A DNA stretch of 64,000 nucleotides, taken from an uncultured Nitrospira sp. Its GTDB lineage: Bacteria; Nitrospirota; Nitrospiria; Nitrospirales; Nitrospiraceae. The DNA lies in assembly GCA_902500995.1 (NCBI GenBank), contig CABVSR010000019.1, positions 1 through 64,000 of the forward strand. The letters run 5' to 3'. The notes beneath the pieces are model-generated. The model saw nothing but the letters and a program-made list of their open reading frames with translations. It was not told the origin of the DNA and did no database searches. Shown here in pieces: positions 1-64,000 of the stretch. A program made the translations under genes and the position numbers. Every line of letters starts with the position of its first letter. Position 1 is the first letter of the stretch.

Positions 1-117
1 CGGTATAAGGTGGAAATCCATGCCGGCGAACAGATCAACGACATGAGCCTGATGGGGACCATGCGCTTTACGGTCACGGCCGCGTCGGAATCGGAGGCGT
101 CAGCCAAAAGCCGGTGA
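1..117 (+). CDS. C-terminal end of an unidentified protein (partial)
   Basis: Frame 1 is open from the first base to a TGA at 115-117 and gives 38 residues ending in a Ser/Ala/Lys-rich tail. The segment has alternating polar and hydrophobic residues (KVEIHAGEQIN, MRFTVTA), which suggests beta strands. The start lies outside the window and no family can be named. It is read in the same direction as the glycosyltransferase cassette but 208 bases upstream of it. That gap shows no other supported gene. Confidence 0.5.
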   Translation, partial: RYKVEIHAGEQINDMSLMGTMRFTVTAASESEASAKSR

Positions 118-325
118 TCAGGCGCCACGCCAGTCACCTTCGTCGTTGATACATAAGGGGCACAGAGCCAGCGCGATCGCAACCCTTGCACCGGCTGAAC
201 AGTTGTGGCGCTCATGCGGGAGTACTGTGCCGAGACAGAATGGTTTGACCGCCCCTCCGTGCGTTTTGTAGAATGGGCCGCGTGCGTACTGATAACCGGC
301 TGCGTGAAGGAACTGATCCCGCTCC

Positions 326-1102
326 ATGACTGTGGCTACCCGCCCATGGGCTTCCGTGGTCATCCCGATCAAGGATGAACGCGACAATCTGGTCCCCCTG
401 ACAGAGCAATTGGTGAAGGTCCTCGACGGCCGGGAAGAGTCGCGGTCGGCCCCGTTCGAATTGATCTTCATCGACGACGGCAGTTCGGACGGGAGTTCAG
501 ACGTGCTGGATGATCTCGCCGCCCGATACCGGACGGTCAAAGTCTTTCACTTCGATCGCAACTATGGGCAGTCGGCGGCCTTCGATGCGGGGTTCAAGCA
601 GTCGGCAGGAGACTTGGTGATGACCATCGACGGCGATCTGCAGAACGACCCGGCGGATATTGCCACGCTGCTTCCGCACATCACAACCTTCGACCTCGTC
701 TGCGGTTGGCGGAAAGACCGCCACGACAACCTGACGCGAAAGATTTCCTCCCGTATTGCCAACCGTGTCCGCAGCGCCGTGACCGGCGATCGGGTTCATG
801 ACACCGGCTGCTCGCTGAAACTGTTTCGCCGGGCCGTGGTGGAAAAAATGCAGCTCTTCGAAGGCATGCACCGGTTCTTCCCTGCCCTGGCCCTGATGCA
901 CGGCTTCACGGTGACAGAGGTGCCGGTGCGACACTATCCGCGCACGCGCGGCACGTCGAAATACGGCGTGGGCAATCGCCTGTTCAAAGGCTTATACGAT
1001 CTGGTGGCCGTGCGATGGATGCAGCACCGCTGCCTGCGATACCACTACCGTATCGCCGCCGCGCCCCCTTCCGGTTCGACCTCGGCTTCCATACCGCTAT
1101 GA
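326..1102 (+). CDS. GT2 family glycosyltransferase (GtrB/ArnC/dolichol-phosphate-mannose synthase-like)
   Basis: This 258-residue protein has the polyprenyl-phosphate glycosyltransferase motifs in order: VVIPIKDER (11-19), DDGSSD (50-55), the DxD-like DGDLQNDP (102-109), DTGCSLKLFRR (159-169) and the RTRGTSKYG acceptor-loop motif (206-214). The family moves a sugar from a nucleotide donor to a polyprenyl phosphate on the cytoplasmic face. It lacks the two C-terminal membrane helices of GtrB and ArnC and stops soon after the catalytic domain, so membrane contact may come from the next gene product. The start is supported by AAGGA at 307-311. The stop overlaps the next start as ATGA, so the two are translationally coupled. 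The sugar and the final acceptor cannot be read from sequence. Confidence 0.9.
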   Translation: MTVATRPWASVVIPIKDERDNLVPLTEQLVKVLDGREESRSAPFELIFIDDGSSDGSSDVLDDLAARYRTVKVFHFDRNYGQSAAFDAGFKQSAGDLVMTIDGDLQNDPADIATLLPHITTFDLVCGWRKDRHDNLTRKISSRIANRVRSAVTGDRVHDTGCSLKLFRRAVVEKMQLFEGMHRFFPALALMHGFTVTEVPVRHYPRTRGTSKYGVGNRLFKGLYDLVAVRWMQHRCLRYHYRIAAAPPSGSTSASIPL

Positions 1103-1398
1103 CGCTCGATACCATTTGGCTGTTGATCGGATTCCTCGGTCAGGGAATCTTCTTTATGCGCTGGGTCGTCCAGTGGATTGCCTCCGAGCGCCATGCCGAA
1201 AGCCGCGTGCCGACGGCGTTCTGGTACATGAGCATGATCGGTGGGCTGATCACGCTCGCCTATGCCATCTACCGTCAGGACCCGGTGTTCATTGCCGGTC
1301 AGAGCATCGGCAGTATCGTCTACCTCCGCAACCTGATGCTCATCCATCGCCCCAACTCTGCCGACTCCGGCACGGCATCTCCGGCGATCAAATCGTAA
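1099..1398 (+). CDS. Lipid A biosynthesis N-terminal (LABN/LpxB-N) domain small membrane protein
   Basis: A 99-residue protein with about three hydrophobic segments and the signature of the domain found at the N-terminus of some lipid A disaccharide synthases: FLGQGIFFMRWVVQW, then PTAFWYMSMIGG, then a segment ending in YLRNLML. I chose ATG 1099 because it overlaps the upstream stop as ATGA; a longer reading from 1015 would run inside the transferase gene. Free-standing copies commonly sit between a GT2 transferase and an ArnT-like transferase, as here, and have EmrE/ArnE-like topology. A role as membrane partner or lipid-sugar carrier is plausible but inferred. Confidence 0.85.
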   Translation: MTLDTIWLLIGFLGQGIFFMRWVVQWIASERHAESRVPTAFWYMSMIGGLITLAYAIYRQDPVFIAGQSIGSIVYLRNLMLIHRPNSADSGTASPAIKS

Positions 1399-3191
1399 TG
1401 GAACCCCATATGAACGGAGAGATCCCGTCTTTACAGACGCCTGCGCCGATCGACCGGTCCATCCAGCCCTTGACGCTCCTGGTCTTGCTGGCATTGGCCG
1501 CCGTGCTGTTTTTTGTCGGGCTCGGCTCCCTCGGGTTGACGGATCGGGATGAGGGACGAAACGCCGAGGCGGGGCGGGAAATGTTCGAAACGGGCAATTA
1601 CGTCAGTCCGACATTCAATTACGAACCGCGCTTTGCCAAGCCGGTCTTCGTCTATTGGCTGATGAGCCTGTCCTACCATGCGTTCGGCGTGAACGAATTC
1701 GCGGCACGATTTCCGTCCGCCCTGTTCGGTCTTGGCCTGATCCTGCTGCAATATCTCTTTCTGACGCGCTGTCGGGGACCGGTCATCGGCCTGTTCGGCG
1801 CGGCCATGCTGTTGCTGAATCTGGAGATCATCGGGCTGAGTCGCATGGCACTGACCGACAGTGTCTTGATCTTCTTTACCACGCTGTCTCTCTACGGGTT
1901 CTGGCTGGGTCTCCACGGCGAAGGGCGTGAACGCCACTGCATCTGGTTCTTGTATATCGGTATGGCGCTGGCTACGTTGACGAAGGGGCCGATCGGTTTC
2001 CTCATTCCTCTTATGGCCGCAGGACTCTATCTCTGGCTGACTCGTTCCTGGTCGCTCTTCCGCCGGCGAGGCCAACTCGCTCCGGGCCTTCTCCTTTTCC
2101 TCGCGTTGGCCCTCCCTTGGTACCTGATGATGTTGAACCTCCACGGGCAACGGTATACGGCCTCCGCGCAGGGCGATACGGTCGGCCGTTTCTTTGGCAC
2201 CATGGAAGGGCACGGCGGCACGCTGCTCTTTTATCTGCCCGTGTTTCTGCTCGGATTTTTTCCTTGGAGCGGTTTCTTGCCCTTTGCCTGGTACCAGGCC
2301 TATCGAAGCTGGCGGGAGGCCAGACAGACCGGCGTCCTCACAGCTCCTGCAAGTCAGGGCTCAACCCTTTCTTCACCGGCACTGGAGTGGTTTGCCGCCG
2401 TCTGGGTCGTGAGCGGCCTCGTGTTTTTCAGCCTTTCCTCCACTCGTCTGCCGCACTATATCGGCCCCTTGTTTCCGGCGGCGGCGATCTTGACGGCCTC
2501 GTTTTGGAATCGCTGCGTGACCGACCATGCCGCGCCGGGTCTGCGCGCCGCGATCCATATGATGACAGCCGTCGGCTACGTTCTGGCCCTGGCCTTTGCT
2601 TCGTTGCCGCCGCTCTATGCCAAATTTGCCGTGAAACTCGTGGATGAGTTTCCTCTCGCCGGCCAGGTGACACTCGGACCGGGACCCTATACCGTCGCGT
2701 CGATCCTGTTGGTGGGCATGGGCCTGGTGGCGTATTTTGGACTCAGCGAGTCACGGCGTCCGGCCGCCTTCTGGGCCGCGGGGGGATCGTTAGCCCTCAT
2801 GGTGCTCGCCGCCACCCAACTGACCCTTCCGCTGGTCAACCACTTCGTCATCGAACCGCCGCAACAGCTCGCGGAAGTGGCAGGTCTCAATCTCGGACCG
2901 GACGACCGGCTGATTCTCTATGGACAGCCACGCCCCTCCCTCGTGTTCTATGCGAAGCGGAAAGCCATCGTCGTGCCGAAGGGCGAGGAAGCCAACATCA
3001 AACCCTATCTCACTCAACCGGGGCGGACGATGCTCCTTTTGCCGGCGTCCATGCGTAATCGATTGCCGTTTGAAACGATAGAATACCCGGTCATGCTCGA
3101 ACGGTATGGCTTCATTCTGCTGGCCAATCAATCGATGATCCATGTCCCCGAGGAGGCAGAACAACCGGCGGTTCGGATTCCCGGACACTGA
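1398..3191 (+). CDS. ArnT-like glycosyltransferase (PMT/GT83 family), integral membrane
   Basis: A 597-residue polytopic membrane protein. An N-terminal helix (about 24-44) is followed by DRDEGRNA with the Asp51-Glu52 pair in the first periplasmic loop, then KPVFVYWL (81-88). This is the signature of the ArnT/PMT family, which transfers a sugar from a polyprenyl-phosphate donor to lipid A or protein on the periplasmic side. About ten further hydrophobic segments precede a soluble C-terminal part. The start at 1398 shares its A with the previous stop (TAATG); an in-frame ATG at 1410 is an alternative. With the two upstream genes it forms a donor synthase, membrane partner and transferase cassette. 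The substrate (aminoarabinose or another sugar) is unknown. Confidence 0.85.
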   Translation: MEPHMNGEIPSLQTPAPIDRSIQPLTLLVLLALAAVLFFVGLGSLGLTDRDEGRNAEAGREMFETGNYVSPTFNYEPRFAKPVFVYWLMSLSYHAFGVNEFAARFPSALFGLGLILLQYLFLTRCRGPVIGLFGAAMLLLNLEIIGLSRMALTDSVLIFFTTLSLYGFWLGLHGEGRERHCIWFLYIGMALATLTKGPIGFLIPLMAAGLYLWLTRSWSLFRRRGQLAPGLLLFLALALPWYLMMLNLHGQRYTASAQGDTVGRFFGTMEGHGGTLLFYLPVFLLGFFPWSGFLPFAWYQAYRSWREARQTGVLTAPASQGSTLSSPALEWFAAVWVVSGLVFFSLSSTRLPHYIGPLFPAAAILTASFWNRCVTDHAAPGLRAAIHMMTAVGYVLALAFASLPPLYAKFAVKLVDEFPLAGQVTLGPGPYTVASILLVGMGLVAYFGLSESRRPAAFWAAGGSLALMVLAATQLTLPLVNHFVIEPPQQLAEVAGLNLGPDDRLILYGQPRPSLVFYAKRKAIVVPKGEEANIKPYLTQPGRTMLLLPASMRNRLPFETIEYPVMLERYGFILLANQSMIHVPEEAEQPAVRIPGH

Positions 3192-3198
3192 TCGCCCG

Positions 3199-4278
3199 TC
3201 ACTGTAACGGCACCAGTCCTTTGAGGAACTGGATCGCGAGAATCCCCACGAGCGCTCCGGCCAGGTAAAGTCCCTCGGTGCCCGAAGATGGCGATGCAGG
3301 CGAATCCGGATTGCTTGCCGCAGCTGCCCATCGAGCCACGCACAACAAACCGGTCAGCGCGATCACGGTCGGGATCGCGGTCGCCATGCCCATCCCCGCC
3401 AGCGACAAGCTTTGGGAGGTCACGATTGCCGAAACGGCACGGCCGGTCGCCGGTCTGCGTTGAGACAGCACGTGTAGCACCCGCCCGGCGAGGACGAGGA
3501 GCACTCCCGACGCAACCAGCATGGAATCGAACGACGGATCGGCCACGCGATGCGTCAGCACCCAGAAGAGGCCGGTCAGCAATACGACGACGGGCGCGAT
3601 ACGTACCAGTGCCTGGGCCGCGGATCGGCCCCACCAACGCAACGGCCCGTTGAAGATCGATCCGACCATAAACCCCACTACCATCCCGCCTACCACGTCG
3701 CCGGGAAAATGAGACCCGCGCCAGATCCGGCTGGCCCCGACCCACCCGGCCAGGGCAAAGGGAACCCATGAGAACCTGGGCAGGGCCCGCGCCAACACGG
3801 TGGCCACGGCGACCGTCGCCGATGTATGGCCTGAGGGAAACGAGTCGAGCCCGGATTCAAATGACGGCCACCATTGCCAGCCTCCCGAATGGGTCAGGCG
3901 CGGCCTCGGACGGCCGATGAGATGTTTGAGACTGTTCACCACCAAGGCCACCACCCCGTGGGCAAGCAGACTATCCAGCGCCGTACGTATCCACATCTGT
4001 CGCTTGAGCAGATACCCCGTTCCCAGGAGGAGCGCGCTGATGGCGACCAACGTCCCCCCGTTTCCCAGCTTTTCGCCGAGATCGCCCATTGACTGGATCG
4101 CCGACAAATTGTGCGAGCGGAGCAACCGCAGAATGGGAATATCGATGTGAAAGAGCGCGGCGAACGACCCGATCACCACCAGCGCGGAGAGGATCACGCT
4201 GGGGCCCGGCGGGCAATCCGGTGGTGGCTCAGGCTGCGCCGGCGCCGGCGCAGCCTGCCCGTCACCCGGTTCGTTCAT
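3199..4278 (-). CDS. PAP2 family (type 2 phosphatidic acid) phosphatase
   Basis: A 359-residue membrane protein carrying all three PAP2 motifs: KHLIGRPRP (118-126), FPSGHTSA (147-154) and SRIWRGSHFPGD (183-194), with the catalytic His in the second and third. The family dephosphorylates lipid phosphates such as undecaprenyl pyrophosphate or phosphatidate. The first 25 residues are Ala/Pro-rich and precede the first helix. The C-terminal third adds several hydrophobic segments beyond the usual six-helix core and resembles nothing I recognise. Its ATG overlaps the stop of the upstream gene (ATGA). It converges on the ArnT-like gene with a gap of 7 bases. Confidence 0.88.
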   Translation of the reverse strand: MNEPGDGQAAPAPAQPEPPPDCPPGPSVILSALVVIGSFAALFHIDIPILRLLRSHNLSAIQSMGDLGEKLGNGGTLVAISALLLGTGYLLKRQMWIRTALDSLLAHGVVALVVNSLKHLIGRPRPRLTHSGGWQWWPSFESGLDSFPSGHTSATVAVATVLARALPRFSWVPFALAGWVGASRIWRGSHFPGDVVGGMVVGFMVGSIFNGPLRWWGRSAAQALVRIAPVVVLLTGLFWVLTHRVADPSFDSMLVASGVLLVLAGRVLHVLSQRRPATGRAVSAIVTSQSLSLAGMGMATAIPTVIALTGLLCVARWAAAASNPDSPASPSSGTEGLYLAGALVGILAIQFLKGLVPLQ

Positions 4279-5405
4279 GGAACCCAGTCGGCGAGAAACA
4301 CGTTGAACTCTCCCGGCTCCTTGGCGTTCCGATCGGACACCCAGACAAGGTGTTTGCCATCCGGAGAGAACATGGGGAAGCTGTTGAATTTTCCGGCCAT
4401 ACTCACCCGCTCCAGGCCGGAGCCGTCCTCATTGGTCAGATACAAATGGAACTCCGGCCGCCCCCCTTCATTGCGTGTCTCCACATTCGACGAAAAGATG
4501 ATACGGTGCCCATCCGGATGGAAATAGGGCGAGAAGTTGGACGCGCCGTTGCTCGTCACCTGCTGCTTGTTCGAGCCGTCGGCGTTCATGATGAAAATTT
4601 CCAGGCGGCCCGGCTCCACCAGATTTTGAGCCAGAAGCGATTTGTACTGATCCAGCTCTTCCTGATTGCCGGGATGCTGGGCGCGATACACGATCCGCTT
4701 GCTGTCGGGCGAGAAAAACGCGCCGCCATCGTAGCCGATTTCGTGGGTCAGCCGCCGGGGATGCGTTCCGTCAAGATCCATGGCGTAGATATCCAAATCC
4801 CCGTCGCGCATGGAAGTCCAGATGATCGTCTTGCCGTTGGGCGCCACCGTCGCCTCGGCGTCATACCCCGGGGTATTGGTCAGTCGCTGCGGGTCCAAGC
4901 CGTCGATCCGAACCGAGAACAGGTCATAGTCGTCCAAGGCCCACCGGTAGGCGCCCCCCTCCCGCTTGGGCTTCGGAGGACAATTGGGGCCTCTCAGATG
5001 TGTGGACGAGTACAACACACGCCGGTCGCCGGGAAAGAAATAGCCGCAGGTCGTGGTGCCGGACCCGGTGCTGACCATCCGGATCTTTTCGCTACCAAGA
5101 TCCATGACGTACATTTGATAACAGCCGAGCGGAATGTCGGCAGGATGCATCGCCGCGGCAAATGTATCCTTCATCCAATTGTTCGTCGATTGGAAAATGA
5201 GTTTGTCGCCGCTGAACGAAAAATACGCCTCGGCATTTTGTCGTCCAAACGTCAATTGTTTGATATTGGTGAGGTGGCGCTCGCCGGAAGCCGCCGTCGT
5301 CACCGCGGTCTCTTCCGGCTTCGAGGCCGCTCCCGCGGGAGTCGTCGTGGCGAGAGACACCACGAGCCCCAGCATTCCTGCCATCACCCGGTTAACGTGT
5401 TTCAA
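4275..5405 (-). CDS. Exported WD40-like (PD40/TolB-type) beta-propeller protein
   Basis: A 376-residue protein with a Sec signal peptide (MKHVNRVMAG, hydrophobic core, cleavage near AGA-AS at about 27). Six PD40-type repeats follow, visible as variants of FSPDGKxIxW/F/Y-S: FSGDKLIF, FPGDRRVLY, VAPNGKTIIW, FSPDSKRIVY, FHPDGHRIIF and FSPDGKHLVW. This fits a six-bladed propeller like that of TolB or the non-catalytic half of prolyl oligopeptidases. No catalytic domain is attached. It overlaps the metallopeptidase gene upstream by 14 bases and the PAP2 gene downstream by 4, so the three are one operon. A role as periplasmic peptide-binding or accessory protein to the peptidase is only inferred. 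Confidence 0.8.
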   Translation of the reverse strand: MKHVNRVMAGMLGLVVSLATTTPAGAASKPEETAVTTAASGERHLTNIKQLTFGRQNAEAYFSFSGDKLIFQSTNNWMKDTFAAAMHPADIPLGCYQMYVMDLGSEKIRMVSTGSGTTTCGYFFPGDRRVLYSSTHLRGPNCPPKPKREGGAYRWALDDYDLFSVRIDGLDPQRLTNTPGYDAEATVAPNGKTIIWTSMRDGDLDIYAMDLDGTHPRRLTHEIGYDGGAFFSPDSKRIVYRAQHPGNQEELDQYKSLLAQNLVEPGRLEIFIMNADGSNKQQVTSNGASNFSPYFHPDGHRIIFSSNVETRNEGGRPEFHLYLTNEDGSGLERVSMAGKFNSFPMFSPDGKHLVWVSDRNAKEPGEFNVFLADWVP

Positions 5406-7581
5406 GTTTCACCTCTGCACTCATCCGATCCTCCCAATCTCCCCGTGCCACCACGGCCCCTTCGTGAAACACCACATAACTCTGCCATCCATAAAAAAAC
5501 AAGAGCCGGGCCACACGGCCCAACGCCTGGGGCGTCACCCCGTACAGCATCGTCACCACGCTGCCCGGCTGATCGTCGCGCCGGCAGGATACGAGCAGCG
5601 CCTTCGTGGCTCCTTCATAGGTCTTTCCGTCCACCGCAAACCCGTTCGCGGTAAAACGCAGATGGTCGCCGCAATATCGGAGCATGTCTGTTGCGGCCGG
5701 ATTCTCGTCCGGCCCACCCAGCACCAGCAAAGATCCCGCCGGCAGGGATGTCGAGTAGTTTCCCGGCCGGCGCATCGTCGTGCGTGAGATCGCCGGCTTC
5801 GTCGCCTCCTGCGCTGCGATACGTTGCACGATGTCGTTAAAAGGGCTGGGTGGTTCTGTCACGTCCCGGGGCAACAGCAGCGTCCGCTGCGCATCCGTCA
5901 CATAGAGATTCAGCATGGGCGACAGGGCGGTACGCGCCACACGGCGGAAGAGATGCAGATCTGGGTCGAGCCGGACCGCCAGCGGGCGTTCCGGAATCGG
6001 CACGACCACGTTCTGTTCTGGATCTGCCAGATGGATACGAGTCCTGTGGGTACGCCCCCCTTCCAGCACGAATTCCAGCTCAACGGCAAGGCGATACGGG
6101 AGCCCGCGTTGGACGAGATGCACCATGGCATCGACGGCGTTCGTTTCACCGGAACTTCTGGTAGTCGGCTGTGCACGGAGAGCCGTCAACTCGATGTCCG
6201 GTCCCCCTGCCCGCTCGACCCATTGGGAGAAAAACCATCGCAGATCCCGCCCGGCCTCCTCTTGGAAGACCTGTTCCAGATCACGCCAGTCAGCTGCCCT
6301 GCCAAGATACCGCTCCGGAATTTGTTTGACGGCCTTCCAAAACGCTGCCTCCCCGATCTCCTGCCTCAACGCGTGAAACACCATCGCCGATTGTTGATAG
6401 CCGATGGCATTGTCCTTCTCATCGTGCTTCTGGACAAACTGACTAAGGGGATACTCCTCACCCGGACGGACGTAGACGGCGTACCCCATGAGCATCAACC
6501 GGCGCTGCTCCCGAGCTTGCGCCTCATCCCCTATGAGCTCATGGTAGTAATAGTTGGAAAGATACGTGGTCAGCCCTTCCACCCAATTACCGCGATCGGT
6601 CCGGTTGAACACACCGTTGCCGATCCACGAATGCACGATCTCATGGCCGAGCGCGTAGGGCTGCGTATAGTGCCGCTTGATGACACCGCTCCCCAACAGC
6701 GTAAAAGATGGCATGCCCAACCCGCTGGAGAAGAAATTCTCGACGACGGCAAATTGAGAAAAAGGATAGGGCCCGAGCAAAGGAATGTACGCATCGAGGT
6801 ATCGCGCTGAAGCGTCCAAATACTCATCCGCTAAGGCGGCTTCGTCTGGAAAGAGGTAGGTCGCGAGCCGGATCTCCTGCCCCGACTTGGCCTTCCAGTT
6901 GCGGGACTTCACCACGAAACGGTTCGCGACGACCGTCAAGGCTTCGCTCTTGGTGGGAACCACCCACCGTGCCGGATCAGACTGGGGAGCACCTTGCGTG
7001 ACGGCAGTCCATCCTTCAGGCACGGAAATGGTCACGTCATAGGTCGCCAGCGACCCCTCCAGGTCGGGATACCATTGGCTTTCACTGCTGAGATAGACGC
7101 CCTCGGGTCCGATGTGTCCCGAGGTTTCGCTGGGCGTGACAAACCGCAGATGCCGGGGGTCTCGTGGCGGATCGTCGATCACTCCCCGATAAACAAACTT
7201 CAGCTCGACCCTGCCGCCTTTCCGATCTGCGAGCGGTTGCTTCAGCGTCAGGCCCTGAGACTCCAACCGCCCTGTAGAAGCCTCTCTCTCAAACGCGAGC
7301 GGAGGAGCTGTTTCGCAGGAAGCCTGACAGTGCGTGACATCCTGGATGCGCTCCAGATGGAGAGCGGGGGCAAGAGAAAAGGCCAACGTCCGCCCGAGAG
7401 ATCCTCCCGAGAGCGTCACGCGATCCGTCGCAATGAGCTGATGGGAATCCGGCAACAGTTCGAGGGTCAACTCGTGATGTGCGATGGTCGGTGGGGAGGA
7501 ACCAGGCTCAGCGACTGCCAGCGCAGGAACAAGACAACCGGCAAGCAGACTGAAACGGATGACGCGATGCCAACGAGTCAC
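5392..7581 (-). CDS. Exported M1-type (gluzincin) metallopeptidase
   Basis: A 729-residue protein with a signal peptide (to about residue 24). The zinc site is HEIVH (313-317) with WVEGLTTYL supplying the third ligand, Glu335. GYQQSAMVF further on is in the place of the M1 transition-state Tyr. Two points differ from ordinary aminopeptidase N: only 17 residues separate HEXXH from the Glu (18 is usual), and the GxMEN exopeptidase motif is replaced by AVVEN (278-282). Activity as a metallopeptidase is likely, but free N-terminus recognition is doubtful. The roughly 250 residues after the catalytic part have no domain I can name. The gene overlaps the PD40 protein gene. Confidence 0.85.
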   Translation of the reverse strand: MTRWHRVIRFSLLAGCLVPALAVAEPGSSPPTIAHHELTLELLPDSHQLIATDRVTLSGGSLGRTLAFSLAPALHLERIQDVTHCQASCETAPPLAFEREASTGRLESQGLTLKQPLADRKGGRVELKFVYRGVIDDPPRDPRHLRFVTPSETSGHIGPEGVYLSSESQWYPDLEGSLATYDVTISVPEGWTAVTQGAPQSDPARWVVPTKSEALTVVANRFVVKSRNWKAKSGQEIRLATYLFPDEAALADEYLDASARYLDAYIPLLGPYPFSQFAVVENFFSSGLGMPSFTLLGSGVIKRHYTQPYALGHEIVHSWIGNGVFNRTDRGNWVEGLTTYLSNYYYHELIGDEAQAREQRRLMLMGYAVYVRPGEEYPLSQFVQKHDEKDNAIGYQQSAMVFHALRQEIGEAAFWKAVKQIPERYLGRAADWRDLEQVFQEEAGRDLRWFFSQWVERAGGPDIELTALRAQPTTRSSGETNAVDAMVHLVQRGLPYRLAVELEFVLEGGRTHRTRIHLADPEQNVVVPIPERPLAVRLDPDLHLFRRVARTALSPMLNLYVTDAQRTLLLPRDVTEPPSPFNDIVQRIAAQEATKPAISRTTMRRPGNYSTSLPAGSLLVLGGPDENPAATDMLRYCGDHLRFTANGFAVDGKTYEGATKALLVSCRRDDQPGSVVTMLYGVTPQALGRVARLLFFYGWQSYVVFHEGAVVARGDWEDRMSAEVKLETR

Positions 7582-7614
7582 TCTTCACCGGCACTCCAAG
7601 GTTGACGGTGAAGA

Positions 7615-8400
7615 TTAACACTCCCGGCACACCATCACAAGCTGGACAGCCATCAAGGCTCGCTCCAGATCGAGCGGTTTATCCAGCACCTCCTGGGGCC
7701 CCAATGCCCAGGCCTCCGCCAGCAGGGGCTCATTATGGTGTCCGCTCAAAATGATCGTACGCCCTGCATAGTCGCGTGCGGCCAACGCCCGCAACAGCTC
7801 CACACCGTTCATCTCCGGCATGACGAGATCGAGGATCACCAAGTCGGGCGCCGACGCCTCGATCATCCGCAAGGCTTCGCGGCCATCCTTGGCGCCGCGC
7901 ACACGATAGCCGCGCAGACCGAGAAACCGCATCAACAGATCGCGCGCCATCACATCGTCATCGACGACGAGAATTTCTTCTTCGAAAGACGGATCGGGCT
8001 CATTGTCCGCCATTGACGGCGCGCGCGACGCCTCCCGCTTTGCCTGCTGAGCGATCCGATGCACCGCACCCACGAGTACATCCAGCGATAGTCCCTTCCG
8101 GAAGAAATCCGTTACATGCAGTTTCCGGGCAAGATTTTCCAACTCCTCAGTTGCGCCACCGCCTAGCATGATGACGCCCGCGCGCGGGTCATGCGCCCGA
8201 ATTTCCTTAAGCACTGCCAGCCCATCCATCTCCGGCATGCGGAGATCCAGCAAGGTCACGGCCGGGCGGAGCTGCTGAAACAGCAAGACCCCTTCCCGCC
8301 CGCTGGTGGCCGTGCTGACCCGATACCCATGGCGAGACAGCGCGACCTGCAAGAGATCGCAATGCAAACGGTCGTCGTCAATGACCAACAAGGTCGTCAT
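7615..8400 (-). CDS. Tandem double-receiver response regulator without output domain
   Basis: A 261-residue protein of two CheY-like receiver domains joined by a short charged linker (about 120-141). Domain 1 has acidic residues D8-D10, phospho-acceptor D52 in LLDLRMPEMDG and K102, but Gly80 stands where the switch Ser/Thr should be. Domain 2 is complete: D147-D149, D191 in ILDLVMPEMNG, S219 and K241. No DNA-binding, GGDEF or other effector domain follows. I chose ATG 8400 because AGGA lies 8 bases upstream and the following residues (MTTLLVIDDD) begin the first strand; a longer frame from 8478 has no support. It could be a phosphorelay or protein-interaction module. No histidine kinase is nearby. 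Confidence 0.85.
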   Translation of the reverse strand: MTTLLVIDDDRLHCDLLQVALSRHGYRVSTATSGREGVLLFQQLRPAVTLLDLRMPEMDGLAVLKEIRAHDPRAGVIMLGGGATEELENLARKLHVTDFFRKGLSLDVLVGAVHRIAQQAKREASRAPSMADNEPDPSFEEEILVVDDDVMARDLLMRFLGLRGYRVRGAKDGREALRMIEASAPDLVILDLVMPEMNGVELLRALAARDYAGRTIILSGHHNEPLLAEAWALGPQEVLDKPLDLERALMAVQLVMVCREC

Positions 8401-8551
8401 ACAGATGTCCTGCGCATGTGCACCCATCGCCGCTGCCGGCTCGCCTTCAGAGAGGGATTGCAAGACAGAGCCTAGCACGAGGGTCGCAGGATGAGAAGAA
8501 ATTGAGCAAAAGCGTAGCGCCGGGAGGAACGGATGGAACAGGTTGGATCAG

Positions 8552-9466
8552 TCAAAACAATGCGTCGACAAATGCCTTGGCGTTGAAGTCCTGGAGGTCC
8601 TCCACGGATTCTCCGACTCCGATCAATCGGACCGGAATTTTAAGAGAATCGGCAATCGCCACCACGATGCCGCCGCGGGCCGTTCCATCCAACTTGGTCA
8701 ATGCGATGCCGGTCACGCCGACCGCCTCATGAAACTGTTTGGCTTGCGCAATGGCATTTTGGCCGACCGTTGCATCTAAGACCAAGAGCACCTCATGGGG
8801 CGCACCGGGACATTCTTGGGCCACAATCCGTTTGATTTTGCGCAACTCGTCCATCAAGTTCGTTTTGGTGTGTAGCCGGCCTGCCGTATCGATGAGCACC
8901 ACGTCCGAGCCGCGCGCTTTGGCCGCAGTGATGCCGTCGTAGGCGACCGCCGCGGGATCGGCGCCGGGCCGATGCCGGATAATATCGACCTGCACGCGGT
9001 CCGCCCACACCTGCAGCTGATCGATCGCCGCCGCCCGGAACGTGTCCCCGGCCACCAGCAGCGCCTTGTGCCCTTGCTGCCGAAACCGTTGGGTCAATTT
9101 TGCCACCGTGGTGGTCTTACCGACCCCGTTGACTCCCACAGCCAGGATCACGAACGGGCGCGGGCCCTGAGCGATCAGTTGATCGATCGACGCCGCTTGT
9201 GTGGGAAGCAGAATGTCCAAGACCGATTGTCGCAGCAGCTCCCGCACCTTCTCGGCGGCTGAAAAATTCCCCCCCCGCATCTGTGCGCGCAGGCCCTCCA
9301 TGACACGCTCGACAACCGGCATGCCCAGATCTGCGCTGATTAACGCGACTTCCAGCTCGTCGAGAAGAGCCGGGTCGGCCGCGCGCCCCAGCAATCGATC
9401 CAGCTGCCCGGTCACCGCATCGCGCGTTTTTGAGAGTCCTTCGCTCAGTTTCTGAAACCAGCCCAC
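8552..9466 (-). CDS. ftsY: Signal recognition particle receptor FtsY
   Basis: A 304-residue SRP GTPase made of the N and G domains only, without the long acidic A domain of the E. coli protein. Motifs in order: GVNGVGKTTT (P-loop, G1), DTFRAAAIDQL (insertion box), DTAGRLHTKTNLMDEL (G3), TKLDGTARGG (G4) and GVGESVEDLQDF at the C-terminus. It docks ribosome-SRP complexes at the inner membrane. It starts with GTG at 9466, with GAGG six bases upstream. It lies 55 bases downstream of ybeY on the same strand. Confidence 0.97.
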   Translation of the reverse strand: MGWFQKLSEGLSKTRDAVTGQLDRLLGRAADPALLDELEVALISADLGMPVVERVMEGLRAQMRGGNFSAAEKVRELLRQSVLDILLPTQAASIDQLIAQGPRPFVILAVGVNGVGKTTTVAKLTQRFRQQGHKALLVAGDTFRAAAIDQLQVWADRVQVDIIRHRPGADPAAVAYDGITAAKARGSDVVLIDTAGRLHTKTNLMDELRKIKRIVAQECPGAPHEVLLVLDATVGQNAIAQAKQFHEAVGVTGIALTKLDGTARGGIVVAIADSLKIPVRLIGVGESVEDLQDFNAKAFVDALF

Positions 9467-9521
9467 TGCTCACCTCATCTTTGATCTATCTTGCCTCACT
9501 GCGATACACGCAGGTCACGCA

Positions 9522-9992
9522 TCATACTGGATCTGAATTGCCGGATACCAATAGTCGCGGAACCGGGCCGATGGCGCGCAAGATGGCGCGCTCACGCCGG
9601 GCCATCCGTCTGGCCTCGGATTCGCTTCGTTCGTGATCGTACCCGCACAGATGCAGAATGCCGTGAATCAGGAGGACGACCAATTCATGATCGATCCCTC
9701 GCTGATGATGGCGCGCCTGGCGAAGAGCCTGCGGCAGGGAAATGACGACATCCCCTAGCAGGGGCGATGAGGGGCCAGGCCCTTCTCTGGTCGCAAACGC
9801 GAGCACATCGGTGGTCGTATCCCGGTGACGAAAGGTCCGATTCAAGCGGCGCATCCGGCCGTCGCCCACAATTTCGAGGCTGAGAAGCGCTTCACGTTCG
9901 CCGATTGAGTGCAGAATGTGGCTGGCGAGTTTCCTGAGCGGCTCGAGGCGCAGCTTCCGTCTCGTCAGCCGCATGCCCACGACGACCGGCAT
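9522..9992 (-). CDS. ybeY: Endoribonuclease YbeY
   Basis: A 156-residue protein with the zinc-binding signature HGILHLCGYDH (His110, His114, His120) and the TTDVLAFA segment typical of YbeY. The enzyme is a single-strand endoribonuclease used in 16S rRNA 3'-end maturation and 70S quality control. The start ATG shares bases with the stop of the PhoH-like gene (TAATG), so translation is coupled. The pair PhoH-YbeY is a conserved neighbourhood in bacteria. MRLTRRK, seven codons in, is an alternative start. Confidence 0.95.
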   Translation of the reverse strand: MPVVVGMRLTRRKLRLEPLRKLASHILHSIGEREALLSLEIVGDGRMRRLNRTFRHRDTTTDVLAFATREGPGPSSPLLGDVVISLPQALRQARHHQRGIDHELVVLLIHGILHLCGYDHERSESEARRMARRERAILRAIGPVPRLLVSGNSDPV

Positions 9993-11107
9993 TAATGCGA
10001 TTGCCCCCAGGAACCTGCGGGAGGAGATGAAGAACGAGGAGCTTTTGGACCAGGGCGCTGACCCTTAATGAGGGTCTCGCTTTTTTTCGGAGAGCCGGGA
10101 GCGGGTGATGCGGCCGAATGCCGATCATAGGCTTTGATGATTTCCTGGACGAGCCGGTGCCGTACGACATCCCGTTCATCGAAATACACGAACTCGATTC
10201 CAGGGATGTCCTGGAGGATGTCCCGCACTTCGATCAGGCCGGAGACGCGATCGGACGGCAAATCGATCTGCGTGATATCCCCCGTGACCACGGCTTTGGA
10301 ATGAAATCCTAAGCGGGTCAGGAACATTTTCATTTGTTCGGCGGTCGCGTTCTGGGCTTCGTCCAGAATCACAAAGGAGTCGTTAAGGGTACGGCCGCGC
10401 ATAAACGCCAAAGGCGCGATCTCAATGTCGCCCCGATCAATGAGCCGATTGGCTCGCTCCATTTCCATCATGTCGAACAGGGCATCGTAGAGGGGGCGAA
10501 GGTACGGGTTGACCTTGGCATACATATCACCGGGCAGGTACCCGAGCTTTTCCCCGGCTTCCACCGCCGGACGGGCGAGGATGATGCGGCTGACATCCTT
10601 TTTCATCAGCGCGCTCACCGCCATCGCCATAGCCAAATAGGTCTTGCCTGTTCCGGCAGGACCGATCCCGATGACGATGTCATGTTTTTCGATTGCGTCG
10701 AGGTAATGTTTCTGCGTCGGGGTCTTGGGGACAATGAAGCGCTTTCGGGTGACGATAGGCGACGCGCTGAAGAGGAGGTCCTTAAGGGAGGCGTCTTGAT
10801 TGTGGCGGAGTGCGGTCAGCGCGTGGGTGACGTCATCTGATCGGAGATCGTATCCTTCGTTGGTGAGCGAAGCGAGTTCGTTAAAAACTCGTTCCGCTTG
10901 CTTCACCGCTTCCGGCGTCCCCTCTACGGTGACTTCTTCGCCTCGCGCCGAACAACGCACCCCGAACTCTTCCTCAATCAATTTGAGGTGACGATCGTGG
11001 TGCCCAAACAGGACCGCAGTGTTCGTGCCTTCACGTAGCTTGATCTTGCGCACGCCGGTGTTGATAACTCCTTTCGCCAAATCGCTTGCTTTGATTCTAA
11101 CAAACAC
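9992..11107 (-). CDS. PhoH-like ATPase (YbeZ type)
   Basis: A 371-residue protein. The first roughly 110 residues form a KH-like N-terminal part (KIKLREGTNTAVLFG onward). The P-loop ATPase domain follows, with GPAGTGKTYLAMA (Walker A), RPAVEAGEKLGYLPGD and VILDEAQN (Walker B). This is the PhoH/YbeZ family, predicted RNA-associated ATPases or helicases that work with YbeY. The C-terminus is a Ser/Pro/Lys-rich tail without predicted fold. The start is GTG at 11107 without a clear ribosome binding site, so a start a few codons inward is possible. Confidence 0.93.
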   Translation of the reverse strand: MFVRIKASDLAKGVINTGVRKIKLREGTNTAVLFGHHDRHLKLIEEEFGVRCSARGEEVTVEGTPEAVKQAERVFNELASLTNEGYDLRSDDVTHALTALRHNQDASLKDLLFSASPIVTRKRFIVPKTPTQKHYLDAIEKHDIVIGIGPAGTGKTYLAMAMAVSALMKKDVSRIILARPAVEAGEKLGYLPGDMYAKVNPYLRPLYDALFDMMEMERANRLIDRGDIEIAPLAFMRGRTLNDSFVILDEAQNATAEQMKMFLTRLGFHSKAVVTGDITQIDLPSDRVSGLIEVRDILQDIPGIEFVYFDERDVVRHRLVQEIIKAYDRHSAASPAPGSPKKSETLIKGQRPGPKAPRSSSPPAGSWGQSH

Positions 11108-11176
11108 AGAAAGGGATGAACAAGATCGGAACAGGGGATGGGGAAAAATTAGCAGGTGAGAGGGGTGCGGTGCAGA

Positions 11177-12202
11177 CTACCCTTGAGAGGGCGAAGAGGT
11201 CTGCGATTGGGCAGTGGATGGGATCGACAATTCGAACTCCTGCCACGCCACCCCGCCCTGCCCGTCCTCCGCGACGATCTTCACTCGATGCGTCCCCGCC
11301 GCACCCGGTATGATCGTCCAGTTCACCTGTCCTGTCGTCTTGTCGATCGTCATTCCCGGAGGCCCGGTCTCAAGCCCATAGCTGATGCTGTCGCCATCGA
11401 CGTCCTTGGCCTGAACGGCATACTCATACTGCTCTCGATTCGTCAATGCCGCCGGGTTCGAGACAAACAGAGGCGGTGAATTGCCCAGGGCGCTCGGAGC
11501 CGACCGGACCGGCGCAGCGGCTGCCTCCTGGTCCCGGGCAGTCACTTCGACCACCACAACATCTTTTCGCCCAAAGCCGGAAATATCGAGGACGCCTTCT
11601 TCGCCTTCCTGCACCTGTTTGTCGTTTCGCCACCAACGGTAGCTGTAATGGATCTCATCGCGGTCTGGGTCTACCGCATTGACTTTGGCAAGAACGCGAT
11701 GACCCCTTTCAGGGGCCTCTGGCTCAACTGTGACATGTGACACGAGCGGAGGAGTATTCACCACAGGCACCGGATCCGTCCGATAAGGCGCACTCTCCGA
11801 CGAGGCGTCCAAGGCCACCACTTCGAGCGCAACCTGGTCTCCTCGCTTCGCGTGGGCTGGGTCAAGCTCAGGGCCGGTTGCACCCAAGACGGGAATGCCG
11901 TTGACGATCCATTGAAATCGCTTCGTGGGTTCGGTCCCGTCAGGATCATCCGCCATCACATGCGCGGTGATGGGGCCGGCCAGTATCACGGGATTAGGAA
12001 CGATGGTCACGAGACGAACAGTGGGAGGATGATTATTTTTCGTCGTGCCCGCCGCAACCGATCCGTCTTGAGGCGAAGAAGAGCACCCCCCCACAGCAAC
12101 GACGACCAAGGCCATCAGCAGGCATCGAGCGGAGGACGTGAGGTTGGGGAGGAAGAACCTCCCCCAAGACCTCCAGCAACTGTCGGAGACAATCGTCCTC
12201 AT
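11177..12202 (-). CDS. Lipoprotein with three Ig/cadherin-like domains, coupled to pilY1
   Basis: A 341-residue protein with a lipobox VGGC (Cys40) after a hydrophobic stretch, so it should be lipid-anchored. Three tandem beta-sandwich units follow, each introduced by an N-x-PP motif: NHPPTVRLVTI, NTPPLVSHVTVEP and NSPPLFVSNP. Each has D-P-D-x-D or DVDGD-type loops common in PKD/cadherin-like calcium-binding repeats. The last unit resembles putative-Ig (He_PIG) domains. The start ATG overlaps the pilY1 stop (ATGA), which makes co-translation with the pilus tip protein very likely. It could hold PilY1 or minor pilins at the outer membrane; that is inference. I know no named family for the whole protein. 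Confidence 0.8.
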   Translation of the reverse strand: MRTIVSDSCWRSWGRFFLPNLTSSARCLLMALVVVAVGGCSSSPQDGSVAAGTTKNNHPPTVRLVTIVPNPVILAGPITAHVMADDPDGTEPTKRFQWIVNGIPVLGATGPELDPAHAKRGDQVALEVVALDASSESAPYRTDPVPVVNTPPLVSHVTVEPEAPERGHRVLAKVNAVDPDRDEIHYSYRWWRNDKQVQEGEEGVLDISGFGRKDVVVVEVTARDQEAAAAPVRSAPSALGNSPPLFVSNPAALTNREQYEYAVQAKDVDGDSISYGLETGPPGMTIDKTTGQVNWTIIPGAAGTHRVKIVAEDGQGGVAWQEFELSIPSTAQSQTSSPSQG

Positions 12203-15200
12203 TGATTAGTCCATGAAAAGTATCGACTCCGTGGATCGACTGCGACATTGGCGCCGATATTGGAACTCGGGAGGCCTCCGGGAGACCCTCCACCAAACCC
12301 GCAGGTTGCGCAGTCACCGAAGTTTCCCTGGCTCATATTGATCAACAGGCCGAAAGGACTTCCACCGTCACGGCCCGAGCCCATATGGACGACAATGCCG
12401 AAGGCCAGTCCGTCACCCAGTGAGCCGAATTTATTGATCGTTTGGTTCGAACCCGAGGCAGCCGTTCCGATGATCGGCTCCTGATAGGCGCTCCCTGTTT
12501 TATAGAATAGCGCCCAGAGCCGGCTCGTGCCGGATGAAACGCAAATGTCGTTGGTCGGAATGAAGGTGGGGAAAAACACCACGCCACCGAATACCGTGGG
12601 GCTACTGACCACTCGTTCGCCGATACCATAGGGAACCGGCTTCGACGGTGGGTTGGCTGGCTCAACGAGTTTGGTTACCCAGCCATCTTTGCTCTGGACC
12701 AGTCCGATCAAGCCGGTAAAGGTCGTGGCGCCGGACACGCCGGATACCTGGTTGGTTCCGCTGGCCTGTCCGCAATCGCCGACTCCCACCACACAGACCG
12801 TGGCATTCGAAACATCGACCAGATCGTTCTCCATGCAGTTGAGTGCGCCGGCTGATTGATTGCATCCGGCATTGAGGACGGAATCTTTCAGGCCGACAAA
12901 ATACTGTGTGGAGAGATCCGTCTTATCTGATTTGCTGTAGTACCGTCCGCTACCCGCGAAGACCCACACGTTGGCCGCATCATCCGTCGTGACGGATGGA
13001 GCGGTCGCAACCGGCCCCATCTCCGCCCCGAAGGTGAATGTATCCAGCATTTCAGTGGGCACACGAGAACCTCCTGAGGCGATGCCCCATTGCGCTGGAT
13101 TCGTCACTGTGCCGAATTTTGACGTGACGCCGCCGGCTCCCATCGTCAATCGATAGAGTTTCCCTCTCCAGGGAAGAGCCCCGTCATGGATGACACGGCC
13201 GAAATAGACCACGTCGTGACGATAATCGAGGTCCCTATCGTAGGCTGTGATATCTCCGATGTACGAATTCCAGGATCCGACTGAATACGCGGTCACGAGG
13301 CTGTTCCCGCTTCCGGGCCCCGTCGCGAGATCAATTGCGAATAGCTTGGCGCTTTGATTGATGCTGGCGTCATAGCCGGTGGGTCCGGATCCGACCACCA
13401 TGTACCATTTGGCATTCGTATTGCTGGCCTTGGCATCGGCCGCAGGATTCACACGTACCACAGCCGGCACACTGGTCGTCAGCCCCAGGTCCGAACTACT
13501 GAAGGACCACAAGAGTTTTGGGGAATCGGGATTGGTGATATCCATGGCAAAATACGAACTATAGAAGGTGTAGTTCGTACCGCTGATATTGACCGTCATC
13601 GGCGGCGCGCCGGTTCCGGCCGAACAAGCGCCACAACTCCCGCCCATCCTGAATCCACCGATTAAAATCGTGCCCCATCCGTTCGGATGGTCGGTGTCGG
13701 CAGTGAAGATGCGGACGTCGGCTACTTTGAGCGGCAAGTCGACGAAATACGTATGCTGGTAGTCCGCCCGGCTCAAGAACTCCAGTTGCGGAAGCAGTTC
13801 ATAGGGTACAAATCCCCACAACTCATCTCCCAAAGGAGCGCCGCTGGAATTATCAGCCGGAGCGGTGGTGAACCACCCGTGTTCCGTCGTATTGGCGGGT
13901 GCCGAAGCACTCGCATCATCGCCGGGATGGTAATACCCGGCGTTAAACGCATGGAGCATGCCGTCGTTTCCGCCGACATAAGCCACCTGTCTGCGGTTGT
14001 ACCATTTCTGCAAAAACGCCGAATAACTCTGATCCCCATAGATTGCGTCATGCCGGTCTTTTGGGCCGGCCACCACAGTCGGGGTGGAATGGATGACATC
14101 CCCGAGCTTCCACACCTTCAAGCTCCCGCTTCCGGCAGGAACTTGCAGGCGGCGATCTCTCGTTGTTGCCTGGTCGGAGCATGTCGCCACGTCGCATCCG
14201 CGCACGAAATTGATGATCTTGGTGCCTTCCGTGCTGGATGTCGCGCGGAGATACGGTCGAAGCGTAGGCTCGTTTGCCGTCGTAAATGGTATTTCCTCAC
14301 CACTATCGACGATGCCGTCATGGTCGGAATCGACCCACGTCAGAATCGTTCGCGTTGTAGAATCTTTTAAGGCCAACCGTTTTCCAGCTTCCCAGATCGG
14401 CAGAATGTCGCTCAAGGCCTGCCCGCAGGGATTGCAGTCCGCGACCGTCACCTGACCGTCACTATTCTGATCGTTCGGCAATCCATCTCCATCGGAATCC
14501 ACATACTTGTCGACCTTGACGGAATTCGACACCGAGTCAAAGCGGGTCTTGATGATCTTGTCGACCTTGTAGTCGAGCCGGCCATCCTGGTTGGTATCTT
14601 CGCGGGTATTGCCGAACGTATCGATAAACAGGGCCTGCGTATAGCCCGTCCATTTCACGTCATTGAGCGTCGAGGGTTCGATCGTGCTGGGGAAGAAATA
14701 CGATTGGTACAGGGCGCCTTCGCCGGTCGAGGCAGTGGCTAACACAGAGACGGACGAACCGGAGGCGCTGCGTCTGAGAATGCTCGCGATCGTGGCCAGG
14801 AGTTTGTCCTGAAGATCATCGACATTCGAGGATTCGAAATAGGCGTCAGGAATACCGTCAGGAGTCGCGGCCCCCGTAAGATTGTTTTCTTTATCCCATT
14901 CAGACGTCTGCGGGACACCGTCTCCGTTCGCATCCTCAAACCCTCCCAATCGGGCGGCCTGAGCCAGAATCCCACGACCGTTGATATTGCCGAAGGCAAA
15001 GAAAGAATACACGGTCACGCTTTGATTGCCTGGGATACAATGCCCGGTAACCGATAAGCCTGCAATGGTCCCGTCGCTCGTGCCGCTACAGGGCCGGAGA
15101 TCGGTCGTGTGAGCCCAATAGGCGACGTCATCTAAGTAGTGGCTCCCGCTGTCGGCATAGTCGGTCTTATGTTCCGCGAGGAAATCACTGTAGGGAGTGG

Positions 15201-16614
15201 CGTTGTGCGTGTTGCAGGTGCCATTGATGGGCCGTGGAGGAGCGGCGTTATCACTCCCGTTGCAATGCTGTCCATGATGGGCATGGGCATAGTCTTGCAA
15301 CGCAGTCGGAATATTTTGATCCTGCGTCGGCTCTCCGTCCGTGAAGACGATGACAAACGTACGGCAGCAGGCGACGACCTGAGAACTTGCCGACCATGGG
15401 GGCGTATGGTTCTGACCAAAGAAATACGGGTCACGACCACAGGCACTGGAGATATACCCAGCGGGGCATGTCTCCGTTCCGACCAATGCCGTCAATTCAC
15501 TCGTGCCGATCGAACCGGCGCCGTTCGTAGCAAAATTGACCCCGTTGGACACACCCCCGGAGAAGGCGATTGGATAGACATAGCCGGTCGCAAACGTCGA
15601 TTGGATCTGGGCGACATACCGTGTCGTTTCATACAAGGCTTCACTCAATGGCGTCCAGGTTGAAGGGTAGGACTCCTGCACCGCATCGATCATAGCCGCC
15701 GTATTCGTAGCGAACGTTTCTACACCGGTACCAGACCAATCGATGGATTGTCGCGAACCGGCGCCGACCAGCATGCGTGCGCCCTCGCTACTGGACTTAA
15801 ACTCAACCAATCCAAATCGCGCCTTGCTTCCGATCTGCTGAATGACCCCGGTCGGCTCTGTCGGGTATCCAACCTTGAGATGATATTTCCGAACGCTGTA
15901 GGAGTCCCCGCAGTTGCTATTGAAACTCGTATCGTTCTCGACACAAAAATAGGCATCGGACACATGGATGGAAATGGTGGCCGGACTACTGGATCGATCG
16001 GCTAGAGGGATGCGGCCGACGTAGGTATTGGCGCCTGTACCACCGCCATAGTTGACATCGGCGCGCTCGTTGGTGAGACCTGACACTTGCGCGCGAACCG
16101 TTTTGAGTGCCGGCGTTCCGCTTGCCGGACAGGTTCCATCTGCAGCTCTCGCGCTGAAACAATCCCCGCCGATCATCGCTCGCTTGACCGCATCGAACCG
16201 TCGCAAGGTAGCCCAGTTCAGGAAATTTCCATCCCATTGCGTGTCAGCGCAAGCAGTCTGCAAGGTGGCTTTGCTGGCTCCGGTCTCAAATCGAGTGTCG
16301 GTGGTGTTGTAGGTATAACAACTCATCGGATCAAAATATCCGGAATATCGTGTGGTGTCGGTCCATGTCGTGCTCGTCGACGTGGTTCCGTCAGCCAGGG
16401 TGCCGCACGAGGATGATTCACAGGCTCGGTTGCTCATACTGCCGGAGTTGTCCATCACGACGATGATGTTGGGCGTCGTCGCGTTCGACACGAAGGCCGG
16501 CACGGCCGTGTAATCGGCGTTGGACACCACGGCTCCGGCGTCCCGGGAACCAATCAGCCCGGCGCACAGGCCGGCGGTCACAAGCATCACAGCGACAAGT
16601 GTTCGGCGATTCAT
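12199..16614 (-). CDS. pilY1: PilY1-type type IV pilus tip-associated adhesin
   Basis: A 1471-residue exported protein (signal peptide to about residue 28). The N-terminal half is a von Willebrand A domain: MIDAS DNSGS at 55-59 and FTDGEPT at about 425-431, with Cys-rich inserts. The C-terminal half is the PilY1 beta-propeller, starting near KLGDVIHSTPTVV (836-848) and GGNDGMLHAFNA (881-892). Between them lie four D-x-[DN]-x-DG loops (561, 673, 706 and 762) resembling EF-hand calcium sites. PilY1 primes pilus assembly with minor pilins and acts in adhesion and mechanosensing. A strong GGAGG site precedes the ATG at 16614. It follows the minor pilin genes and overlaps the lipoprotein gene. Confidence 0.93.
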   Translation of the reverse strand: MNRRTLVAVMLVTAGLCAGLIGSRDAGAVVSNADYTAVPAFVSNATTPNIIVVMDNSGSMSNRACESSSCGTLADGTTSTSTTWTDTTRYSGYFDPMSCYTYNTTDTRFETGASKATLQTACADTQWDGNFLNWATLRRFDAVKRAMIGGDCFSARAADGTCPASGTPALKTVRAQVSGLTNERADVNYGGGTGANTYVGRIPLADRSSSPATISIHVSDAYFCVENDTSFNSNCGDSYSVRKYHLKVGYPTEPTGVIQQIGSKARFGLVEFKSSSEGARMLVGAGSRQSIDWSGTGVETFATNTAAMIDAVQESYPSTWTPLSEALYETTRYVAQIQSTFATGYVYPIAFSGGVSNGVNFATNGAGSIGTSELTALVGTETCPAGYISSACGRDPYFFGQNHTPPWSASSQVVACCRTFVIVFTDGEPTQDQNIPTALQDYAHAHHGQHCNGSDNAAPPRPINGTCNTHNATPYSDFLAEHKTDYADSGSHYLDDVAYWAHTTDLRPCSGTSDGTIAGLSVTGHCIPGNQSVTVYSFFAFGNINGRGILAQAARLGGFEDANGDGVPQTSEWDKENNLTGAATPDGIPDAYFESSNVDDLQDKLLATIASILRRSASGSSVSVLATASTGEGALYQSYFFPSTIEPSTLNDVKWTGYTQALFIDTFGNTREDTNQDGRLDYKVDKIIKTRFDSVSNSVKVDKYVDSDGDGLPNDQNSDGQVTVADCNPCGQALSDILPIWEAGKRLALKDSTTRTILTWVDSDHDGIVDSGEEIPFTTANEPTLRPYLRATSSTEGTKIINFVRGCDVATCSDQATTRDRRLQVPAGSGSLKVWKLGDVIHSTPTVVAGPKDRHDAIYGDQSYSAFLQKWYNRRQVAYVGGNDGMLHAFNAGYYHPGDDASASAPANTTEHGWFTTAPADNSSGAPLGDELWGFVPYELLPQLEFLSRADYQHTYFVDLPLKVADVRIFTADTDHPNGWGTILIGGFRMGGSCGACSAGTGAPPMTVNISGTNYTFYSSYFAMDITNPDSPKLLWSFSSSDLGLTTSVPAVVRVNPAADAKASNTNAKWYMVVGSGPTGYDASINQSAKLFAIDLATGPGSGNSLVTAYSVGSWNSYIGDITAYDRDLDYRHDVVYFGRVIHDGALPWRGKLYRLTMGAGGVTSKFGTVTNPAQWGIASGGSRVPTEMLDTFTFGAEMGPVATAPSVTTDDAANVWVFAGSGRYYSKSDKTDLSTQYFVGLKDSVLNAGCNQSAGALNCMENDLVDVSNATVCVVGVGDCGQASGTNQVSGVSGATTFTGLIGLVQSKDGWVTKLVEPANPPSKPVPYGIGERVVSSPTVFGGVVFFPTFIPTNDICVSSGTSRLWALFYKTGSAYQEPIIGTAASGSNQTINKFGSLGDGLAFGIVVHMGSGRDGGSPFGLLINMSQGNFGDCATCGFGGGSPGGLPSSNIGANVAVDPRSRYFSWTNQ

Positions 16615-16691
16615 GCGTTCTTCCTCCTTATCTCAAGCAGGACAACAGCCGTCGACGTCCGGCTACGAGTTGAGACAAGACCTTTCATGCG

Positions 16692-17012
16692 CTACTGGGG
16701 CAGCGTCACCACCATCTTGTCGATGTGGCCCTCTTTCAGATGGAATTTGACGAGCGAGGTCGGAATAATGCGTTCAAGTTCCAGCGGTTCGCCTTCGTGA
16801 TTCACCACCACAACCGCAGATTTCAGCACATAACCGCGTCCATCGATACGGATGCTTGATCCCTCCACTGCGTCGATGACGCCGGACTGAAACCCGACGG
16901 TGGAAAATACCATCGGCGCCTGTCCCTGCTCTGTTTCCGCGAGACCGGCGGGCGGTATGGAGTACGGCACGGTCAGCAGGCTGAGCATGGCAAACAATAC
17001 TCTGCTGTTCAT
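16692..17012 (-). CDS. Small exported protein in the PilY2 position
   Basis: A 106-residue protein with an N-terminal signal peptide (cleavage likely near LAE, residue 25) and a compact beta-rich body: GVIDAVEGSSIRIDGRGYVL, then strands ending in DKMVVTLPQ. It lies between pilX and pilY1, exactly where Pseudomonas and relatives carry pilY2, and has a similar size and SH3/OB-like strand pattern. Sequence identity to PilY2 cannot be judged by eye, so the assignment rests on position and size. GAGG about 10 bases upstream supports ATG 17012. Confidence 0.7.
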   Translation of the reverse strand: MNSRVLFAMLSLLTVPYSIPPAGLAETEQGQAPMVFSTVGFQSGVIDAVEGSSIRIDGRGYVLKSAVVVVNHEGEPLELERIIPTSLVKFHLKEGHIDKMVVTLPQ

Positions 17013-17028
17013 GGTGACGCTTCCTCTC

Positions 17029-17661
17029 TCAATTAATTTTCTTCACACAGGTATCACCGTCCAAACAGCCGTAGACTGAGGTCACGGTGCTGCTGGACCC
17101 GGTCGCGGGATTACTCGCCACGCAGGTGATCCGAAACACATGTTCCGTGGATGGTGTTCCGTTTCCTTGCGCTTGCTTCGGGTGGGTGTAGAGCAGATCG
17201 ATGTCGCCGTTGACGGTAAACCCGGGCAGATTGGTCATGACAAAATTCGGCGCCGTGTCCGCCGCATCCGCATAATTAACGGCCGGAGTATTCGCCGGTG
17301 CCGGTGACGGAAGATCGTAAGCATAGATTTCGGCATAGAGCGTGGTCGCATTCGCTGCGGGAACCGGACCGGCCGGGGCAATGAACGAGGCCGGAAGCAC
17401 ACCGGGGGGCTGAAACGTCTGCTGAATGATGTTGACTGCGAGACCTTCACAAGAATCCGCTGCCGCCACTACTGCTTCCGTACTGCGAAAAAATCCCGCC
17501 ATTCGATTTTCCATGCTGGTGACGGTGATGGACGCAATCCCGAGTATGGTGAGAATCAACAACATCAACATCACGGTGAGCAGCGCGATGCCTCGCTGGT
17601 TCTTCACCCCAGACCCTTTCTGCCCTGGCTCCGCTTTCACAGTGGTCTGCCGTACACTCAT
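17029..17661 (-). CDS. PilX-like minor pilin assembly protein (set 1)
   Basis: A 210-residue protein with the PilX N-terminal signature: a short basic leader, QRGIALLTVMLMLLILTIL and then GIASITVTSMENRMAGFF. This is a long hydrophobic alpha1 helix with a conserved ENRMA segment. It has four Cys in the C-terminal half, including two in the last dozen residues (CLDGDTC), which may form the disulfide loop of PilX proteins. I prefer ATG 17661 over GTG 17664 because of the GAGA spacing. It is fifth in the run fimT-pilV-pilW-pilX-pilY2-like-pilY1 and so belongs to the pilus-tip priming complex. Confidence 0.85.
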   Translation of the reverse strand: MSVRQTTVKAEPGQKGSGVKNQRGIALLTVMLMLLILTILGIASITVTSMENRMAGFFRSTEAVVAAADSCEGLAVNIIQQTFQPPGVLPASFIAPAGPVPAANATTLYAEIYAYDLPSPAPANTPAVNYADAADTAPNFVMTNLPGFTVNGDIDLLYTHPKQAQGNGTPSTEHVFRITCVASNPATGSSSTVTSVYGCLDGDTCVKKIN

Positions 17662-17676
17662 CACAGCGTCTCTCGT

Positions 17677-18777
17677 TTACAAATTTCTGGGCTGAATGGT
17701 GCGCACCACCACCCGCCGGCGTTGCTGCTGATACACCGTGGCGTCATATCCCGCATCAGTCGATGGATCGTGATCCCCGATGATGACAGGGCCTATGGTA
17801 TTGACCGCCTTGCTGCCTTTCTCATCCAGACCGTTATCGGCGTTCGTCGGCCTCACGACGAGACTCACCTGCGCCAACCTGATCTTGTCGGGCATGCGTG
17901 GACTGAGCGCCCATGAGCCATTGGAGACAAAGTCACCCTGCGTGAATGTCGGGACGCCGCCAGACGAGGAGCCATCTTGATCATCGATGATGCCGTCCGC
18001 CGACCAGGGATTGGGGGCGGCCCGGTTGCACCCATCGCAGGCGTATGTCACCTGCATGTCTTCCACACCGTCGACCAAGGGCACGTTGTTTCGCACCAAA
18101 CAGGGCGTGTTACTACCGCATGTCGCCGGTGTATTGGCCACGATTTGGTACCGGACACATTGCATCAAGAACACAGGCGTACCGATTGGGAACTGTCCGT
18201 CGACGAAGTTTCCGTTCCCGAAGCCGATCGAGGTGGCATTGACTGCTTGCACGGTCTTGGACAAGGCCCCGCCGATGGAAATCGTGGACCCGACCACGAG
18301 GCCCTGCGCAACCATCTCCGTCATAGCGGCTCCGGAAAGGCTGATGCTGTTCTCATACGTCTTGGCGCCCGGCGTTCCACCGACCGCGGCCGTCAAGGTC
18401 CATCCCGCCGTATTGACGGGGAGCACCATCGACAAGCTGTCAGGCCCGGTATCCGCACCCGCCGGCGTTTGATCCTGGGGCAGCAATCCAACCGGCTTCA
18501 CGATGGTGCCGATCGTCACATTGCAGGCGCCCACTGAATTCGTTGATGAGTCCGTCGCGTTGTAGTTGAAGCTGGCCAGTTTGATATCCCGGCCGAGCAA
18601 ATCGATGGCCAATCGAACATTCTGTTGGGTATCTGCCACTTGCGTGTTGACGACGTTGGCGCGATTCGAGGTCACCACCGTGGTCATGGTTGCGGTCACG
18701 ATCACCACGGTGATCAGGACAGCCGCCATCAGTTCCACGAGAGTAAAGCCTTGCTGATTGAGGTCGAATCTCCGCAT
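17677..18777 (-). CDS. PilW-like minor pilin (set 1)
   Basis: A 366-residue class III-signal prepilin: leader MRRFDLNQQG, then mature FTLVELMAAVLITVVIV with the essential Glu5. PilD should cleave after Gly10 and methylate the Phe. The globular part contains four closely spaced Cys (CVRYQ, TCGSNTPC, CDGC). A much longer open frame runs upstream to 19056 but would lie inside pilV. I chose ATG 18777 because GGGAG sits seven bases upstream; ATG 18783 is too close to that site. It ends 15 bases before pilX. Confidence 0.88.
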   Translation of the reverse strand: MRRFDLNQQGFTLVELMAAVLITVVIVTATMTTVVTSNRANVVNTQVADTQQNVRLAIDLLGRDIKLASFNYNATDSSTNSVGACNVTIGTIVKPVGLLPQDQTPAGADTGPDSLSMVLPVNTAGWTLTAAVGGTPGAKTYENSISLSGAAMTEMVAQGLVVGSTISIGGALSKTVQAVNATSIGFGNGNFVDGQFPIGTPVFLMQCVRYQIVANTPATCGSNTPCLVRNNVPLVDGVEDMQVTYACDGCNRAAPNPWSADGIIDDQDGSSSGGVPTFTQGDFVSNGSWALSPRMPDKIRLAQVSLVVRPTNADNGLDEKGSKAVNTIGPVIIGDHDPSTDAGYDATVYQQQRRRVVVRTIQPRNL

Positions 18778-18797
18778 CGTCATGCTCCCGGCTGCGC

Positions 18798-19322
18798 CTA
18801 TTCCGGCGCGACCACCGTGGTAAATATCGCCGTCTTGGTTCGAGCGGTACTCACATCCGTCTGTCTGGTTTGCCAGTTGACGGTAACCGTGACGAGGAAT
18901 CGATTCATGGTTACCGGGTTTGCCGTGGGATCCGGATCGAGGCGGGTCGCCGTGACAAGCCCTGTGGCGCCAGTGAGGCCGGAATTTGCCATCAGCGCCT
19001 GCCATTGCGTGCAATCTCCCAGCGCCATTTGCTGAGTGCTTGCGCTCTGGGCGCACGCAGTGGTCGTGTTCGTGTTGTGATAGTCCAACACTCGCTGGCG
19101 ATTATTTTGTATGCGCTCCGCCATATCAGCAGCGAGATTCGTCACGCGCGACATGTCGTTTGCATCGACATTCTTTCCCAGCGACATCCCTGAGAGGCCG
19201 GCCAGTCCCAGCAATCCGACCGACAGCACGCCCGCGGCAATCATGGCTTCCAACAGCGTAAACCCTCGCTGCCTGGACGCTCTGAGACAGGCACGACTTT
19301 GCATGTTCAGGCGATGTTTCAT
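18798..19322 (-). CDS. PilV-like minor pilin (set 1)
   Basis: A 174-residue prepilin. The 20-residue basic leader ends in RQRG and is followed by FTLLEAMIAAGVLSVGLLGL, with Glu5 present. SRVTNLAADMAERIQNNR after the helix is typical of PilV. ATG 19322 is preferred to the in-frame ATG 19346: AAAGG lies five bases upstream of 19322, while 19346 has no site and would overlap the fimT-like gene. It sits in the priming minor-pilin operon between fimT and pilW. Confidence 0.88.
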   Translation of the reverse strand: MKHRLNMQSRACLRASRQRGFTLLEAMIAAGVLSVGLLGLAGLSGMSLGKNVDANDMSRVTNLAADMAERIQNNRQRVLDYHNTNTTTACAQSASTQQMALGDCTQWQALMANSGLTGATGLVTATRLDPDPTANPVTMNRFLVTVTVNWQTRQTDVSTARTKTAIFTTVVAPE

Positions 19323-19329
19323 GACGCCT

Positions 19330-19833
19330 TTATGGGCACGTTGCATGCGCGCACCAATTCACTTTGCCTGCGGGAGTGACGACGAGGGAATAAGTGGTCC
19401 CTTGTTGCGTCGTCAACGTCACGGGTACATTCGCCGCAGCGCCGCTCAATCCCTGCTGCGTGAACTGAATGGTCGGCCCACCGGTGAAGGCGACGACGGC
19501 TTGAGGCAATACAATCGGGGCTAACGCTCCTCCGAAGTCGACCGTGACCCTCCCCGAAACCAGTGCCAAGGTGACGGTCACCGCAAGATTCCGATTCATT
19601 GCCGCCATGCGCGCAAGGGTCAGGCTGCCGGCTAATTCGGTGGTGGCCTGCTTCAACTGATACCGCGCGTTCCACTGCAGATAATTGGGGATAGCCACCA
19701 TCGCCAGGATGCCGACAATGGCAACGGCAATCATGACTTCGATGAGGGTGAACCCTCTCTGACAACGGGCGTCGCCAGGCCGTCGATGGTAAAAAGAGAC
19801 CCACATGGCAACAGGCAGATGAGCAAGTGCCAT
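19330..19833 (-). CDS. FimT/GspH-like minor pilin (set 1)
   Basis: A 167-residue prepilin with leader ending CQRG and mature FTLIEVMIAVAIVGILAM, including Glu5, then AIPNYLQWNARYQLKQATTELA, the usual FimT/GspH helix. The body is Thr/Val-rich beta structure ending in a Cys pair (CAHATCP), a likely C-terminal disulfide. Neither possible ATG (19833 or 19806) has a good ribosome binding site, so the leader is 26 or 17 residues long. It is the first gene of the set-1 operon. The 208 bases upstream to pilB hold no gene and no promoter I can defend. Confidence 0.85.
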   Translation of the reverse strand: MALAHLPVAMWVSFYHRRPGDARCQRGFTLIEVMIAVAIVGILAMVAIPNYLQWNARYQLKQATTELAGSLTLARMAAMNRNLAVTVTLALVSGRVTVDFGGALAPIVLPQAVVAFTGGPTIQFTQQGLSGAAANVPVTLTTQQGTTYSLVVTPAGKVNWCAHATCP

Positions 19834-20041
19834 GCCGATTCATTTCAGCGGGAATATTTGCCTAACCGATTGAAAATTCGATGGCTTTCATTCCAGAATC
19901 CGTACAAATCCGAGCGTTTGCCGAACACGGAGATGACAATTTTCGTCTGATGTATGGCGATCTTTGACCAACCGGGCAGGTCAGCAGGGCGAGAGAACAA
20001 GTGGACGGGAACCTCTATGACCCGGCACGCGAAGCAGGGTG

Positions 20042-21841
20042 CTATTTGATCGCCACGGCGCGGACCTGCTGGTACGTCGTGAGCCCTTGGAGGACCTTTT
20101 CTATGCCGTCCTGAAGCAGGGTGTGCATCCCTTCACGTTTTGCGAGCGCCAGCAATTCCCCCGTACGAGTCCTTCCTTGAATGAGCGTTTTCATATGGTC
20201 TGAAACCACCATCAGCTCATGGATGGGAACTCGTCCGCGATATCCGGTGTGGTTGCACACGTCGCATCCTCGCCCGTGATACAACCTTACCTCCGCATCG
20301 TACGCCGGCTTCTCAAACGTCCATTCTTCCTCCCCGAAGGCCTGCACCAGTTCATCGTATTCGTGACGAGTCGGATGGTAGGACTCCCGGCAGTGCGAGC
20401 AGATGCGCTTGCACAGTCGCATCGCAAGCACACCCAGCATGGCATCAGAAAAATTGAACGGATCGCACCCCATGTCGAGCAGCCGCACAATGGTTTCCAC
20501 GGCGCTATTGGTATGGATGGTGCTGAACACCAGGTGGCCGGTCAGAGAGGCTTCAATGGCAATATCCGCCGTTTCCTTGTCGCGCATCTCGCCGATCATG
20601 ATCACATCGGGGTCGGCGCGCAGGAATGCCCGCATCGTGGCGGCAAACGTCAGTCCGATCTTCGGGTGAACTTGCACCTGTCGCAGACCATCCTGCGTGA
20701 TCTCGATCGGATCTTCCGCCGTCCAGATCTTTCGTTCGTCCGTATTGATCGCCGCCAGAATGGCGTGCAACGTCGTCGTTTTCCCGGACCCGGTCGGACC
20801 GGCGCACAGGACGATGCCATGCGGTTTGTGCGCCAGCTGTTCCACCCGGCGGCGAGTCTCGGCATTGAATTCAAACTCCTCGAGTCGCCTAGGGCCGTTG
20901 GCGGTCAGCAGGCGGAGGACCACGTCTTCGTTGAATCCGGCCGTGGGAAGCGTCGCGACGCGCAATTCAATCTCTTGGCCGGTACTCAATTTAAACCGGA
21001 TTTTGCCGTCCTGAGGCTTCCGCCGCTCGGCGATATCCAGGCTGGCCATGATCTTCACGCGAGAGACAATCGCCCGCCGATAGGCGGCCGGAATTTTCAT
21101 GTAGGTGAAACAGGTACCGTCCACCCGAAAGCGCACGGCTGTTTCTTTCCGATCCGCATAGGGCTCAATATGAATATCGGAGGCGCCTCGCCGATAGGCT
21201 TCCGCGATGATCTGATTGGCGAGACGGACGATGGCCGAATCGTTTTCGGTTATGGCGGCAATGGTCGCATTTTGCTGCTCTTCTAACTGCGCTTCGCTGA
21301 CCAACTCGCCGAGAATATCCGTGATCGGATCGCCGACCTCGCGCCCGCACACATCACTCAATAGGCGTTCGATATCCGCCCGCAAACCAACGCGATAGGA
21401 CACGGTCAGCCCCGGAAAGGCGCGCCGCACATCAAGGAGCTTGTCAGGGTTCTGGGGATCGTCGATCAACACCTCCACCCCCTCCCCCTGCCGTCTCAGA
21501 GGAACCCAGTGATTCACTTTCAAATAATCGAGGCTGAGATTCTTCAACAAGTCAGGGTCGGCGTGGGTCTGCTCCTCATAGGCGAGAAACCGGCACTGGT
21601 AGAATTCCGCCAGGACGGCACCGATCGCCGGTTTGGGAATTCGATACCGATCCATGAGCAGCGTCGTCACATCAAGCCGCTTTCGCAGCGCATCTGAGAG
21701 GGCCAGGGCCAGCTCCTCCTGCCGGAGAAATCCCTGACGAACGAGTGGCTCATAGAGGCTGGACGACCGGAAGCGTGGTGGGCAGGTTGTCCCCGTTGTC
21801 GGTTTGCTTGATCCTAGCAGGGTCGAAGTTGAGCGCATCAT
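20042..21841 (-). CDS. pilB: Type IV pilus assembly ATPase PilB (GspE/PulE family)
   Basis: A 599-residue hexameric secretion ATPase. After an N-terminal T2SSE_N-like region come the Asp box (DIHIEPYADRKETAVRFRVDG), Walker A GPTGSGKTTTL, the His box and Walker B region IMIGEMRDKETADIAIEAS, and a zinc tetracysteine (CSHC and CDVC, about 65 residues apart) typical of PilB/GspE extension ATPases and absent from PilT. It powers pilin polymerisation from the cytoplasmic side. It stands alone between two minor-pilin operons, 69 bases after the set-2 pilX-like gene. No pilC or pilT is in the window. Confidence 0.93.
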   Translation of the reverse strand: MMRSTSTLLGSSKPTTGTTCPPRFRSSSLYEPLVRQGFLRQEELALALSDALRKRLDVTTLLMDRYRIPKPAIGAVLAEFYQCRFLAYEEQTHADPDLLKNLSLDYLKVNHWVPLRRQGEGVEVLIDDPQNPDKLLDVRRAFPGLTVSYRVGLRADIERLLSDVCGREVGDPITDILGELVSEAQLEEQQNATIAAITENDSAIVRLANQIIAEAYRRGASDIHIEPYADRKETAVRFRVDGTCFTYMKIPAAYRRAIVSRVKIMASLDIAERRKPQDGKIRFKLSTGQEIELRVATLPTAGFNEDVVLRLLTANGPRRLEEFEFNAETRRRVEQLAHKPHGIVLCAGPTGSGKTTTLHAILAAINTDERKIWTAEDPIEITQDGLRQVQVHPKIGLTFAATMRAFLRADPDVIMIGEMRDKETADIAIEASLTGHLVFSTIHTNSAVETIVRLLDMGCDPFNFSDAMLGVLAMRLCKRICSHCRESYHPTRHEYDELVQAFGEEEWTFEKPAYDAEVRLYHGRGCDVCNHTGYRGRVPIHELMVVSDHMKTLIQGRTRTGELLALAKREGMHTLLQDGIEKVLQGLTTYQQVRAVAIK

Positions 21842-21910
21842 GGTACCTATTCATTTTCAAAAGTATTTACACGCCGATGTGGTTGCTTGATGTCGAGGGC
21901 AGCTGCCGTT

Positions 21911-23395
21911 CTATATGGTGCTCTGCCAACTACCCGGCGCCACAAACACGACCGGCAGACCCTGCACCAATCCTTCGCGAAGATCGTGGTTGTACCAGAC
22001 CTCCAACGATCCAGAGCCATTGCTCCCTTCCATGATCGCCCCCTGTGCCACCACCCCGCCGTAGACTTTGAGATGGCCGCCAAATCGCACATCACCCGCG
22101 GCGTACAAGACGCCTTGAAGGTGAATGCCGGACAGTTGCACCGGGATTCGTGTCCCGAGCGACTGCTGTCCTTCGGGCGGCGGACTCAACGCCGGCACGG
22201 GCTTTCCCGTCTGTCCTGCCTTCCAAAGCACATGCGCGTTCACAATAAAAATGCCTTCGGCATAGTCCTGATCGAGCACAATCGATCCGAGATTATCGGC
22301 GCGGGGCGGCATCCCATCGAGTGTATCCACAAACACGAGCCCACGATGATCTCCCGGTCCCTTCGAGGCAAACACCTCGGATGCCGGGCGTCCCAAACCA
22401 GGCTGAATCACACCGCCCGCATATAACAACCCGTCTCGGTCGATCGCGTACAACTGGCCACACTGCATGGCCATGCGCTTCAAGGTCGCATAGTCCCACT
22501 GATCCGCCTTGATGCCAGGGACGGGCTCCTGGCGCGGATGAATATTCAGTGGCACACCTGACCAGGCCTCGACCGGAAGCTGCGCGAACAAGGCCTCTCC
22601 TCCGAGCCGGATCGCCAGCCATCGATCTTCGCGATGATTCATCTCGTCATAGGTCTGCCCGCTCACGGAAGCCAGGCTGCTTTTGACAGGGACTTCTTCT
22701 GGCCGCGGGAAATAGGCTCGACCACGCACCACCATGTCCCCCCAGTGCGCGAAGATGGAACCGGATCGGGCTTGTACCGCCTCGTTTCCCAGGGTGCCGC
22801 TTTGCAGCGGCGCATGCAGAGCGGGAACGGCATAGGCTCCGAACTCCAGCCGCACGGTTTTTGCGCTACGCCCGGCAGGGCCGGCCCCCGCCGTCACCTC
22901 GACCGTGCAGAGCAAGCCCGGCCGCGTCGCCCCGTAGACTCGTAATTTGAGAATTTTGGCGAGCCCCTTGAGAGACTTGAACCAACCCGTTTGAGGGTCA
23001 TTCAATAACCGGTCGTGTTGGGGATTTGCGGCATTAAACACCACGTCAGGGTTCGCGCTGGTCCCGACAAATTGCGCATGCCCCTGCGCGTCTACATACG
23101 AGGGATCTCCCTGAGCGTTGATCACTCGCTTGGCAAACCACGTCGTCACTTCCTGCGGGCGGAGGGCCGGGTCGTGAAACCACCCCATCACCACATCGAC
23201 CGCTGCCTCCGCCGCATGATGCGCCACTCGCTCTTCCTGTATCGCGCCGGCACCCACGATTTCCTGCCCAGCCAACTGCATGGAGGTCATTCCTAAGAGA
23301 GTCAGGAGAAATACCACCATCAGTACCGCCAACAGAGCCATTCCCCGTTCATCCTTTTGCTTCGCCTTCACCGGCGATGTCCCGCCACACTTCAT
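21911..23395 (-). CDS. Long PilX-like pilus assembly protein (set 2)
   Basis: A 494-residue protein, far longer than ordinary PilX (about 170-210). The N-terminus is PilX-like: DERGMALLAVLMVVFLLTLLGMTSMQLAGQEI, with a Gly-Met junction in place of Gly-Phe. The large remainder has no named domain. Gly-rich short repeats near the C-terminus (VLYAAGDVRFGGHLKVYGG, then VVAQGAIMEG) look like a left-handed beta-helix or bactofilin-type rung pattern. AGGGG eight bases upstream supports ATG 23395. It is the last gene of the set-2 minor-pilin run, ahead of pilB. Confidence 0.78.
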   Translation of the reverse strand: MKCGGTSPVKAKQKDERGMALLAVLMVVFLLTLLGMTSMQLAGQEIVGAGAIQEERVAHHAAEAAVDVVMGWFHDPALRPQEVTTWFAKRVINAQGDPSYVDAQGHAQFVGTSANPDVVFNAANPQHDRLLNDPQTGWFKSLKGLAKILKLRVYGATRPGLLCTVEVTAGAGPAGRSAKTVRLEFGAYAVPALHAPLQSGTLGNEAVQARSGSIFAHWGDMVVRGRAYFPRPEEVPVKSSLASVSGQTYDEMNHREDRWLAIRLGGEALFAQLPVEAWSGVPLNIHPRQEPVPGIKADQWDYATLKRMAMQCGQLYAIDRDGLLYAGGVIQPGLGRPASEVFASKGPGDHRGLVFVDTLDGMPPRADNLGSIVLDQDYAEGIFIVNAHVLWKAGQTGKPVPALSPPPEGQQSLGTRIPVQLSGIHLQGVLYAAGDVRFGGHLKVYGGVVAQGAIMEGSNGSGSLEVWYNHDLREGLVQGLPVVFVAPGSWQSTI

Positions 23396-23414
23396 AGTCT
23401 GTCCCCTTTACTGA

Positions 23415-24191
23415 TTACATTCGGATCGCAATCTCACGCGAGAGCATCGATCCTGCTTGTCCAACTTGTATCGTTGCACGGACCCGAACCACGTCCCGTG
23501 CATCGGTCGTCAGGCCGCCGCTTCGATTGAAATACTGCAGCCTGAAACCACGCACATCACTCAGCACCGTACTGGCCACGCCATCCACCTCACGCATCAA
23601 TCGCTGCGTCCCATCATCCTGACGCTTCACGTAGTAACGCACCCTATTCAGCACAAAGACCACGCTGTTCACCTGATACGGTTCACTCGTCGGTGCCATC
23701 AGCATCAACGTAGACTTACGCCCGTCGGCAGCCAGACGATTCCAGGCGCAATGCGCCGCGCTACAAAGGAGCACCTGCTTGCCTTTCGGCCAATCGGCGC
23801 CATCTTCTACCGGCAGGTCCTGCCGACCGGCCTCGGCACCCTGCGTCAGGACCGTTGACGCTCCGTTCAGATTGGCAAAAAATTCGACTTCGTCGTTCTC
23901 CATCTTTACAAACGCTGCGTCGCCGCCTAACAAACCGCCTCCTGCCAACCGCAGTTCGCTCCCCAGCACATCCAGCCCGAGTCGCATTTCTTGATTCGCT
24001 ACCATGCTGCCATGTTGGGAACTGAGGCGAAGACCGTAGGCAGCGAAGGCTTGAATCGCCGCTGATATCGCGACACTGCTGATCGCCATGGCGATGAGGA
24101 GTTCGATAAGACTCACCCCTCTGGTATTCAAACCCCATCCGCTCGACATCGGTTTAACCTGTCGTGGCTCAGTAAATCTGTGCGGTGTCAT
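23415..24191 (-). CDS. PilW-like minor pilin (set 2)
   Basis: A 258-residue prepilin with leader ending NTRG and mature VSLIELLIAMAISSVAISAAI (Val instead of Phe at +1, Glu5 present). QEMRLGLDVLGSELRLAGGG matches PilW. The start at 24191 overlaps the pilV-like stop (ATGA); an in-frame ATG at 24149 with a weak AGG site is an alternative that gives a shorter leader. The body is beta-rich and ends VGQAGSMLSREIAIRM. Confidence 0.82.
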   Translation of the reverse strand: MTPHRFTEPRQVKPMSSGWGLNTRGVSLIELLIAMAISSVAISAAIQAFAAYGLRLSSQHGSMVANQEMRLGLDVLGSELRLAGGGLLGGDAAFVKMENDEVEFFANLNGASTVLTQGAEAGRQDLPVEDGADWPKGKQVLLCSAAHCAWNRLAADGRKSTLMLMAPTSEPYQVNSVVFVLNRVRYYVKRQDDGTQRLMREVDGVASTVLSDVRGFRLQYFNRSGGLTTDARDVVRVRATIQVGQAGSMLSREIAIRM

Positions 24192-24691
24192 GACAAGGCC
24201 AACGAGCCGACAGCACGGGGATTCGCCCGGATCGTGCGCAAGCGCACTTCGCATTCTTGACCTCCGAGCGTCGTGAAACGGGCGCGCGCCTCGATGATCG
24301 CCAGGCTCGCGGACCCTGGTTGACCTCCGCGATTGAGTTCGACCGTCCAGACCAGCTTGATATGGGAACGCGTCTGACTCCCGGTGAAGATACCGTCTCC
24401 GGTCATTCCATCGTCCTGCAGACCGTCGTCGCGCATGAGAGACTCCAGGGTGCCGTTCTGGTCGAGATCATCCGCGAGCAGCTGATCCCACGGCAGGCTT
24501 CGTTTCGCTTCCAGGCACGATTCTGCCAGCGCCAAGGCCGTACTCGTCATGGCGCCGCGCTGAAGACCACGTTGCGCCCACTCGCACATTCCGATCGTCC
24601 CGATGATGCCGATCGACAGCACCACCAACGCCACCATACTCTCGACCAGCGTAAAACCAGCGGTTCCCGCCGGCCGTCCTTGCTGTTTCAT
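24188..24691 (-). CDS. PilV-like minor pilin (set 2)
   Basis: A 167-residue prepilin with a short leader (to TAG, residue 12) and FTLVESMVALVVLSIGIIGTI with Glu5. It carries an acidic Asp-rich loop (about residues 70-100: LADDLDQNGTLES, then RDDGLQDDGMTGDG), which could bind calcium. GGAG eight bases before the ATG fixes the start. It overlaps the pilW-like gene by four bases. Confidence 0.83.
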   Translation of the reverse strand: MKQQGRPAGTAGFTLVESMVALVVLSIGIIGTIGMCEWAQRGLQRGAMTSTALALAESCLEAKRSLPWDQLLADDLDQNGTLESLMRDDGLQDDGMTGDGIFTGSQTRSHIKLVWTVELNRGGQPGSASLAIIEARARFTTLGGQECEVRLRTIRANPRAVGSLALS

Positions 24692-24710
24692 ATCTCCATC
24701 TCCAATCGGT

Positions 24711-25145
24711 TCATAACATCGACACCCGTCCTGTGATACTGACCGTCAGCTGGCGCGTCGCCCGCCTAGAATCAGTCAGGACCATGGTTGTGGCCGTCGC
24801 GGAACGGCCGCTCGCTTGAAAGAGGATTTCAGGCCTGGTGCTCATCGAGTCGACGACGGTGCCGGTACGCGCGAACTCATAGCGGCGCAGCACCGTCGTC
24901 TCGCAGTCCACACATTCAGTGCGCAATTCAGAGTGCTCCATATTCACGACGACGCGAATGCGTTCGTGCCGCGCCATGGCCAACTGCCGGGCCATGCGTA
25001 ACTCCGAGGCAATCTCCGTCACCACGGCTCGCTGACGATGTTTTGTCACCAGAGCCGACCATCCCGGCACGCTCATCCCCATCACGATCGCCACGATGGC
25101 AAGCACCATACATAGTTCCACTAGACTGGCTCCGCGTTCATTCAT
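24711..25145 (-). CDS. GspH/FimT-like minor pilin (set 2)
   Basis: A 144-residue prepilin with a very short leader (MNERG) then ASLVELCMVLAIVAIVMGM (Ala at +1, Glu5 present) and a GspH-like body with a Cys pair (CVDCET). A longer open frame to 25241 exists, but ATG 25145 has a near-perfect GGGAGG seven bases upstream. It leads the set-2 run gspH-pilV-pilW-pilX. The 290 bases upstream, toward pilD, carry repeats listed separately. Confidence 0.83.
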   Translation of the reverse strand: MNERGASLVELCMVLAIVAIVMGMSVPGWSALVTKHRQRAVVTEIASELRMARQLAMARHERIRVVVNMEHSELRTECVDCETTVLRRYEFARTGTVVDSMSTRPEILFQASGRSATATTMVLTDSRRATRQLTVSITGRVSML

Positions 25146-25350
25146 GTCTACCCTCCCGTCGACCGCGTAGAGCATTTCCAAGTTCCGTGCCGTTGTCGAA
25201 CATGCCATCGCCCATGACCAATGGCACCGATATGGGTCCACACCGGGGATAAAAATACCGACATTGGGGGGTACGAAGCGGCCAGAGCCCGCCCTTGCGC
25301 CACGGGGTAACCGGCGCTATGAGGCCTGAACAATTGTGAACTGTTCCGAA

Positions 25351-25382
25351 TCAGATACAGTGCCACACCCGTTCAGATACAG
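25351..25382. repeat. Direct repeat TCAGATACAG upstream of the set-2 pilin genes
   Basis: TCAGATACAG occurs at 25351-25360 and again at 25373-25382, 22 bases apart, which is about two turns of the helix. An imperfect dyad with arms GAACA (25328-25332) and TGTTC (25342-25346) lies beside it. The repeats are between pilD and the gspH-like gene and could bind a regulator of the set-2 operon. Confidence 0.4.
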
Positions 25383-25435
25383 ATCTCGGGAGTGTCACGC
25401 CTAGAAACTGGCTCTGGAAGCCGTCTGACAGGGAG

Positions 25436-26209
25436 TTACTGAGGAAGATCGATCAAAGACCAATACCAGTCGAGGAGCGGCTGGTGAAAGAGGAGAGACA
25501 AAAGGGATCCCACCGCGAGGAACGGACCGAAAGGAATATAGTGATCACGTCTGATAATACCGGCAGCCATGAGGCCCACGCCGATGCACGAGCCCAGAAA
25601 CGATCCGATCATAATGGCCAGCAGCACCGGCTTCCATCCGAGAAACGCGCCGACCATGGCCATCAGTTTGATGTCCCCGCCGCCCATACCTTCCTTCCCG
25701 AAGACATAGGGGCTGATCCAGGCCAAGAACCAGAGAATTCCTCCGCCCACGACCACGCCGAGAAGCGAGTCCGTCACGCCGATGGGCAGAATCACCGCGG
25801 CACAGACCACCCCCACGACAATCCCCGGCAACGTCACGGCATCCGGGATCATCGTATGGGAAAGGTCCGTCCCAGTAATCACGATCAGCGCCGAGAGTAA
25901 CCCGGCATAGACCCAGGCTTCGGCGGTAAAGCCGAACATCCAGAACAGGAGCAGATATCCGAGCGCGTTGGCTGCCTCTACCAGCGGATATTGGATCGAG
26001 ATCGGCACATGGCAGGAGCGGCACCGCCCCCGCAACATCAGGTAACTGAGAATGGGAATGTTATCGTACACGGCGACGCGTTGCCGGCAGGCGGGACAGT
26101 GCGAAGCGGGCCAGGCCACAGATTCTTCGCGCGGCAATCGATAGATACACACATTGAGAAAACTGCCGATGACCGCACCGAACAACAGCAGCATCACATA
26201 TGGAAACAT
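25436..26209 (-). CDS. pilD: Prepilin peptidase/N-methyltransferase PilD
   Basis: A 257-residue membrane aspartic protease (type 4 prepilin peptidase). The N-terminal methylase part holds a zinc site, CPAC (38-41) and CRSC (63-66). The catalytic Asp pair is Asp115 in GTDLSHTMIPD and Asp179 in GGGDIKLM. It cleaves after the leader Gly and methylates the new N-terminus of all the pilins encoded downstream. It is upstream of both minor-pilin sets and divergent from the LuxR-type regulator. Confidence 0.95.
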   Translation of the reverse strand: MFPYVMLLLFGAVIGSFLNVCIYRLPREESVAWPASHCPACRQRVAVYDNIPILSYLMLRGRCRSCHVPISIQYPLVEAANALGYLLLFWMFGFTAEAWVYAGLLSALIVITGTDLSHTMIPDAVTLPGIVVGVVCAAVILPIGVTDSLLGVVVGGGILWFLAWISPYVFGKEGMGGGDIKLMAMVGAFLGWKPVLLAIMIGSFLGSCIGVGLMAAGIIRRDHYIPFGPFLAVGSLLSLLFHQPLLDWYWSLIDLPQ

Positions 26210-26287
26210 CCAGCCTCCCGCCGCACCTCACGCAGATCCACGCCATCCGCGCGCATCTAAGTATACGTATCCATTCCTAGGCTAATA

Positions 26288-26299
26288 AGAGCATGCTCT
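26288..26299. promoter_or_regulatory. Palindrome between pilD and the LuxR-type gene
   Basis: AGAGCATGCTCT is a perfect 12-base palindrome in the divergent spacer. Two smaller ones, ATACGTAT (26263-26270) and CCTAGG (26276-26281), lie beside it. It is 27 bases upstream of the -35 box of the regulator gene, a common place for an autoregulatory operator. Confidence 0.35.
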
Positions 26300-26325
26300 A
26301 ACCCCTCTACGCCCGCCTCTTTTCA

Positions 26326-26355
26326 TTTACAAACACCAGGAGCACTGCGTATAAT
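26326..26355 (+). promoter_or_regulatory. Sigma-70 promoter of the LuxR-type regulator gene
   Basis: TTTACA (26326-26331), an 18-base spacer and a perfect TATAAT (26350-26355). It is one of the best promoter matches in the window and gives a leader of about 70 bases before ATG 26431. Confidence 0.75.
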
Positions 26356-26430
26356 CCGACAACGATTTTGGCCCGAGAGATCGATGCCCTCGATCTGTGT
26401 ATTGCCCTTATTCCACGTGGAGCGAGACGT

Positions 26431-26715
26431 ATGCCGACAGCTGCCAGGACTACCAAAGGTCGAACCAGAGCCTCAATGCCCGAGCCGATTCTTCCGCCTC
26501 GCAAGCGGCGTCCGGAAGCACTGACCACACGCGAACAGGAAATCCTGGAGCTGATTTGGACCGGCTTTAAAAATAAGGAAATCGCCCAGCGACTCAAAAT
26601 CAGCGTGAAGACCGTCGAGGCGCACCGGGCCAATATGATGAAGAAGATCCGGGTCTCCAACACCGCCCAGTTGCTCAAGGCCGCCATTCAAGGGAAAATG
26701 CTCAAGCTCCGGTAA
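26431..26715 (+). CDS. Stand-alone LuxR/GerE-type HTH regulator
   Basis: A 94-residue protein with a basic N-terminal tail and one LuxR-type HTH (31-88): LTTREQEILELIWTGFKNKE, then IAQRLKISVKTVEAHRANMM. No receiver or ligand domain is present, as in Bacillus GerE. ATG 26431 has GGAG eight bases upstream; an upstream TTG at 26368 has none. A near-consensus promoter precedes it. It is divergent from pilD with several palindromes between them, so control of the pilus genes is a reasonable hypothesis. It converges on rlmB with 15 bases between. Confidence 0.88.
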   Translation: MPTAARTTKGRTRASMPEPILPPRKRRPEALTTREQEILELIWTGFKNKEIAQRLKISVKTVEAHRANMMKKIRVSNTAQLLKAAIQGKMLKLR

Positions 26716-26730
26716 TCCGCCACCTTCCCT

Positions 26731-27507
26731 TCAGGCTTTCCCCTCTCTTCGTTCCCGACGCTGACGCACAGCCTCATACAGAACGACGGCCGCCGAAGCA
26801 GAGACATTGAGCGAGCTGACCTTTCCCAACATGGGAATATGGGCCGCGTCGTCGCACGCGCCTCGGACGCCCGGACGCACGCCCTTGCCTTCTCCGCCGA
26901 AGACAAGGGCAACAGGCCCTCGGAAGTCCAGTTGCGTGTAGGCCTTCGGCGCGTCCGCATCCAGCGCATAGACCCACAGGCCGGACTGTTGCAGGCGCTC
27001 AATCCATCGTGACAGGTTGGGAACTCGGCCGACTGGGATATAGTCAACCGCGCCGGCTGATGCCTTGGCCACTACACTCGTCAGTCCCACCGCGCGGCGT
27101 TCGGGAATAAACACTCCTTGCACTCCTGACGCTTCAGCCGTCCGGAGAATGGCTCCCAGATTGTGAGGATCTTCGACGCCGTCGAGCAGTACCAAGAGAG
27201 CAGTCTGGCCGGGCGTCTGCGCCGAACTGACAATCGTATCCGGATCGGCATAGGACTTCGCAGCCACCATGCCGATCACGCCTTGGTGGTGACCGGCGGG
27301 AACAAGCCGATCGAAGGCCGCGCGTGGTTCAACATACACGGGCACGCGCTGTTCCCTGGCTAACCGGACGATTTCTCCGAACTGCCGATCAGTCGCCAAC
27401 ACGAGCAGCCGTTGAAGAGGGCGGGCGCCGGCACGAAGGGCTTCACGCACGGCATGCAGGCCGTAAATCACCTCCGGCGGATTATCGTTTCCAGCGGCTG
27501 GTGCCAT
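26731..27507 (-). CDS. rlmB: 23S rRNA (guanosine-2'-O-)-methyltransferase RlmB (TrmH/SpoU family)
   Basis: A 258-residue SPOUT methyltransferase with the N-terminal substrate-binding part (VIYGLHAVREALRAG) and the three SPOUT motifs: LLDGVEDPHNLGAILRTAEA, VFGGEGKGVRP and IPMLGKVSSLNVSASAAVVL. RlmB methylates G2251 of 23S rRNA in E. coli; a closely related TrmH-type target cannot be excluded. ATG 27507 lies inside the 3' end of cysS, with GAGGA about eight bases upstream, so the pair is translationally linked. Confidence 0.92.
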   Translation of the reverse strand: MAPAAGNDNPPEVIYGLHAVREALRAGARPLQRLLVLATDRQFGEIVRLAREQRVPVYVEPRAAFDRLVPAGHHQGVIGMVAAKSYADPDTIVSSAQTPGQTALLVLLDGVEDPHNLGAILRTAEASGVQGVFIPERRAVGLTSVVAKASAGAVDYIPVGRVPNLSRWIERLQQSGLWVYALDADAPKAYTQLDFRGPVALVFGGEGKGVRPGVRGACDDAAHIPMLGKVSSLNVSASAAVVLYEAVRQRRERREGKA

Positions 27508-28942
27508 CGGGGCGGTCCTCGATTGTAATGCCCTCTGCGGCCAACTCCGCTCGGAGCTGGTCCGCCAGCGCATAATTCTTGGATTGTTTTGCCGCCAGTC
27601 GAGCAGCAATTTTTCCCGCGATCTCGTCGTCCGACAGGATGTTCGCTAAGGCACCTCGGACGCCAGAACCTTCGTCTGCTTTCTGCCGTTTAAACTGCCA
27701 CTGGTCGGGCTGTAATAACCCCAGCACCGATCCCAACGAGCGAAACTCGTCGCGCACGGCACGCCGCCCCTGAGCAGACAGACCGGCTTCCAACGCTTTG
27801 TTTGCTTCGCAACGCAACTTCTGCAGCGTGGCGATCGCATTGGGCGTATTCAGATCATCGTCCATGGCCTCAACAAACGCCTGCCTTGTCCGGGTGTTCG
27901 CCTCGCGCATATGTTCATCCGCCGCACCATGAGCAGGAGCCGGCTCTTTGAGTCGTTCAAAGAGGTCATACAATCCATTCAAGGCGTTTTTGGCTTCCGC
28001 CAGGCTTTGGTCGGAAAAATCAAGCGGGCTTCGGTAGTGCGTAGAGAGCAGAAAATAGCGCAGCATCTCGCCGGTCACCGCATCGGGCCATTCGGACTTG
28101 TCGAAAATTTCGCGGATAGTAAAAAAATTCCCCAACGACTTGGACATCTTCTCTTGATTGATCTGCACAAAGCCGTTATGCACCCAATAGCGCGCAAACT
28201 CCTTGCCGGTCGCGCCGCAGGATTGCGCAATTTCGTTTTCATGGTGCGGGAAAATAAGATCCATGCCCCCGCCGTGAATGTCGAAGGTTTCACCCAGATG
28301 CCGCATCGCCATGGCCGAACACTCGATATGCCACCCGGGGCGACCAGGGCCCCAGGGGCTGTCCCAAGATGGTTCACCAGGCTTGCTGCCTTTCCAGAGG
28401 GCAAAATCCATGGGGTGGCGTTTGCGCTCATCCACATCCACGCGCGCGCCCGCCTGCAAATCATCACGCTTTCGTTTGGAAAGGCGGCCGTACATCGGAT
28501 ACCGGTCCACTTCGAAATAGACATCTCCCTCGACACGATAGGCCATCCCCTTAGCCACCAAGGTCTCGACCAGGGCGACGATGTCGGCCATGTGCTCTGT
28601 GGCCCGCGGCTCCAGGGTGGCCCGCCGAACCCCGAGGCGATCCATGTCGTCGTAATAGGCCTTGATGTACGTCGCCGTAATTTGGTCGCAGCTCACGCCC
28701 TGTTCAGTCGCCCGCTTGATGATCTTGTCATCGACATCGGTGAAGTTCTTGGCAAATTCCACGGCAAACCCGGAATATTCCAGGTAGCGCCGGAGCACAT
28801 CGAAGACCAAGGCGCTGCGGGCGTGCCCGATATGAGAATAATCGTAGACCGTCACCCCGCACACATACATGCGGACCTTGCCCGGCACCATCGATTCGAA
28901 CGGCTCCTTGCTTCCGGTCAACGTATTATAGACACGCAACAT
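27482..28942 (-). CDS. cysS: Cysteinyl-tRNA synthetase
   Basis: A 486-residue class I synthetase. YVCGVTVYDYSHIGHAR contains the zinc Cys and the HIGH motif, KMSKSLGN is the KMSKS loop, and HIECSAMAMRHLGE and PHHENE provide the other zinc ligands. The C-terminal DALR-type region is complete. It is downstream of the dedA gene by six bases and overlaps rlmB by 26. Confidence 0.97.
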   Translation of the reverse strand: MLRVYNTLTGSKEPFESMVPGKVRMYVCGVTVYDYSHIGHARSALVFDVLRRYLEYSGFAVEFAKNFTDVDDKIIKRATEQGVSCDQITATYIKAYYDDMDRLGVRRATLEPRATEHMADIVALVETLVAKGMAYRVEGDVYFEVDRYPMYGRLSKRKRDDLQAGARVDVDERKRHPMDFALWKGSKPGEPSWDSPWGPGRPGWHIECSAMAMRHLGETFDIHGGGMDLIFPHHENEIAQSCGATGKEFARYWVHNGFVQINQEKMSKSLGNFFTIREIFDKSEWPDAVTGEMLRYFLLSTHYRSPLDFSDQSLAEAKNALNGLYDLFERLKEPAPAHGAADEHMREANTRTRQAFVEAMDDDLNTPNAIATLQKLRCEANKALEAGLSAQGRRAVRDEFRSLGSVLGLLQPDQWQFKRQKADEGSGVRGALANILSDDEIAGKIAARLAAKQSKNYALADQLRAELAAEGITIEDRPDGTSRWKR

Positions 28943-28948
28943 GATGTG

Positions 28949-29587
28949 TCATTGCTCCAGAGACGGCCGGCGCTTCGGCCAATGCGACCAGATGAAATAG
29001 CCGAGCCCCGTGGCGAGAAAGAAGCCGATCACCAGATCCGCGTGATGGAAATACTGGTGCAATTCATTCCAATGTTCTCCCATCTTCAATCCCACGTAGG
29101 CCAGCGCATAACAGAAGGGCACCGCCCCGACAAACGAATAGAGCACAAACTTTTTGATGTCCATGCGTGCAATGCCCGCGGGCAGAGAGATGAACGTGCG
29201 GACGACAGGCAGCAATCGGCCGATTAGCACCGCCCACTCTCCATGTTTCGCAAACCAGCGGTCGGCAACGTCCATATCGTGCTGGGACACGAGAAAATAC
29301 CGCCCGTACCGCTCGACAAACGGCCGCCCGCCCCACACTCCAACATAGTAGGCCACTAGGGAGCCCAGCACGTTTCCAATCGCGCCGGCCAGCGTCACAC
29401 CCAGCATCGAAAACTGGCCTGTGAAAACCAAGTAGCCCGAAAACGGCATAATGATTTCACTTGGCAGGGGAATGCAGGCGCTTTCGATCGCCATCGTCAA
29501 CACGATACCGGTGTAGCCCAACGTCGAAATAGTGGCAATGACGAATCGGCCGAGGACTTCGATCACCCACTCGATCAGTGCGGTCAC
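28949..29587 (-). CDS. DedA family membrane protein
   Basis: A 212-residue polytopic protein of the DedA/SNARE-associated (VTT domain) family. It shows ESACIPLPSEIIMPFSGYL, then AGAIGNVLGSLVAYYVG with reentrant-loop character, and the hallmark GRLLPVVRTFISLPAG with the key Arg residues. Members act as lipid transporters, for example recycling undecaprenyl phosphate, and maintain the proton motive force. It overlaps surE by four bases (ATGA). Confidence 0.93.
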   Translation of the reverse strand: MTALIEWVIEVLGRFVIATISTLGYTGIVLTMAIESACIPLPSEIIMPFSGYLVFTGQFSMLGVTLAGAIGNVLGSLVAYYVGVWGGRPFVERYGRYFLVSQHDMDVADRWFAKHGEWAVLIGRLLPVVRTFISLPAGIARMDIKKFVLYSFVGAVPFCYALAYVGLKMGEHWNELHQYFHHADLVIGFFLATGLGYFIWSHWPKRRPSLEQ

Positions 29588-30399
29588 GCGCGAGACCTCC
29601 TCTGAGAACGCGTGCGCGCCGCCGCCCTCGTCGCAGGCAATTTGGAGAGCGACCGTTCCCAGGCCTTAAAGTGTTCGAGCATGGCGTGATACGTCGTGTC
29701 GAGATGGATCGGGGTCACGGACACCATGCGGCGCTCCAAGGCCTCATGATCGGCGTCCTGCTTGCGGCTCCATGATTGACGCGTCCCCGCAATCCAATAA
29801 TATTTTCGCCCCCTGGGATCGACTTTTTCGACAATCGGATTCGTGAAACGACGCCGGCTCAAACTGGTGACCTTTACGCCCTTGATGGAGCGTAACGGGA
29901 CATCGGGGATATTCACATTCAAAATGGTTTCCACCGGCAAGCCGTGCTGCAGCACTTGCGCCGCCACTCGAGCCGCATACCTCGCCCCGACCTCGAACCG
30001 GAACGTCGCGCCGCCTTCCTGCGACACCGCCACCGACGGAATGCCGAGGATCGTCCCCTCTAAGGCGCCCGAGACCGTACCGGAATACATGACATCATCC
30101 CCGAGATTGACGCCGCGATTAATCCCCGAGAGAATCAGGGCCGGAGGTCCCGGCAGGACTTTCACCAGTGCGAGATTGACACAATCCACCGGTGTTCCAT
30201 TCACCATAAATACACGGGTGGCCATTTTGGTGATGCGGAGCGGCTTGTGCAAGGTGACCGCATGTCCCACTGCGGTTCGCTCACGGTCCGGGGCAACCAC
30301 CCACACTTCCCCCAGCGGGGCGAGTGCAGCCGCGAGGGCATGAATTCCGGGAGAGGCAATCCCGTCGTCGTTGGTGACCAGAATCCTGACGCGCGCCAC
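29584..30399 (-). CDS. surE: 5'/3'-nucleotidase SurE
   Basis: A 271-residue phosphatase with the SurE opening RILVTNDDGI, in which the Asp pair binds metal, and DRERTAVGHAVTLH, NGTPVDCVNLAL and LSGINRGVNLGDDVMYSGTV in order. It dephosphorylates nucleoside monophosphates. I chose GTG 30399: AAGGAG lies about five bases upstream, whereas GTG 30405 overlaps that site. The C-terminus ends in an Arg/Ala-rich tail. Confidence 0.95.
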   Translation of the reverse strand: MARVRILVTNDDGIASPGIHALAAALAPLGEVWVVAPDRERTAVGHAVTLHKPLRITKMATRVFMVNGTPVDCVNLALVKVLPGPPALILSGINRGVNLGDDVMYSGTVSGALEGTILGIPSVAVSQEGGATFRFEVGARYAARVAAQVLQHGLPVETILNVNIPDVPLRSIKGVKVTSLSRRRFTNPIVEKVDPRGRKYYWIAGTRQSWSRKQDADHEALERRMVSVTPIHLDTTYHAMLEHFKAWERSLSKLPATRAAARTRSQRRSRA

Positions 30400-30539
30400 A
30401 GACACTCCTTCTGCATGAACATGATCGTGAACGGGGAGGAATGAAACCGTTGTCTCAAGGATGGCGGGAAGAGGTCGAGAAGGTTCACGGATAGGCGAAG
30501 ATCAACTGGAACCCTGCATGATGGACTACATCGTGCCGA

Positions 30540-30616
30540 TGGTCGGGGCGGCGGGATTTGAACCCACGACCCCTCGCACCCCAAGCGAGTGCGCTACCGG
30601 GCTGCGCTACGCCCCG
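30540..30616 (-). tRNA. tRNA-Pro (anticodon GGG)
   Basis: The complement folds into a full cloverleaf: acceptor stem CGGGGCG/CGCCCCG (seven pairs), D-arm with GCGC stems, anticodon stem CTCGC/GCGAG around the loop TTGGGGT, and T-arm with loop TTCAAAT. Loop positions 34-36 read GGG, so it decodes proline CCC and CCU. Discriminator A and the 3' CCA (plus-strand TGG at 30540-30542) are encoded in the DNA. It lies between surE and the merR gene. Confidence 0.96.
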
Positions 30617-30678
30617 ACACGGCCGACATCGATGTGCCCCACACGGTTGGACGCAGCCGCCCGCATCACCGGAACCGT

Positions 30679-31032
30679 TCACGCTGAATGCGAATCGATC
30701 ATTCGGATGATCGCCTGGAGATCGCCTCTGACGCGTTGCGCCAGCTCCTTCCGCGATCCGCTCTTTTTGACGGTGGCCCGTCCACGGCGAGCCCAGTACC
30801 GTTTCACGCCGGCCAGCGTATGCCCTTCATCATAGAGCATCCGCTTGATCTCCAGCACCGTATCCACATCACGTTGAACATACAACCGCTGATTGCCACG
30901 GCTCTTCTTGGGCTTCAGGAAGCTAAATTCCGACTCCCAAAACCGCAAGACATAAGCCGGCAACTTAGAAATCTTGCTGACTTCGCCGATTTTATAAAAA
31001 ACCTTACTTCCCAGTCTGGGATCATTCCCCAT
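30679..31032 (-). CDS. MerR family transcriptional regulator
   Basis: A 117-residue protein with the MerR winged HTH at the N-terminus: [20 protein letters not shown], then [21 protein letters not shown] short, basic C-terminal helix follows, without metal-binding Cys. Small MerR proteins paired with IHF-alpha, as here with 41 bases between, are a common bacterial arrangement. The effector is unknown. GAGGA six bases upstream supports ATG 31032. Confidence 0.9.
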
Positions 31033-31073
31033 GACCGGTCCTCATGCTGCTTGTGCTCGTGGCAAGGTAGCGA

Positions 31074-31349
31074 CTAGGAGTTTACGTATTTTTTAAAGAC
31101 CTGACTGGGCCGAAACGTCACCACGCGACGGGGGGTAATGCCGATTTCTTCGCCGGTTCGCGGATTACGTCCTTTGCGTGCCCCTTTGCTTCGCACGACA
31201 AAATTTCCAAACCCTGCAATTTTGACTGCGTCGCCCTTCTGCAGCACTCCCTTGAGTAGATTGAGCACGAGTTCGACGATATCAGCTGCATCGTTTTTGG
31301 ACACTCCGACCTGTTTGAAGATTTCGTTCGCGATATCCGCCTTTCTCAT
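31074..31349 (-). CDS. ihfA: Integration host factor alpha/HU-family DNA-bending protein
   Basis: A 91-residue DNABII protein. MRKADIANEIFKQVGVSKNDA is the dimerisation helix region, GFGNFVVRSKGARKGRNPRTG is the beta-arm with the intercalating Pro in RNPRTG, and ITPRRVVTFRPSQVFK resembles the IHF-alpha C-terminus. ATG 31349 follows a G-rich ribosome binding site; a start seven codons earlier is unsupported. A promoter with a perfect -35 box lies upstream. Confidence 0.9.
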   Translation of the reverse strand: MRKADIANEIFKQVGVSKNDAADIVELVLNLLKGVLQKGDAVKIAGFGNFVVRSKGARKGRNPRTGEEIGITPRRVVTFRPSQVFKKYVNS

Positions 31350-31432
31350 GCCTTTCCCCCCGCCATCCACTAGAGTCGTTCCTTAGGAAGTGCTTGTTGG
31401 TGTCGAGCGTCCAAGACACAGAATTTCCCCAT

Positions 31433-31461
31433 AAGTTACGTGAGGTTATCTGGGCTGTCAA
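31433..31461 (-). promoter_or_regulatory. Sigma-70 promoter for ihfA-merR
   Basis: On the minus strand TTGACA (31461-31456) is followed after 17 bases by TAACTT (31438-31433). The -35 box is perfect; the -10 box is weak. Transcription would begin about 75 bases before ihfA and separate it from the amino-acid operon upstream. Confidence 0.5.
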
Positions 31462-31494
31462 GGATTATGTGTGCCACGTGGAGGTAAAACAACT

Positions 31495-33138
31495 TCAGCG
31501 ACCGGCAAGAAGCAATTTGTACTCGATGCTATCGGCCAACGCCTGCCAACTGGCTTCCATGATATTTTCCGAGACCCCCACCGTCCCCCATTTGTCCTTG
31601 TGATCGCCCGATTCAATGAGGACGCGCACCTTTGATTCCGTACCCTTGTCGGCGGACAGTACCCGCACCTTGTAGTCGAGGAGTTTGACCTCCCGCAGTT
31701 GCGGATAAAACTTCTCCAATGCTTTCCTCAAGGCATGGTCCAGCGCATTCACCGGTCCGGCTCCCACAGCAGCCGTATGTTCGACGACGTCTCCCACCTT
31801 CACCATGACTGTCGCTTCCGACAGCAAGAGCCCGTGTTCCTGTTTCTTTTCGACGATCACCCGGAAGCCCAGCAACTGAAAAGACGGGCGATGACTCCCC
31901 ATCGCTTTGCGCATCAACAATTCAAAGGACCCTTCGGCGCCTTCAAATTGATAGCCCTGACTTTCGCGCTCCTTCAGCGTCTCGACGAGCTCCTGGAGCT
32001 TCGCATGATTTTTGGTCAACGAAATGCCATAGGCTTCGACCTTCTCCATCAAGCCGCTGCGTCCCGCATAATCGGACACCAGAATGCGGCGGCGGTTTCC
32101 GACGACGGCAGGATCGATGTGTTCGTAGGTCGCGGCATTCTTGAGGACGGCATGGATATGCACGCCGCCCTTGTGCGCAAAGGCCGCATCGCCGACATAG
32201 GGCTGGCGCTTGTTCGGCATCAGATTGGCAATTTCCGTCACGAATCCCGAGACGTCCTTCAGCCGCGTCAGTTTATTGCCGAGGGCCGGGCGCTGCATTT
32301 TCAGCTGGAGATTGGGGATGATGGAGCAGAGATTCGCATTGCCGCACCGCTCGCCGATGCCGTTGATCGTACCCTGCACCTGTAGAATCCCGGACTCCAC
32401 GGCGACGAGTGAATTCGCCACCGCCATTTCGCTGTCGTTATGCGCGTGAATGCCCAAGGGGACGGGGCACTCCTGCTTGACCACCCGGCAAATTTCCCGA
32501 ATCTCCCACGGCATCGTACCGCCGTTCGTATCGCACAGAATAACGCGCTCGGCACCGCCCGCAATGGCTCGACGAATGGTCTGCAGCGCATAATCGGGAT
32601 TGGCCTTATACCCGTCGAAAAAATGTTCCGCGTCATAAAACACGCGCCGATCCTTGGAGCGCAGATAATGAATGGAGTCTTCGATGAGCTCCAAATTCTT
32701 CGCGAGCGCAATGCCTAGGGCATCGGTCACCTGGAACGACCAACTCTTCCCGAACAGCGTGATAGTCGGGGTGCCCGAATCCAGCAACGCCTGAAGATTT
32801 TTGTCTTTCCGTACCGGATTGCTGGCTTTCCGCGTCGAGCCGAACGCCACGACGGTGGCATTCCGAAACGGAATGGTTTTGATTTGCCTGAAGAACTCAA
32901 TGTCCTTCGGGTTTGCCCCCGGCCATCCTCCCTCGATGAAGTGCACACCGAGTTCATCGAGCTGCTGCGCGACGCGAAGCTTATCCTCTACGGAGAAGCT
33001 CACGTCCTCCGCCTGAGCCCCGTCACGCAACGTCGTGTCGTAGATTTCCAAGGCGGAGGTCTGCGCGGCGGTGAGCGCCGGCAGGTGAGTCGATTCCTGA
33101 TCGGAGGATCGGCGCGATGCTGTCGTTCGACGTTTCAT
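31495..33138 (-). CDS. cimA: (R)-citramalate synthase
   Basis: A 547-residue DRE-TIM metallolyase-type acyltransferase. EIYDTTLRDGAQAEDVSFS opens the catalytic barrel, followed by EGGWPGANPKD, GIHAHNDSEMAVANSL and NGIGERCGNANL; a LeuA-type allosteric domain occupies the last about 130 residues. The EGGWPGANPKD segment and the length match CimA rather than isopropylmalate or homocitrate synthase. It condenses pyruvate and acetyl-CoA, giving a threonine-independent route to isoleucine. ATG 33138 lacks a clear ribosome binding site. It lies 77 bases after lysC on the same strand. Confidence 0.93.
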   Translation of the reverse strand: MKRRTTASRRSSDQESTHLPALTAAQTSALEIYDTTLRDGAQAEDVSFSVEDKLRVAQQLDELGVHFIEGGWPGANPKDIEFFRQIKTIPFRNATVVAFGSTRKASNPVRKDKNLQALLDSGTPTITLFGKSWSFQVTDALGIALAKNLELIEDSIHYLRSKDRRVFYDAEHFFDGYKANPDYALQTIRRAIAGGAERVILCDTNGGTMPWEIREICRVVKQECPVPLGIHAHNDSEMAVANSLVAVESGILQVQGTINGIGERCGNANLCSIIPNLQLKMQRPALGNKLTRLKDVSGFVTEIANLMPNKRQPYVGDAAFAHKGGVHIHAVLKNAATYEHIDPAVVGNRRRILVSDYAGRSGLMEKVEAYGISLTKNHAKLQELVETLKERESQGYQFEGAEGSFELLMRKAMGSHRPSFQLLGFRVIVEKKQEHGLLLSEATVMVKVGDVVEHTAAVGAGPVNALDHALRKALEKFYPQLREVKLLDYKVRVLSADKGTESKVRVLIESGDHKDKWGTVGVSENIMEASWQALADSIEYKLLLAGR

Positions 33139-33214
33139 AAATATGCGCGTTAATCGGCGTTGGGTGACGTGTCGAGGAGCCCGCTTGGCCGGCGGACCTG
33201 TTCCACCATGGCCG

Positions 33215-34450
33215 TCAGCCGAGGGCCGGCGTCGTGACGCGATCCAGACCGAACGCCGTATGGAGCGTCCGCATGGCCAGTTCCAGATATTTCTCCTCGA
33301 TGACACAAGAGATTTTGATTTCCGATGTGCTGATCATCATGATATTGACGCCCTCGCGCGACAGCACCTCGAACATTTTCGCCGCCACCCCGGAATGAGA
33401 CCGCATGCCCACTCCGATCAGCGACACTTTGGCAATGGATTCGGTCACTGCCACCGATCGCGCACCGATTTCCTGAGACAATCGCTGTACGAGATCAACG
33501 GCCTGGCGCAGATCCGGCTTCGGCACCGTAAACGAAATGTCGGTCATGGACGCCTGGCTGACGTTTTGAATAATCATATCCACGACGATATTGGCATTGG
33601 CCACCGCACTGAATACCCGCGCGGCGATTCCGGGGCGATCGGGCACACCCACAATCGTGATCTTGGCCTGATTACGGTCCCCCGTCACACCCGATACCAT
33701 GACCCCTTCCATATCGGCATCTTCACGTGTCACGAGTGTTCCCTTTCCTTCCTTGAAGCTTGAATTGACCTCCACCGGAACGGAATATTTGGCGGCAAAT
33801 TCAACCGAGCGGCTCTGTAACACCTTGGCGCCGAGGCTCGCCATTTCCAGCATCTCCTCATACGAAATCTTCTCGAGGCGCCGCGCGGCCGGTACGATAT
33901 TGGGATCGGCCGTATAGACCCCGTCGACATCCGTATAAATAATGCAGCGATCGGCTTTCAATGCCGCCGCCAACGCCACTGCGGTCAAATCAGATCCTCC
34001 GCGACCCAACGTCGTGACATCCGAACTGGCGTTAATCCCCTGAAACCCGGCGACAACCGGAACAACGCCTCCGGCCAGAGCCTCTTTGATGCGTTCGGCC
34101 GTGACACGGGAAATTCTCGCCTTGGTATGTGCGCTGTCGGTATGAATGCCGACCTGCCGGCCCGTGAAGGAACGGGCGTTGACGCCTCGCCCCCGGAGCT
34201 CCATGGCCAATAGGGCAATGGTCACCCGTTCTCCCGTGGACAGCAGCATGTCCAGCTCGCGCTCATCCGGGGAGCTGGTCGCCTCATGCGCCAACTTGAG
34301 CAGTCGATCCGTTTCGCCGCTCATGGCCGACAGCACCACGACCACCTGATGCCCGTCTTTCTGCGCGCGGGCAACCCGTTCGGCAACGCGATGAATCCGC
34401 TCAATATTCCCGACCGAGGTACCGCCGTATTTTTGAACGATCAGTGCCAC
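33215..34450 (-). CDS. lysC: Aspartate kinase
   Basis: A 411-residue enzyme starting [11 protein letters not shown], with [35 protein letters not shown] and the EVNSSFKEG segment. Two C-terminal ACT domains (about 265-411) are the usual feedback site. It phosphorylates aspartate, the first step toward lysine, threonine and methionine. The start is GTG at 34450 with GGAG ten bases upstream. Only five bases separate it from the upstream iPGM-like gene. Confidence 0.96.
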
Positions 34451-34455
34451 AACCT

Positions 34456-35706
34456 TTACGCTCCGCGAGGGAATAACCGCAGCATCAGCTTGGTGGCATC
34501 ACGAGGCGCGGATCCGGCGATGGTCTTGTCCTGCTCGTGAAAGCGGGTCTCCGAGCCGCCCGGCGATTCAGCACCACTGTCGCACAAGGCATACAAAATC
34601 GGCGGGACCTCTGACCCATGCCCTTTCGCCAAACCGGGATCGCAGACCACCAGCAGCCGGTACGCCGGATACTTTGCCAAGGCCGCCACGATCGGCCCGA
34701 TCACCTGGGCATCGAACCGTTCGATGGCCCGCACCTTGTCATGGACATCGGTCGCGTGCAGCACATCGTCCGACAAACCGGCATGGAGATAGACGAAATC
34801 TTTTTTCGCCAACTCTTGAGCGACCGCATTCACACAGCCGGCGAATGTGTCCGATTCATCGCCATTGTCGGGAGGCAGCTCGGCCGCCTCCAATCCGGCG
34901 CACAAGCCGACTCCACGGTGCACATCACTGGCCGACACGACGACACCGGTGGTCTGATAGCGCTCGGGCACCGGGGGCCATAGCGGAGCGCGCCCCTGTC
35001 CCCACAACCAGAGACAATTGGCCGGCTTCAGCCCTTCTTGTTCGCGCTCTTCGTTGACCGGATGGTCGCGAAGAATAAAGAACGACGCGTCCATGATTTT
35101 CCGCAACACGTCAGCGCCATCCCCGGCCGGCAATGCCTCGGCGATCGATCGTCCGACTAGCTGCTGTGGATCGACACAGGTCGCGCGCGATTTTCCTCCG
35201 ACCCATACCATTAAGTGCCGATGACCGGAACCAGGATAAAATTGAATACTCTCCGACCCCAGCTGTTCGTTGACGGCTTCCACTAACTCCCGGGCTTGTT
35301 CCGTTTCAATGAGCCCGGCGGTCGCATCTTCCATGACCACATGCGGCCCCAGTTTCTTGATGTCGAGGGCGCGGTCCTTCCCGGCGGAGGCGGATTCGCC
35401 TCGTACCGTGACCATTGTGCAACGGAACACGACATCCTGCTCACCCACCGTCACCCCGAGGCCTGCGGCTTCCAGAGGACCAGGCCCGGGATAATACTTC
35501 TTAGGATCGTACCCCAGGACGGCAACCGCGGTGACATCGCTGCCCGTGGTGCCCGCGTCGGAAGGCAGGCTTAACAGTCCCACTTCTGCGCGCTGAGCGA
35601 TCTGATCAAGATACGGCGTCTTGGCCGCCTGGAGAGGCGTGCACCCGCCGAGTTCAGCACAGGCAAGGTCAGCCATCCCGTCGGCATGCAGGATCAAATA
35701 TTTCAT
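34456..35706 (-). CDS. Archaeal-type iPGM (ApgM) superfamily protein, proposed homoserine kinase
   Basis: A 416-residue alkaline-phosphatase-superfamily protein of the cofactor-independent phosphoglycerate mutase (ApgM) type: [10 protein letters not shown] at the N-terminus, the [16 protein letters not shown] segment with the predicted nucleophile Ser, and [21 protein letters not shown]. In true iPGMs the C-terminal metal motif reads Asp-His; here it is CDPG with Pro357 after Asp356, and His363 follows. A family of such proteins in threonine operons has been proposed to be homoserine kinases. Its position between thrC and lysC, with no thrB in sight, fits that proposal. A mutase role is the alternative. 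AGGA lies eight bases upstream. Confidence 0.8.
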
Positions 35707-35724
35707 GCAATGTTCCTGAGGTAA

Positions 35725-36783
35725 TCAGACATGAAGGAGGCGGGCCACATCATCGCGGGTGGCTTTCACCGTTTGAGGCTGACGTGAAATGCCGATCGCC
35801 GTATCGGCATCTTTCAAACCGTGCCCGGTTAACGTGCAGACAACCGTGGCACCTTCTTTTAATTTCCCGGCTTGGCTCAATTTAATGACACCGGCCACCG
35901 AGGTGGCAGAGGCGGGTTCGCAAAAGACCCCTTCTTCCCTCGCGACCAAGGCGTAGGCATGGAGAATTTCTTCATCTGTGACCATATCGATGGCACCCGA
36001 CGATTCTCCCACCGCCGTCAGGGCCGCCTGCCAGCTGGCCGGGTTGCCGATCCGTATCGCCGTCGCCACAGTCTGCGGCTCTGCCACCACATGCCCCAAG
36101 ACAATGGGCGCGGCCCCGGCAGCCTGGAAACCCATCATGCGCGGCAACCGCGTCGTTTGGTTGGCCGCCCGATACTCGCGATAGCCATTCCAATAGGCGG
36201 TGATATTACCCGCATTCCCCACAGGAAGTACATGGAGAGTCGGCGCGTCACCAAGATCGTCGCAAATCTCCATGGCCGCCGTCTTTTGACCTTGGATACG
36301 GAAGGGGTTGAGCGAATTCACTAACTCCACCGGGTAGGTCGCCGACAACTCTTTCACAATCGTTAAGGCCTGATCGAAGTTTCCTTCCACCTGAATCACG
36401 GTGGCCTGATGCATCATGGCCTGCGACAACTTGCCGAGGGCGATTTTCCCGGCCGGAATGAGGACATACACAGCAATTCCAGCCCGCGCCCCATAGGCCG
36501 CGGCCGATGCGGACGTATTGCCGGTGGAGGCGCAAATGACGGCTTTGGCGCCTCCTTCGACGGCTTTGGAAATGGCCATCGTCATGCCTCGGTCTTTGAA
36601 CGACCCTGTCGGGTTCATGCCCTCGTACTTGAGGTAGAGATCCACGCCGGGGGCAATTTTTTTGGCGAGCCGCGCCGCGCGAATCAATGGCGTATTGCCT
36701 TCTCCCAGCGTGATGACCGGCGTCTGAGCCGTCACGGGCAAGAACTTCCGGTATTCCTCGATAATGCCGCGCCAGCGAGTCAT
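35725..36783 (-). CDS. thrC: Threonine synthase
   Basis: A 352-residue fold-type II PLP enzyme. [13 protein letters not shown] and [15 protein letters not shown] (PLP Lys in SFKDRG) are followed by [19 protein letters not shown] and the phosphate-binding LPVGNAGN. It converts O-phosphohomoserine to threonine. The length matches the short, Bacillus-type threonine synthase without an N-terminal extension. It follows hom by 47 bases and precedes the iPGM-like gene by 18. Confidence 0.96.
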
Positions 36784-36830
36784 AACGATCTATTCAACCA
36801 CCTTCTTCAGCGCACCGGAGCATCGCCCTC

Positions 36831-38144
36831 TCATTCGTCCCGCCCTTCAACCCTAATCAGTGTCGTCGGTTCCGAGATGTACGGCATCGGGTTGATTTCG
36901 CGAAGGGCGTTTTGAATATCGCGCTCTTTGGCCATATGCGTCATGATGACGACGGGAACGGTCTGACCTTCTTTGCGTCCCTGCTGCAACACGGAGGAAA
37001 TGCTGATGCCGTAACGACCCAACACGCCGGCAATCTGAGACAGCACGCCAGGCCGATCCAGAACCATGAAGCGAATGTAATACAAGGAGGTGATTTCCTC
37101 CATCGGCCGTATACGCCGCGGCAGCCTTTGATCCGGCTGATAGGAGGCAGGCGGCACACGTCCCGTGGCATTCTTGAGCATGTCGCGCGCAATAGACATG
37201 ACATCGCTCACCACGGCACTCCCTGTCGGCATCGACCCCGCGCCACGACCGTACAGCACCACATCTTCGACGGCATCACCTACTAACTGAATGGCATTAT
37301 ACACACCATCCACTTTCGCAATTTGTGATGCGGACGGCACCATGGTGGGGTGCACCCGGGCTTCAATTTCTCCGTCGGAACACTTCGCAATCGCCAGCAG
37401 CTTGATGGTAAATCCGAACTCCTTCGCATAGGCGATATCCAGCGGAGTGAGACCGGTGATGCCCTCGGTGTAAATCTCTTTGAAGTTGACCGGAGTGCCA
37501 TAGGCCAGACTCACCATGATGGTGAGCTTATGGGCCGAATCGATACCGGCGACATCAAAGGTGGGATCGGCCTCGGCATATCCGGCGCGCTTGGCCTCCT
37601 CCAAGACGACCTCGAACCGTTGTCCTTCGCTGGTCATCCGGCTCAGAATGTAATTGGAGGTGCCATTGATGATCCCATAGATCGATTGGATGTTGTTGGC
37701 AGCCAAGCCTTCCGTGAGGGCGCGAATGACGGGAATTCCTCCACCCACACTCGCCTCAAATCCGAGGTCGATCCCTTGGCGGGACGCGGCGGCGAAAATT
37801 TCTTCTCCATGCACAGCCAGAAGCGCCTTATTCGCGGTCACCACGTGCTTGCCTCGCTGCACGGCCTCTAAGATAACGCGTTTCGCAGCGTCATATCCGC
37901 CCATCAGCTCGATCACGATATCCACACGCGGATCCGCCAAGACCTGCTGGATATCCGTCGTCAACAGGCCCGGCGGAATCGCGATGCCTCGATCACGCGT
38001 GATATCCAAGTCTGCAATCCGCAGCAGTTTGATCGGCACACCGACCCGGCGACGGATCAGGTCGGCATTCTCAATCAGCACCCGCGCCACCCCGGTGCCG
38101 ACCGTTCCGAACCCGATCAGTCCGACCCCGATTTCAGTTTTCAT
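36831..38144 (-). CDS. hom: Homoserine dehydrogenase with C-terminal ACT domain
   Basis: A 437-residue enzyme: Rossmann motif [16 protein letters not shown], then the GVIELMGG-like region [15 protein letters not shown], the catalytic-domain sequence [14 protein letters not shown], and an ACT domain (about 355-430) for feedback by threonine. It reduces aspartate semialdehyde to homoserine. The start overlaps the alaC stop (ATGA). Aspartate semialdehyde dehydrogenase, the step between lysC and hom, is not in the window. Confidence 0.96.
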
Positions 38145-39337
38145 GATTCCTGATCATCCAGATTCAACACTTTCCGGATCCCGCGGAGCGCCTGCCGCGT
38201 GCGGTGTTCATTTTCCACCAACGCAAACCGCACGAATTCATCCCCGCCTTCCCCGAATCCGATGCCCGGCGAGACCGCCACTTTGGCTTCGCGGAGCAAC
38301 AATTTTGAAAACTCCAGTGACCCCATGTGCCGGAACGGATCCGGGATGCGGGCCCAGACGAACATGGTCGCGCGGGGCAACGCCACGGGCCAACCGATGC
38401 GATTGAGCCCGTTCACCAAGACATTCCGCCGATTTTGATAGCGCTGCACAACGTCTTTGACGCAGTCTTGCGGTCCATTCAGCGCGACGGTACTGGCTAT
38501 TTGAATGGGTTGAAATATCCCGTAGTCGAGATAGCTCTTCAGCTTCGCGAGGGCGCCCACCACCTCACGGTTGCCGACACAAAATCCGACTCGCCATCCG
38601 GGCATGTTATAGGCCTTGGAGAGCGTGTAAAACTCGACGCCCACATCCTTCGCCTCAGGCACTTGGAGAAAGCTCGGCGCCTTATACCCGTCGAACGCAA
38701 TATCCGCATACGCCAGATCGTGAATGACAATCACGTCGTGTTCCTTGGCAAACGCGACGATTTTTTTGAAAAATTCGAGATCGACCACTGCGGTGGTGGG
38801 GTTATGGGGGAAATTGATGACCAGAATACGAGGCCGCGGGAGGGTCTGGCGATAGACCCGCAGCAGATCGTCGAAGAAATCGCTGTCCTGGCGCAGCTCA
38901 ATGCCGCGCACTTCGCCGCCCGCGATAATAAAACTGTACATGTGAATGGGGTACGTCGGCGTGGGAGTGAGCACCACATCGCCCGGCCCGATCGTGGCCA
39001 ACGCCAGATGCGCGAGGCCTTCTTTCGAGCCGATGGTGACGATCGCTTCGGTCTCAGGATCCAGCTCGACATCATAGTTGCGCTTGTACCAGCCCGTAAT
39101 CGCATGGCGCAATTTGGTGATGCCCCGCGACGCTGAATAGCGATGGTTCTTCGCTTTCTTGGACGCCTCGATCAGTTTGTCGACAATGTGGGGCGGCGTG
39201 GGCTGATCCGGATTACCCATCCCGAAGTCGATGATATCCTCGCCCCGTTGGCGCGCTTCCAGCTTCAGGCTTTGTACCTGGGCAAATACGTATGGAGGCA
39301 GTCGTTTGATGCGGTAAAAACCGTCGCTGATCGACAT
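38141..39337 (-). CDS. alaC: Class I aminotransferase, AlaC-like (alanine/glutamate-pyruvate transaminase)
   Basis: A 398-residue PLP enzyme of fold type [21 protein letters not shown] and [20 protein letters not shown] closely follow the E. coli AlaC pattern; NFPHNPT binds PLP and [15 protein letters not shown] carries the Schiff-base Lys. Alanine synthesis from pyruvate and glutamate is the best guess; an LL-diaminopimelate or aspartate transaminase activity is the alternative, given the aspartate-family operon. It is the first gene of the six-gene run ending in cimA, behind a good promoter. Confidence 0.87.
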
Positions 39338-39635
39338 GGATGTGTCAGGCTCCTACTGGCGGGTCCTCTGCTGAACGGGCTGAGTCGTCACGCCTCTGAA
39401 AGGGGCGTATTTTAATGGAGCCCTCGGAATGAGTCAATTTCACGTATGTTTCTGTGGACTTGCGGCTTGCCGTTCATCCCAGAACGCGGCAAACACATAG
39501 TCGCACGGTGAGAGAACGTGTCTTGCCCCGCCCCACCTTCTTCTGCTAATAATGCCTCAGAAACGACAGAATTGTCTATGAATTTCGACCAGTTCCGAAA
39601 TCTTTCTCCAGCGTCACGGGTAGTGCGGAGGTGTA
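39338..39635. other. Divergent intergenic region alaC / pdxJ
   Basis: This 298-base gap separates the alaC operon (minus) from pdxJ (plus). The minus-strand promoter is listed separately. For pdxJ a weak match, TTGCCC (39523-39528) and TAATAA (39547-39552) 18 bases apart, is the best plus-strand candidate. I see no coding frame with a ribosome binding site and no T-box or riboswitch-like structure. Confidence 0.4.
39409..39437 (-). promoter_or_regulatory. Sigma-70 promoter of the alaC-hom-thrC-lysC-cimA operon
   Basis: The minus strand shows TTGACT (39437-39432), a 17-base spacer and TAAAAT (39414-39409), five of six matches in each box. Transcription should start near 39402, about 65 bases before the alaC ATG. 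No leader peptide or terminator hairpin is visible in that leader. Confidence 0.7.
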
Positions 39636-40349
39636 ATGGCTCGACTGGGCGTCAATATCGATCATGTGGCAACACTCCGGCAGGCGCGTGGGGGGAGCGA
39701 TCCCGATCCCCTGACCGCCGCGATTCTCGTCGAACTCGCCGGCGCAGACGGCCTGGTCGTGCATCTCCGGGAAGATCGCCGGCATATTCAAGACCGCGAC
39801 CTCACGATGCTGCGGGAAATCGTTCGAACCAAGCTGGATTTGGAGATGGCCGCCGATGACGCCATGGCCAAAATCGCCCTCAGCGTGAAACCTGATCTGG
39901 TCACGCTGGTTCCCGAACGCCGCCAAGAGCTGACTACCGAAGGCGGCTTGGACGTCGCCAACCATCGCGAGCGCATCCAAAAGATCGTCGATTTGCTGCG
40001 GGATGGCGGGATTCCGACCAGTTTGTTCATCGAACCCAGCCTGGATCAAATCAAAGCCGCTCATAAAATCGGCGCAGCCTATGTCGAGTTGCACACTGGT
40101 CGTTATGCCAACGCCAAACGGTCCAAGGAGGAAGACGAGGAATTTGAGGCGATTACCCAGGCGGCAAAACTGGCCTATAAACTCGGCCTTGGCGTGAGCG
40201 CCGGCCACGGGCTGACCTATAAAAATGTGAAACGGCTTGCCAAACTACCGGAGATCGTCGAATTCAACATCGGCCACAGCATTATCGCCCGATCCGTCAT
40301 GGTCGGGCTCGTGCAGGCTGTTCGCGAAATGAAGGAGTTAGTGAGCTAG
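39636..40349 (+). CDS. pdxJ: Pyridoxine 5'-phosphate synthase
   Basis: A 237-residue TIM barrel of the PdxJ family: [58 protein letters not shown] and GHGLTYKNV are the conserved loops. It condenses 1-deoxyxylulose 5-phosphate with 3-amino-2-oxopropyl phosphate in the DXP-dependent vitamin B6 route. GGAGG directly before the ATG fixes the start. It leads a plus-strand run through nnr, tsaE, lapA and mutS. Confidence 0.97.
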
Positions 40350-40416
40350 CCGGTTCCCTTGCGTACGCCACGGCCATACTTCCCGCCGCCCAGAATTGGC
40401 CGGAGACCCGAGTAAC

Positions 40417-41976
40417 ATGATGATACCGATCGTGACCGCCGAGCAGATGCGCGCGCTTGATCATCGGACGATCACTGAGGCGCCAGTGCCGTCTCTGGTC
40501 CTGATGGAGCGGGCGGGCGCCGGTGTGGTGAGCCACCTTGAAGCACGGCACGGATCGGTGGCGGGGAAACACGTCGTCATCCTTTGCGGCAAAGGCAATA
40601 ACGGGGGTGATGGCTTCGTCATCGCCAGGTTGTTACGGCGGAAAAAAGCCCGGGTCCACGTTCTCGTGCTGGCGCCGATCACAGAACTGAGCCGCGATGC
40701 GAAGACGATGTATCAACGTTTTCAACGAGTGGCCGGCCCATCCGCCACCACTCGCCCGTCCGGTGCACAGGCGCTCCAACAACGGCTGGCGGCAAGCGAT
40801 CTCATTATCGACGCCATTTTAGGTACTGGTCTCTCCACGCCGGTGACCGGCCTGTACCGCGAGGCCATAGACGCCATCAATGCCGCCGGGCGCCTCACCG
40901 TCGCCGTCGATCTTCCATCCGGCCTCCATGCCGATACGGGATCGATCCTGGGCGCTGCGGTGCGCGCGGACCTCACCGTGACCTGTGGTTTGCCGAAAGT
41001 CGGGTTGTATTGCGGAGCCGGCATCGATTGCGCTGGACTGGTGCGTCTCGCCGACCTTGGCATTCCACCCTCGTTTGTCGATGCCATCGGAAGCCGGCTG
41101 CTGCTCCTGACTACCGCCTCGGCACAGGCGGCGCTTCCTCCGCGGCGTCCATCGTCTCACAAAGGGACCTATGGACATCTCGGCCTCATCGCCGGATCTG
41201 TCGGCAAGACCGGAGCAGCGGCAATGGCCGCCCTGGCAGCGCTCCGCATCGGAACCGGCCTCGTCACGGCCGCCGTTCCTGCGAGCGTCAATGACATTCT
41301 TGAGGCGAAATTACTGGAAGCCATGACCCTCCCGATGCCGGAAACCAAGGCGCGCACCTTTGCCCGTTCAGGTCTGGATCGGCTGCTGGCCTTCGCGGGA
41401 TCGCGAGATGCCGTGGCGATCGGTCCCGGCCTGACCACGCATCCGGAGACCGTCGATCTCGTACAAGAACTCGTCAAGCGCATCGACAAGCCTTGTGTAC
41501 TCGACGCCGATGCGCTCAATGCACTGGCAGGAAAAGCCTCCCTGCTGACGGAATGCCATCGCCCGCCGATTATCACGCCCCATCCCGGAGAAATGGCCAG
41601 GCTCGAGGCAGAGGCCACCACTCAGTCGGTCAACGAAGACCGCCTGGGCACGGCAACGCGATTCGCCCGCGAACGCGGCGTGTTCGTCATTCTCAAAGGA
41701 GCCCGGACTGTGATTGCCAGACCGGATGGAGTCGCAGCGATCTGCCCGACCGGCAATCCTGGAATGGCCACCGCAGGAACCGGTGACGTCTTGACCGGTA
41801 TGGTCGGCGGATTGCTCGCTCAAGGCGTGCCTCCGTGGGAGGCTGCCTGTGCCGCTACATATGTCCACGGCCTCGCCGGAGATCTCGCCGCGCAGCAGCT
41901 CGGCCAAGCCGGCATGATCGCAGGCGACCTGATTCAGCATATCCCCCATGCCATTGCGCCGAACGCCCACCAGTAA
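40417..41976 (+). CDS. nnr: Bifunctional NAD(P)HX epimerase/dehydratase (YjeF)
   Basis: A 519-residue two-domain protein. The N-terminal epimerase domain (about 1-215) shows CGKGNNGGDGFVIARLL and DAILGTGL. The C-terminal ribokinase-fold ADP-dependent dehydratase has SHKGTYGHLGLIAGS, ITPHPGEMARL and GNPGMATAGTGDVLTGM. It repairs hydrated NADH and NADPH. ATG 40417 starts the conserved MMIPIVTAEQMRALD; a TTG further upstream is unlikely. The 3' end overlaps tsaE by 29 bases. nnr is the usual locus name for the fused form. Confidence 0.94.
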   Translation: MMIPIVTAEQMRALDHRTITEAPVPSLVLMERAGAGVVSHLEARHGSVAGKHVVILCGKGNNGGDGFVIARLLRRKKARVHVLVLAPITELSRDAKTMYQRFQRVAGPSATTRPSGAQALQQRLAASDLIIDAILGTGLSTPVTGLYREAIDAINAAGRLTVAVDLPSGLHADTGSILGAAVRADLTVTCGLPKVGLYCGAGIDCAGLVRLADLGIPPSFVDAIGSRLLLLTTASAQAALPPRRPSSHKGTYGHLGLIAGSVGKTGAAAMAALAALRIGTGLVTAAVPASVNDILEAKLLEAMTLPMPETKARTFARSGLDRLLAFAGSRDAVAIGPGLTTHPETVDLVQELVKRIDKPCVLDADALNALAGKASLLTECHRPPIITPHPGEMARLEAEATTQSVNEDRLGTATRFARERGVFVILKGARTVIARPDGVAAICPTGNPGMATAGTGDVLTGMVGGLLAQGVPPWEAACAATYVHGLAGDLAAQQLGQAGMIAGDLIQHIPHAIAPNAHQ

Positions 41977-42541
41977 GCCGTCGCCCACTCCGCCCGCGCG
42001 GCAGCCGAAGGCGGCGACGGCCGCCGGCACCGCATCCTGGAGAACGGTCCTGCGCTCCCGGCAGCAGACTCACCGGTTAGGTCGATGTCTGGGCCTTCTG
42101 CTCCGGGGCGGTGAAGTCGTGGCCCTATTCGGTGAATTGGGAACCGGAAAGACGTCACTGGTTCGAGGGATCGCCGACGGATTGGGTGCCGAACCAACAG
42201 CAGTCAGCAGTCCAACATTTACCCTCATCCACGAATATCGGGGGCGTCTCCCGCTGATCCATACCGATTTGTACCGGCTCACCGCCGCCCAACTCGACCA
42301 TACCGGCCTGGGTGACTACTTAGACGACCATACGATTCTTGCGATCGAATGGGCGGAACGATGGGGCGCAGGGCTTCCGGCTGACCGCCTGGAGATTCAT
42401 CTCGCACATCGCCTCCCATCCGCCCGCCAGGCGGTTATCACGGCCAGAGGACCGGTGGCGTCCCGACTCCTTCTCGCGCTTCGCTCCCGCATGTCGGCGC
42501 GTCGCCCCACTAGAGTGGTTCGACAAACCCGTGTACAATGA
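41948..42541 (+). CDS. tsaE: tRNA threonylcarbamoyladenosine biosynthesis ATPase TsaE
   Basis: A 197-residue P-loop ATPase with Walker A FGELGTGKTSLVRG, SSPTFTLIHEY, HTDLYRL and IEWAERWG, the order typical of TsaE/YjeE. With TsaB and TsaD it forms t6A37 in ANN-decoding tRNAs. The first 30 residues are a Pro/Ala-rich extension and the last 30 an Arg-rich tail, both beyond the usual about 155-residue core; the true start may be further in. It overlaps the NAD(P)HX repair gene. Confidence 0.93.
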   Translation: MPLRRTPTSKPSPTPPARQPKAATAAGTASWRTVLRSRQQTHRLGRCLGLLLRGGEVVALFGELGTGKTSLVRGIADGLGAEPTAVSSPTFTLIHEYRGRLPLIHTDLYRLTAAQLDHTGLGDYLDDHTILAIEWAERWGAGLPADRLEIHLAHRLPSARQAVITARGPVASRLLLALRSRMSARRPTRVVRQTRVQ

Positions 42542-42565
42542 CCCCCGGCCAAGGAGGGCCTCTCT

Positions 42566-42910
42566 TTGATCCGATTGATATTGGTAGGAACGGTGTTGCT
42601 GCTCGCGCTGTCGTTCTTCCTGCAAAATCAGGAACAGGAGGTAACCCTTCGGTATTTCTTCGGCCTTCGATCGGCGTCAATTCTGATTTATAAACCGATC
42701 CTCGCCTCCTTCGGCGTCGGCCTGCTGGTATCCGGCATCCTGCTGTTTCCGGCCTGGGTGCGCGGTCGGATCGAACTGCGACGAAAAACCAAAGCCCTGC
42801 AGGAAGCCGAAGTCGATCTGGAGCGGCTGCGTCAGGCGCTCGACAAAGCCGCGCGTCGGGTCGGGACCTCGTCGGACATCCCTTCCGAGGGAGAGGCAGT
42901 CGATGGGTGA
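42566..42910 (+). CDS. LapA (DUF1049) domain membrane protein
   Basis: A 114-residue protein with two membrane helices (about 1-20 and 42-64), the FFLQNQEQEVTLRYFFG segment between them, and a C-terminal coiled coil (about 70-100) facing the cytoplasm. This matches lipopolysaccharide assembly protein A-domain proteins. It starts with TTG at 42566, with a full AAGGAGG eight bases upstream, which decides the start. It overlaps mutS by eight bases. Confidence 0.87.
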   Translation: MIRLILVGTVLLLALSFFLQNQEQEVTLRYFFGLRSASILIYKPILASFGVGLLVSGILLFPAWVRGRIELRRKTKALQEAEVDLERLRQALDKAARRVGTSSDIPSEGEAVDG

Positions 42911-45551
42911 GGCTGACGGCACGCCGCTCATGCGGCAGTACCGCGAGATCAAACAGGCCTACCGTGATGCCATTCTGTTTTTCCGGGTCGGCGATTTCTA
43001 CGAAATGTTTCAGGAAGATGCGATCGAAGCCTCCAAGCTGCTCTCGATCGCGCTGACATCCCGGGATAAATCCAGCGAGACTCCCATTCCACTGTGCGGC
43101 GTTCCCTATCATGCCGCGACCAATTACATTGCCAAACTGCTTCGCGCAGGCCGCACGGTCGCCCTTTGCGAGCAGGTGGAAGACCCGAAACTCGCGAAGG
43201 GTTTAGTTCGACGCGAAGTCGTCCGGCTGTATACCCCCGGCACGCTGATTGATAGCGAATTCCTGCCGTCGTCGGAATCCAATGTGCTGGCGGCGGTGGC
43301 GATCACCCTTCGCGCCGCGGGTCACGACCGTACGCCCTGCTCCTTCGGGCTGGCGACGCTGGAGGTGTCGACAGGAGAGTTCTGGCTCTGTGAATTTCAC
43401 GGTCCACAGGCGCGCACCGCCCTCTTGGACGAACTCGCACGCCTTGAGCCGAAAGAGCTCTTGTATGCCGAAGGGATGGCGCCGGCAGAACAATCCTATC
43501 TGGCTGAATTGACCGGACTTCGCTGCTGTGCGCAGCCGGCGAACTGGTTTGAATTCGATGCCGGCCGGGCCATGCTCCTCGAACAGTTCCATGTGCATTC
43601 GCTGGATGCGTTCGGATGCCAGCAGCTCACCTCGGGTATCCAGGCCGGAGCGGCCGTATTGCGCTATGTCAGAGAAACGCAGCCATCGGCGTCGCTCGAC
43701 CACATTCGCCACCTCCGCGTCCGGCAGCCGCACGACGCCATGCATCTGGATAGTGTCACCATCCGCAATTTGGAACTGGTCAAACCATTCGGCCGCTGGG
43801 ACGACCCGACAGGTAACCGCTCGCCTTCGACGTTGTTGGGGGTTCTCGATCGCACCGTCACCGCGATGGGAAGCCGGTTACTCCGCGAGTGGCTCCTGCG
43901 CCCTTTGATTCACCGCGCCCCGATCGAAGCGCGCCTCAGCGCTGTCGATGAACTGACACAACAGATGGAGCCGCGGGTTCGTCTTCGATCCGCGTTACGC
44001 ACCGTCCAAGACATTTCGCGGCTCTGCAGTCGGATCTCCCTCGGGGCCGCTCATCCGCGCGACCTGCTGGCGTTAAAACTCTCGTTATCCTCCCTGCCCG
44101 CCATTCAGGCGGAACTGGCCCCGCTGCGGGCGCCACTTCTCGCCGAACTCGCGACATCCTGGGATGACGCGCAGGACCTGTATGAGCAGATTGAACGAGC
44201 CATTCTGCCCGACGCTCCTGTGTCCGTTCGCGATGGGGGCATCTTGAGGGATGGGTACCACCCGGAAGTCGACGAGCTCCGTAAAGCCAGTCGCGAAGGA
44301 AAAAGTTGGATAGCCGGACTCGAGGCCAAGGAACGCGCACGAACCGGCGCCGAATCGCTGAAGATTCGCTATAACCAGGTCTTCGGCTACTACATCGAAC
44401 TGACGAAAGCCAACCTTGGGAAAGTTCCGCCTGACTATATTCGAAAACAGACGCTGGTCAATGCCGAGCGATTCATGACTGCCGAGCTGAAGGAATTGGA
44501 GGAGCGGGTCACCGGAGCCGATGCCAAACTCATGGCGCTCGAACAATCGCTTTTCGAACAGCTCCGGGCAGACCTTGCCGCCGAAACCGCTCGACTGCAA
44601 GACATCAGCCGCAGGCTGGCCATATTGGATGTCATCACCGCGCTTGCGGAAACAGCCGGGCTCAACCGGTATGTGCGACCCATCATCGACACCGGTGACG
44701 TCCTGGAGATCAAACAGGGCCGCCATCCTGTGGTCGAACGCTTGGATCTGTCAGGGGGATTTATCCCCAACGACACCTATTTGGATCGGCAGACCAGCCG
44801 CCTTCACATTCTGACAGGTCCCAATATGGCGGGGAAAAGCACCTATCTGCGGCAGGTGGCACTGATTGCGTTAATGGCTCAAATGGGTAGCTTCGTCCCG
44901 GCAGCGGAGGCTCGGATCGGATTGGTTGACCGGATCTTTACGCGGGTCGGTGCCTCCGACAATCTCGCAGGCGGCCAAAGTACCTTCATGGTGGAGATGA
45001 CCGAATCAGCTCATATTCTCAACTGCGCGACGGAGCGTAGCTTGATCCTCCTCGACGAAATCGGTCGCGGGACCAGCACCTACGACGGCTTGAGCATCGC
45101 TTGGGCCATTGCCGAATTCATCGAAGATCCTGAGCGGCTCGGAGCGCGGACACTCTTCGCCACCCACTACCACGAAATGACGCAGCTGGAAGGGCTGCGA
45201 AGCGGGATCACAAATTATTCTGTTGCGGTGAAGGAATGCGAAGGAAAGGTATTATTTCTGCGCAAAATCGTCCAGGGCGGGGCTGATCGCAGTTATGGAA
45301 TCTATGTCGCCCAATTGGCTGGTCTGCCCGATACGGTGATACACAGAGCTAAGGCTGTACTCGCTCAACTTGAATCCGCGAGTTCCCCACGTCCCGTTCT
45401 TGAGACTCAGCAAGCCCTGCAGTTTGATTCTACTCTACCGGCTCCCCATCCCATGCTCGAAGAAGTCCGACAAATGGACCTCTTCTCCATGACCCCGTTA
45501 GATGCGCTCAATCGGCTCGCTGCGTTCAAGCAACGGCTGCTGAGCGAGTGA
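42903..45551 (+). CDS. mutS: DNA mismatch repair protein MutS
   Basis: An 882-residue protein with all MutS parts. The mismatch-binding motif appears in GDFYEMFQEDA (Phe-x-Glu); connector, core and clamp domains follow; the ATPase has GPNMAGKSTYLRQVA (Walker A) and LLDEIGRGTSTYDGLSIAWA (Walker B), then TLFATHYHEM. The C-terminal end MDLFSMTPLDALNRL keeps the dimerisation helix pattern. It recognises mismatches and recruits MutL, which is not in the window. Confidence 0.97.
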   Translation: MGEADGTPLMRQYREIKQAYRDAILFFRVGDFYEMFQEDAIEASKLLSIALTSRDKSSETPIPLCGVPYHAATNYIAKLLRAGRTVALCEQVEDPKLAKGLVRREVVRLYTPGTLIDSEFLPSSESNVLAAVAITLRAAGHDRTPCSFGLATLEVSTGEFWLCEFHGPQARTALLDELARLEPKELLYAEGMAPAEQSYLAELTGLRCCAQPANWFEFDAGRAMLLEQFHVHSLDAFGCQQLTSGIQAGAAVLRYVRETQPSASLDHIRHLRVRQPHDAMHLDSVTIRNLELVKPFGRWDDPTGNRSPSTLLGVLDRTVTAMGSRLLREWLLRPLIHRAPIEARLSAVDELTQQMEPRVRLRSALRTVQDISRLCSRISLGAAHPRDLLALKLSLSSLPAIQAELAPLRAPLLAELATSWDDAQDLYEQIERAILPDAPVSVRDGGILRDGYHPEVDELRKASREGKSWIAGLEAKERARTGAESLKIRYNQVFGYYIELTKANLGKVPPDYIRKQTLVNAERFMTAELKELEERVTGADAKLMALEQSLFEQLRADLAAETARLQDISRRLAILDVITALAETAGLNRYVRPIIDTGDVLEIKQGRHPVVERLDLSGGFIPNDTYLDRQTSRLHILTGPNMAGKSTYLRQVALIALMAQMGSFVPAAEARIGLVDRIFTRVGASDNLAGGQSTFMVEMTESAHILNCATERSLILLDEIGRGTSTYDGLSIAWAIAEFIEDPERLGARTLFATHYHEMTQLEGLRSGITNYSVAVKECEGKVLFLRKIVQGGADRSYGIYVAQLAGLPDTVIHRAKAVLAQLESASSPRPVLETQQALQFDSTLPAPHPMLEEVRQMDLFSMTPLDALNRLAAFKQRLLSE

Positions 45552-45598
45552 CCTTCCGCCTCCACTGTGCCTGGCAAGCGCACCCTGGCGAATACAAC

Positions 45599-45631
45599 AA
45601 AAAGGCGGCACCCTTTTCAGAGTGCCGCCTT
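45599..45631 (-). terminator. Rho-independent terminator of the exported-protein operon
   Basis: A ten-pair stem, AAGGCGGCAC (45602-45611) with GTGCCGCCTT (45622-45631), has a ten-base loop. Read on the minus strand it is followed by a short T run. It lies 30 bases after the stop of the 45661-46338 gene and may also slow transcripts arriving from mutS. Confidence 0.8.
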
Positions 45632-45660
45632 CTCACGCCAGGCTATGAGCCTGCTAACGA

Positions 45661-46338
45661 TTAATGATGCCCGCCGCCCTGGTTGTACTTCGCAGTCCAA
45701 GGAATCAGGTTGGCAATTGGCTTGCCATCCGGCAGCAACACGTCATACTGCAGCGGCAAGTTGGCTCCATCCGGAGTCTTCGGTGAGGTGTTCAACATCT
45801 GCTTTGCCGCGGCGCAAGGAGCATCCACTTCCGTCTTGCCTTCACATTCCTTCAGACGGAGCGAGGAAATGCTCTTCGGCTTGCCCATTTCTCCGGCATT
45901 GTCGTTGAGCTTCTTCACAGAAGTGATCACGCGATGATTCTGCTCAGTCTCCTGAGCCACGAATTCCACGAGGGTCGTGGGAGAGCCAGGGGGAACTTCC
46001 TTCGCCGCAGCCGGTCCAGAATGTGGACGGGCCATCGACTTCAGTTGCTCCCACACATTCTTGTCCGCAGGATAGAACTTCAGGTTCTTTCCGGGATGGA
46101 CTCTCTGCCACCACAATCCGCTCTCCGCGTTGCCGCCGAATACCGCGATGTTAAGCCACACGGCTTCATCGTATGGATCCAGAATAATCACTCGGCCCTG
46201 CAACGTGGTGGGCTTGCTCAAATCTCCCCACTCAAAACGCTCCTGGAACGCCTCGATGGCCAGCGCAGTGGAGGCAAAACTTACCACCAAAGCTGCGGCA
46301 GCCATGAAGGTCCACCCTTGCTTTTGAAGCTTCATCAT
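45661..46338 (-). CDS. Exported protein of unknown function with His-rich C-terminus
   Basis: A 225-residue protein with a clear Sec signal peptide (MMKLQKQGWTFMAAAALVVS, cleavage after ALA near residue 27). The mature part begins with an acidic/aromatic stretch, then TTLQGRVIILDPYDEAVWLN, an aromatic cluster LWWQRVHPGK, and a Pro/Ala-rich linker. It has two Cys (in LKECEGK and DAPCAAAK), a likely disulfide, and ends in QGGGHH. I recognise no family. GTG 46341 and ATGs 46338 and 46335 all follow AAGGAGG; 46338 has good spacing. It lies 57 bases after the next exported-protein gene, probably in one transcript. Confidence 0.8.
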   Translation of the reverse strand: MMKLQKQGWTFMAAAALVVSFASTALAIEAFQERFEWGDLSKPTTLQGRVIILDPYDEAVWLNIAVFGGNAESGLWWQRVHPGKNLKFYPADKNVWEQLKSMARPHSGPAAAKEVPPGSPTTLVEFVAQETEQNHRVITSVKKLNDNAGEMGKPKSISSLRLKECEGKTEVDAPCAAAKQMLNTSPKTPDGANLPLQYDVLLPDGKPIANLIPWTAKYNQGGGHH

Positions 46339-46395
46339 CACATCCTCCTTAAAGAAGACAAAAGAGTCTAAAGAATGTCGCCTCGCGTATAAAAT

Positions 46396-46908
46396 CTACT
46401 TCAAAACTTTGAAACCGGTAATCGTCCGCCCATCGAGCGTCACTTCCATCGCGACCAATTCTTGCGACGCCTTGATGATCTGATCCATGAGATTCTTATC
46501 CTTCACCGCCAGGCGAACGGTGGTCGCCGCTTGATGCCATCCGGCGTATGGAGCATTCTTCTCCGCACCGCCCGTGAAGCCCCAGGCGCAGCAGGTAAAC
46601 AAAGGATCCGGCGGCTTCACGTCCATCTGCGTTGAAGAACGGCCACCACCCTCACCGGAAGCGGGTTCACCGGTGTTCCAGTATTGAATGCCGAAGAGGA
46701 TTTCGTGCTCGGGATTATCCGCCCACTGCGACCAGACACGACCTTTTAAGGTATTCGTGGGTTCACCCTTGAAAAACTTCCCACTGCCCGTCGTCACTTC
46801 GCTGGGGCCGCCACCGGCTGGAGCGTCGGCCGCCATCGAGACACCGGCGGTCAACAAGCCGACAACGGAGGAGACTGCAAGTGCGGCTAGAATTCCGACC
46901 CTATTCAT
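46396..46908 (-). CDS. Exported protein of unknown function with CC motif
   Basis: A 170-residue protein with a signal peptide (MNRVGILAALAVSSVVGLLT, cleavage after SMA near residue 26). The mature part has NTLKGRVWSQW, a Gly-rich loop (GEPASGEGGGRSS), a vicinal Cys pair in PLFTCCAWGF, and a C-terminal half (VRLAVKDKN, then EVTLDGRTITGFKVL) that looks like OB-type beta strands. A short [TN]TL[QK]GRV segment recurs in its neighbour. No family is recognised. ATG 46908 has a strong AAGGAGG site; a longer frame from 46986 does not. It is the first gene after a promoter with a long leader. Confidence 0.8.
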   Translation of the reverse strand: MNRVGILAALAVSSVVGLLTAGVSMAADAPAGGGPSEVTTGSGKFFKGEPTNTLKGRVWSQWADNPEHEILFGIQYWNTGEPASGEGGGRSSTQMDVKPPDPLFTCCAWGFTGGAEKNAPYAGWHQAATTVRLAVKDKNLMDQIIKASQELVAMEVTLDGRTITGFKVLK

Positions 46909-47279
46909 AACCCTACCCTCCTTGGAAAAATGATGACCAGAGAACCGTTGAATCACAGTATCCAAAAAAAGAGTGCAAGAAAACACAAAAAATCAGAGAA
47001 CGCGCTAGCAGCAGAAAGTGCGACACACACCCCCTTTCTCTCTGCTTACCTTCCCCTGTAATGCAGTCGAAATAAATTCAGACTTATATGATGAAAACGC
47101 GGCCATGGTACTTAAATCCACGAAACGTGTCAAGAAAATGTTTTTCGAAAATCCTACTGCAATCGTCATCAGGGACACTCACCAAACACCATCAGTTGCC
47201 GTATGAATTCGTCTAGTTCGGACCTGCCTTTCCTCGCTCCGTTGCCCCGCCGGCATGAGCCTGCCGGTCATCTGACCGA
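46909..47279. other. 371-base AT-rich intergenic region
   Basis: This gap lies between the exported-protein operon and the M16 peptidase gene, both on the minus strand. It is clearly richer in A and T than its surroundings. It holds the promoter at 47105-47133 and a roughly 190-base untranslated leader. Near its right end CCGGCA...TGCCGG forms a six-pair hairpin (about 47250-47267) without a T run, possibly the 3' end of the pnp operon transcript. I find no convincing small gene. Confidence 0.6.
47105..47133 (-). promoter_or_regulatory. Sigma-70 promoter of the exported-protein operon
   Basis: On the minus strand a perfect TTGACA (47133-47128), a 17-base spacer and TACCAT (47110-47105, four of six matches) suggest a start near 47098. 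That leaves an unusually long leader of about 190 bases before the ATG at 46908. Confidence 0.5.
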
Positions 47280-48533
47280 TTATGACGCAAACGACTGAAG
47301 ACTGTTGGACGGAATGGGCCCGAGCGCCGTGATGGCAAGGCAGCGCTGATCCAACAGAGTTTGCGCCACACGAAATACCTGATCCGTCGTCACCCGATCA
47401 ATCTCGCCGATCATCTGTTCGAGAGAGACATGGCTCCTTTGCGTGAGCTCATCCTTCGCCAATTTACTCATACGGCTATGCGAGCTTTCGAGGCTCAGCA
47501 TGAGACTGCCCTTCATTTGATTCTTCACGCGGGCCAGATCCTTGGCATCAATCCCCTTGCTGCGCAGCTTTTTCAGCTCACGGCACACCACCTCCACGAC
47601 ACGTTCCACTTCTTTCGGGCGCGTACCTGCATAGACCGTCGTCATCCCGCCGTCCGAGTAGGTGGACAGGAACGAATAAATCGAATACACCAGACCGCGC
47701 TTCTCCCTCACTTCTTGGAACAGGCGCGAACTGACGCTTCCCCCCAGAACCCCGTTGAGTGCATGGGCTGCATACCGGTCCTTATGCCCGGCCCCCAAAC
47801 CTTGCAGGCCCAAACAGAGATGGACTTGTTCAAGGGCTTTGCGCTTGACCAGCACGCCACCGCGAACTTCGGGGGGCCGACGGCTCGGCTTGACCGCGGT
47901 GCCCTTATGAGGCGCAGAAAAATAGCGCCCCAGGAGCTGTTCAAGCCGCTTCCAGGTGAAGTTTCCAGCCACTGCGACGACCGTACGCTCAGGGTCATAG
48001 TGAGAACTGACATAGGAAACCAGGTCGTTGCGGCCCAGGGCCTGAATTCTCGGCGCTTGCCCCAAAATGGGCCGTCCCAGCGGATGGCTGCCGAGCGTAT
48101 GCTTCATGTGGAGTTCCTGGACGAGATCCTCGGGATCGTCCTGAACCATCCGGATCTCTTCCAGCACCACCTGCTTTTCTTTTTCGACTTCCTTCGGCTC
48201 GAACCTCGAACGGTAGAACAGATCGGACAGGAGCTCCAGCGCTGCCTCCAATTGCTGATCGAGCACTTTCACGTAAAAGGTCGTCGTTTCGCGGGTGGTG
48301 AAGGCATTCATCTCTCCCCCCAGCGCGTCGATTTCCCGGGAGATCTGCGTTGCCGACCGGCTTCGCGTCCCCTTGAAAAACATATGCTCCAGAAAGTGAG
48401 AGAGCCCCTCTTCTCCCGGCTGCTCATCGCGCGACCCGACATTAACCCAAATGCCGATGGTGACGGACTTCAACGTCGGAAGTAATTCCGCCACAACCCG
48501 CAACTTGTTGTCGAGCACGATCTTGCGATACAC
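47280..48533 (-). CDS. M16 family metallopeptidase (processing peptidase-like)
   Basis: A 417-residue pitrilysin/insulinase-family zinc protease. The inverted zinc motif HFLEH (46-50) lies in GLSHFLEHMFFKGT, and EEIRMVQDDPEDL about 76 residues later supplies the distal Glu. It has both M16 halves in a single chain of usual length. It starts with GTG at 48533, with AGGA about ten bases upstream and only six bases after pnp. The order rpsO-pnp-M16 is seen in many bacteria (ymxG in Bacillus). Confidence 0.93.
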   Translation of the reverse strand: MYRKIVLDNKLRVVAELLPTLKSVTIGIWVNVGSRDEQPGEEGLSHFLEHMFFKGTRSRSATQISREIDALGGEMNAFTTRETTTFYVKVLDQQLEAALELLSDLFYRSRFEPKEVEKEKQVVLEEIRMVQDDPEDLVQELHMKHTLGSHPLGRPILGQAPRIQALGRNDLVSYVSSHYDPERTVVAVAGNFTWKRLEQLLGRYFSAPHKGTAVKPSRRPPEVRGGVLVKRKALEQVHLCLGLQGLGAGHKDRYAAHALNGVLGGSVSSRLFQEVREKRGLVYSIYSFLSTYSDGGMTTVYAGTRPKEVERVVEVVCRELKKLRSKGIDAKDLARVKNQMKGSLMLSLESSHSRMSKLAKDELTQRSHVSLEQMIGEIDRVTTDQVFRVAQTLLDQRCLAITALGPIPSNSLQSFAS

Positions 48534-48539
48534 GATCGA

Positions 48540-50657
48540 TTATCCTGCAGGCGTCGGCTCGGTTGCGGGAGACCCTGCAGGCGCCGGCATCGCTTCTTTC
48601 CGGCTCAAGCGAATTTTCCCCTGCTTGTCGATTTCCAACACTTTCACCTGGATCTGGTCACCCTCGGAGACCTCGTCGGTGACCGCCTTCACGCGGTGAT
48701 GGGCGAGCTGAGAAATGTGAACTAAGCCGTCCGTGCCCGGAAGGACCTCGACGAAGGCGCCGAAATCCATGATCTTCCGAACCGTTCCCAGATAAATCTT
48801 GCCGACTTCCACCTCTTCGGTCAGGCGCTTGATCATATCGATCGCCTTCTGTGCCGAGGCTTCATCCGAAGAAGCGATGGTCACATCGCCCGTGTCTTCG
48901 ACATTGATCTTCACACCGGTCTCCGCAATGATGCTGCGGATCATTTTTCCGCCCGGGCCGATGACGTCCCGGATCTTGTCCTGCTTAATCTTCATCGGGA
49001 ATATGCGCGGAGCGAAGGCGGACAACTTGGTCCTCGGCGCCGTCAACGCCTGCGCCATACATCCCAGAATATGGAGTCGGCCGGCCTTGGCCTGTGCCAG
49101 CGCTTCGCGCATCAAGGCGGAATTGATGCCCCCGATCTTAATATCCATCTGAAGCGCGGTGACCCCGTTCTTCGTGCCGGTCACTTTAAAATCCATATCG
49201 CCCAAATGGTCTTCCAAGCCGAGAATGTCAGAGAGGACCAGGACTTGATCGCCTTCCTTGATCAGTCCCATCGCAATGCCTGCGACGGGTTCCTTGATCG
49301 GGACCCCCGCGTCCAGCAATGCCAGTGTTCCGCCGCATACCGTGGCCATCGAAGAGGAGCCGTTCGACTCAAGAATTTCAGACACGATCCGAACCGTGTA
49401 GGGGAACTTGTCCTTCCCGGGCATGATCGACTTGAGTGCGCGCTCCGCCAGAGCGCCGTGCCCGACTTCGCGGCGTCCGGGGGACCGCAAGGGCCGCGCC
49501 TCGCCGACGCTGAACGGCGGGAAATTGTAGTGCAACATGAAGGTGCGCATGTACTCGCCCTCCAGGGCGTCGATGCGCTGCTCATCGTCGGTTGTTCCTA
49601 ACGTCACCACCGCTAAACTCTGCGTTTCTCCCCGGGTAAAGACTGCAGACCCGTGCGCGCGGGGCAGGACCCCCACTTCGCACGTGATGGGGCGGATGTC
49701 GGACGGACCGCGCCCATCGGCACGCACCCGTTTTTCGAGAATCATGTTACGAACTTCGGTGTACTCCAGCCCGTGGAAGGTGATCTTCACATGTCGATCG
49801 CGGTTCGGCTCATCCGATTTGAGCGCGATCAGCGTGTCCGCCAACACCTGATCCAATCGCTCTTGGCGCGCGCTCTTATTGGGAATGAGAATGGCTTCGC
49901 GGATCGGACCGGCGACGAGCTTCCGGACCTGTTCGGCCAAGGCCGCATCGATCGATTCCTGCGTCACCACCCGTTTGGGCTTGCCGGCCAGGCTGCGGAG
50001 TTCTTCGATCTTCGCGACGATTTTCTTAATCTCGCTGTGCGCCAGTTCGATCGCCTCCAGCATGGTCGCTTCAGGCAATTCATTGGCCCCCGCTTCGACC
50101 ATCATGACGGCATCGGCCGTTCCCGCAACGACAAGATGCAAGTCGCTGGTCTCCAGCGTTTCCAGGTCAGGATTTACGACAAACTGCCCGTTGACGCGTC
50201 CGATCTTGACCCCTGCAATCGGACCATTAAACGGAATGGGCGAAATCGCCAAGGCAGCAGATGCGGCGATGATCGCAATCACATCGGACACGCCGGTCTT
50301 ATCGGCGGACAGCACCGAAGTGATGACTTGGGTTTCAAAATAGTAGCCTTCGGGAAACAGCGGGCGAAGCGGACGATCGATCAACCGGCTGGTGAGCACT
50401 TCCCGCTCGGAAGGTCGGCCTTCGCGCTTGAAATACCCGCCGGGAATCTTGCCTGCCGCGTAGGTCTTTTCCTGGTAATCCACGGTCAGGGGAAGAAAGT
50501 CCACGCCGGGCTTCGCATTTTGTGATGCCACGGCCGTGGCGAGCACGACGGTGTCGCCGTACGTGGCCCAAATCGCGCCGTCTGCCTGCTTGGCAATACG
50601 GCCGGTCTCCAGCGTCAAGCGGCGTCCTGCCAGCTCGATGTCTACAACATGTTTCAT
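48540..50657 (-). CDS. pnp: Polyribonucleotide nucleotidyltransferase (PNPase)
   Basis: A 705-residue enzyme with two RNase PH-type domains ([20 protein letters not shown] in the first; GERGEV-type segment and [17 protein letters not shown] in the second), then a KH domain with [11 protein letters not shown] and an S1 domain ([19 protein letters not shown]). It degrades RNA 3'-5' with phosphate and is a degradosome component. GAGGAG seven bases upstream supports ATG 50657. It follows rpsO by 188 bases, where a hairpin is found. Confidence 0.97.
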
Positions 50658-50803
50658 CTATGGTCTCCTCGGTTAATCCCACAGATGCCCACAGAGATAC
50701 GTTCAATTCGTATGCAACACCGGCGCAGACATCCGCGTTGGCTGTATGCCTGCCCATTCGTTTGAACGTGTTTCAGTGTTCACCTGCGGGGACAATAGTT
50801 CGA

Positions 50804-50825
50804 CCGCCACGCAAAGCGGTGGCGG
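50804..50825 (-). other. Hairpin in the rpsO-pnp spacer
   Basis: CCGCCAC (50804-50810) pairs with GTGGCGG (50819-50825) around an eight-base loop. No T run follows. The position, between rpsO and pnp, matches that of the RNase III processing stem and weak terminator in E. coli, where PNPase autoregulates. The functional parallel is inferred from position alone. Confidence 0.4.
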
Positions 50826-50845
50826 CCGATTCGATCACGCGACGA

Positions 50846-51115
50846 CTACTTACGAATACCCAGACGTTCGATCACGGCACGGTACCGGCCTTCTTCAACA
50901 TGCCGGAGATAATCCAGCAAGCGACGACGGCGGCCGACCAACGTCAACAATCCACGCCTCGAGTGGTGATCCTTCTTATGCAATTTAAAATGTTCCGTCA
51001 GATACGTAATGCGGTTCGTCAGAATGGCAATTTGCACCTCCGGAGAGCCGGTGTCCTTGTCATGCTGCTGAAAGCTCTTCATCAACTCCGTTTTTACTTC
51101 TTTTACCAGTGCCAT
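50846..51115 (-). CDS. rpsO: 30S ribosomal protein S15
   Basis: An 89-residue protein with the S15 signature: [39 protein letters not shown] and [11 protein letters not shown], in full length. It binds the 16S rRNA central domain with S6 and S18. GGAG sits nine bases before the ATG. It lies between truB and pnp as usual. Confidence 0.98.
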
Positions 51116-51121
51116 ACGTCT

Positions 51122-52147
51122 CTACTCCTCTATTGAATTCGCGATCCTACCACCCTGCAATTCGTCCGTAACCAATACCTTTGACACCGCAATCGACAGC
51201 TCACTTGCCCTCCGCGCCCGATCGTCGAGTCCTGCGGGCATCGTGCCGATCGCCAACAATCGCCCAGCCGGGTCCTTGATGCGGATGGCCCGCCCCGAGG
51301 CTTCCGACAGATCCGCCGGCATCCCCTGCCAACTCACCACATCGGTAGCCGGAATCGGCATCCCATGAACCACCCGTCGCGCGGTCTCCGCTCCGATCAG
51401 GCAGGCGGGAAGCCCCGCCAGCGCCTCGTCCAGCGTTAACATCGAGGCAGCCAATGTTCCCCTAGCCAGATGTGTCTCGACCTCATCGACGGTCAAAGCC
51501 TGCTCTACCAGCAGCGGCCCCACGCGCTCGCGAACCAACGTCGCCAGATGCCCGCCCACCCCCAGGCGTTCTCCGATATCCGCGCAGAGTGTTCTGATAT
51601 AGGTTCCCTTGGAGCATGCAACACGAAGCACGACATCCGGAAGCTGAATGCTGAGCACGTCCAAACGGTAGACCGTGACTTCCCGGGCCTCGCGTGCGAT
51701 GGCTTTCCCGGCGCGAGCGGACTTGTACAGAGGAACTCCCCCTACCTTCACGGCGGAGTACATGGGAGGAATCTGATGAATGCGGCCTTCGAACCGCGCC
51801 ACCGTTTCCCGGAGATGAGCTTCGGTCACGGTGGTCAGCGGCGAGCGCTGGAGCACCGTCCCCGTGGCGTCTTGAGTATCGGTCGTTTCACCCAATCTCA
51901 GTTGCGCCACATAGGTCTTATCCCACTCCAGCAGATATTCGGCGATGCGTGTGCCCCGGCCGACCAGCAACGGCAAGACCCCTGTGGCCGCGGGGTCGAG
52001 GGTGCCTGCATGGCCCAGTTTCATTCCGCGCAACTTCCCTCGGATCCGGGCGACCACATCATGTGAGGTCCATCCGGCTTCCTTGCGGACATTGAGCACT
52101 CCGTCCTGCACCATCGTCGCTGTATGGGATTCCGTCGATGCGATCAT
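51122..52147 (-). CDS. truB: tRNA pseudouridine(55) synthase
   Basis: A 341-residue enzyme with the TruB catalytic motif LGHAGTLDPAATGVLPLL (Asp nucleophile), WTSHDVVARIRG, the RFEGRIHQIPPMYSAVKV thumb loop and KGTYIRTL. It makes pseudouridine 55 in the T-loop. The C-terminal extension beyond the core resembles a PUA-like domain. Two starts are possible, ATG 52147 or 52114; neither has a strong ribosome binding site. It is nine bases after rbfA. Confidence 0.96.
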   Translation of the reverse strand: MIASTESHTATMVQDGVLNVRKEAGWTSHDVVARIRGKLRGMKLGHAGTLDPAATGVLPLLVGRGTRIAEYLLEWDKTYVAQLRLGETTDTQDATGTVLQRSPLTTVTEAHLRETVARFEGRIHQIPPMYSAVKVGGVPLYKSARAGKAIAREAREVTVYRLDVLSIQLPDVVLRVACSKGTYIRTLCADIGERLGVGGHLATLVRERVGPLLVEQALTVDEVETHLARGTLAASMLTLDEALAGLPACLIGAETARRVVHGMPIPATDVVSWQGMPADLSEASGRAIRIKDPAGRLLAIGTMPAGLDDRARRASELSIAVSKVLVTDELQGGRIANSIEE

Positions 52148-52156
52148 AGTCGTGGG

Positions 52157-52555
52157 TTACACATCGGCGCGAGGAGACTCTGCGAGCATGTCTTCTCTGG
52201 CGTCTTCCTGATGCAATCCGTCCAACAACGCCAGAACTCGATCGGCTCGTGGACCGCTGACATCTTTCATAAAGATCAATTCCGGCAGATAGCGGAGCGC
52301 CAGGCGCCGCCCGAGCTCCGCTCGGACAAAACCGCTCGCTTTAGCCAACCCCTCGAATACCAGCCGTTCGTCCTTGTTCTGCTCCATGGTCGTGACAAAC
52401 ACGCGGGCAATGCGCAAATCCTTGGTTAACTCCACATCGGTCACCGTCACGGAGCGCACGCGCGGGTCCTTGATCTTCCGCATCAGGATGTCCGCCACTT
52501 CCATGCGGATCTGATCGGCTACCCGATCGGCCCGGCTGTACGTCGATTTCGTCAT
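52157..52555 (-). CDS. rbfA: 30S ribosome-binding factor A
   Basis: A 132-residue KH-fold protein: SRADRVADQIRMEVADILMR at the N-terminus, then DPRVRSVTVTDVELTKDLRI and the ALRYLPELIF segment. It helps 16S 5' end maturation and cold adaptation. AAGG in the upstream sequence sits about eight bases before the ATG. It lies between the DUF503 gene and truB. Confidence 0.95.
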   Translation of the reverse strand: MTKSTYSRADRVADQIRMEVADILMRKIKDPRVRSVTVTDVELTKDLRIARVFVTTMEQNKDERLVFEGLAKASGFVRAELGRRLALRYLPELIFMKDVSGPRADRVLALLDGLHQEDAREDMLAESPRADV

Positions 52556-52564
52556 GACACCGCC

Positions 52565-52846
52565 TTACAGCAGTTCGATCCGAGAGCGGAGCAACTGAAT
52601 TGTGGGCACCCCCTGAATCAAGTTCACGGCTTGGTCCAGCACCTGGTTGACGTGGGCGGACTCATTCGCGACGCAGGCCAACCCTAAAATGGCCTTCTGC
52701 CACAACTCCTGATCTCCCACTTCAGCCACGGACAGGTTGAACTTATCCCGCAAACGCTTTTTCAGACTCTGCAGAACCTGCCGCTTGTCCTTTAACGACT
52801 GTCCATCGGGGATAAACAATTCGACCGTACACAGTCCGACGATCAT
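52565..52846 (-). CDS. DUF503 (YlxP-like) protein
   Basis: A 93-residue protein with the DUF503 opening [20 protein letters not shown] and the [17 protein letters not shown] segment. Members sit almost always between infB and rbfA and are thought to act in 30S biogenesis. The start overlaps the infB stop (ATGA), so translation is coupled. Confidence 0.93.
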
Positions 52847-55425
52847 GCCCGATGAGGTTGCGGGGAGGTGCCGCGCTGTGCCGATTCGAGCTTCGCCGCC
52901 ACCTTGTCGATGGCAAAGGCCTCGATAATGTCTCCTGATTTGAGGTCGTTGAAGTTTTCAACGGTGATGCCGCATTCATATCCCTGCTGGACCTCGCGCA
53001 CATCATCTTTGAAACGCCTCAGCGAGCCCAACTTGCCTTCATACACCACCACACTATCTCGAATCACCCGCACGCCGACACTCGCCCGGGAGATGACACC
53101 ATCGACCACATAACAGCCGGCCACCATGCCGGCCTTGGGAATGGTGAACATTTGCCGCACTTCGGCGCGCCCGAGAATGCGCTCCTTCAGCGTAGGTTCG
53201 AGCAGACCCTCCATCGCAGCCCGAATGTCGTTCAGCGCATCGTAAATGATGCTGTAGAGACGGACATCGACGCCTTCCCGCTCCGCCAGCGCGGCCGCTT
53301 TCGGCTCGGGACGGATGTTGAATCCGATGACAATCGCCTTGGAGGCGGCCGCCAACAGAATATCGGTTTCGGTAATCCCTCCGACTCCGGTATGCATGAC
53401 CCGCAATTTGACGGCGCCGGCCGGCATCTTTTCCACGGCCGCAGCCAGGGCTTCCGATGAACCCTGCACATCGGCCTTGATCACAATAGGCAGCTCCTTG
53501 ACATTGCCCTCTTGGATTTTGGCAAACAGATCGTCCAGACTGACTTTGGCCGGGCCGGCCAAATCCGCAGCCCGCTGCTTCATCGCCCGTTCTTGCGCGA
53601 TCTCGCGGGCGACCCGCTCATCCTTCACAATGGTAAAGGCATCGCCGGCCGACGGCACTCCCGGCAATCCGATCACTTCGACCGGCACCGATGGGCCCGC
53701 TTCCGTGGTTTTCTTGCCGGTATCAGTGATCAACGCGCGAACACGGCCGCTGAAATTGCCGACGACAAACGCGTCTCCCACATGCAAGGTCCCGCTTTGC
53801 ACCAGAACCGTCGCGATGGGACCCCGCCCCCGGTCCAGTTTCGCCTCGATGACGAGCCCCTTCGCCATGCGCGCAGGATCGGCTTTCAATTCCAGGACTT
53901 CCGCCTGCAGAAGAATCATTTCCAGCAGTTGATCCAGACCCGTCCGTTGTTTCGCGGACACTTCCACCATGATCGTGTCACCGCCCCACGACTCAGCCAC
54001 CAGCCCATGCTCGGTGAGGGCATTTTTCACACGATCGACGTTGGCTCCCGGCTTATCGACTTTATTGATCGCGACAATCAACGGCACTCCGGCGGCCTTG
54101 GCATGATGAATGGCCTCAACCGTCTGCGGCATCACACCATCGTCTGCCGCCACGACCAGAATGACGATATCCGTCGCCTTTGCGCCGCGAGCGCGCATCG
54201 CCGTGAACGCTTCGTGGCCCGGTGTATCGAGAAACGTGACCTGCTTGCCGTGGACACCGACGATATAGGCGCCGATATGCTGCGTAATCCCTCCGGCTTC
54301 ACCCTCCGCCACTTTCGTTTCACGAATCGCATCCAGCAGGGACGTTTTTCCGTGATCGACATGGCCCATGATCGTGACCACCGGGGGCCGCGGCACCGCC
54401 TGTTCTTCACCGGAGGATTGCGCCGCCTCTTCCAGCAAGGCTTCGCCCACCTTCTCCGTCGACACTTCCACCCGGGCGCCGTATTCTTCGGCAATCAACG
54501 ACGCCGCTTCCAGATTGATCGATTGGTTGAAGGTCACCATCTGTCCCATATCCATCAGCTTCCGGACCACATCCGCCGGGCGCTGACCGATGAGTTCTGC
54601 AAATTCTTTGACGCTCACTCCGGCCGTCAATTTCACGCTTTTCTTTCTCGGCTTCGTGATTTCCGATGGCGAGGCATGGTGAATATGTTTTGAACGATCT
54701 TCGCGCCGCTGGACCGGGATTGCCCGCAAGTCTCCCCACCGCGTCGCGTCGTTCTTAAACTTCGCTTCGTCTTCCTCCCGGGTCCGGGGGGCCTTTTTGG
54801 CCTTTTTCAGTTTTTCGCGCGCGGCGGCTTCGCTTTCCAATGCGTCCTGCGCCGGGCTTTTCTTTTTCGCTGCCGCAAAGGGGTCGGCGGGAGGACTCTG
54901 GACCAGGGAGGGCTGAGCGGGCTTCATCGCGACATCTTCGGCGGTCGCAGCCACAGGTGGTTGTGCCGCGGCTTCTCCGGTCGGGGCAGGCTCGATCGAG
55001 GCCGCTTCACCCACGTCTGAACCGGGCAGGACCGGAGCCACCGCCGCGGCGTCAGGGACTGCGGGAGCAGCCGGCGCAAACACCGCTTCCGCCGCGGCCA
55101 ACGGCGCGACCGCGTCCTCCGCGCCTTCCTCGCGTTTCTTCTTGATGAGAATGCGCTTTTTATCGGGCTTCGGAGGCTCTTCGTGCACGGCCGCGTGGGA
55201 GGACCCGGATTCTTTCGACGCACGACCCATTTTTTTCGCCTCATGCCCGGGAGAAGATGTCTGACCGGCGCGCGCCTTCGAGCCAAGCTTGTCGAGCGCG
55301 ATGCGGATCGAGCCCTCATCCAAGGCGCTGCTGTGGGATGCCACCGGAATCCCGAGCCGCTTCAGTTCAGGAATCAGCTCCCGATTTTCCATCCCCAGCT
55401 GCTTCGCTAATTCATACACGCGCAT
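52843..55425 (-). CDS. infB: Translation initiation factor IF-2
   Basis: An 860-residue factor. IF2-N ([20 protein letters not shown]) is followed by a long Ala/Pro/Lys-rich linker (about 55-250), a second IF2-N domain ([20 protein letters not shown]), then the G domain: [18 protein letters not shown] and NKVDKPG. C-terminal domains II-IV follow to the end. It places fMet-tRNA on the 30S subunit. It lies 62 bases after nusA. Confidence 0.97.
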
Positions 55426-55487
55426 ACAATACCGCTCTGCTCCACCCGCTTAAATATTGCCATTCAGCTCGTGACTTGCGAGCCGCT

Positions 55488-56627
55488 TCAGTCCGCCTGC
55501 TGCGCCGCAGCCCGCGCTTCATCCTGCTGGCGCTGAGCTTCAGTCTCTTCCGCCAAGGCGGCTTTGATGTCCCGATCCCGCTCCGCCTTTTCTTTTTCGT
55601 ATTCCGTGGCGCTGATGATATCGATCTTCCAACCGGTCAGGCGGGCAGCGAGTCGAACATTTTGCCCGTTCTTCCCGATCGCCAAGGACAGCTGCGAGTC
55701 GGCGACCACCACCAATGCCGACTTCTTCTCTTCATCGATGCCGACCTTCTCGATCGTCGCGGGATTCAAGGCTTCCGCGATGAACACGCGCGGGTCCTGC
55801 GTCCAGGTAATAATGTCGATTTTTTCTCCGCGCAACTCTCGCACCACAGCCTGCACGCGCGACCCTTTGATCCCGACACAGGCCCCGACCGGATCGACGG
55901 CTTTATCACGGGATGACACCGCGATTTTGGTGCGATCACCGGGCTCACGCACGATTGATTTGATCTCAACGATTTTTTCGCCGACTTCCGGGACTTCCAA
56001 CTCGAACATCTTCGCGACAAACTGCGGATGGCTACGGGAGAGGATGACCTGGACATCTTTGGGCGTACGGCGCACTTCCAGCAGCAACGCCTTCACGCGA
56101 TCTCCCCGCCGGTAGGTTTCGCGCGGGATCTGTTCCTGAATAGGAAGAATGGCCTCAGTCTTACCGAGATCGACCAGGAAGTTTCGCCGCTCCATGCCGA
56201 GGATGATGCCGTTGACAAGGTCTCCCTGGCGAGTCGAATATTCCTTTTGAACGGCTTCCCATTCAGCTTCCCTGACTTTTTGAAAAATCACCTGCTTCGC
56301 CGTTTGCGCGGCAATTCGGCCCAATTCGTCCATCTCGATGAGAGACCCGATTTCGTCACCGAGCTCCGCGCCTTCATCATATTCGCGCGCCTCTTTCAGA
56401 GAAATCTCGGCTTTCGGATTGGCCACCGTATCGACGATGATTTTCTTGGACACGACCGAAATTTCGCCGGTCTTGCTGTCGATCTCGACCTGGATATTTT
56501 CGGCTTGGCCGAATCGTTTCTTCGCAGCGGTTTGCAGCGCTGACTCGATCGCGCCAATGACCCTGGCCTTATCGATGCCCTTTTGACGGCCGATTTCATC
56601 GATGACGGCGATCAACTCTCGGTTCAT
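55488..56627 (-). CDS. nusA: Transcription termination/antitermination factor NusA
   Basis: A 379-residue protein: N-terminal RNA polymerase-binding domain, S1 domain (QGDLVNGIILGMERRNFLVD), then two KH domains (VGACVGIKGSRVQAVV and LVVADSQLSLAIGKNGQN). It lacks the C-terminal acidic repeats of E. coli NusA, as most non-gamma-proteobacterial forms do. GAGG nine bases upstream supports the ATG. It lies between rimP and infB in the standard order. Confidence 0.97.
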   Translation of the reverse strand: MNRELIAVIDEIGRQKGIDKARVIGAIESALQTAAKKRFGQAENIQVEIDSKTGEISVVSKKIIVDTVANPKAEISLKEAREYDEGAELGDEIGSLIEMDELGRIAAQTAKQVIFQKVREAEWEAVQKEYSTRQGDLVNGIILGMERRNFLVDLGKTEAILPIQEQIPRETYRRGDRVKALLLEVRRTPKDVQVILSRSHPQFVAKMFELEVPEVGEKIVEIKSIVREPGDRTKIAVSSRDKAVDPVGACVGIKGSRVQAVVRELRGEKIDIITWTQDPRVFIAEALNPATIEKVGIDEEKKSALVVVADSQLSLAIGKNGQNVRLAARLTGWKIDIISATEYEKEKAERDRDIKAALAEETEAQRQQDEARAAAQQAD

Positions 56628-56668
56628 AGCTCACACCTCATGGTTAACACATTACCGGGCCCCGCCGG

Positions 56669-57190
56669 TTATTTCGAAAACTCAACCTTCCGACGCGCCA
56701 ACGCGATGTGATCAAACTCCAGCCGAATCGTTTCCGTCGTTTTCTTCTGCTGGACGGCCAATGTCACCGCGCGATCCTCCACTTCCACCACCGTCCCGGC
56801 CAGCCGCCACTGCGACTGAACCGGCTCGCGCAATTTCAGCGTCACCGGCTGCCCGATCAGACGCCGATAGTCCTGCGCGCTACGCAGGGGACGATCCAAG
56901 CCGGGCGAAGATATTTCCAATGTATAGGCATGGGGAAACGGATCGATCACGTCCAGCGCCGGACTCAGGGAACGGTGCGCCTGCTCGCAGTCTGTCAGCG
57001 AAATTCCCCCCGGTTTATCGATGAAGACCCGAACCACGGTCCGGGGACCTTGGCCGACACAGACTATTTCGACCAACTCAAGGCCATGGGATTGCAGAAT
57101 GGGAGCCGCAATTTCTTGCACGCGGAGGTTGAGCGCCTCAGCGCGTCTTACCGAAGGCTTCCCTGCCGACACCGCTCCCGCATCACTCAT
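56669..57190 (-). CDS. rimP: Ribosome maturation factor RimP
   Basis: A 173-residue protein with the RimP features SHGLELVEIVCVGQGPRTVVR, FIDKPGGISLTDCEQAHRSL and the YTLEISSPGLDRPLRSAQDY motif. It acts in 30S maturation. I chose ATG 57190; a TTG at 57211 would put the start inside the U tract of the hairpin described separately. It opens the rimP-nusA-infB operon. The Pro-Gly-Leu-Asp-Arg signature and length are normal. Confidence 0.95.
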   Translation of the reverse strand: MSDAGAVSAGKPSVRRAEALNLRVQEIAAPILQSHGLELVEIVCVGQGPRTVVRVFIDKPGGISLTDCEQAHRSLSPALDVIDPFPHAYTLEISSPGLDRPLRSAQDYRRLIGQPVTLKLREPVQSQWRLAGTVVEVEDRAVTLAVQQKKTTETIRLEFDHIALARRKVEFSK

Positions 57191-57205
57191 AGGCAAAAGT
57201 TGCTC

Positions 57206-57233
57206 AAACAAAAAAGTGGGCCCAGGCCCACTT
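57206..57233 (-). terminator. Intrinsic terminator-like hairpin just upstream of rimP
   Basis: AAGTGGGCC (57214-57222) and GGCCCACTT (57225-57233) form a nine-pair GC-rich stem. On the minus strand it is followed by TTTTTTGTTTG. It is a textbook terminator for the D-amino acid transaminase gene that ends at 57280. It also lies only 15 bases before the rimP ATG, so any transcript from further upstream must cross it. Confidence 0.85.
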
Positions 57234-57244
57234 ACAGCGCAGGA

Positions 57245-57273
57245 ACCTTACCATGCCATAGGAGTGAAAGCAA
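57245..57273 (-). promoter_or_regulatory. Possible promoter of the rimP-nusA-infB operon
   Basis: TTGCTT (57273-57268) and TAAGGT (57250-57245) are 17 bases apart on the minus strand. The boxes are weak. It is the only candidate I see between the transaminase stop and rimP, and it would start transcription next to the hairpin. Confidence 0.3.
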
Positions 57274-57279
57274 GGGACG

Positions 57280-58119
57280 CTAGCCGGTGAGCGACTCCCA
57301 ACGGCGAGCCAAACGCTGAGTTACAGGACCCGGAACTCCGGCGCCGATTCCCTGCCCGTCAACCTGCACGATCGGCAAGACTTCCACAGTCGTTCCCGTC
57401 AAAAACACTTCGGACGCCGCCAGAAGATCCTCCCGGCCGACAAACGTCTCCGCAACCGGCAGTCCTTCCTTCCTAACCAGCTCCAATACCATCGCGCGCG
57501 TCACACCGGAAAGAATCTGGTGCCCCTCGGGAGCGGTTTCAATCACGCCATTTCGCACGATCATGACATTGCTGACAGACCCTTCGGTGACAAGGCCGTT
57601 TCGAACGAGAATGGCTTCGAAGACACCGGCCTCCTTCGCTCGTTGGCGCGCCAGCACGTTTGCCAAGAGATTGACGCTCTTGATATCGCAGCGCCCCCAG
57701 CGGATGTCATCCAGCGTGATGGCCCGCGCTCCCTCGGTGCGAATGGAGGCATCCAGAGGATGCAGCTCTCGAAAGGTCAGCACGGTCGTCGGGAGGACCG
57801 TGGAAGGAAAGGGATGGTCCCGCGGAGCTTGCCCGCGCGTCACCTGCAGATAAATCTTGGTTTCAGGAAACCGGCTGAGCCGGAGGCCTTCCCGCACCCA
57901 CGCCACCCACTGATCCTTGCCGTGGCCGAGCGAAAGGTGCAAGGCCTGCGCGCTGCGCTCAAACCGGGCGAAATGCTCATCGAAGGCAAATGGTTGCCCG
58001 CGATAGGTGCGAATGACCTCGTACACGCCGTCCCCGAACTGAAAGCCACGGTCCTCGATGCTGACCACGGCTTCCGCGAGAGGACTGACGTGACCGTTCA
58101 CACAGGCAATATCGGGCAT
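57280..58119 (-). CDS. dat: D-amino acid aminotransferase (class IV PLP transaminase)
   Basis: A 279-residue fold-type IV enzyme. Lys147 in CDIKSVNLLANVLARQ is the Schiff-base residue; FQFGDGVYEVIRTY and GLVTEGSVSNV are the other family marks. RGQAPRDHPFP carries the Arg100 and His102 pair that in Bacillus D-alanine transaminase binds the substrate carboxylate, so a D-amino acid transaminase is favoured over branched-chain transaminase. ATG 58119 is chosen because conservation begins there; a longer frame to 58308 would overlap the neighbouring gene. It supplies D-amino acids for the wall, or works in their breakdown. Confidence 0.83.
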   Translation of the reverse strand: MPDIACVNGHVSPLAEAVVSIEDRGFQFGDGVYEVIRTYRGQPFAFDEHFARFERSAQALHLSLGHGKDQWVAWVREGLRLSRFPETKIYLQVTRGQAPRDHPFPSTVLPTTVLTFRELHPLDASIRTEGARAITLDDIRWGRCDIKSVNLLANVLARQRAKEAGVFEAILVRNGLVTEGSVSNVMIVRNGVIETAPEGHQILSGVTRAMVLELVRKEGLPVAETFVGREDLLAASEVFLTGTTVEVLPIVQVDGQGIGAGVPGPVTQRLARRWESLTG

Positions 58120-58144
58120 GGCCCTGCCTTCGGCGCTCCTCAGC

Positions 58145-58477
58145 TCACGATGCGGTGACGTAAAAAATCTGCCGATCTTCGGCTGTGAATTTCCATCCCA
58201 TGCGCTTTTCAAACACCAGTCGATGCGTGCCGGAAGCCGCGGGCTTGAACTCGAAACTGCGCTGCCCTTGATCGACGGCATTGTTGCTGGCAGTGCGAAG
58301 GAAATCATCTCCCATCAGGGGCATGACGGCAGCGTCATAGATGGGAACCCATAATTCTCCCCTGGTGCGATCTTCCCAGAGCCGGATCTGCACCGGCATC
58401 CCGACTTGCGCCTTGACGACTTTGGCGCCCGGTTCCTGTTCGGTACCCGTTGGCACGGCTTTACTGAGTGGGCTCAT
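58145..58477 (-). CDS. Chagasin-like (I42) small protein, no signal peptide
   Basis: A 110-residue beta-rich protein. VGMPVQIRLWEDRTRGELW resembles the first strand and the NPTTGY-W loop of chagasin-type cysteine protease inhibitors, and RSFEFKPAASGTHRLVFEKR followed by GWKF resembles the GTxxLxFxYxRPW region. The first 15 residues are polar, so it should be cytoplasmic, unlike most I42 proteins. Both inhibitory loops are changed (RTRGELW, KRMGW), so inhibitor activity is uncertain. It lies between the transaminase and the Rieske gene. Confidence 0.55.
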   Translation of the reverse strand: MSPLSKAVPTGTEQEPGAKVVKAQVGMPVQIRLWEDRTRGELWVPIYDAAVMPLMGDDFLRTASNNAVDQGQRSFEFKPAASGTHRLVFEKRMGWKFTAEDRQIFYVTAS

Positions 58478-58512
58478 GTTCCTGGCAACTCCGACGTCAT
58501 CGTTTCATGCGG

Positions 58513-58830
58513 CTAGACCTTCCGCCGCCCTCCGACAAAGATCTGCCCATCTTCCACGCGCACATCGTAACTTCCGACGCAATAGCCTCCGCCGTCCGTT
58601 CCCTGCCCGTTTCGAACATCGAACGCTAAATCATGCCAGGGGCAAGAAACGACATGCCCTTTGACGCGGCCCTTGTTCAGCGGGCCGCCTTCATGAGGGC
58701 AGGAATTATAGATGGCATGAAAATGCCCCTCGATATTAAAGACCGCGATGGCGCGCTCGTTGACTTTGACGACCTTGACCTGGCCGGGGAGGATCTCCTC
58801 AACCTTGGCCACGCATTGAAACCCTTCCAT
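58513..58830 (-). CDS. Rieske [2Fe-2S] ferredoxin
   Basis: A 105-residue single-domain Rieske protein. The cluster ligands are Cys44 and His46 in SCPHEGGPL and Cys63 and His66 in SCPWHDLAFD. It has no signal peptide or membrane anchor and resembles the small nitrite-reductase NirD/dioxygenase-ferredoxin type, so it is a soluble electron carrier. ATG 58830 has GGAG six bases upstream; GTG 58848 is less likely. Its redox partner is not evident nearby. Confidence 0.93.
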   Translation of the reverse strand: MEGFQCVAKVEEILPGQVKVVKVNERAIAVFNIEGHFHAIYNSCPHEGGPLNKGRVKGHVVSCPWHDLAFDVRNGQGTDGGGYCVGSYDVRVEDGQIFVGGRRKV

Positions 58831-58854
58831 AAATAACTCCGACTCCACGCCTGC

Positions 58855-59352
58855 CTACATCCGCAATGTAAATCTGAGTTCCATTCCGGTCGTAATCCCG
58901 GCCCGCTTCGCATACCCCGCCTCTGCCTCGATTAAATACCGCACCGGCTCGGGAGGAGGACCATAAAACGGACAGGGGTCCTGGATGCAGGGCTGCACCT
59001 GCTCGAGAATCTGCACTACATGGTGGCTCTCATCGATCCAGAACATGTCCACGGGAATGCGAAACTGACGGGTGGCGACACGGTGTAATCCCGTCGATTC
59101 AAAGATATAAAGCATCCCCGTATCGGCTGGCAATCCTTCCCGGAATGCCAGACCGAACAGCAGCTTTTCCGGCGTGCTGGCCACTTCCGTTTCCATCGTC
59201 TTTCCGTTCGGAAACTCGACGATGATGAGCTCCGCTTCCTTGGGCCCCCCGAGAAACAGGCTCACACTGATCAGCAAGATCACTAAGAGCACGAACGTCA
59301 CAATTTTCTTGCGACGCTGTTCCGATTCAGGTCCGCTCGCGCGCTTCACCAT
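58855..59352 (-). CDS. DUF192 family membrane-anchored protein
   Basis: A 165-residue protein with one N-terminal membrane helix (about 18-36) and the DUF192 domain: EVASTPEKLLFGLAFREGL, DTGMLYIFE, RIPVDMFWID and EAEAGYAKRAGITTGMEL. The family is widespread and without a proven function. It carries two Cys (QPCIQDPCPF) in the surface loop, probably a disulfide outside the membrane. ATG 59352 is chosen over TTG 59358. It lies 24 bases ahead of the Rieske gene. Confidence 0.9.
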   Translation of the reverse strand: MVKRASGPESEQRRKKIVTFVLLVILLISVSLFLGGPKEAELIIVEFPNGKTMETEVASTPEKLLFGLAFREGLPADTGMLYIFESTGLHRVATRQFRIPVDMFWIDESHHVVQILEQVQPCIQDPCPFYGPPPEPVRYLIEAEAGYAKRAGITTGMELRFTLRM

Positions 59353-59476
59353 AACCAAATGCTGTCGGACATGGATGGATCCTCATGTAGTCGTACCTGC
59401 GTAGAGCCGCATGTCCATTGGGCCCAAAGCCCCATGACTTTCGCGGTGCTAGGCCTTCTTCCCGAGTCTCATTCTG

Positions 59477-59506
59477 TTGACTTGCCGAAGAACGGCGGCA
59501 TAGAAT
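59477..59506 (+). promoter_or_regulatory. Sigma-70 promoter of the ferredoxin gene
   Basis: TTGACT (59477-59482), an 18-base spacer and TAGAAT (59501-59506) match the consensus in five of six positions each. The start near 59513 gives a leader of about 87 bases before the ferredoxin ATG. Confidence 0.65.
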
Positions 59507-59599
59507 GCGGACCTGTTTCGTCGCGAACTATGGTCGCGGCGGCACGAAATTGTCAACATCTTATCCGTCATTAAAGGAACTGCGAAGGAGGCATAGGCC

Positions 59600-59947
59600 A
59601 TGGCGCTTCTGATCACCGATGAGTGTATTTCCTGCGGGGCATGCCTGCCAGAATGTCCCAACGAAGCCATTTTTGAAACGCGAAGCGATGCTGAAGGCAA
59701 AGGCAACCACGTTGGAGACGGGCAGGGAGTCGGTGATAATATCTACGTCATCACCCATGATCGTTGCACCGAGTGCGTCGGGCACTTTGACGAGCCGCAA
59801 TGTGCGGCTGTCTGTCCCGTGGATAACTGCTGCATTGCCGATCCCGCCTACCCGGAGACGACTGACGTATTGCTCGAAAAAGCCAAGACCTTGAATCCGG
59901 ACAAAGAAATCGATCCGGCCAAAGTCTGGAGCGGCGTTCGCAACTAA
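59600..59947 (+). CDS. 2[4Fe-4S] ferredoxin (YfhL/Allochromatium type)
   Basis: A 115-residue ferredoxin. The first cluster motif is CISCGACLPECP (Cx2Cx2Cx3C). The second has the eight-residue spacing of the Alvin type: CTEC, then Cys after eight residues, then CAAVCP. Such ferredoxins have very low redox potential and could serve 2-oxoacid:ferredoxin oxidoreductases of a reductive TCA cycle. GGAGG upstream fixes the ATG. Promoter and terminator flank it, so it is a single-gene unit. Confidence 0.95.
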   Translation: MALLITDECISCGACLPECPNEAIFETRSDAEGKGNHVGDGQGVGDNIYVITHDRCTECVGHFDEPQCAAVCPVDNCCIADPAYPETTDVLLEKAKTLNPDKEIDPAKVWSGVRN

Positions 59948-59974
59948 TTCGAATCCGACATGTGCGAAGCACCA

Positions 59975-60005
59975 CGAAGGCTCCTACGGGAGCCTTCGCT
60001 GTTTC
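59975..60005 (+). terminator. Terminator of the ferredoxin gene (UACG tetraloop)
   Basis: CGAAGGCTCC (59975-59984) and GGAGCCTTCG (59989-59998) form a perfect ten-pair stem closed by TACG, a very stable C(UACG)G tetraloop. CTGTTT follows. It lies 27 bases after the ferredoxin stop. Confidence 0.75.
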
Positions 60006-60153
60006 CGCCGAAGCACGCGGCAGGAACAGACACATCTATGGCTTTCGGCGATCGACCCCTGTAGACTTTAAGAGACAATAAATATGCGCAGGCCCTCCCC
60101 TCAAGCGGCTCTGCGGCATCCGCTATTGACCACTCTCTCAATGGGAGGTGCGT

Positions 60154-60489
60154 ATGAGATGCTTCACTCGCCTCGCCTTCTTAGCCATCCTGATCATGGC
60201 CCCCCTGCCCTCCCACGCGAAGACCGACATGGGCGATATCGGGACCATCATCGAAGGGTTCGTGACCAAACAATTCCCTGATGCGGCGAGTCATTTCTGG
60301 GTCGTGAACGACACTCAATGGGATGGCGACGAAATGATCGTCGATATGAATGCGATTGTCACGGATCGCCGGCAAACACCGCCGACGGAAAGTCGCTTCT
60401 TGCTGCTGATTGTGGAAGGCCGGCTCGAGGGCATTCAAAACATTCCGCTGGATGCCGCCGCCGAATGCCAAAAAGAAGAGGAAGTCTAA
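60154..60489 (+). CDS. Small exported protein of unknown function
   Basis: A 111-residue protein with a signal peptide (MRCFTRLAFLAILIMAPLPS, cleavage after SHA near residue 22). The mature part is acidic: DIGTIIEGFVTKQFPDAASH, then NDTQWDGDEMIVDMNAIV and FLLLIVEGRLEGIQNIPLDA. The single Cys in the mature part is near the end (AAECQ). I recognise no family. GGGAGG about five bases upstream decides ATG 60154 over GTG 60148. A strong hairpin follows 44 bases after the stop. Confidence 0.78.
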   Translation: MRCFTRLAFLAILIMAPLPSHAKTDMGDIGTIIEGFVTKQFPDAASHFWVVNDTQWDGDEMIVDMNAIVTDRRQTPPTESRFLLLIVEGRLEGIQNIPLDAAAECQKEEEV

Positions 60490-60532
60490 GCGAGGACAGC
60501 GTCCAAATCAGCTCGCTGCTGCACCCGACACA

Positions 60533-60570
60533 ACAACGCCCCGTCTGCATCACTGCAGACGGGGCGTTGT
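60533..60570 (+). terminator. Long hairpin between convergent genes
   Basis: A 17-pair uninterrupted stem: CAACGCCCCGTCTGCA (60534-60549) against TGCAGACGGGGCGTTG (60554-60569), with A60533 and T60570 pairing outside it, and a TCAC loop. On the plus strand it is followed by GATTTG. It probably ends the small exported-protein transcript, and by its symmetry may also end the convergent cupredoxin transcript. Confidence 0.7.
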
Positions 60571-60594
60571 GATTTGCGCCTTGTATAAAACGAA

Positions 60595-61074
60595 TTACTT
60601 GATCATCACGATCTTGCCACCCACGTGGGCGGGGTGCAAATGGCAACGATAGGTCAGCGTGTTACCCTGCGTTGCATTGAACATGTCGCTGGTCGGGACA
60701 CCGATATACTTGGTCTCGCCCGGCTTCAACACCACTTCAGCCTTCATCACAAACGGGGAAGCCGCATTGACCGGATCGGTCATTTGAAACCCATGCTCGC
60801 TCGAAGAGTTGTTCGTCACCTTCAGCACGACCGGACGGCCCGGGCGAATCTTAAAGTCGATGACGGTCACCGGCGGATACCAGGCCTTCAGACTTCCGAT
60901 TTCCACGGCATACAATTCCGCATCTACGACCAATTCTTTAAACGGCTGACCAACCACGGAGCCGGTATCCAAATCACCGATCTCGACACCGCCAGCTTGC
61001 AGCGCATACGCGCCGGATGCCCCAGCCATTAACATGACCAGGCCAAAAAATACTGCTACCATCGTCTTGCCCAT
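60595..61074 (-). CDS. Exported cupredoxin-domain protein
   Basis: A 159-residue protein with a signal peptide (cleavage after YAL/LQA near residue 25) and a cupredoxin fold. IDFKIRPGRPVVLKVTNNSS leads to His94 in SEHGFQM, and the C-terminal copper loop is YRCHLHPAHVGGKIVM (Cys144, His145, His147, His150). The Cys-x2-His spacing is normal. The residue eight after Cys, Met in plastocyanins, is Gly152, so the axial ligand differs. It is likely a periplasmic electron carrier or copper-binding protein. A promoter with an overlapping palindrome lies 140 bases upstream. Confidence 0.85.
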   Translation of the reverse strand: MGKTMVAVFFGLVMLMAGASGAYALQAGGVEIGDLDTGSVVGQPFKELVVDAELYAVEIGSLKAWYPPVTVIDFKIRPGRPVVLKVTNNSSSEHGFQMTDPVNAASPFVMKAEVVLKPGETKYIGVPTSDMFNATQGNTLTYRCHLHPAHVGGKIVMIK

Positions 61075-61222
61075 GACCTACCTCCTTAAAGAGATTAAGA
61101 AGAGATGCGATTAGGTTGGTGAATAATGACCACCGCGCTCTGAACCTCTGCTAGACACCGCGCCCCGGAGGCTAGCACACACGACTCGAAAATGTCCTAA
61201 ATAAAAGGCTGACGAGGGTCAC

Positions 61223-61252
61223 CTTATAGCATAGGGTTTTAAAAGGAAGCAA
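61223..61252 (-). promoter_or_regulatory. Promoter of the cupredoxin gene
   Basis: TTGCTT (61252-61247), an 18-base spacer and TATAAG (61228-61223) on the minus strand. The -10 box has five of six matches, the -35 box three. The start would be near 61216. Confidence 0.5.
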
Positions 61253-61263
61253 GAACGTTCTTG
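61250..61263. promoter_or_regulatory. 14-base perfect palindrome overlapping the cupredoxin -35 box
   Basis: CAAGAACGTTCTTG reads the same on both strands and covers half of the -35 box. This is the layout of a repressor operator. It lacks the four-base spacer of Gram-positive LexA boxes. The regulator is unknown. Confidence 0.45.
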
Positions 61264-61345
61264 GACGGTCAGCCGGAGTCTGCAGACAGAAATTTTTCGC
61301 CGAATCAGGAGCCCACCACGGCCCCCAGCACTGTATTTCGATTGG

Positions 61346-62920
61346 TTACGGCAACGCAGTTCCTTCCGGCGACATCTCGACCGCATGTGATCCGATCAAC
61401 AGGTCGTACGGGGTGTAGTCGTCCGTCAACGTGAGACCGGGAGACCAAGGAGTCGTGCGTCGCGTCGCCAACAAGGCGATCGCTTCCGGGGGTAACCGCC
61501 GGGCTTCGACCTGGGTTTGAATGCGGCTCACGATGTCTGGGTACGACAGGGTATCAATCGGGCCGCCACCAAAGAAAATAAGATTCTCCGCCGTCGTTTG
61601 ATGGGCACGCCACGGCCCTTTCACGGCAAAGGATTCAATGGAGGGAAACGAGGTCTTTAATGTCTGCACAACGGCGCTTGCGCGTTGCAAATCCCCTCCT
61701 TCTCCGGAAGAAGCCAGATTGAGAGCCAAGACACCCTTGGGATTGAGTCGTTCGCGCAGTTCAGAGAAGAATTCGACCGTGGTCAAATGGAACGGAATGA
61801 GATGCCGGGCAAACGCATCCACCCAAATGACGTCGTACTTCGCCTTCGTGTCGCGCACGAACACCCGGGCATCTTTCACGAATACATGATGATTCGAGGG
61901 AGGGCGATATTCGAAATACTCTTCCGCCATCCGCACCACGACCGGGTCAAATTCAACGACATCCAATTCCATCTCAGGCCAGACCTGTGCAATCCACTTG
62001 GCCAGCGACCCGCCGCCGTGCCCTAAAATGAGCCCTCGTTTGGGCTCCGGGGCCAGCGCGACTGCCGCCACCATGAGTTGGCTGTAGGGGAGAAACAATG
62101 CCGTCGGATCCGACCGCCACATCACGGCATGCCAGGTACGGTCGAGCACCAGATAGCGAAACAGATCGTCGTCGCGCACACGGACTTGCTGGTAGGGACT
62201 ATCCTCTTGATACACCAAGCCCGCCACCGGAGGAGCCTGCCCGAACAATTGCCATCCCAGGATCAACGCGCCGCTTGCGCAGACACCGGTCAATCGCGTG
62301 CCCCTTCCACTTCCTTGCTGCAACCAAAGCAGCCCCAGGAGCAGTTGAATCACTCCCAGCGTCGCCACGAGGGTGTGGGTTCCCAACCACGACAGGAGGA
62401 AGAACGCCGTTCCCCAGGTTCCCGCCAGGCTGCCGACCGTGGATAACGCGATCATGCTGCCTGTATGGCGACCGAGATATCCCATATCCACGACGGCGAG
62501 GCGCAGTAATGCAGGCATGACACCGCTCAATCCGAATGCGGGAGGAGCCAGCAGGACGCAGGCCGCGAGGCTGGGGCCCCATCGCGGGTCCTCGACCATT
62601 TTGGCGACTTTGAAAATGGCGCCCTGCCCCATCCAGGACATCAACAACGTCCACGCGCCGGATCCGAGGAGCAGCCATGCCAGCACCGCCGCCACACGGT
62701 ACCGATCCGAGGCCCAGCCGCCGAACGCATAGCCCGAGCTCATGGCGGCCAGAATGATCCCGATCAAGGCTCCCCACACAAAGAGGGAATTGCCGAACAC
62801 CGGCGCCAGCAAACGGCTGCCTAAAATCTCCAGCGCCATCACGATCGCGCCGGTCACCAGGGCCGTGACGAGCAAAAAGAGCCGGGGGGTGGAAACCGCG
62901 GGAGGGCTTTGTGCCTTCAT
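61346..62920 (-). CDS. Membrane-fused spermidine synthase-like methyltransferase-fold protein
   Basis: A 524-residue protein. The first about 225 residues hold six or seven hydrophobic segments (LFLLVTALVTGAIVMALEIL onward). The C-terminal part is a spermidine synthase-type Rossmann domain with LILGHGGGSLAKW, LDVVEFDPVVVRMAEEY, KDARVFV and YDVIWVDAF. Such fusions are common in environmental bacteria; few are true aminopropyltransferases. I chose ATG 62920 because the longer GTG start at 62977 adds an unlikely leader. Polyamine synthesis is unproven. Confidence 0.85.
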   Translation of the reverse strand: MKAQSPPAVSTPRLFLLVTALVTGAIVMALEILGSRLLAPVFGNSLFVWGALIGIILAAMSSGYAFGGWASDRYRVAAVLAWLLLGSGAWTLLMSWMGQGAIFKVAKMVEDPRWGPSLAACVLLAPPAFGLSGVMPALLRLAVVDMGYLGRHTGSMIALSTVGSLAGTWGTAFFLLSWLGTHTLVATLGVIQLLLGLLWLQQGSGRGTRLTGVCASGALILGWQLFGQAPPVAGLVYQEDSPYQQVRVRDDDLFRYLVLDRTWHAVMWRSDPTALFLPYSQLMVAAVALAPEPKRGLILGHGGGSLAKWIAQVWPEMELDVVEFDPVVVRMAEEYFEYRPPSNHHVFVKDARVFVRDTKAKYDVIWVDAFARHLIPFHLTTVEFFSELRERLNPKGVLALNLASSGEGGDLQRASAVVQTLKTSFPSIESFAVKGPWRAHQTTAENLIFFGGGPIDTLSYPDIVSRIQTQVEARRLPPEAIALLATRRTTPWSPGLTLTDDYTPYDLLIGSHAVEMSPEGTALP

Positions 62921-62983
62921 CGGCAAAAGACCGCGGGACACCGTAAGGGAACAGGACAACTGCGGCGAGGCGACCACACCATG

Positions 62984-63394
62984 CTACAACGTACCCCAGT
63001 TTTTAAAATATCGAAGCAGGTCGCGGACGGAAATCATGCCCACTACACGCCCTTCTTCGGTAATGACCAGATGACGGATGCCTCGTTCGGCCATCACATC
63101 ACTGGCTTCATGCGCGGATTGGGCAATATCGATCGTCATGATGGGAGCGCTCATCACCGACCGGACCGTCATCTGCTCGGACGAAGCGCCACTGGCCATG
63201 GCTTTGCGGACGAGATCGGCCTCGCTGACAATGCCCACGTAGTCCCCATGATCAGCGACGAGCATCGCTCCGACCCGGGCATCGCGCAATTGCTGCGCCA
63301 CGACCAATAACGAATCATCGGGTCGCACGGACCGGGTGATGGGACGCATCATCATGGCCAAGGGTCGTTGGATGGGTCCGCCGGCAACCACCAT
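62984..63394 (-). CDS. Tandem CBS-domain protein
   Basis: A 136-residue protein made of two CBS motifs: ITRSVRPDDSLLVVAQQL, then VADHGDYVGIVSEADL, and VMSAPIMTIDIAQSAHEASD with ITEEGRVVGMISVRDLLRYF. One such pair binds adenine nucleotides or SAM as an energy sensor. No catalytic domain is attached. AGGAG nine bases upstream supports the ATG. It lies 63 bases upstream of the membrane-fused protein gene on the same strand. Confidence 0.92.
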   Translation of the reverse strand: MVVAGGPIQRPLAMMMRPITRSVRPDDSLLVVAQQLRDARVGAMLVADHGDYVGIVSEADLVRKAMASGASSEQMTVRSVMSAPIMTIDIAQSAHEASDVMAERGIRHLVITEEGRVVGMISVRDLLRYFKNWGTL

Positions 63395-63501
63395 GGGTAT
63401 CGCTCCTGCGAAGAGGGCCGAATTCTACTCAAGTACGCCGCAATCTGCAATTCGTCATGCGAGGAGCCAGGTGGCATGTACCGCAAAAACCTGCGAGAAG
63501 A

Positions 63502-63530
63502 TTGCTCGCTTCGGCAGGCATTGCTATACT
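63502..63530 (+). promoter_or_regulatory. Sigma-70 promoter of the UDP-glucose dehydrogenase gene
   Basis: TTGCTC (63502-63507), a 17-base spacer and TATACT (63525-63530). The -10 box has five of six matches. The leader would be about 55 bases. Confidence 0.6.
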
Positions 63531-63591
63531 ACCGACTCTACACGGATTCTCACCCACGATTCGCCGCTTTTCTTGAAGAGGAGACGCATCC

Positions 63592-64000
63592 ATGCATATC
63601 AGCGTGATTGGAACGGGCTATGTCGGCTTGGTCACCGGGGCCTGCTTCGCAGAATTCGGCGTAAACGTCACCTGTATGGATACGGACGCGCGCCGGATTG
63701 CCAAACTCGAGAAGGGCGAAGTGCCGTTTTTTGAACCCGGCATCACGGAACTTGTTGCCAAGGGCATCAAGGAAGACCGGCTCCATTTCACGACTGATGT
63801 CGCCAAGGCCGTCGATAAAGCCCTGGTCATCTTCATTGCCGTGGGAACCCCCCCGAAATCCGATGGATCGGCCGACTTATCCTATGTGGAAGAAGTGGGA
63901 CGCGGGATTGCGAAGAATATGACCGGCTATAAGGTCATCGTCACCAAATCCACCGTTCCCGTCGGCACGGGAGAAAAACTCCGCGAGGTGATCAAGGCCA
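63592..64000 (+). CDS. ugd: UDP-glucose 6-dehydrogenase (partial, 3' end beyond window)
   Basis: The first 136 residues of a UDP-glucose/GDP-mannose dehydrogenase: ISVIGTGYVGLVTGACFAEF (NAD-binding Rossmann), FFEPGITELV, VIFIAVGTPPKSDGSADLSY and VTKSTVPVGTGEKLRE. It oxidises UDP-glucose to UDP-glucuronate for polysaccharide or modified lipid A sugars. GAGGAG about ten bases upstream supports the ATG. A related UDP-sugar dehydrogenase cannot be excluded without the C-terminal half. Confidence 0.92.
   Translation, partial: MHISVIGTGYVGLVTGACFAEFGVNVTCMDTDARRIAKLEKGEVPFFEPGITELVAKGIKEDRLHFTTDVAKAVDKALVIFIAVGTPPKSDGSADLSYVEEVGRGIAKNMTGYKVIVTKSTVPVGTGEKLREVIKA

Follow-up and report, generated by a model that had tools for sequence, protein, structure and literature searches.

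Introduction

Threonine synthase (ThrC) needs O-phosphohomoserine, and the proteins of the TIGR02535 (ThrB2) family have been proposed as homoserine kinases. A homologue, BT2402 of Bacteroides thetaiotaomicron, is needed for threonine synthesis but could not stand in for thrB in E. coli (PMC7311316). BT2402 retains both zinc sites (PMC9765024). The ThrH protein, known from P. aeruginosa, uses phosphoserine as the phosphate donor to homoserine; in vivo, it complements homoserine kinase (PMC1079889). A shikimate-kinase-like homoserine kinase is known from Desulfovibrio (PMC5764234). Nitrospira japonica grows in pure culture in inorganic medium (PMC4070959), so that Nitrospira is capable of producing threonine itself; our literature search on a Nitrospira homoserine kinase found nothing relevant.

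The window analyzed here is a stretch of 64,000 nucleotides from an uncultured Nitrospira sp., whose own genome (G000) comprises 3.97 Mb in 56 contigs and is 97.6% complete. A sequence-only reading of this DNA had placed a phosphoglycerate-mutase homologue, referred to below as X, in the role of the homoserine kinase of a threonine operon. Here we compare X with its relatives across the phylum Nitrospirota.

Results

Locus, family and fold of X

The open reading frame map and the NCBIfam matches confirmed the earlier statement that X sits between thrC and lysC, with hom in the same operon. The genes are transcribed in the order aminotransferase, hom, thrC, X, lysC, and cimA:

38141-39337, minus strand: aminotransferase of the LL-diaminopimelate/alanine aminotransferase kind, called dapL here (NCBIfam)
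36831-38144, minus strand: hom, homoserine dehydrogenase (NF004976, 547 bits vs cut-off 205)
35725-36783, minus strand: thrC, threonine synthase, upstream neighbour of X (TIGR00260, 322 vs 167 bits)
34456-35706, minus strand: gene X, degenerate ApgM/TIGR02535-type protein of 416 amino acids, ATG start (open reading frame and translation, NCBIfam and Pfam matches, solved relatives)
33215-34450, minus strand: lysC, aspartate kinase, downstream neighbour of X (NF005155, 638 vs 346 bits)
31495-33306, minus strand: cimA, citramalate synthase, last gene of the conserved order (TIGR00977, 766 vs 450 bits)

The aminotransferase that heads the operon (38141-39337) scored above the NCBIfam alanine transaminase cut-off (660 vs 647 bits) and below every listed LL-diaminopimelate aminotransferase cut-off, and its name is tentative. 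The loci compared showed that the thrC-X-lysC slot is common to the outgroup Nitrospirota, which makes X a positional orthologue of the outgroup genes.

X matched Pfam PF10143 and PF01676 and exceeded the TIGR00306 (apgM) cut-off, with 342 vs 320 bits. It fell below the cut-offs of TIGR02535, named "proposed homoserine kinase" (322.5 vs 446.3 bits), of PRK04200 (332 vs 426 bits), and of the PhpG model NF038358 (148 vs 545 bits); one member of the sister family f2 exceeded the TIGR02535 cut-off with 493 bits. The solved structures nearest to X, both by sequence and by the fold of its predicted model, were 2zkt, 3kd8, and 3idd. The predicted model matched 2zkt_B with an E-value of 1.2e-17, a probability of 1.00 and a TM score of 0.62, in agreement with the overall fold of ApgM. 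The assignment of X to the archaeal-type iPGM family was thus upheld by the TIGR00306 score together with the Pfam and structure matches. In the AlphaFold model of X the core was predicted with high confidence, and the cap (about residues 73-241) mostly had pLDDT values below 50, so that the geometry of the cap supports no claim.

Metal-site and nucleophile residues

Using the B. stearothermophilus iPGM as a guide, we followed seven residues, which we take to be Asp9, Ser56, Asp313, His317, Asp356, His357, and the final His in the next loop. This final residue, the third His of the first metal site, is presumably H462 in B. stearothermophilus iPGM numbering. The residue correspondence was backed by aligning one canonical member to archaeal 2zkt, in which the Asp-His pair is also found. 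The corresponding parts of X lie in the window as follows:

35680-35682, minus strand: Asp9, ligand of the second metal site (alignment)
35539-35541, minus strand: Ser56, position of the catalytic nucleophile (alignment)
35053-35598, minus strand: PF10143 region, residues 37-218, mostly cap (Pfam)
34756-34770, minus strand: Asp313-x3-His317, leftover ligands of the first metal site (alignment)
34636-34641, minus strand: Asp356-Pro357 codons, Asp-His of the second metal site where the site is intact (alignment)
34594-34626, minus strand: residues 361-371, a shortened loop whose counterpart in canonical homologues bears the last His of the first metal site (alignment)

The number D9 recurs for BT2402 (PMC9765024).

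The alignment verified that Asp356-Pro357 replaces an Asp-His pair: position 357 is His in 30/30 outgroup homologues, all of them Asp-His, and Pro in 26/26 members of the window's genus. A second ligand, which the sequence-only reading had not mentioned, is gone from X as well, in a loop that is shortened: the column of the final His is occupied by His in 30/30 outgroups but is gapped in 26/26 members of the genus and in most of the family. No substitute His, which would have counted against that reading, is conserved at another position; the candidate H363 (in GHG) was rejected because different genus members have Tyr, Gln, Arg, Asp, or Lys there.

The remaining residues differ in how well they are kept. 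In the window's genus, Asp313 and His317 are retained in 26/26 members, Asp9 in 25/26, and position 56 is still Ser, giving a site string of DSDHDP- in 25/26. Beyond the genus, Asp313 and His317 are gone in many other family members, position 9 is Gly, Ala, Glu, or Ser in many sister species, and position 56 is Gly, Thr, or Asn in several sister clades. Asp9, Ser56, Asp313, His317, or His357 have been lost in many combinations in the rest of the window's family, and another family of the order has Asn at 356, often with Gly or Thr at 56. Two of the seven residues are thus missing in the window's genus and up to six in its relatives. On the hom-thrC-lysC tree, each single site residue changes at least two to five times. 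All seven residues were present in 30/30 sampled outgroup X proteins, which were the best-scoring TIGR02535 loci of the phylum search, a choice that favours canonical copies, vs 0/105 X proteins within the order. All seven are also present in G170, a genome of the same class as the window. Another genome of this class (G219; L133 4876-6096), which lies outside the order and is ThrB-positive, carries an X with 4/7 site residues, and its sequence may represent a second decay of X alongside another homoserine kinase.

Homoserine-phosphorylating enzymes of the genome and the phylum

The sequence-only reading had suggested searching the whole genome for thrB and a second mutase. Profile searches, on which all absence claims rest, found no ThrB above cut-off in the genome of the window, as that reading had supposed, and the two weak matches among GHMP kinases were IspE and a heptose-7-phosphate-kinase-like protein. 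For homoserine kinases the search comprised the ThrB, ThrH, and TIGR02535 profiles. X is single-copy. A dPGM of the GpmA type is present (contig 1, 38648; TIGR01258, 274 vs 81.7 bits), which rules out X as the sole phosphoglycerate mutase, and the only other PF01676 protein of the genome is a phosphopentomutase and not a second iPGM. A second protein of the histidine phosphatase family (L098 5877-6485, on contig 1) is nearest to alpha-ribazole phosphatase and below its cut-off.

The genome also encodes ThrH, on contig 27 (46274-46861), outside the window and the operon. This protein exceeded two curated cut-offs (TIGR02137, 297 vs 223.4 bits; NF010109, 310 vs 133 bits) and aligned over nearly its full length with P. 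aeruginosa ThrH (1rku) at 275 bits. By analogy, it would phosphorylate homoserine in Nitrospira; it may here be mainly a phosphoserine phosphatase. Among other genes of the genome, the sequence-only reading had named only a thrB gene and the question of a second phosphoglycerate mutase as grounds for its rejection, and was therefore blind to ThrH.

Across 295 genomes of the phylum, TIGR02535 was found above cut-off in 141, ThrB in 40, and ThrH in 95 (94 above cut-off and one partial match below it). All 95 genomes with ThrH fall within the window's order. None of the 40 ThrB genomes does, and none of 61 order members had ThrB above cut-off; ThrH was found in 56 of the 61 order members searched. 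The phylum profile search gave no ThrH match in the order members G034, G288, and G313. At least one of the three proteins was found in 273/295 genomes and none in 22/295; the latter include G034, G288, and G313 and may reflect incomplete assembly or another homoserine kinase. Overlap among TIGR02535 X above cut-off, ThrB, and ThrH was limited to 3 of the 295 genomes: G170 and G067 combine X and ThrB, G037 alone combines X and ThrH, and no genome has both ThrB and ThrH; Fisher tests on this exclusion treat genomes as independent, and their p-values are not to be taken literally. The ThrB-positive exceptions (L132 of G170 and L220 of G067) have an X with all site residues, and G067 is listed as 6% contaminated. 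The X of G037 (L045) is one of those that have Asn356 and Gly56. This near-perfect exclusion of canonical X, ThrB, and ThrH supports a putative homoserine role of canonical TIGR02535 proteins.

Loss of X and selection on X

Among order genomes without X, those with a thrC region that we read (six from family f3 and two from f4) have lysC directly after thrC. In G060 (L053, 5364-6488), thrC and lysC are intact, and X between them is reduced to fragments interrupted by several in-frame stops; the frame of X is open in G050, of the same genus group. All of these genomes with X lost or broken carry ThrH, and the presence of X changes at least four times on the hom-thrC-lysC tree. The frame is open in all sampled members of the window's genus and in nearly all of the family.

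X had a median dN/dS of 0.080 within the genus; in the N. moscoviensis-type set the median was 0.103, and the neighbours of X had 0.024-0.063; these are approximate NG86 values from pairs with dS of 0.15-1.5, many of them near 1. X is the fastest-evolving gene of the operon, at about two to three times the rate of its neighbours. Its most constrained stretch, by windowed conservation and by regional dN, is residues 121-240, much of which lies in the PF10143 region, with dN relative to gene dS of 0.046 vs 0.163 for residues 241-300. Residues invariant in 43 species include H162, R163, H164, W168, N218, R221, W233, and W235, and positions 9, 56, 317, and 357 vary among the same 43 species. These rates indicate that X is under purifying selection, which is strongest in the cap domain. 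With catalytic residues lost and the gene under purifying selection, X has the features of a putative pseudoenzyme under selection.

Discussion

We consider it probable that ThrH displaced X as an enzyme and that X persists as a pseudoenzyme. The loss of the site, the presence of ThrH, the absence of ThrB, the losses of the gene, and purifying selection are seen in the sequences and support this reading, under which X would have lost catalysis. X would descend from the TIGR02535 enzyme that occupies the same thrC-X-lysC slot in other Nitrospirota and probably makes O-phosphohomoserine there. ThrH would have arrived in the ancestor of Nitrospira's order, where transfer of phosphate from phosphoserine to homoserine could feed ThrC. 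As proposed here, because ThrH took over, the two-metal site of X would have been released from selection and have fallen apart differently in each sub-clade, and some lineages would later have dropped the gene. In Nitrospira and its family, X would have been retained for a function that depends on the cap, not on the metals. X would now be without phosphotransfer chemistry, and may bind homoserine, O-phosphohomoserine, or threonine as a pathway ligand and stabilize or tune an operon partner. ThrH was gained once on the tree, and its timing relative to site decay is a single, unreplicated event. As a counterpoint to displacement, five of the seven residues (D9, S56, D313, H317, and D356) are nearly invariant in the window's genus, and X may possibly show weakened metal binding there. 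The order members that gave no ThrH match (G034, G288, and G313) and the two genomes that pair ThrB with an intact X (G170 and G067) also count against it.

More tentatively, X could be a clade-wide regulatory pseudoenzyme in the main Nitrospira lineages, whose cap might sense homoserine, O-phosphohomoserine, or threonine and tune the products of the flanking genes, threonine synthase or aspartate kinase.

Those five residues, kept in 25-26/26 genus members, also suggest another reading, that X retains other metal-dependent chemistry specific to the window's genus, such as a phosphatase or transfer activity with a weakened site. The confidently predicted core domain is consistent with it, as is the existence of superfamily members with changed chemistry, for example PhpG, matched by X below cut-off. 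We regard this as unlikely, since in the sister clade of N. moscoviensis, N. lenta, and their relatives many species have lost Asp9, Ser56, or His317 and keep X under similar selection, so a function shared with that clade can do without these residues.

That X is the Nitrospira homoserine kinase with a modified metal site, as proposed by the sequence-only reading, appears quite improbable. The slot between thrC and lysC, an order without ThrB, the five site residues that remain in the genus, and the almost complete exclusion of its canonical relatives, themselves proposed homoserine kinases, with ThrB and ThrH all speak for it. But ThrH is present in the genome, none of the 105 order sites is intact, each sub-clade has dismantled the site in its own way, with the nucleophile Ser and Asp9 among the residues affected, and relatives that hold hom, thrC, and lysC have lost X or carry it broken. 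The further argument that the lost His fits a change to another phosphoryl transfer is likewise not supported: the 30/30 outgroup homologues keep the metal sites, and the homologue BT2402 retains both zinc sites (PMC9765024), so ligand loss is no sign of becoming a homoserine kinase.

A slowly decaying relic without function would agree with X being the fastest-evolving gene of the operon and with its complete loss or breakage in several lineages, but is very unlikely given a dN/dS of 0.08-0.10, a frame open throughout the sampled genus and in almost the entire family, and many cap residues invariant across 43 species.

The phylum offers a natural experiment on whether TIGR02535 proteins make O-phosphohomoserine, in which canonical X, ThrB, and ThrH divide 273/295 genomes with almost no overlap. 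Together with the loss of the X active site in the ThrH-bearing clade, this division supports a homoserine role for intact X. Annotators are cautioned against naming Nitrospira copies of X mutases or kinases, and X would represent a putative pseudoenzyme in globally important nitrifiers.

Among known systems, X is closest in position to TIGR02535/ThrB2, as an orthologue in the thrC-X-lysC slot with the same domains and about 36-44% identity to outgroup members. It shares the genomic setting of that family, lying by hom and thrC in a genome without ThrB, but differs in its score and in the seven-residue site; the canonical members and BT2402 keep their metal sites, whereas X of the window's genus lacks two of the seven residues. 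The archaeal ApgM proteins (2zkt, 3kd8, and 3idd; TIGR00306) are its best solved relatives, and X exceeds the cut-off of this subfamily but lacks the Asp-His and final-His metal ligands; with GpmA in the genome, there is no need for a second mutase. PhpG (NF038358) is a phosphoglycerate-mutase homologue of the same superfamily with another transfer chemistry, and its name indicates that the fold has changed function elsewhere. ThrH (TIGR02137) is an unrelated enzyme of the HAD fold, and is proposed here as the successor to the former job of X.
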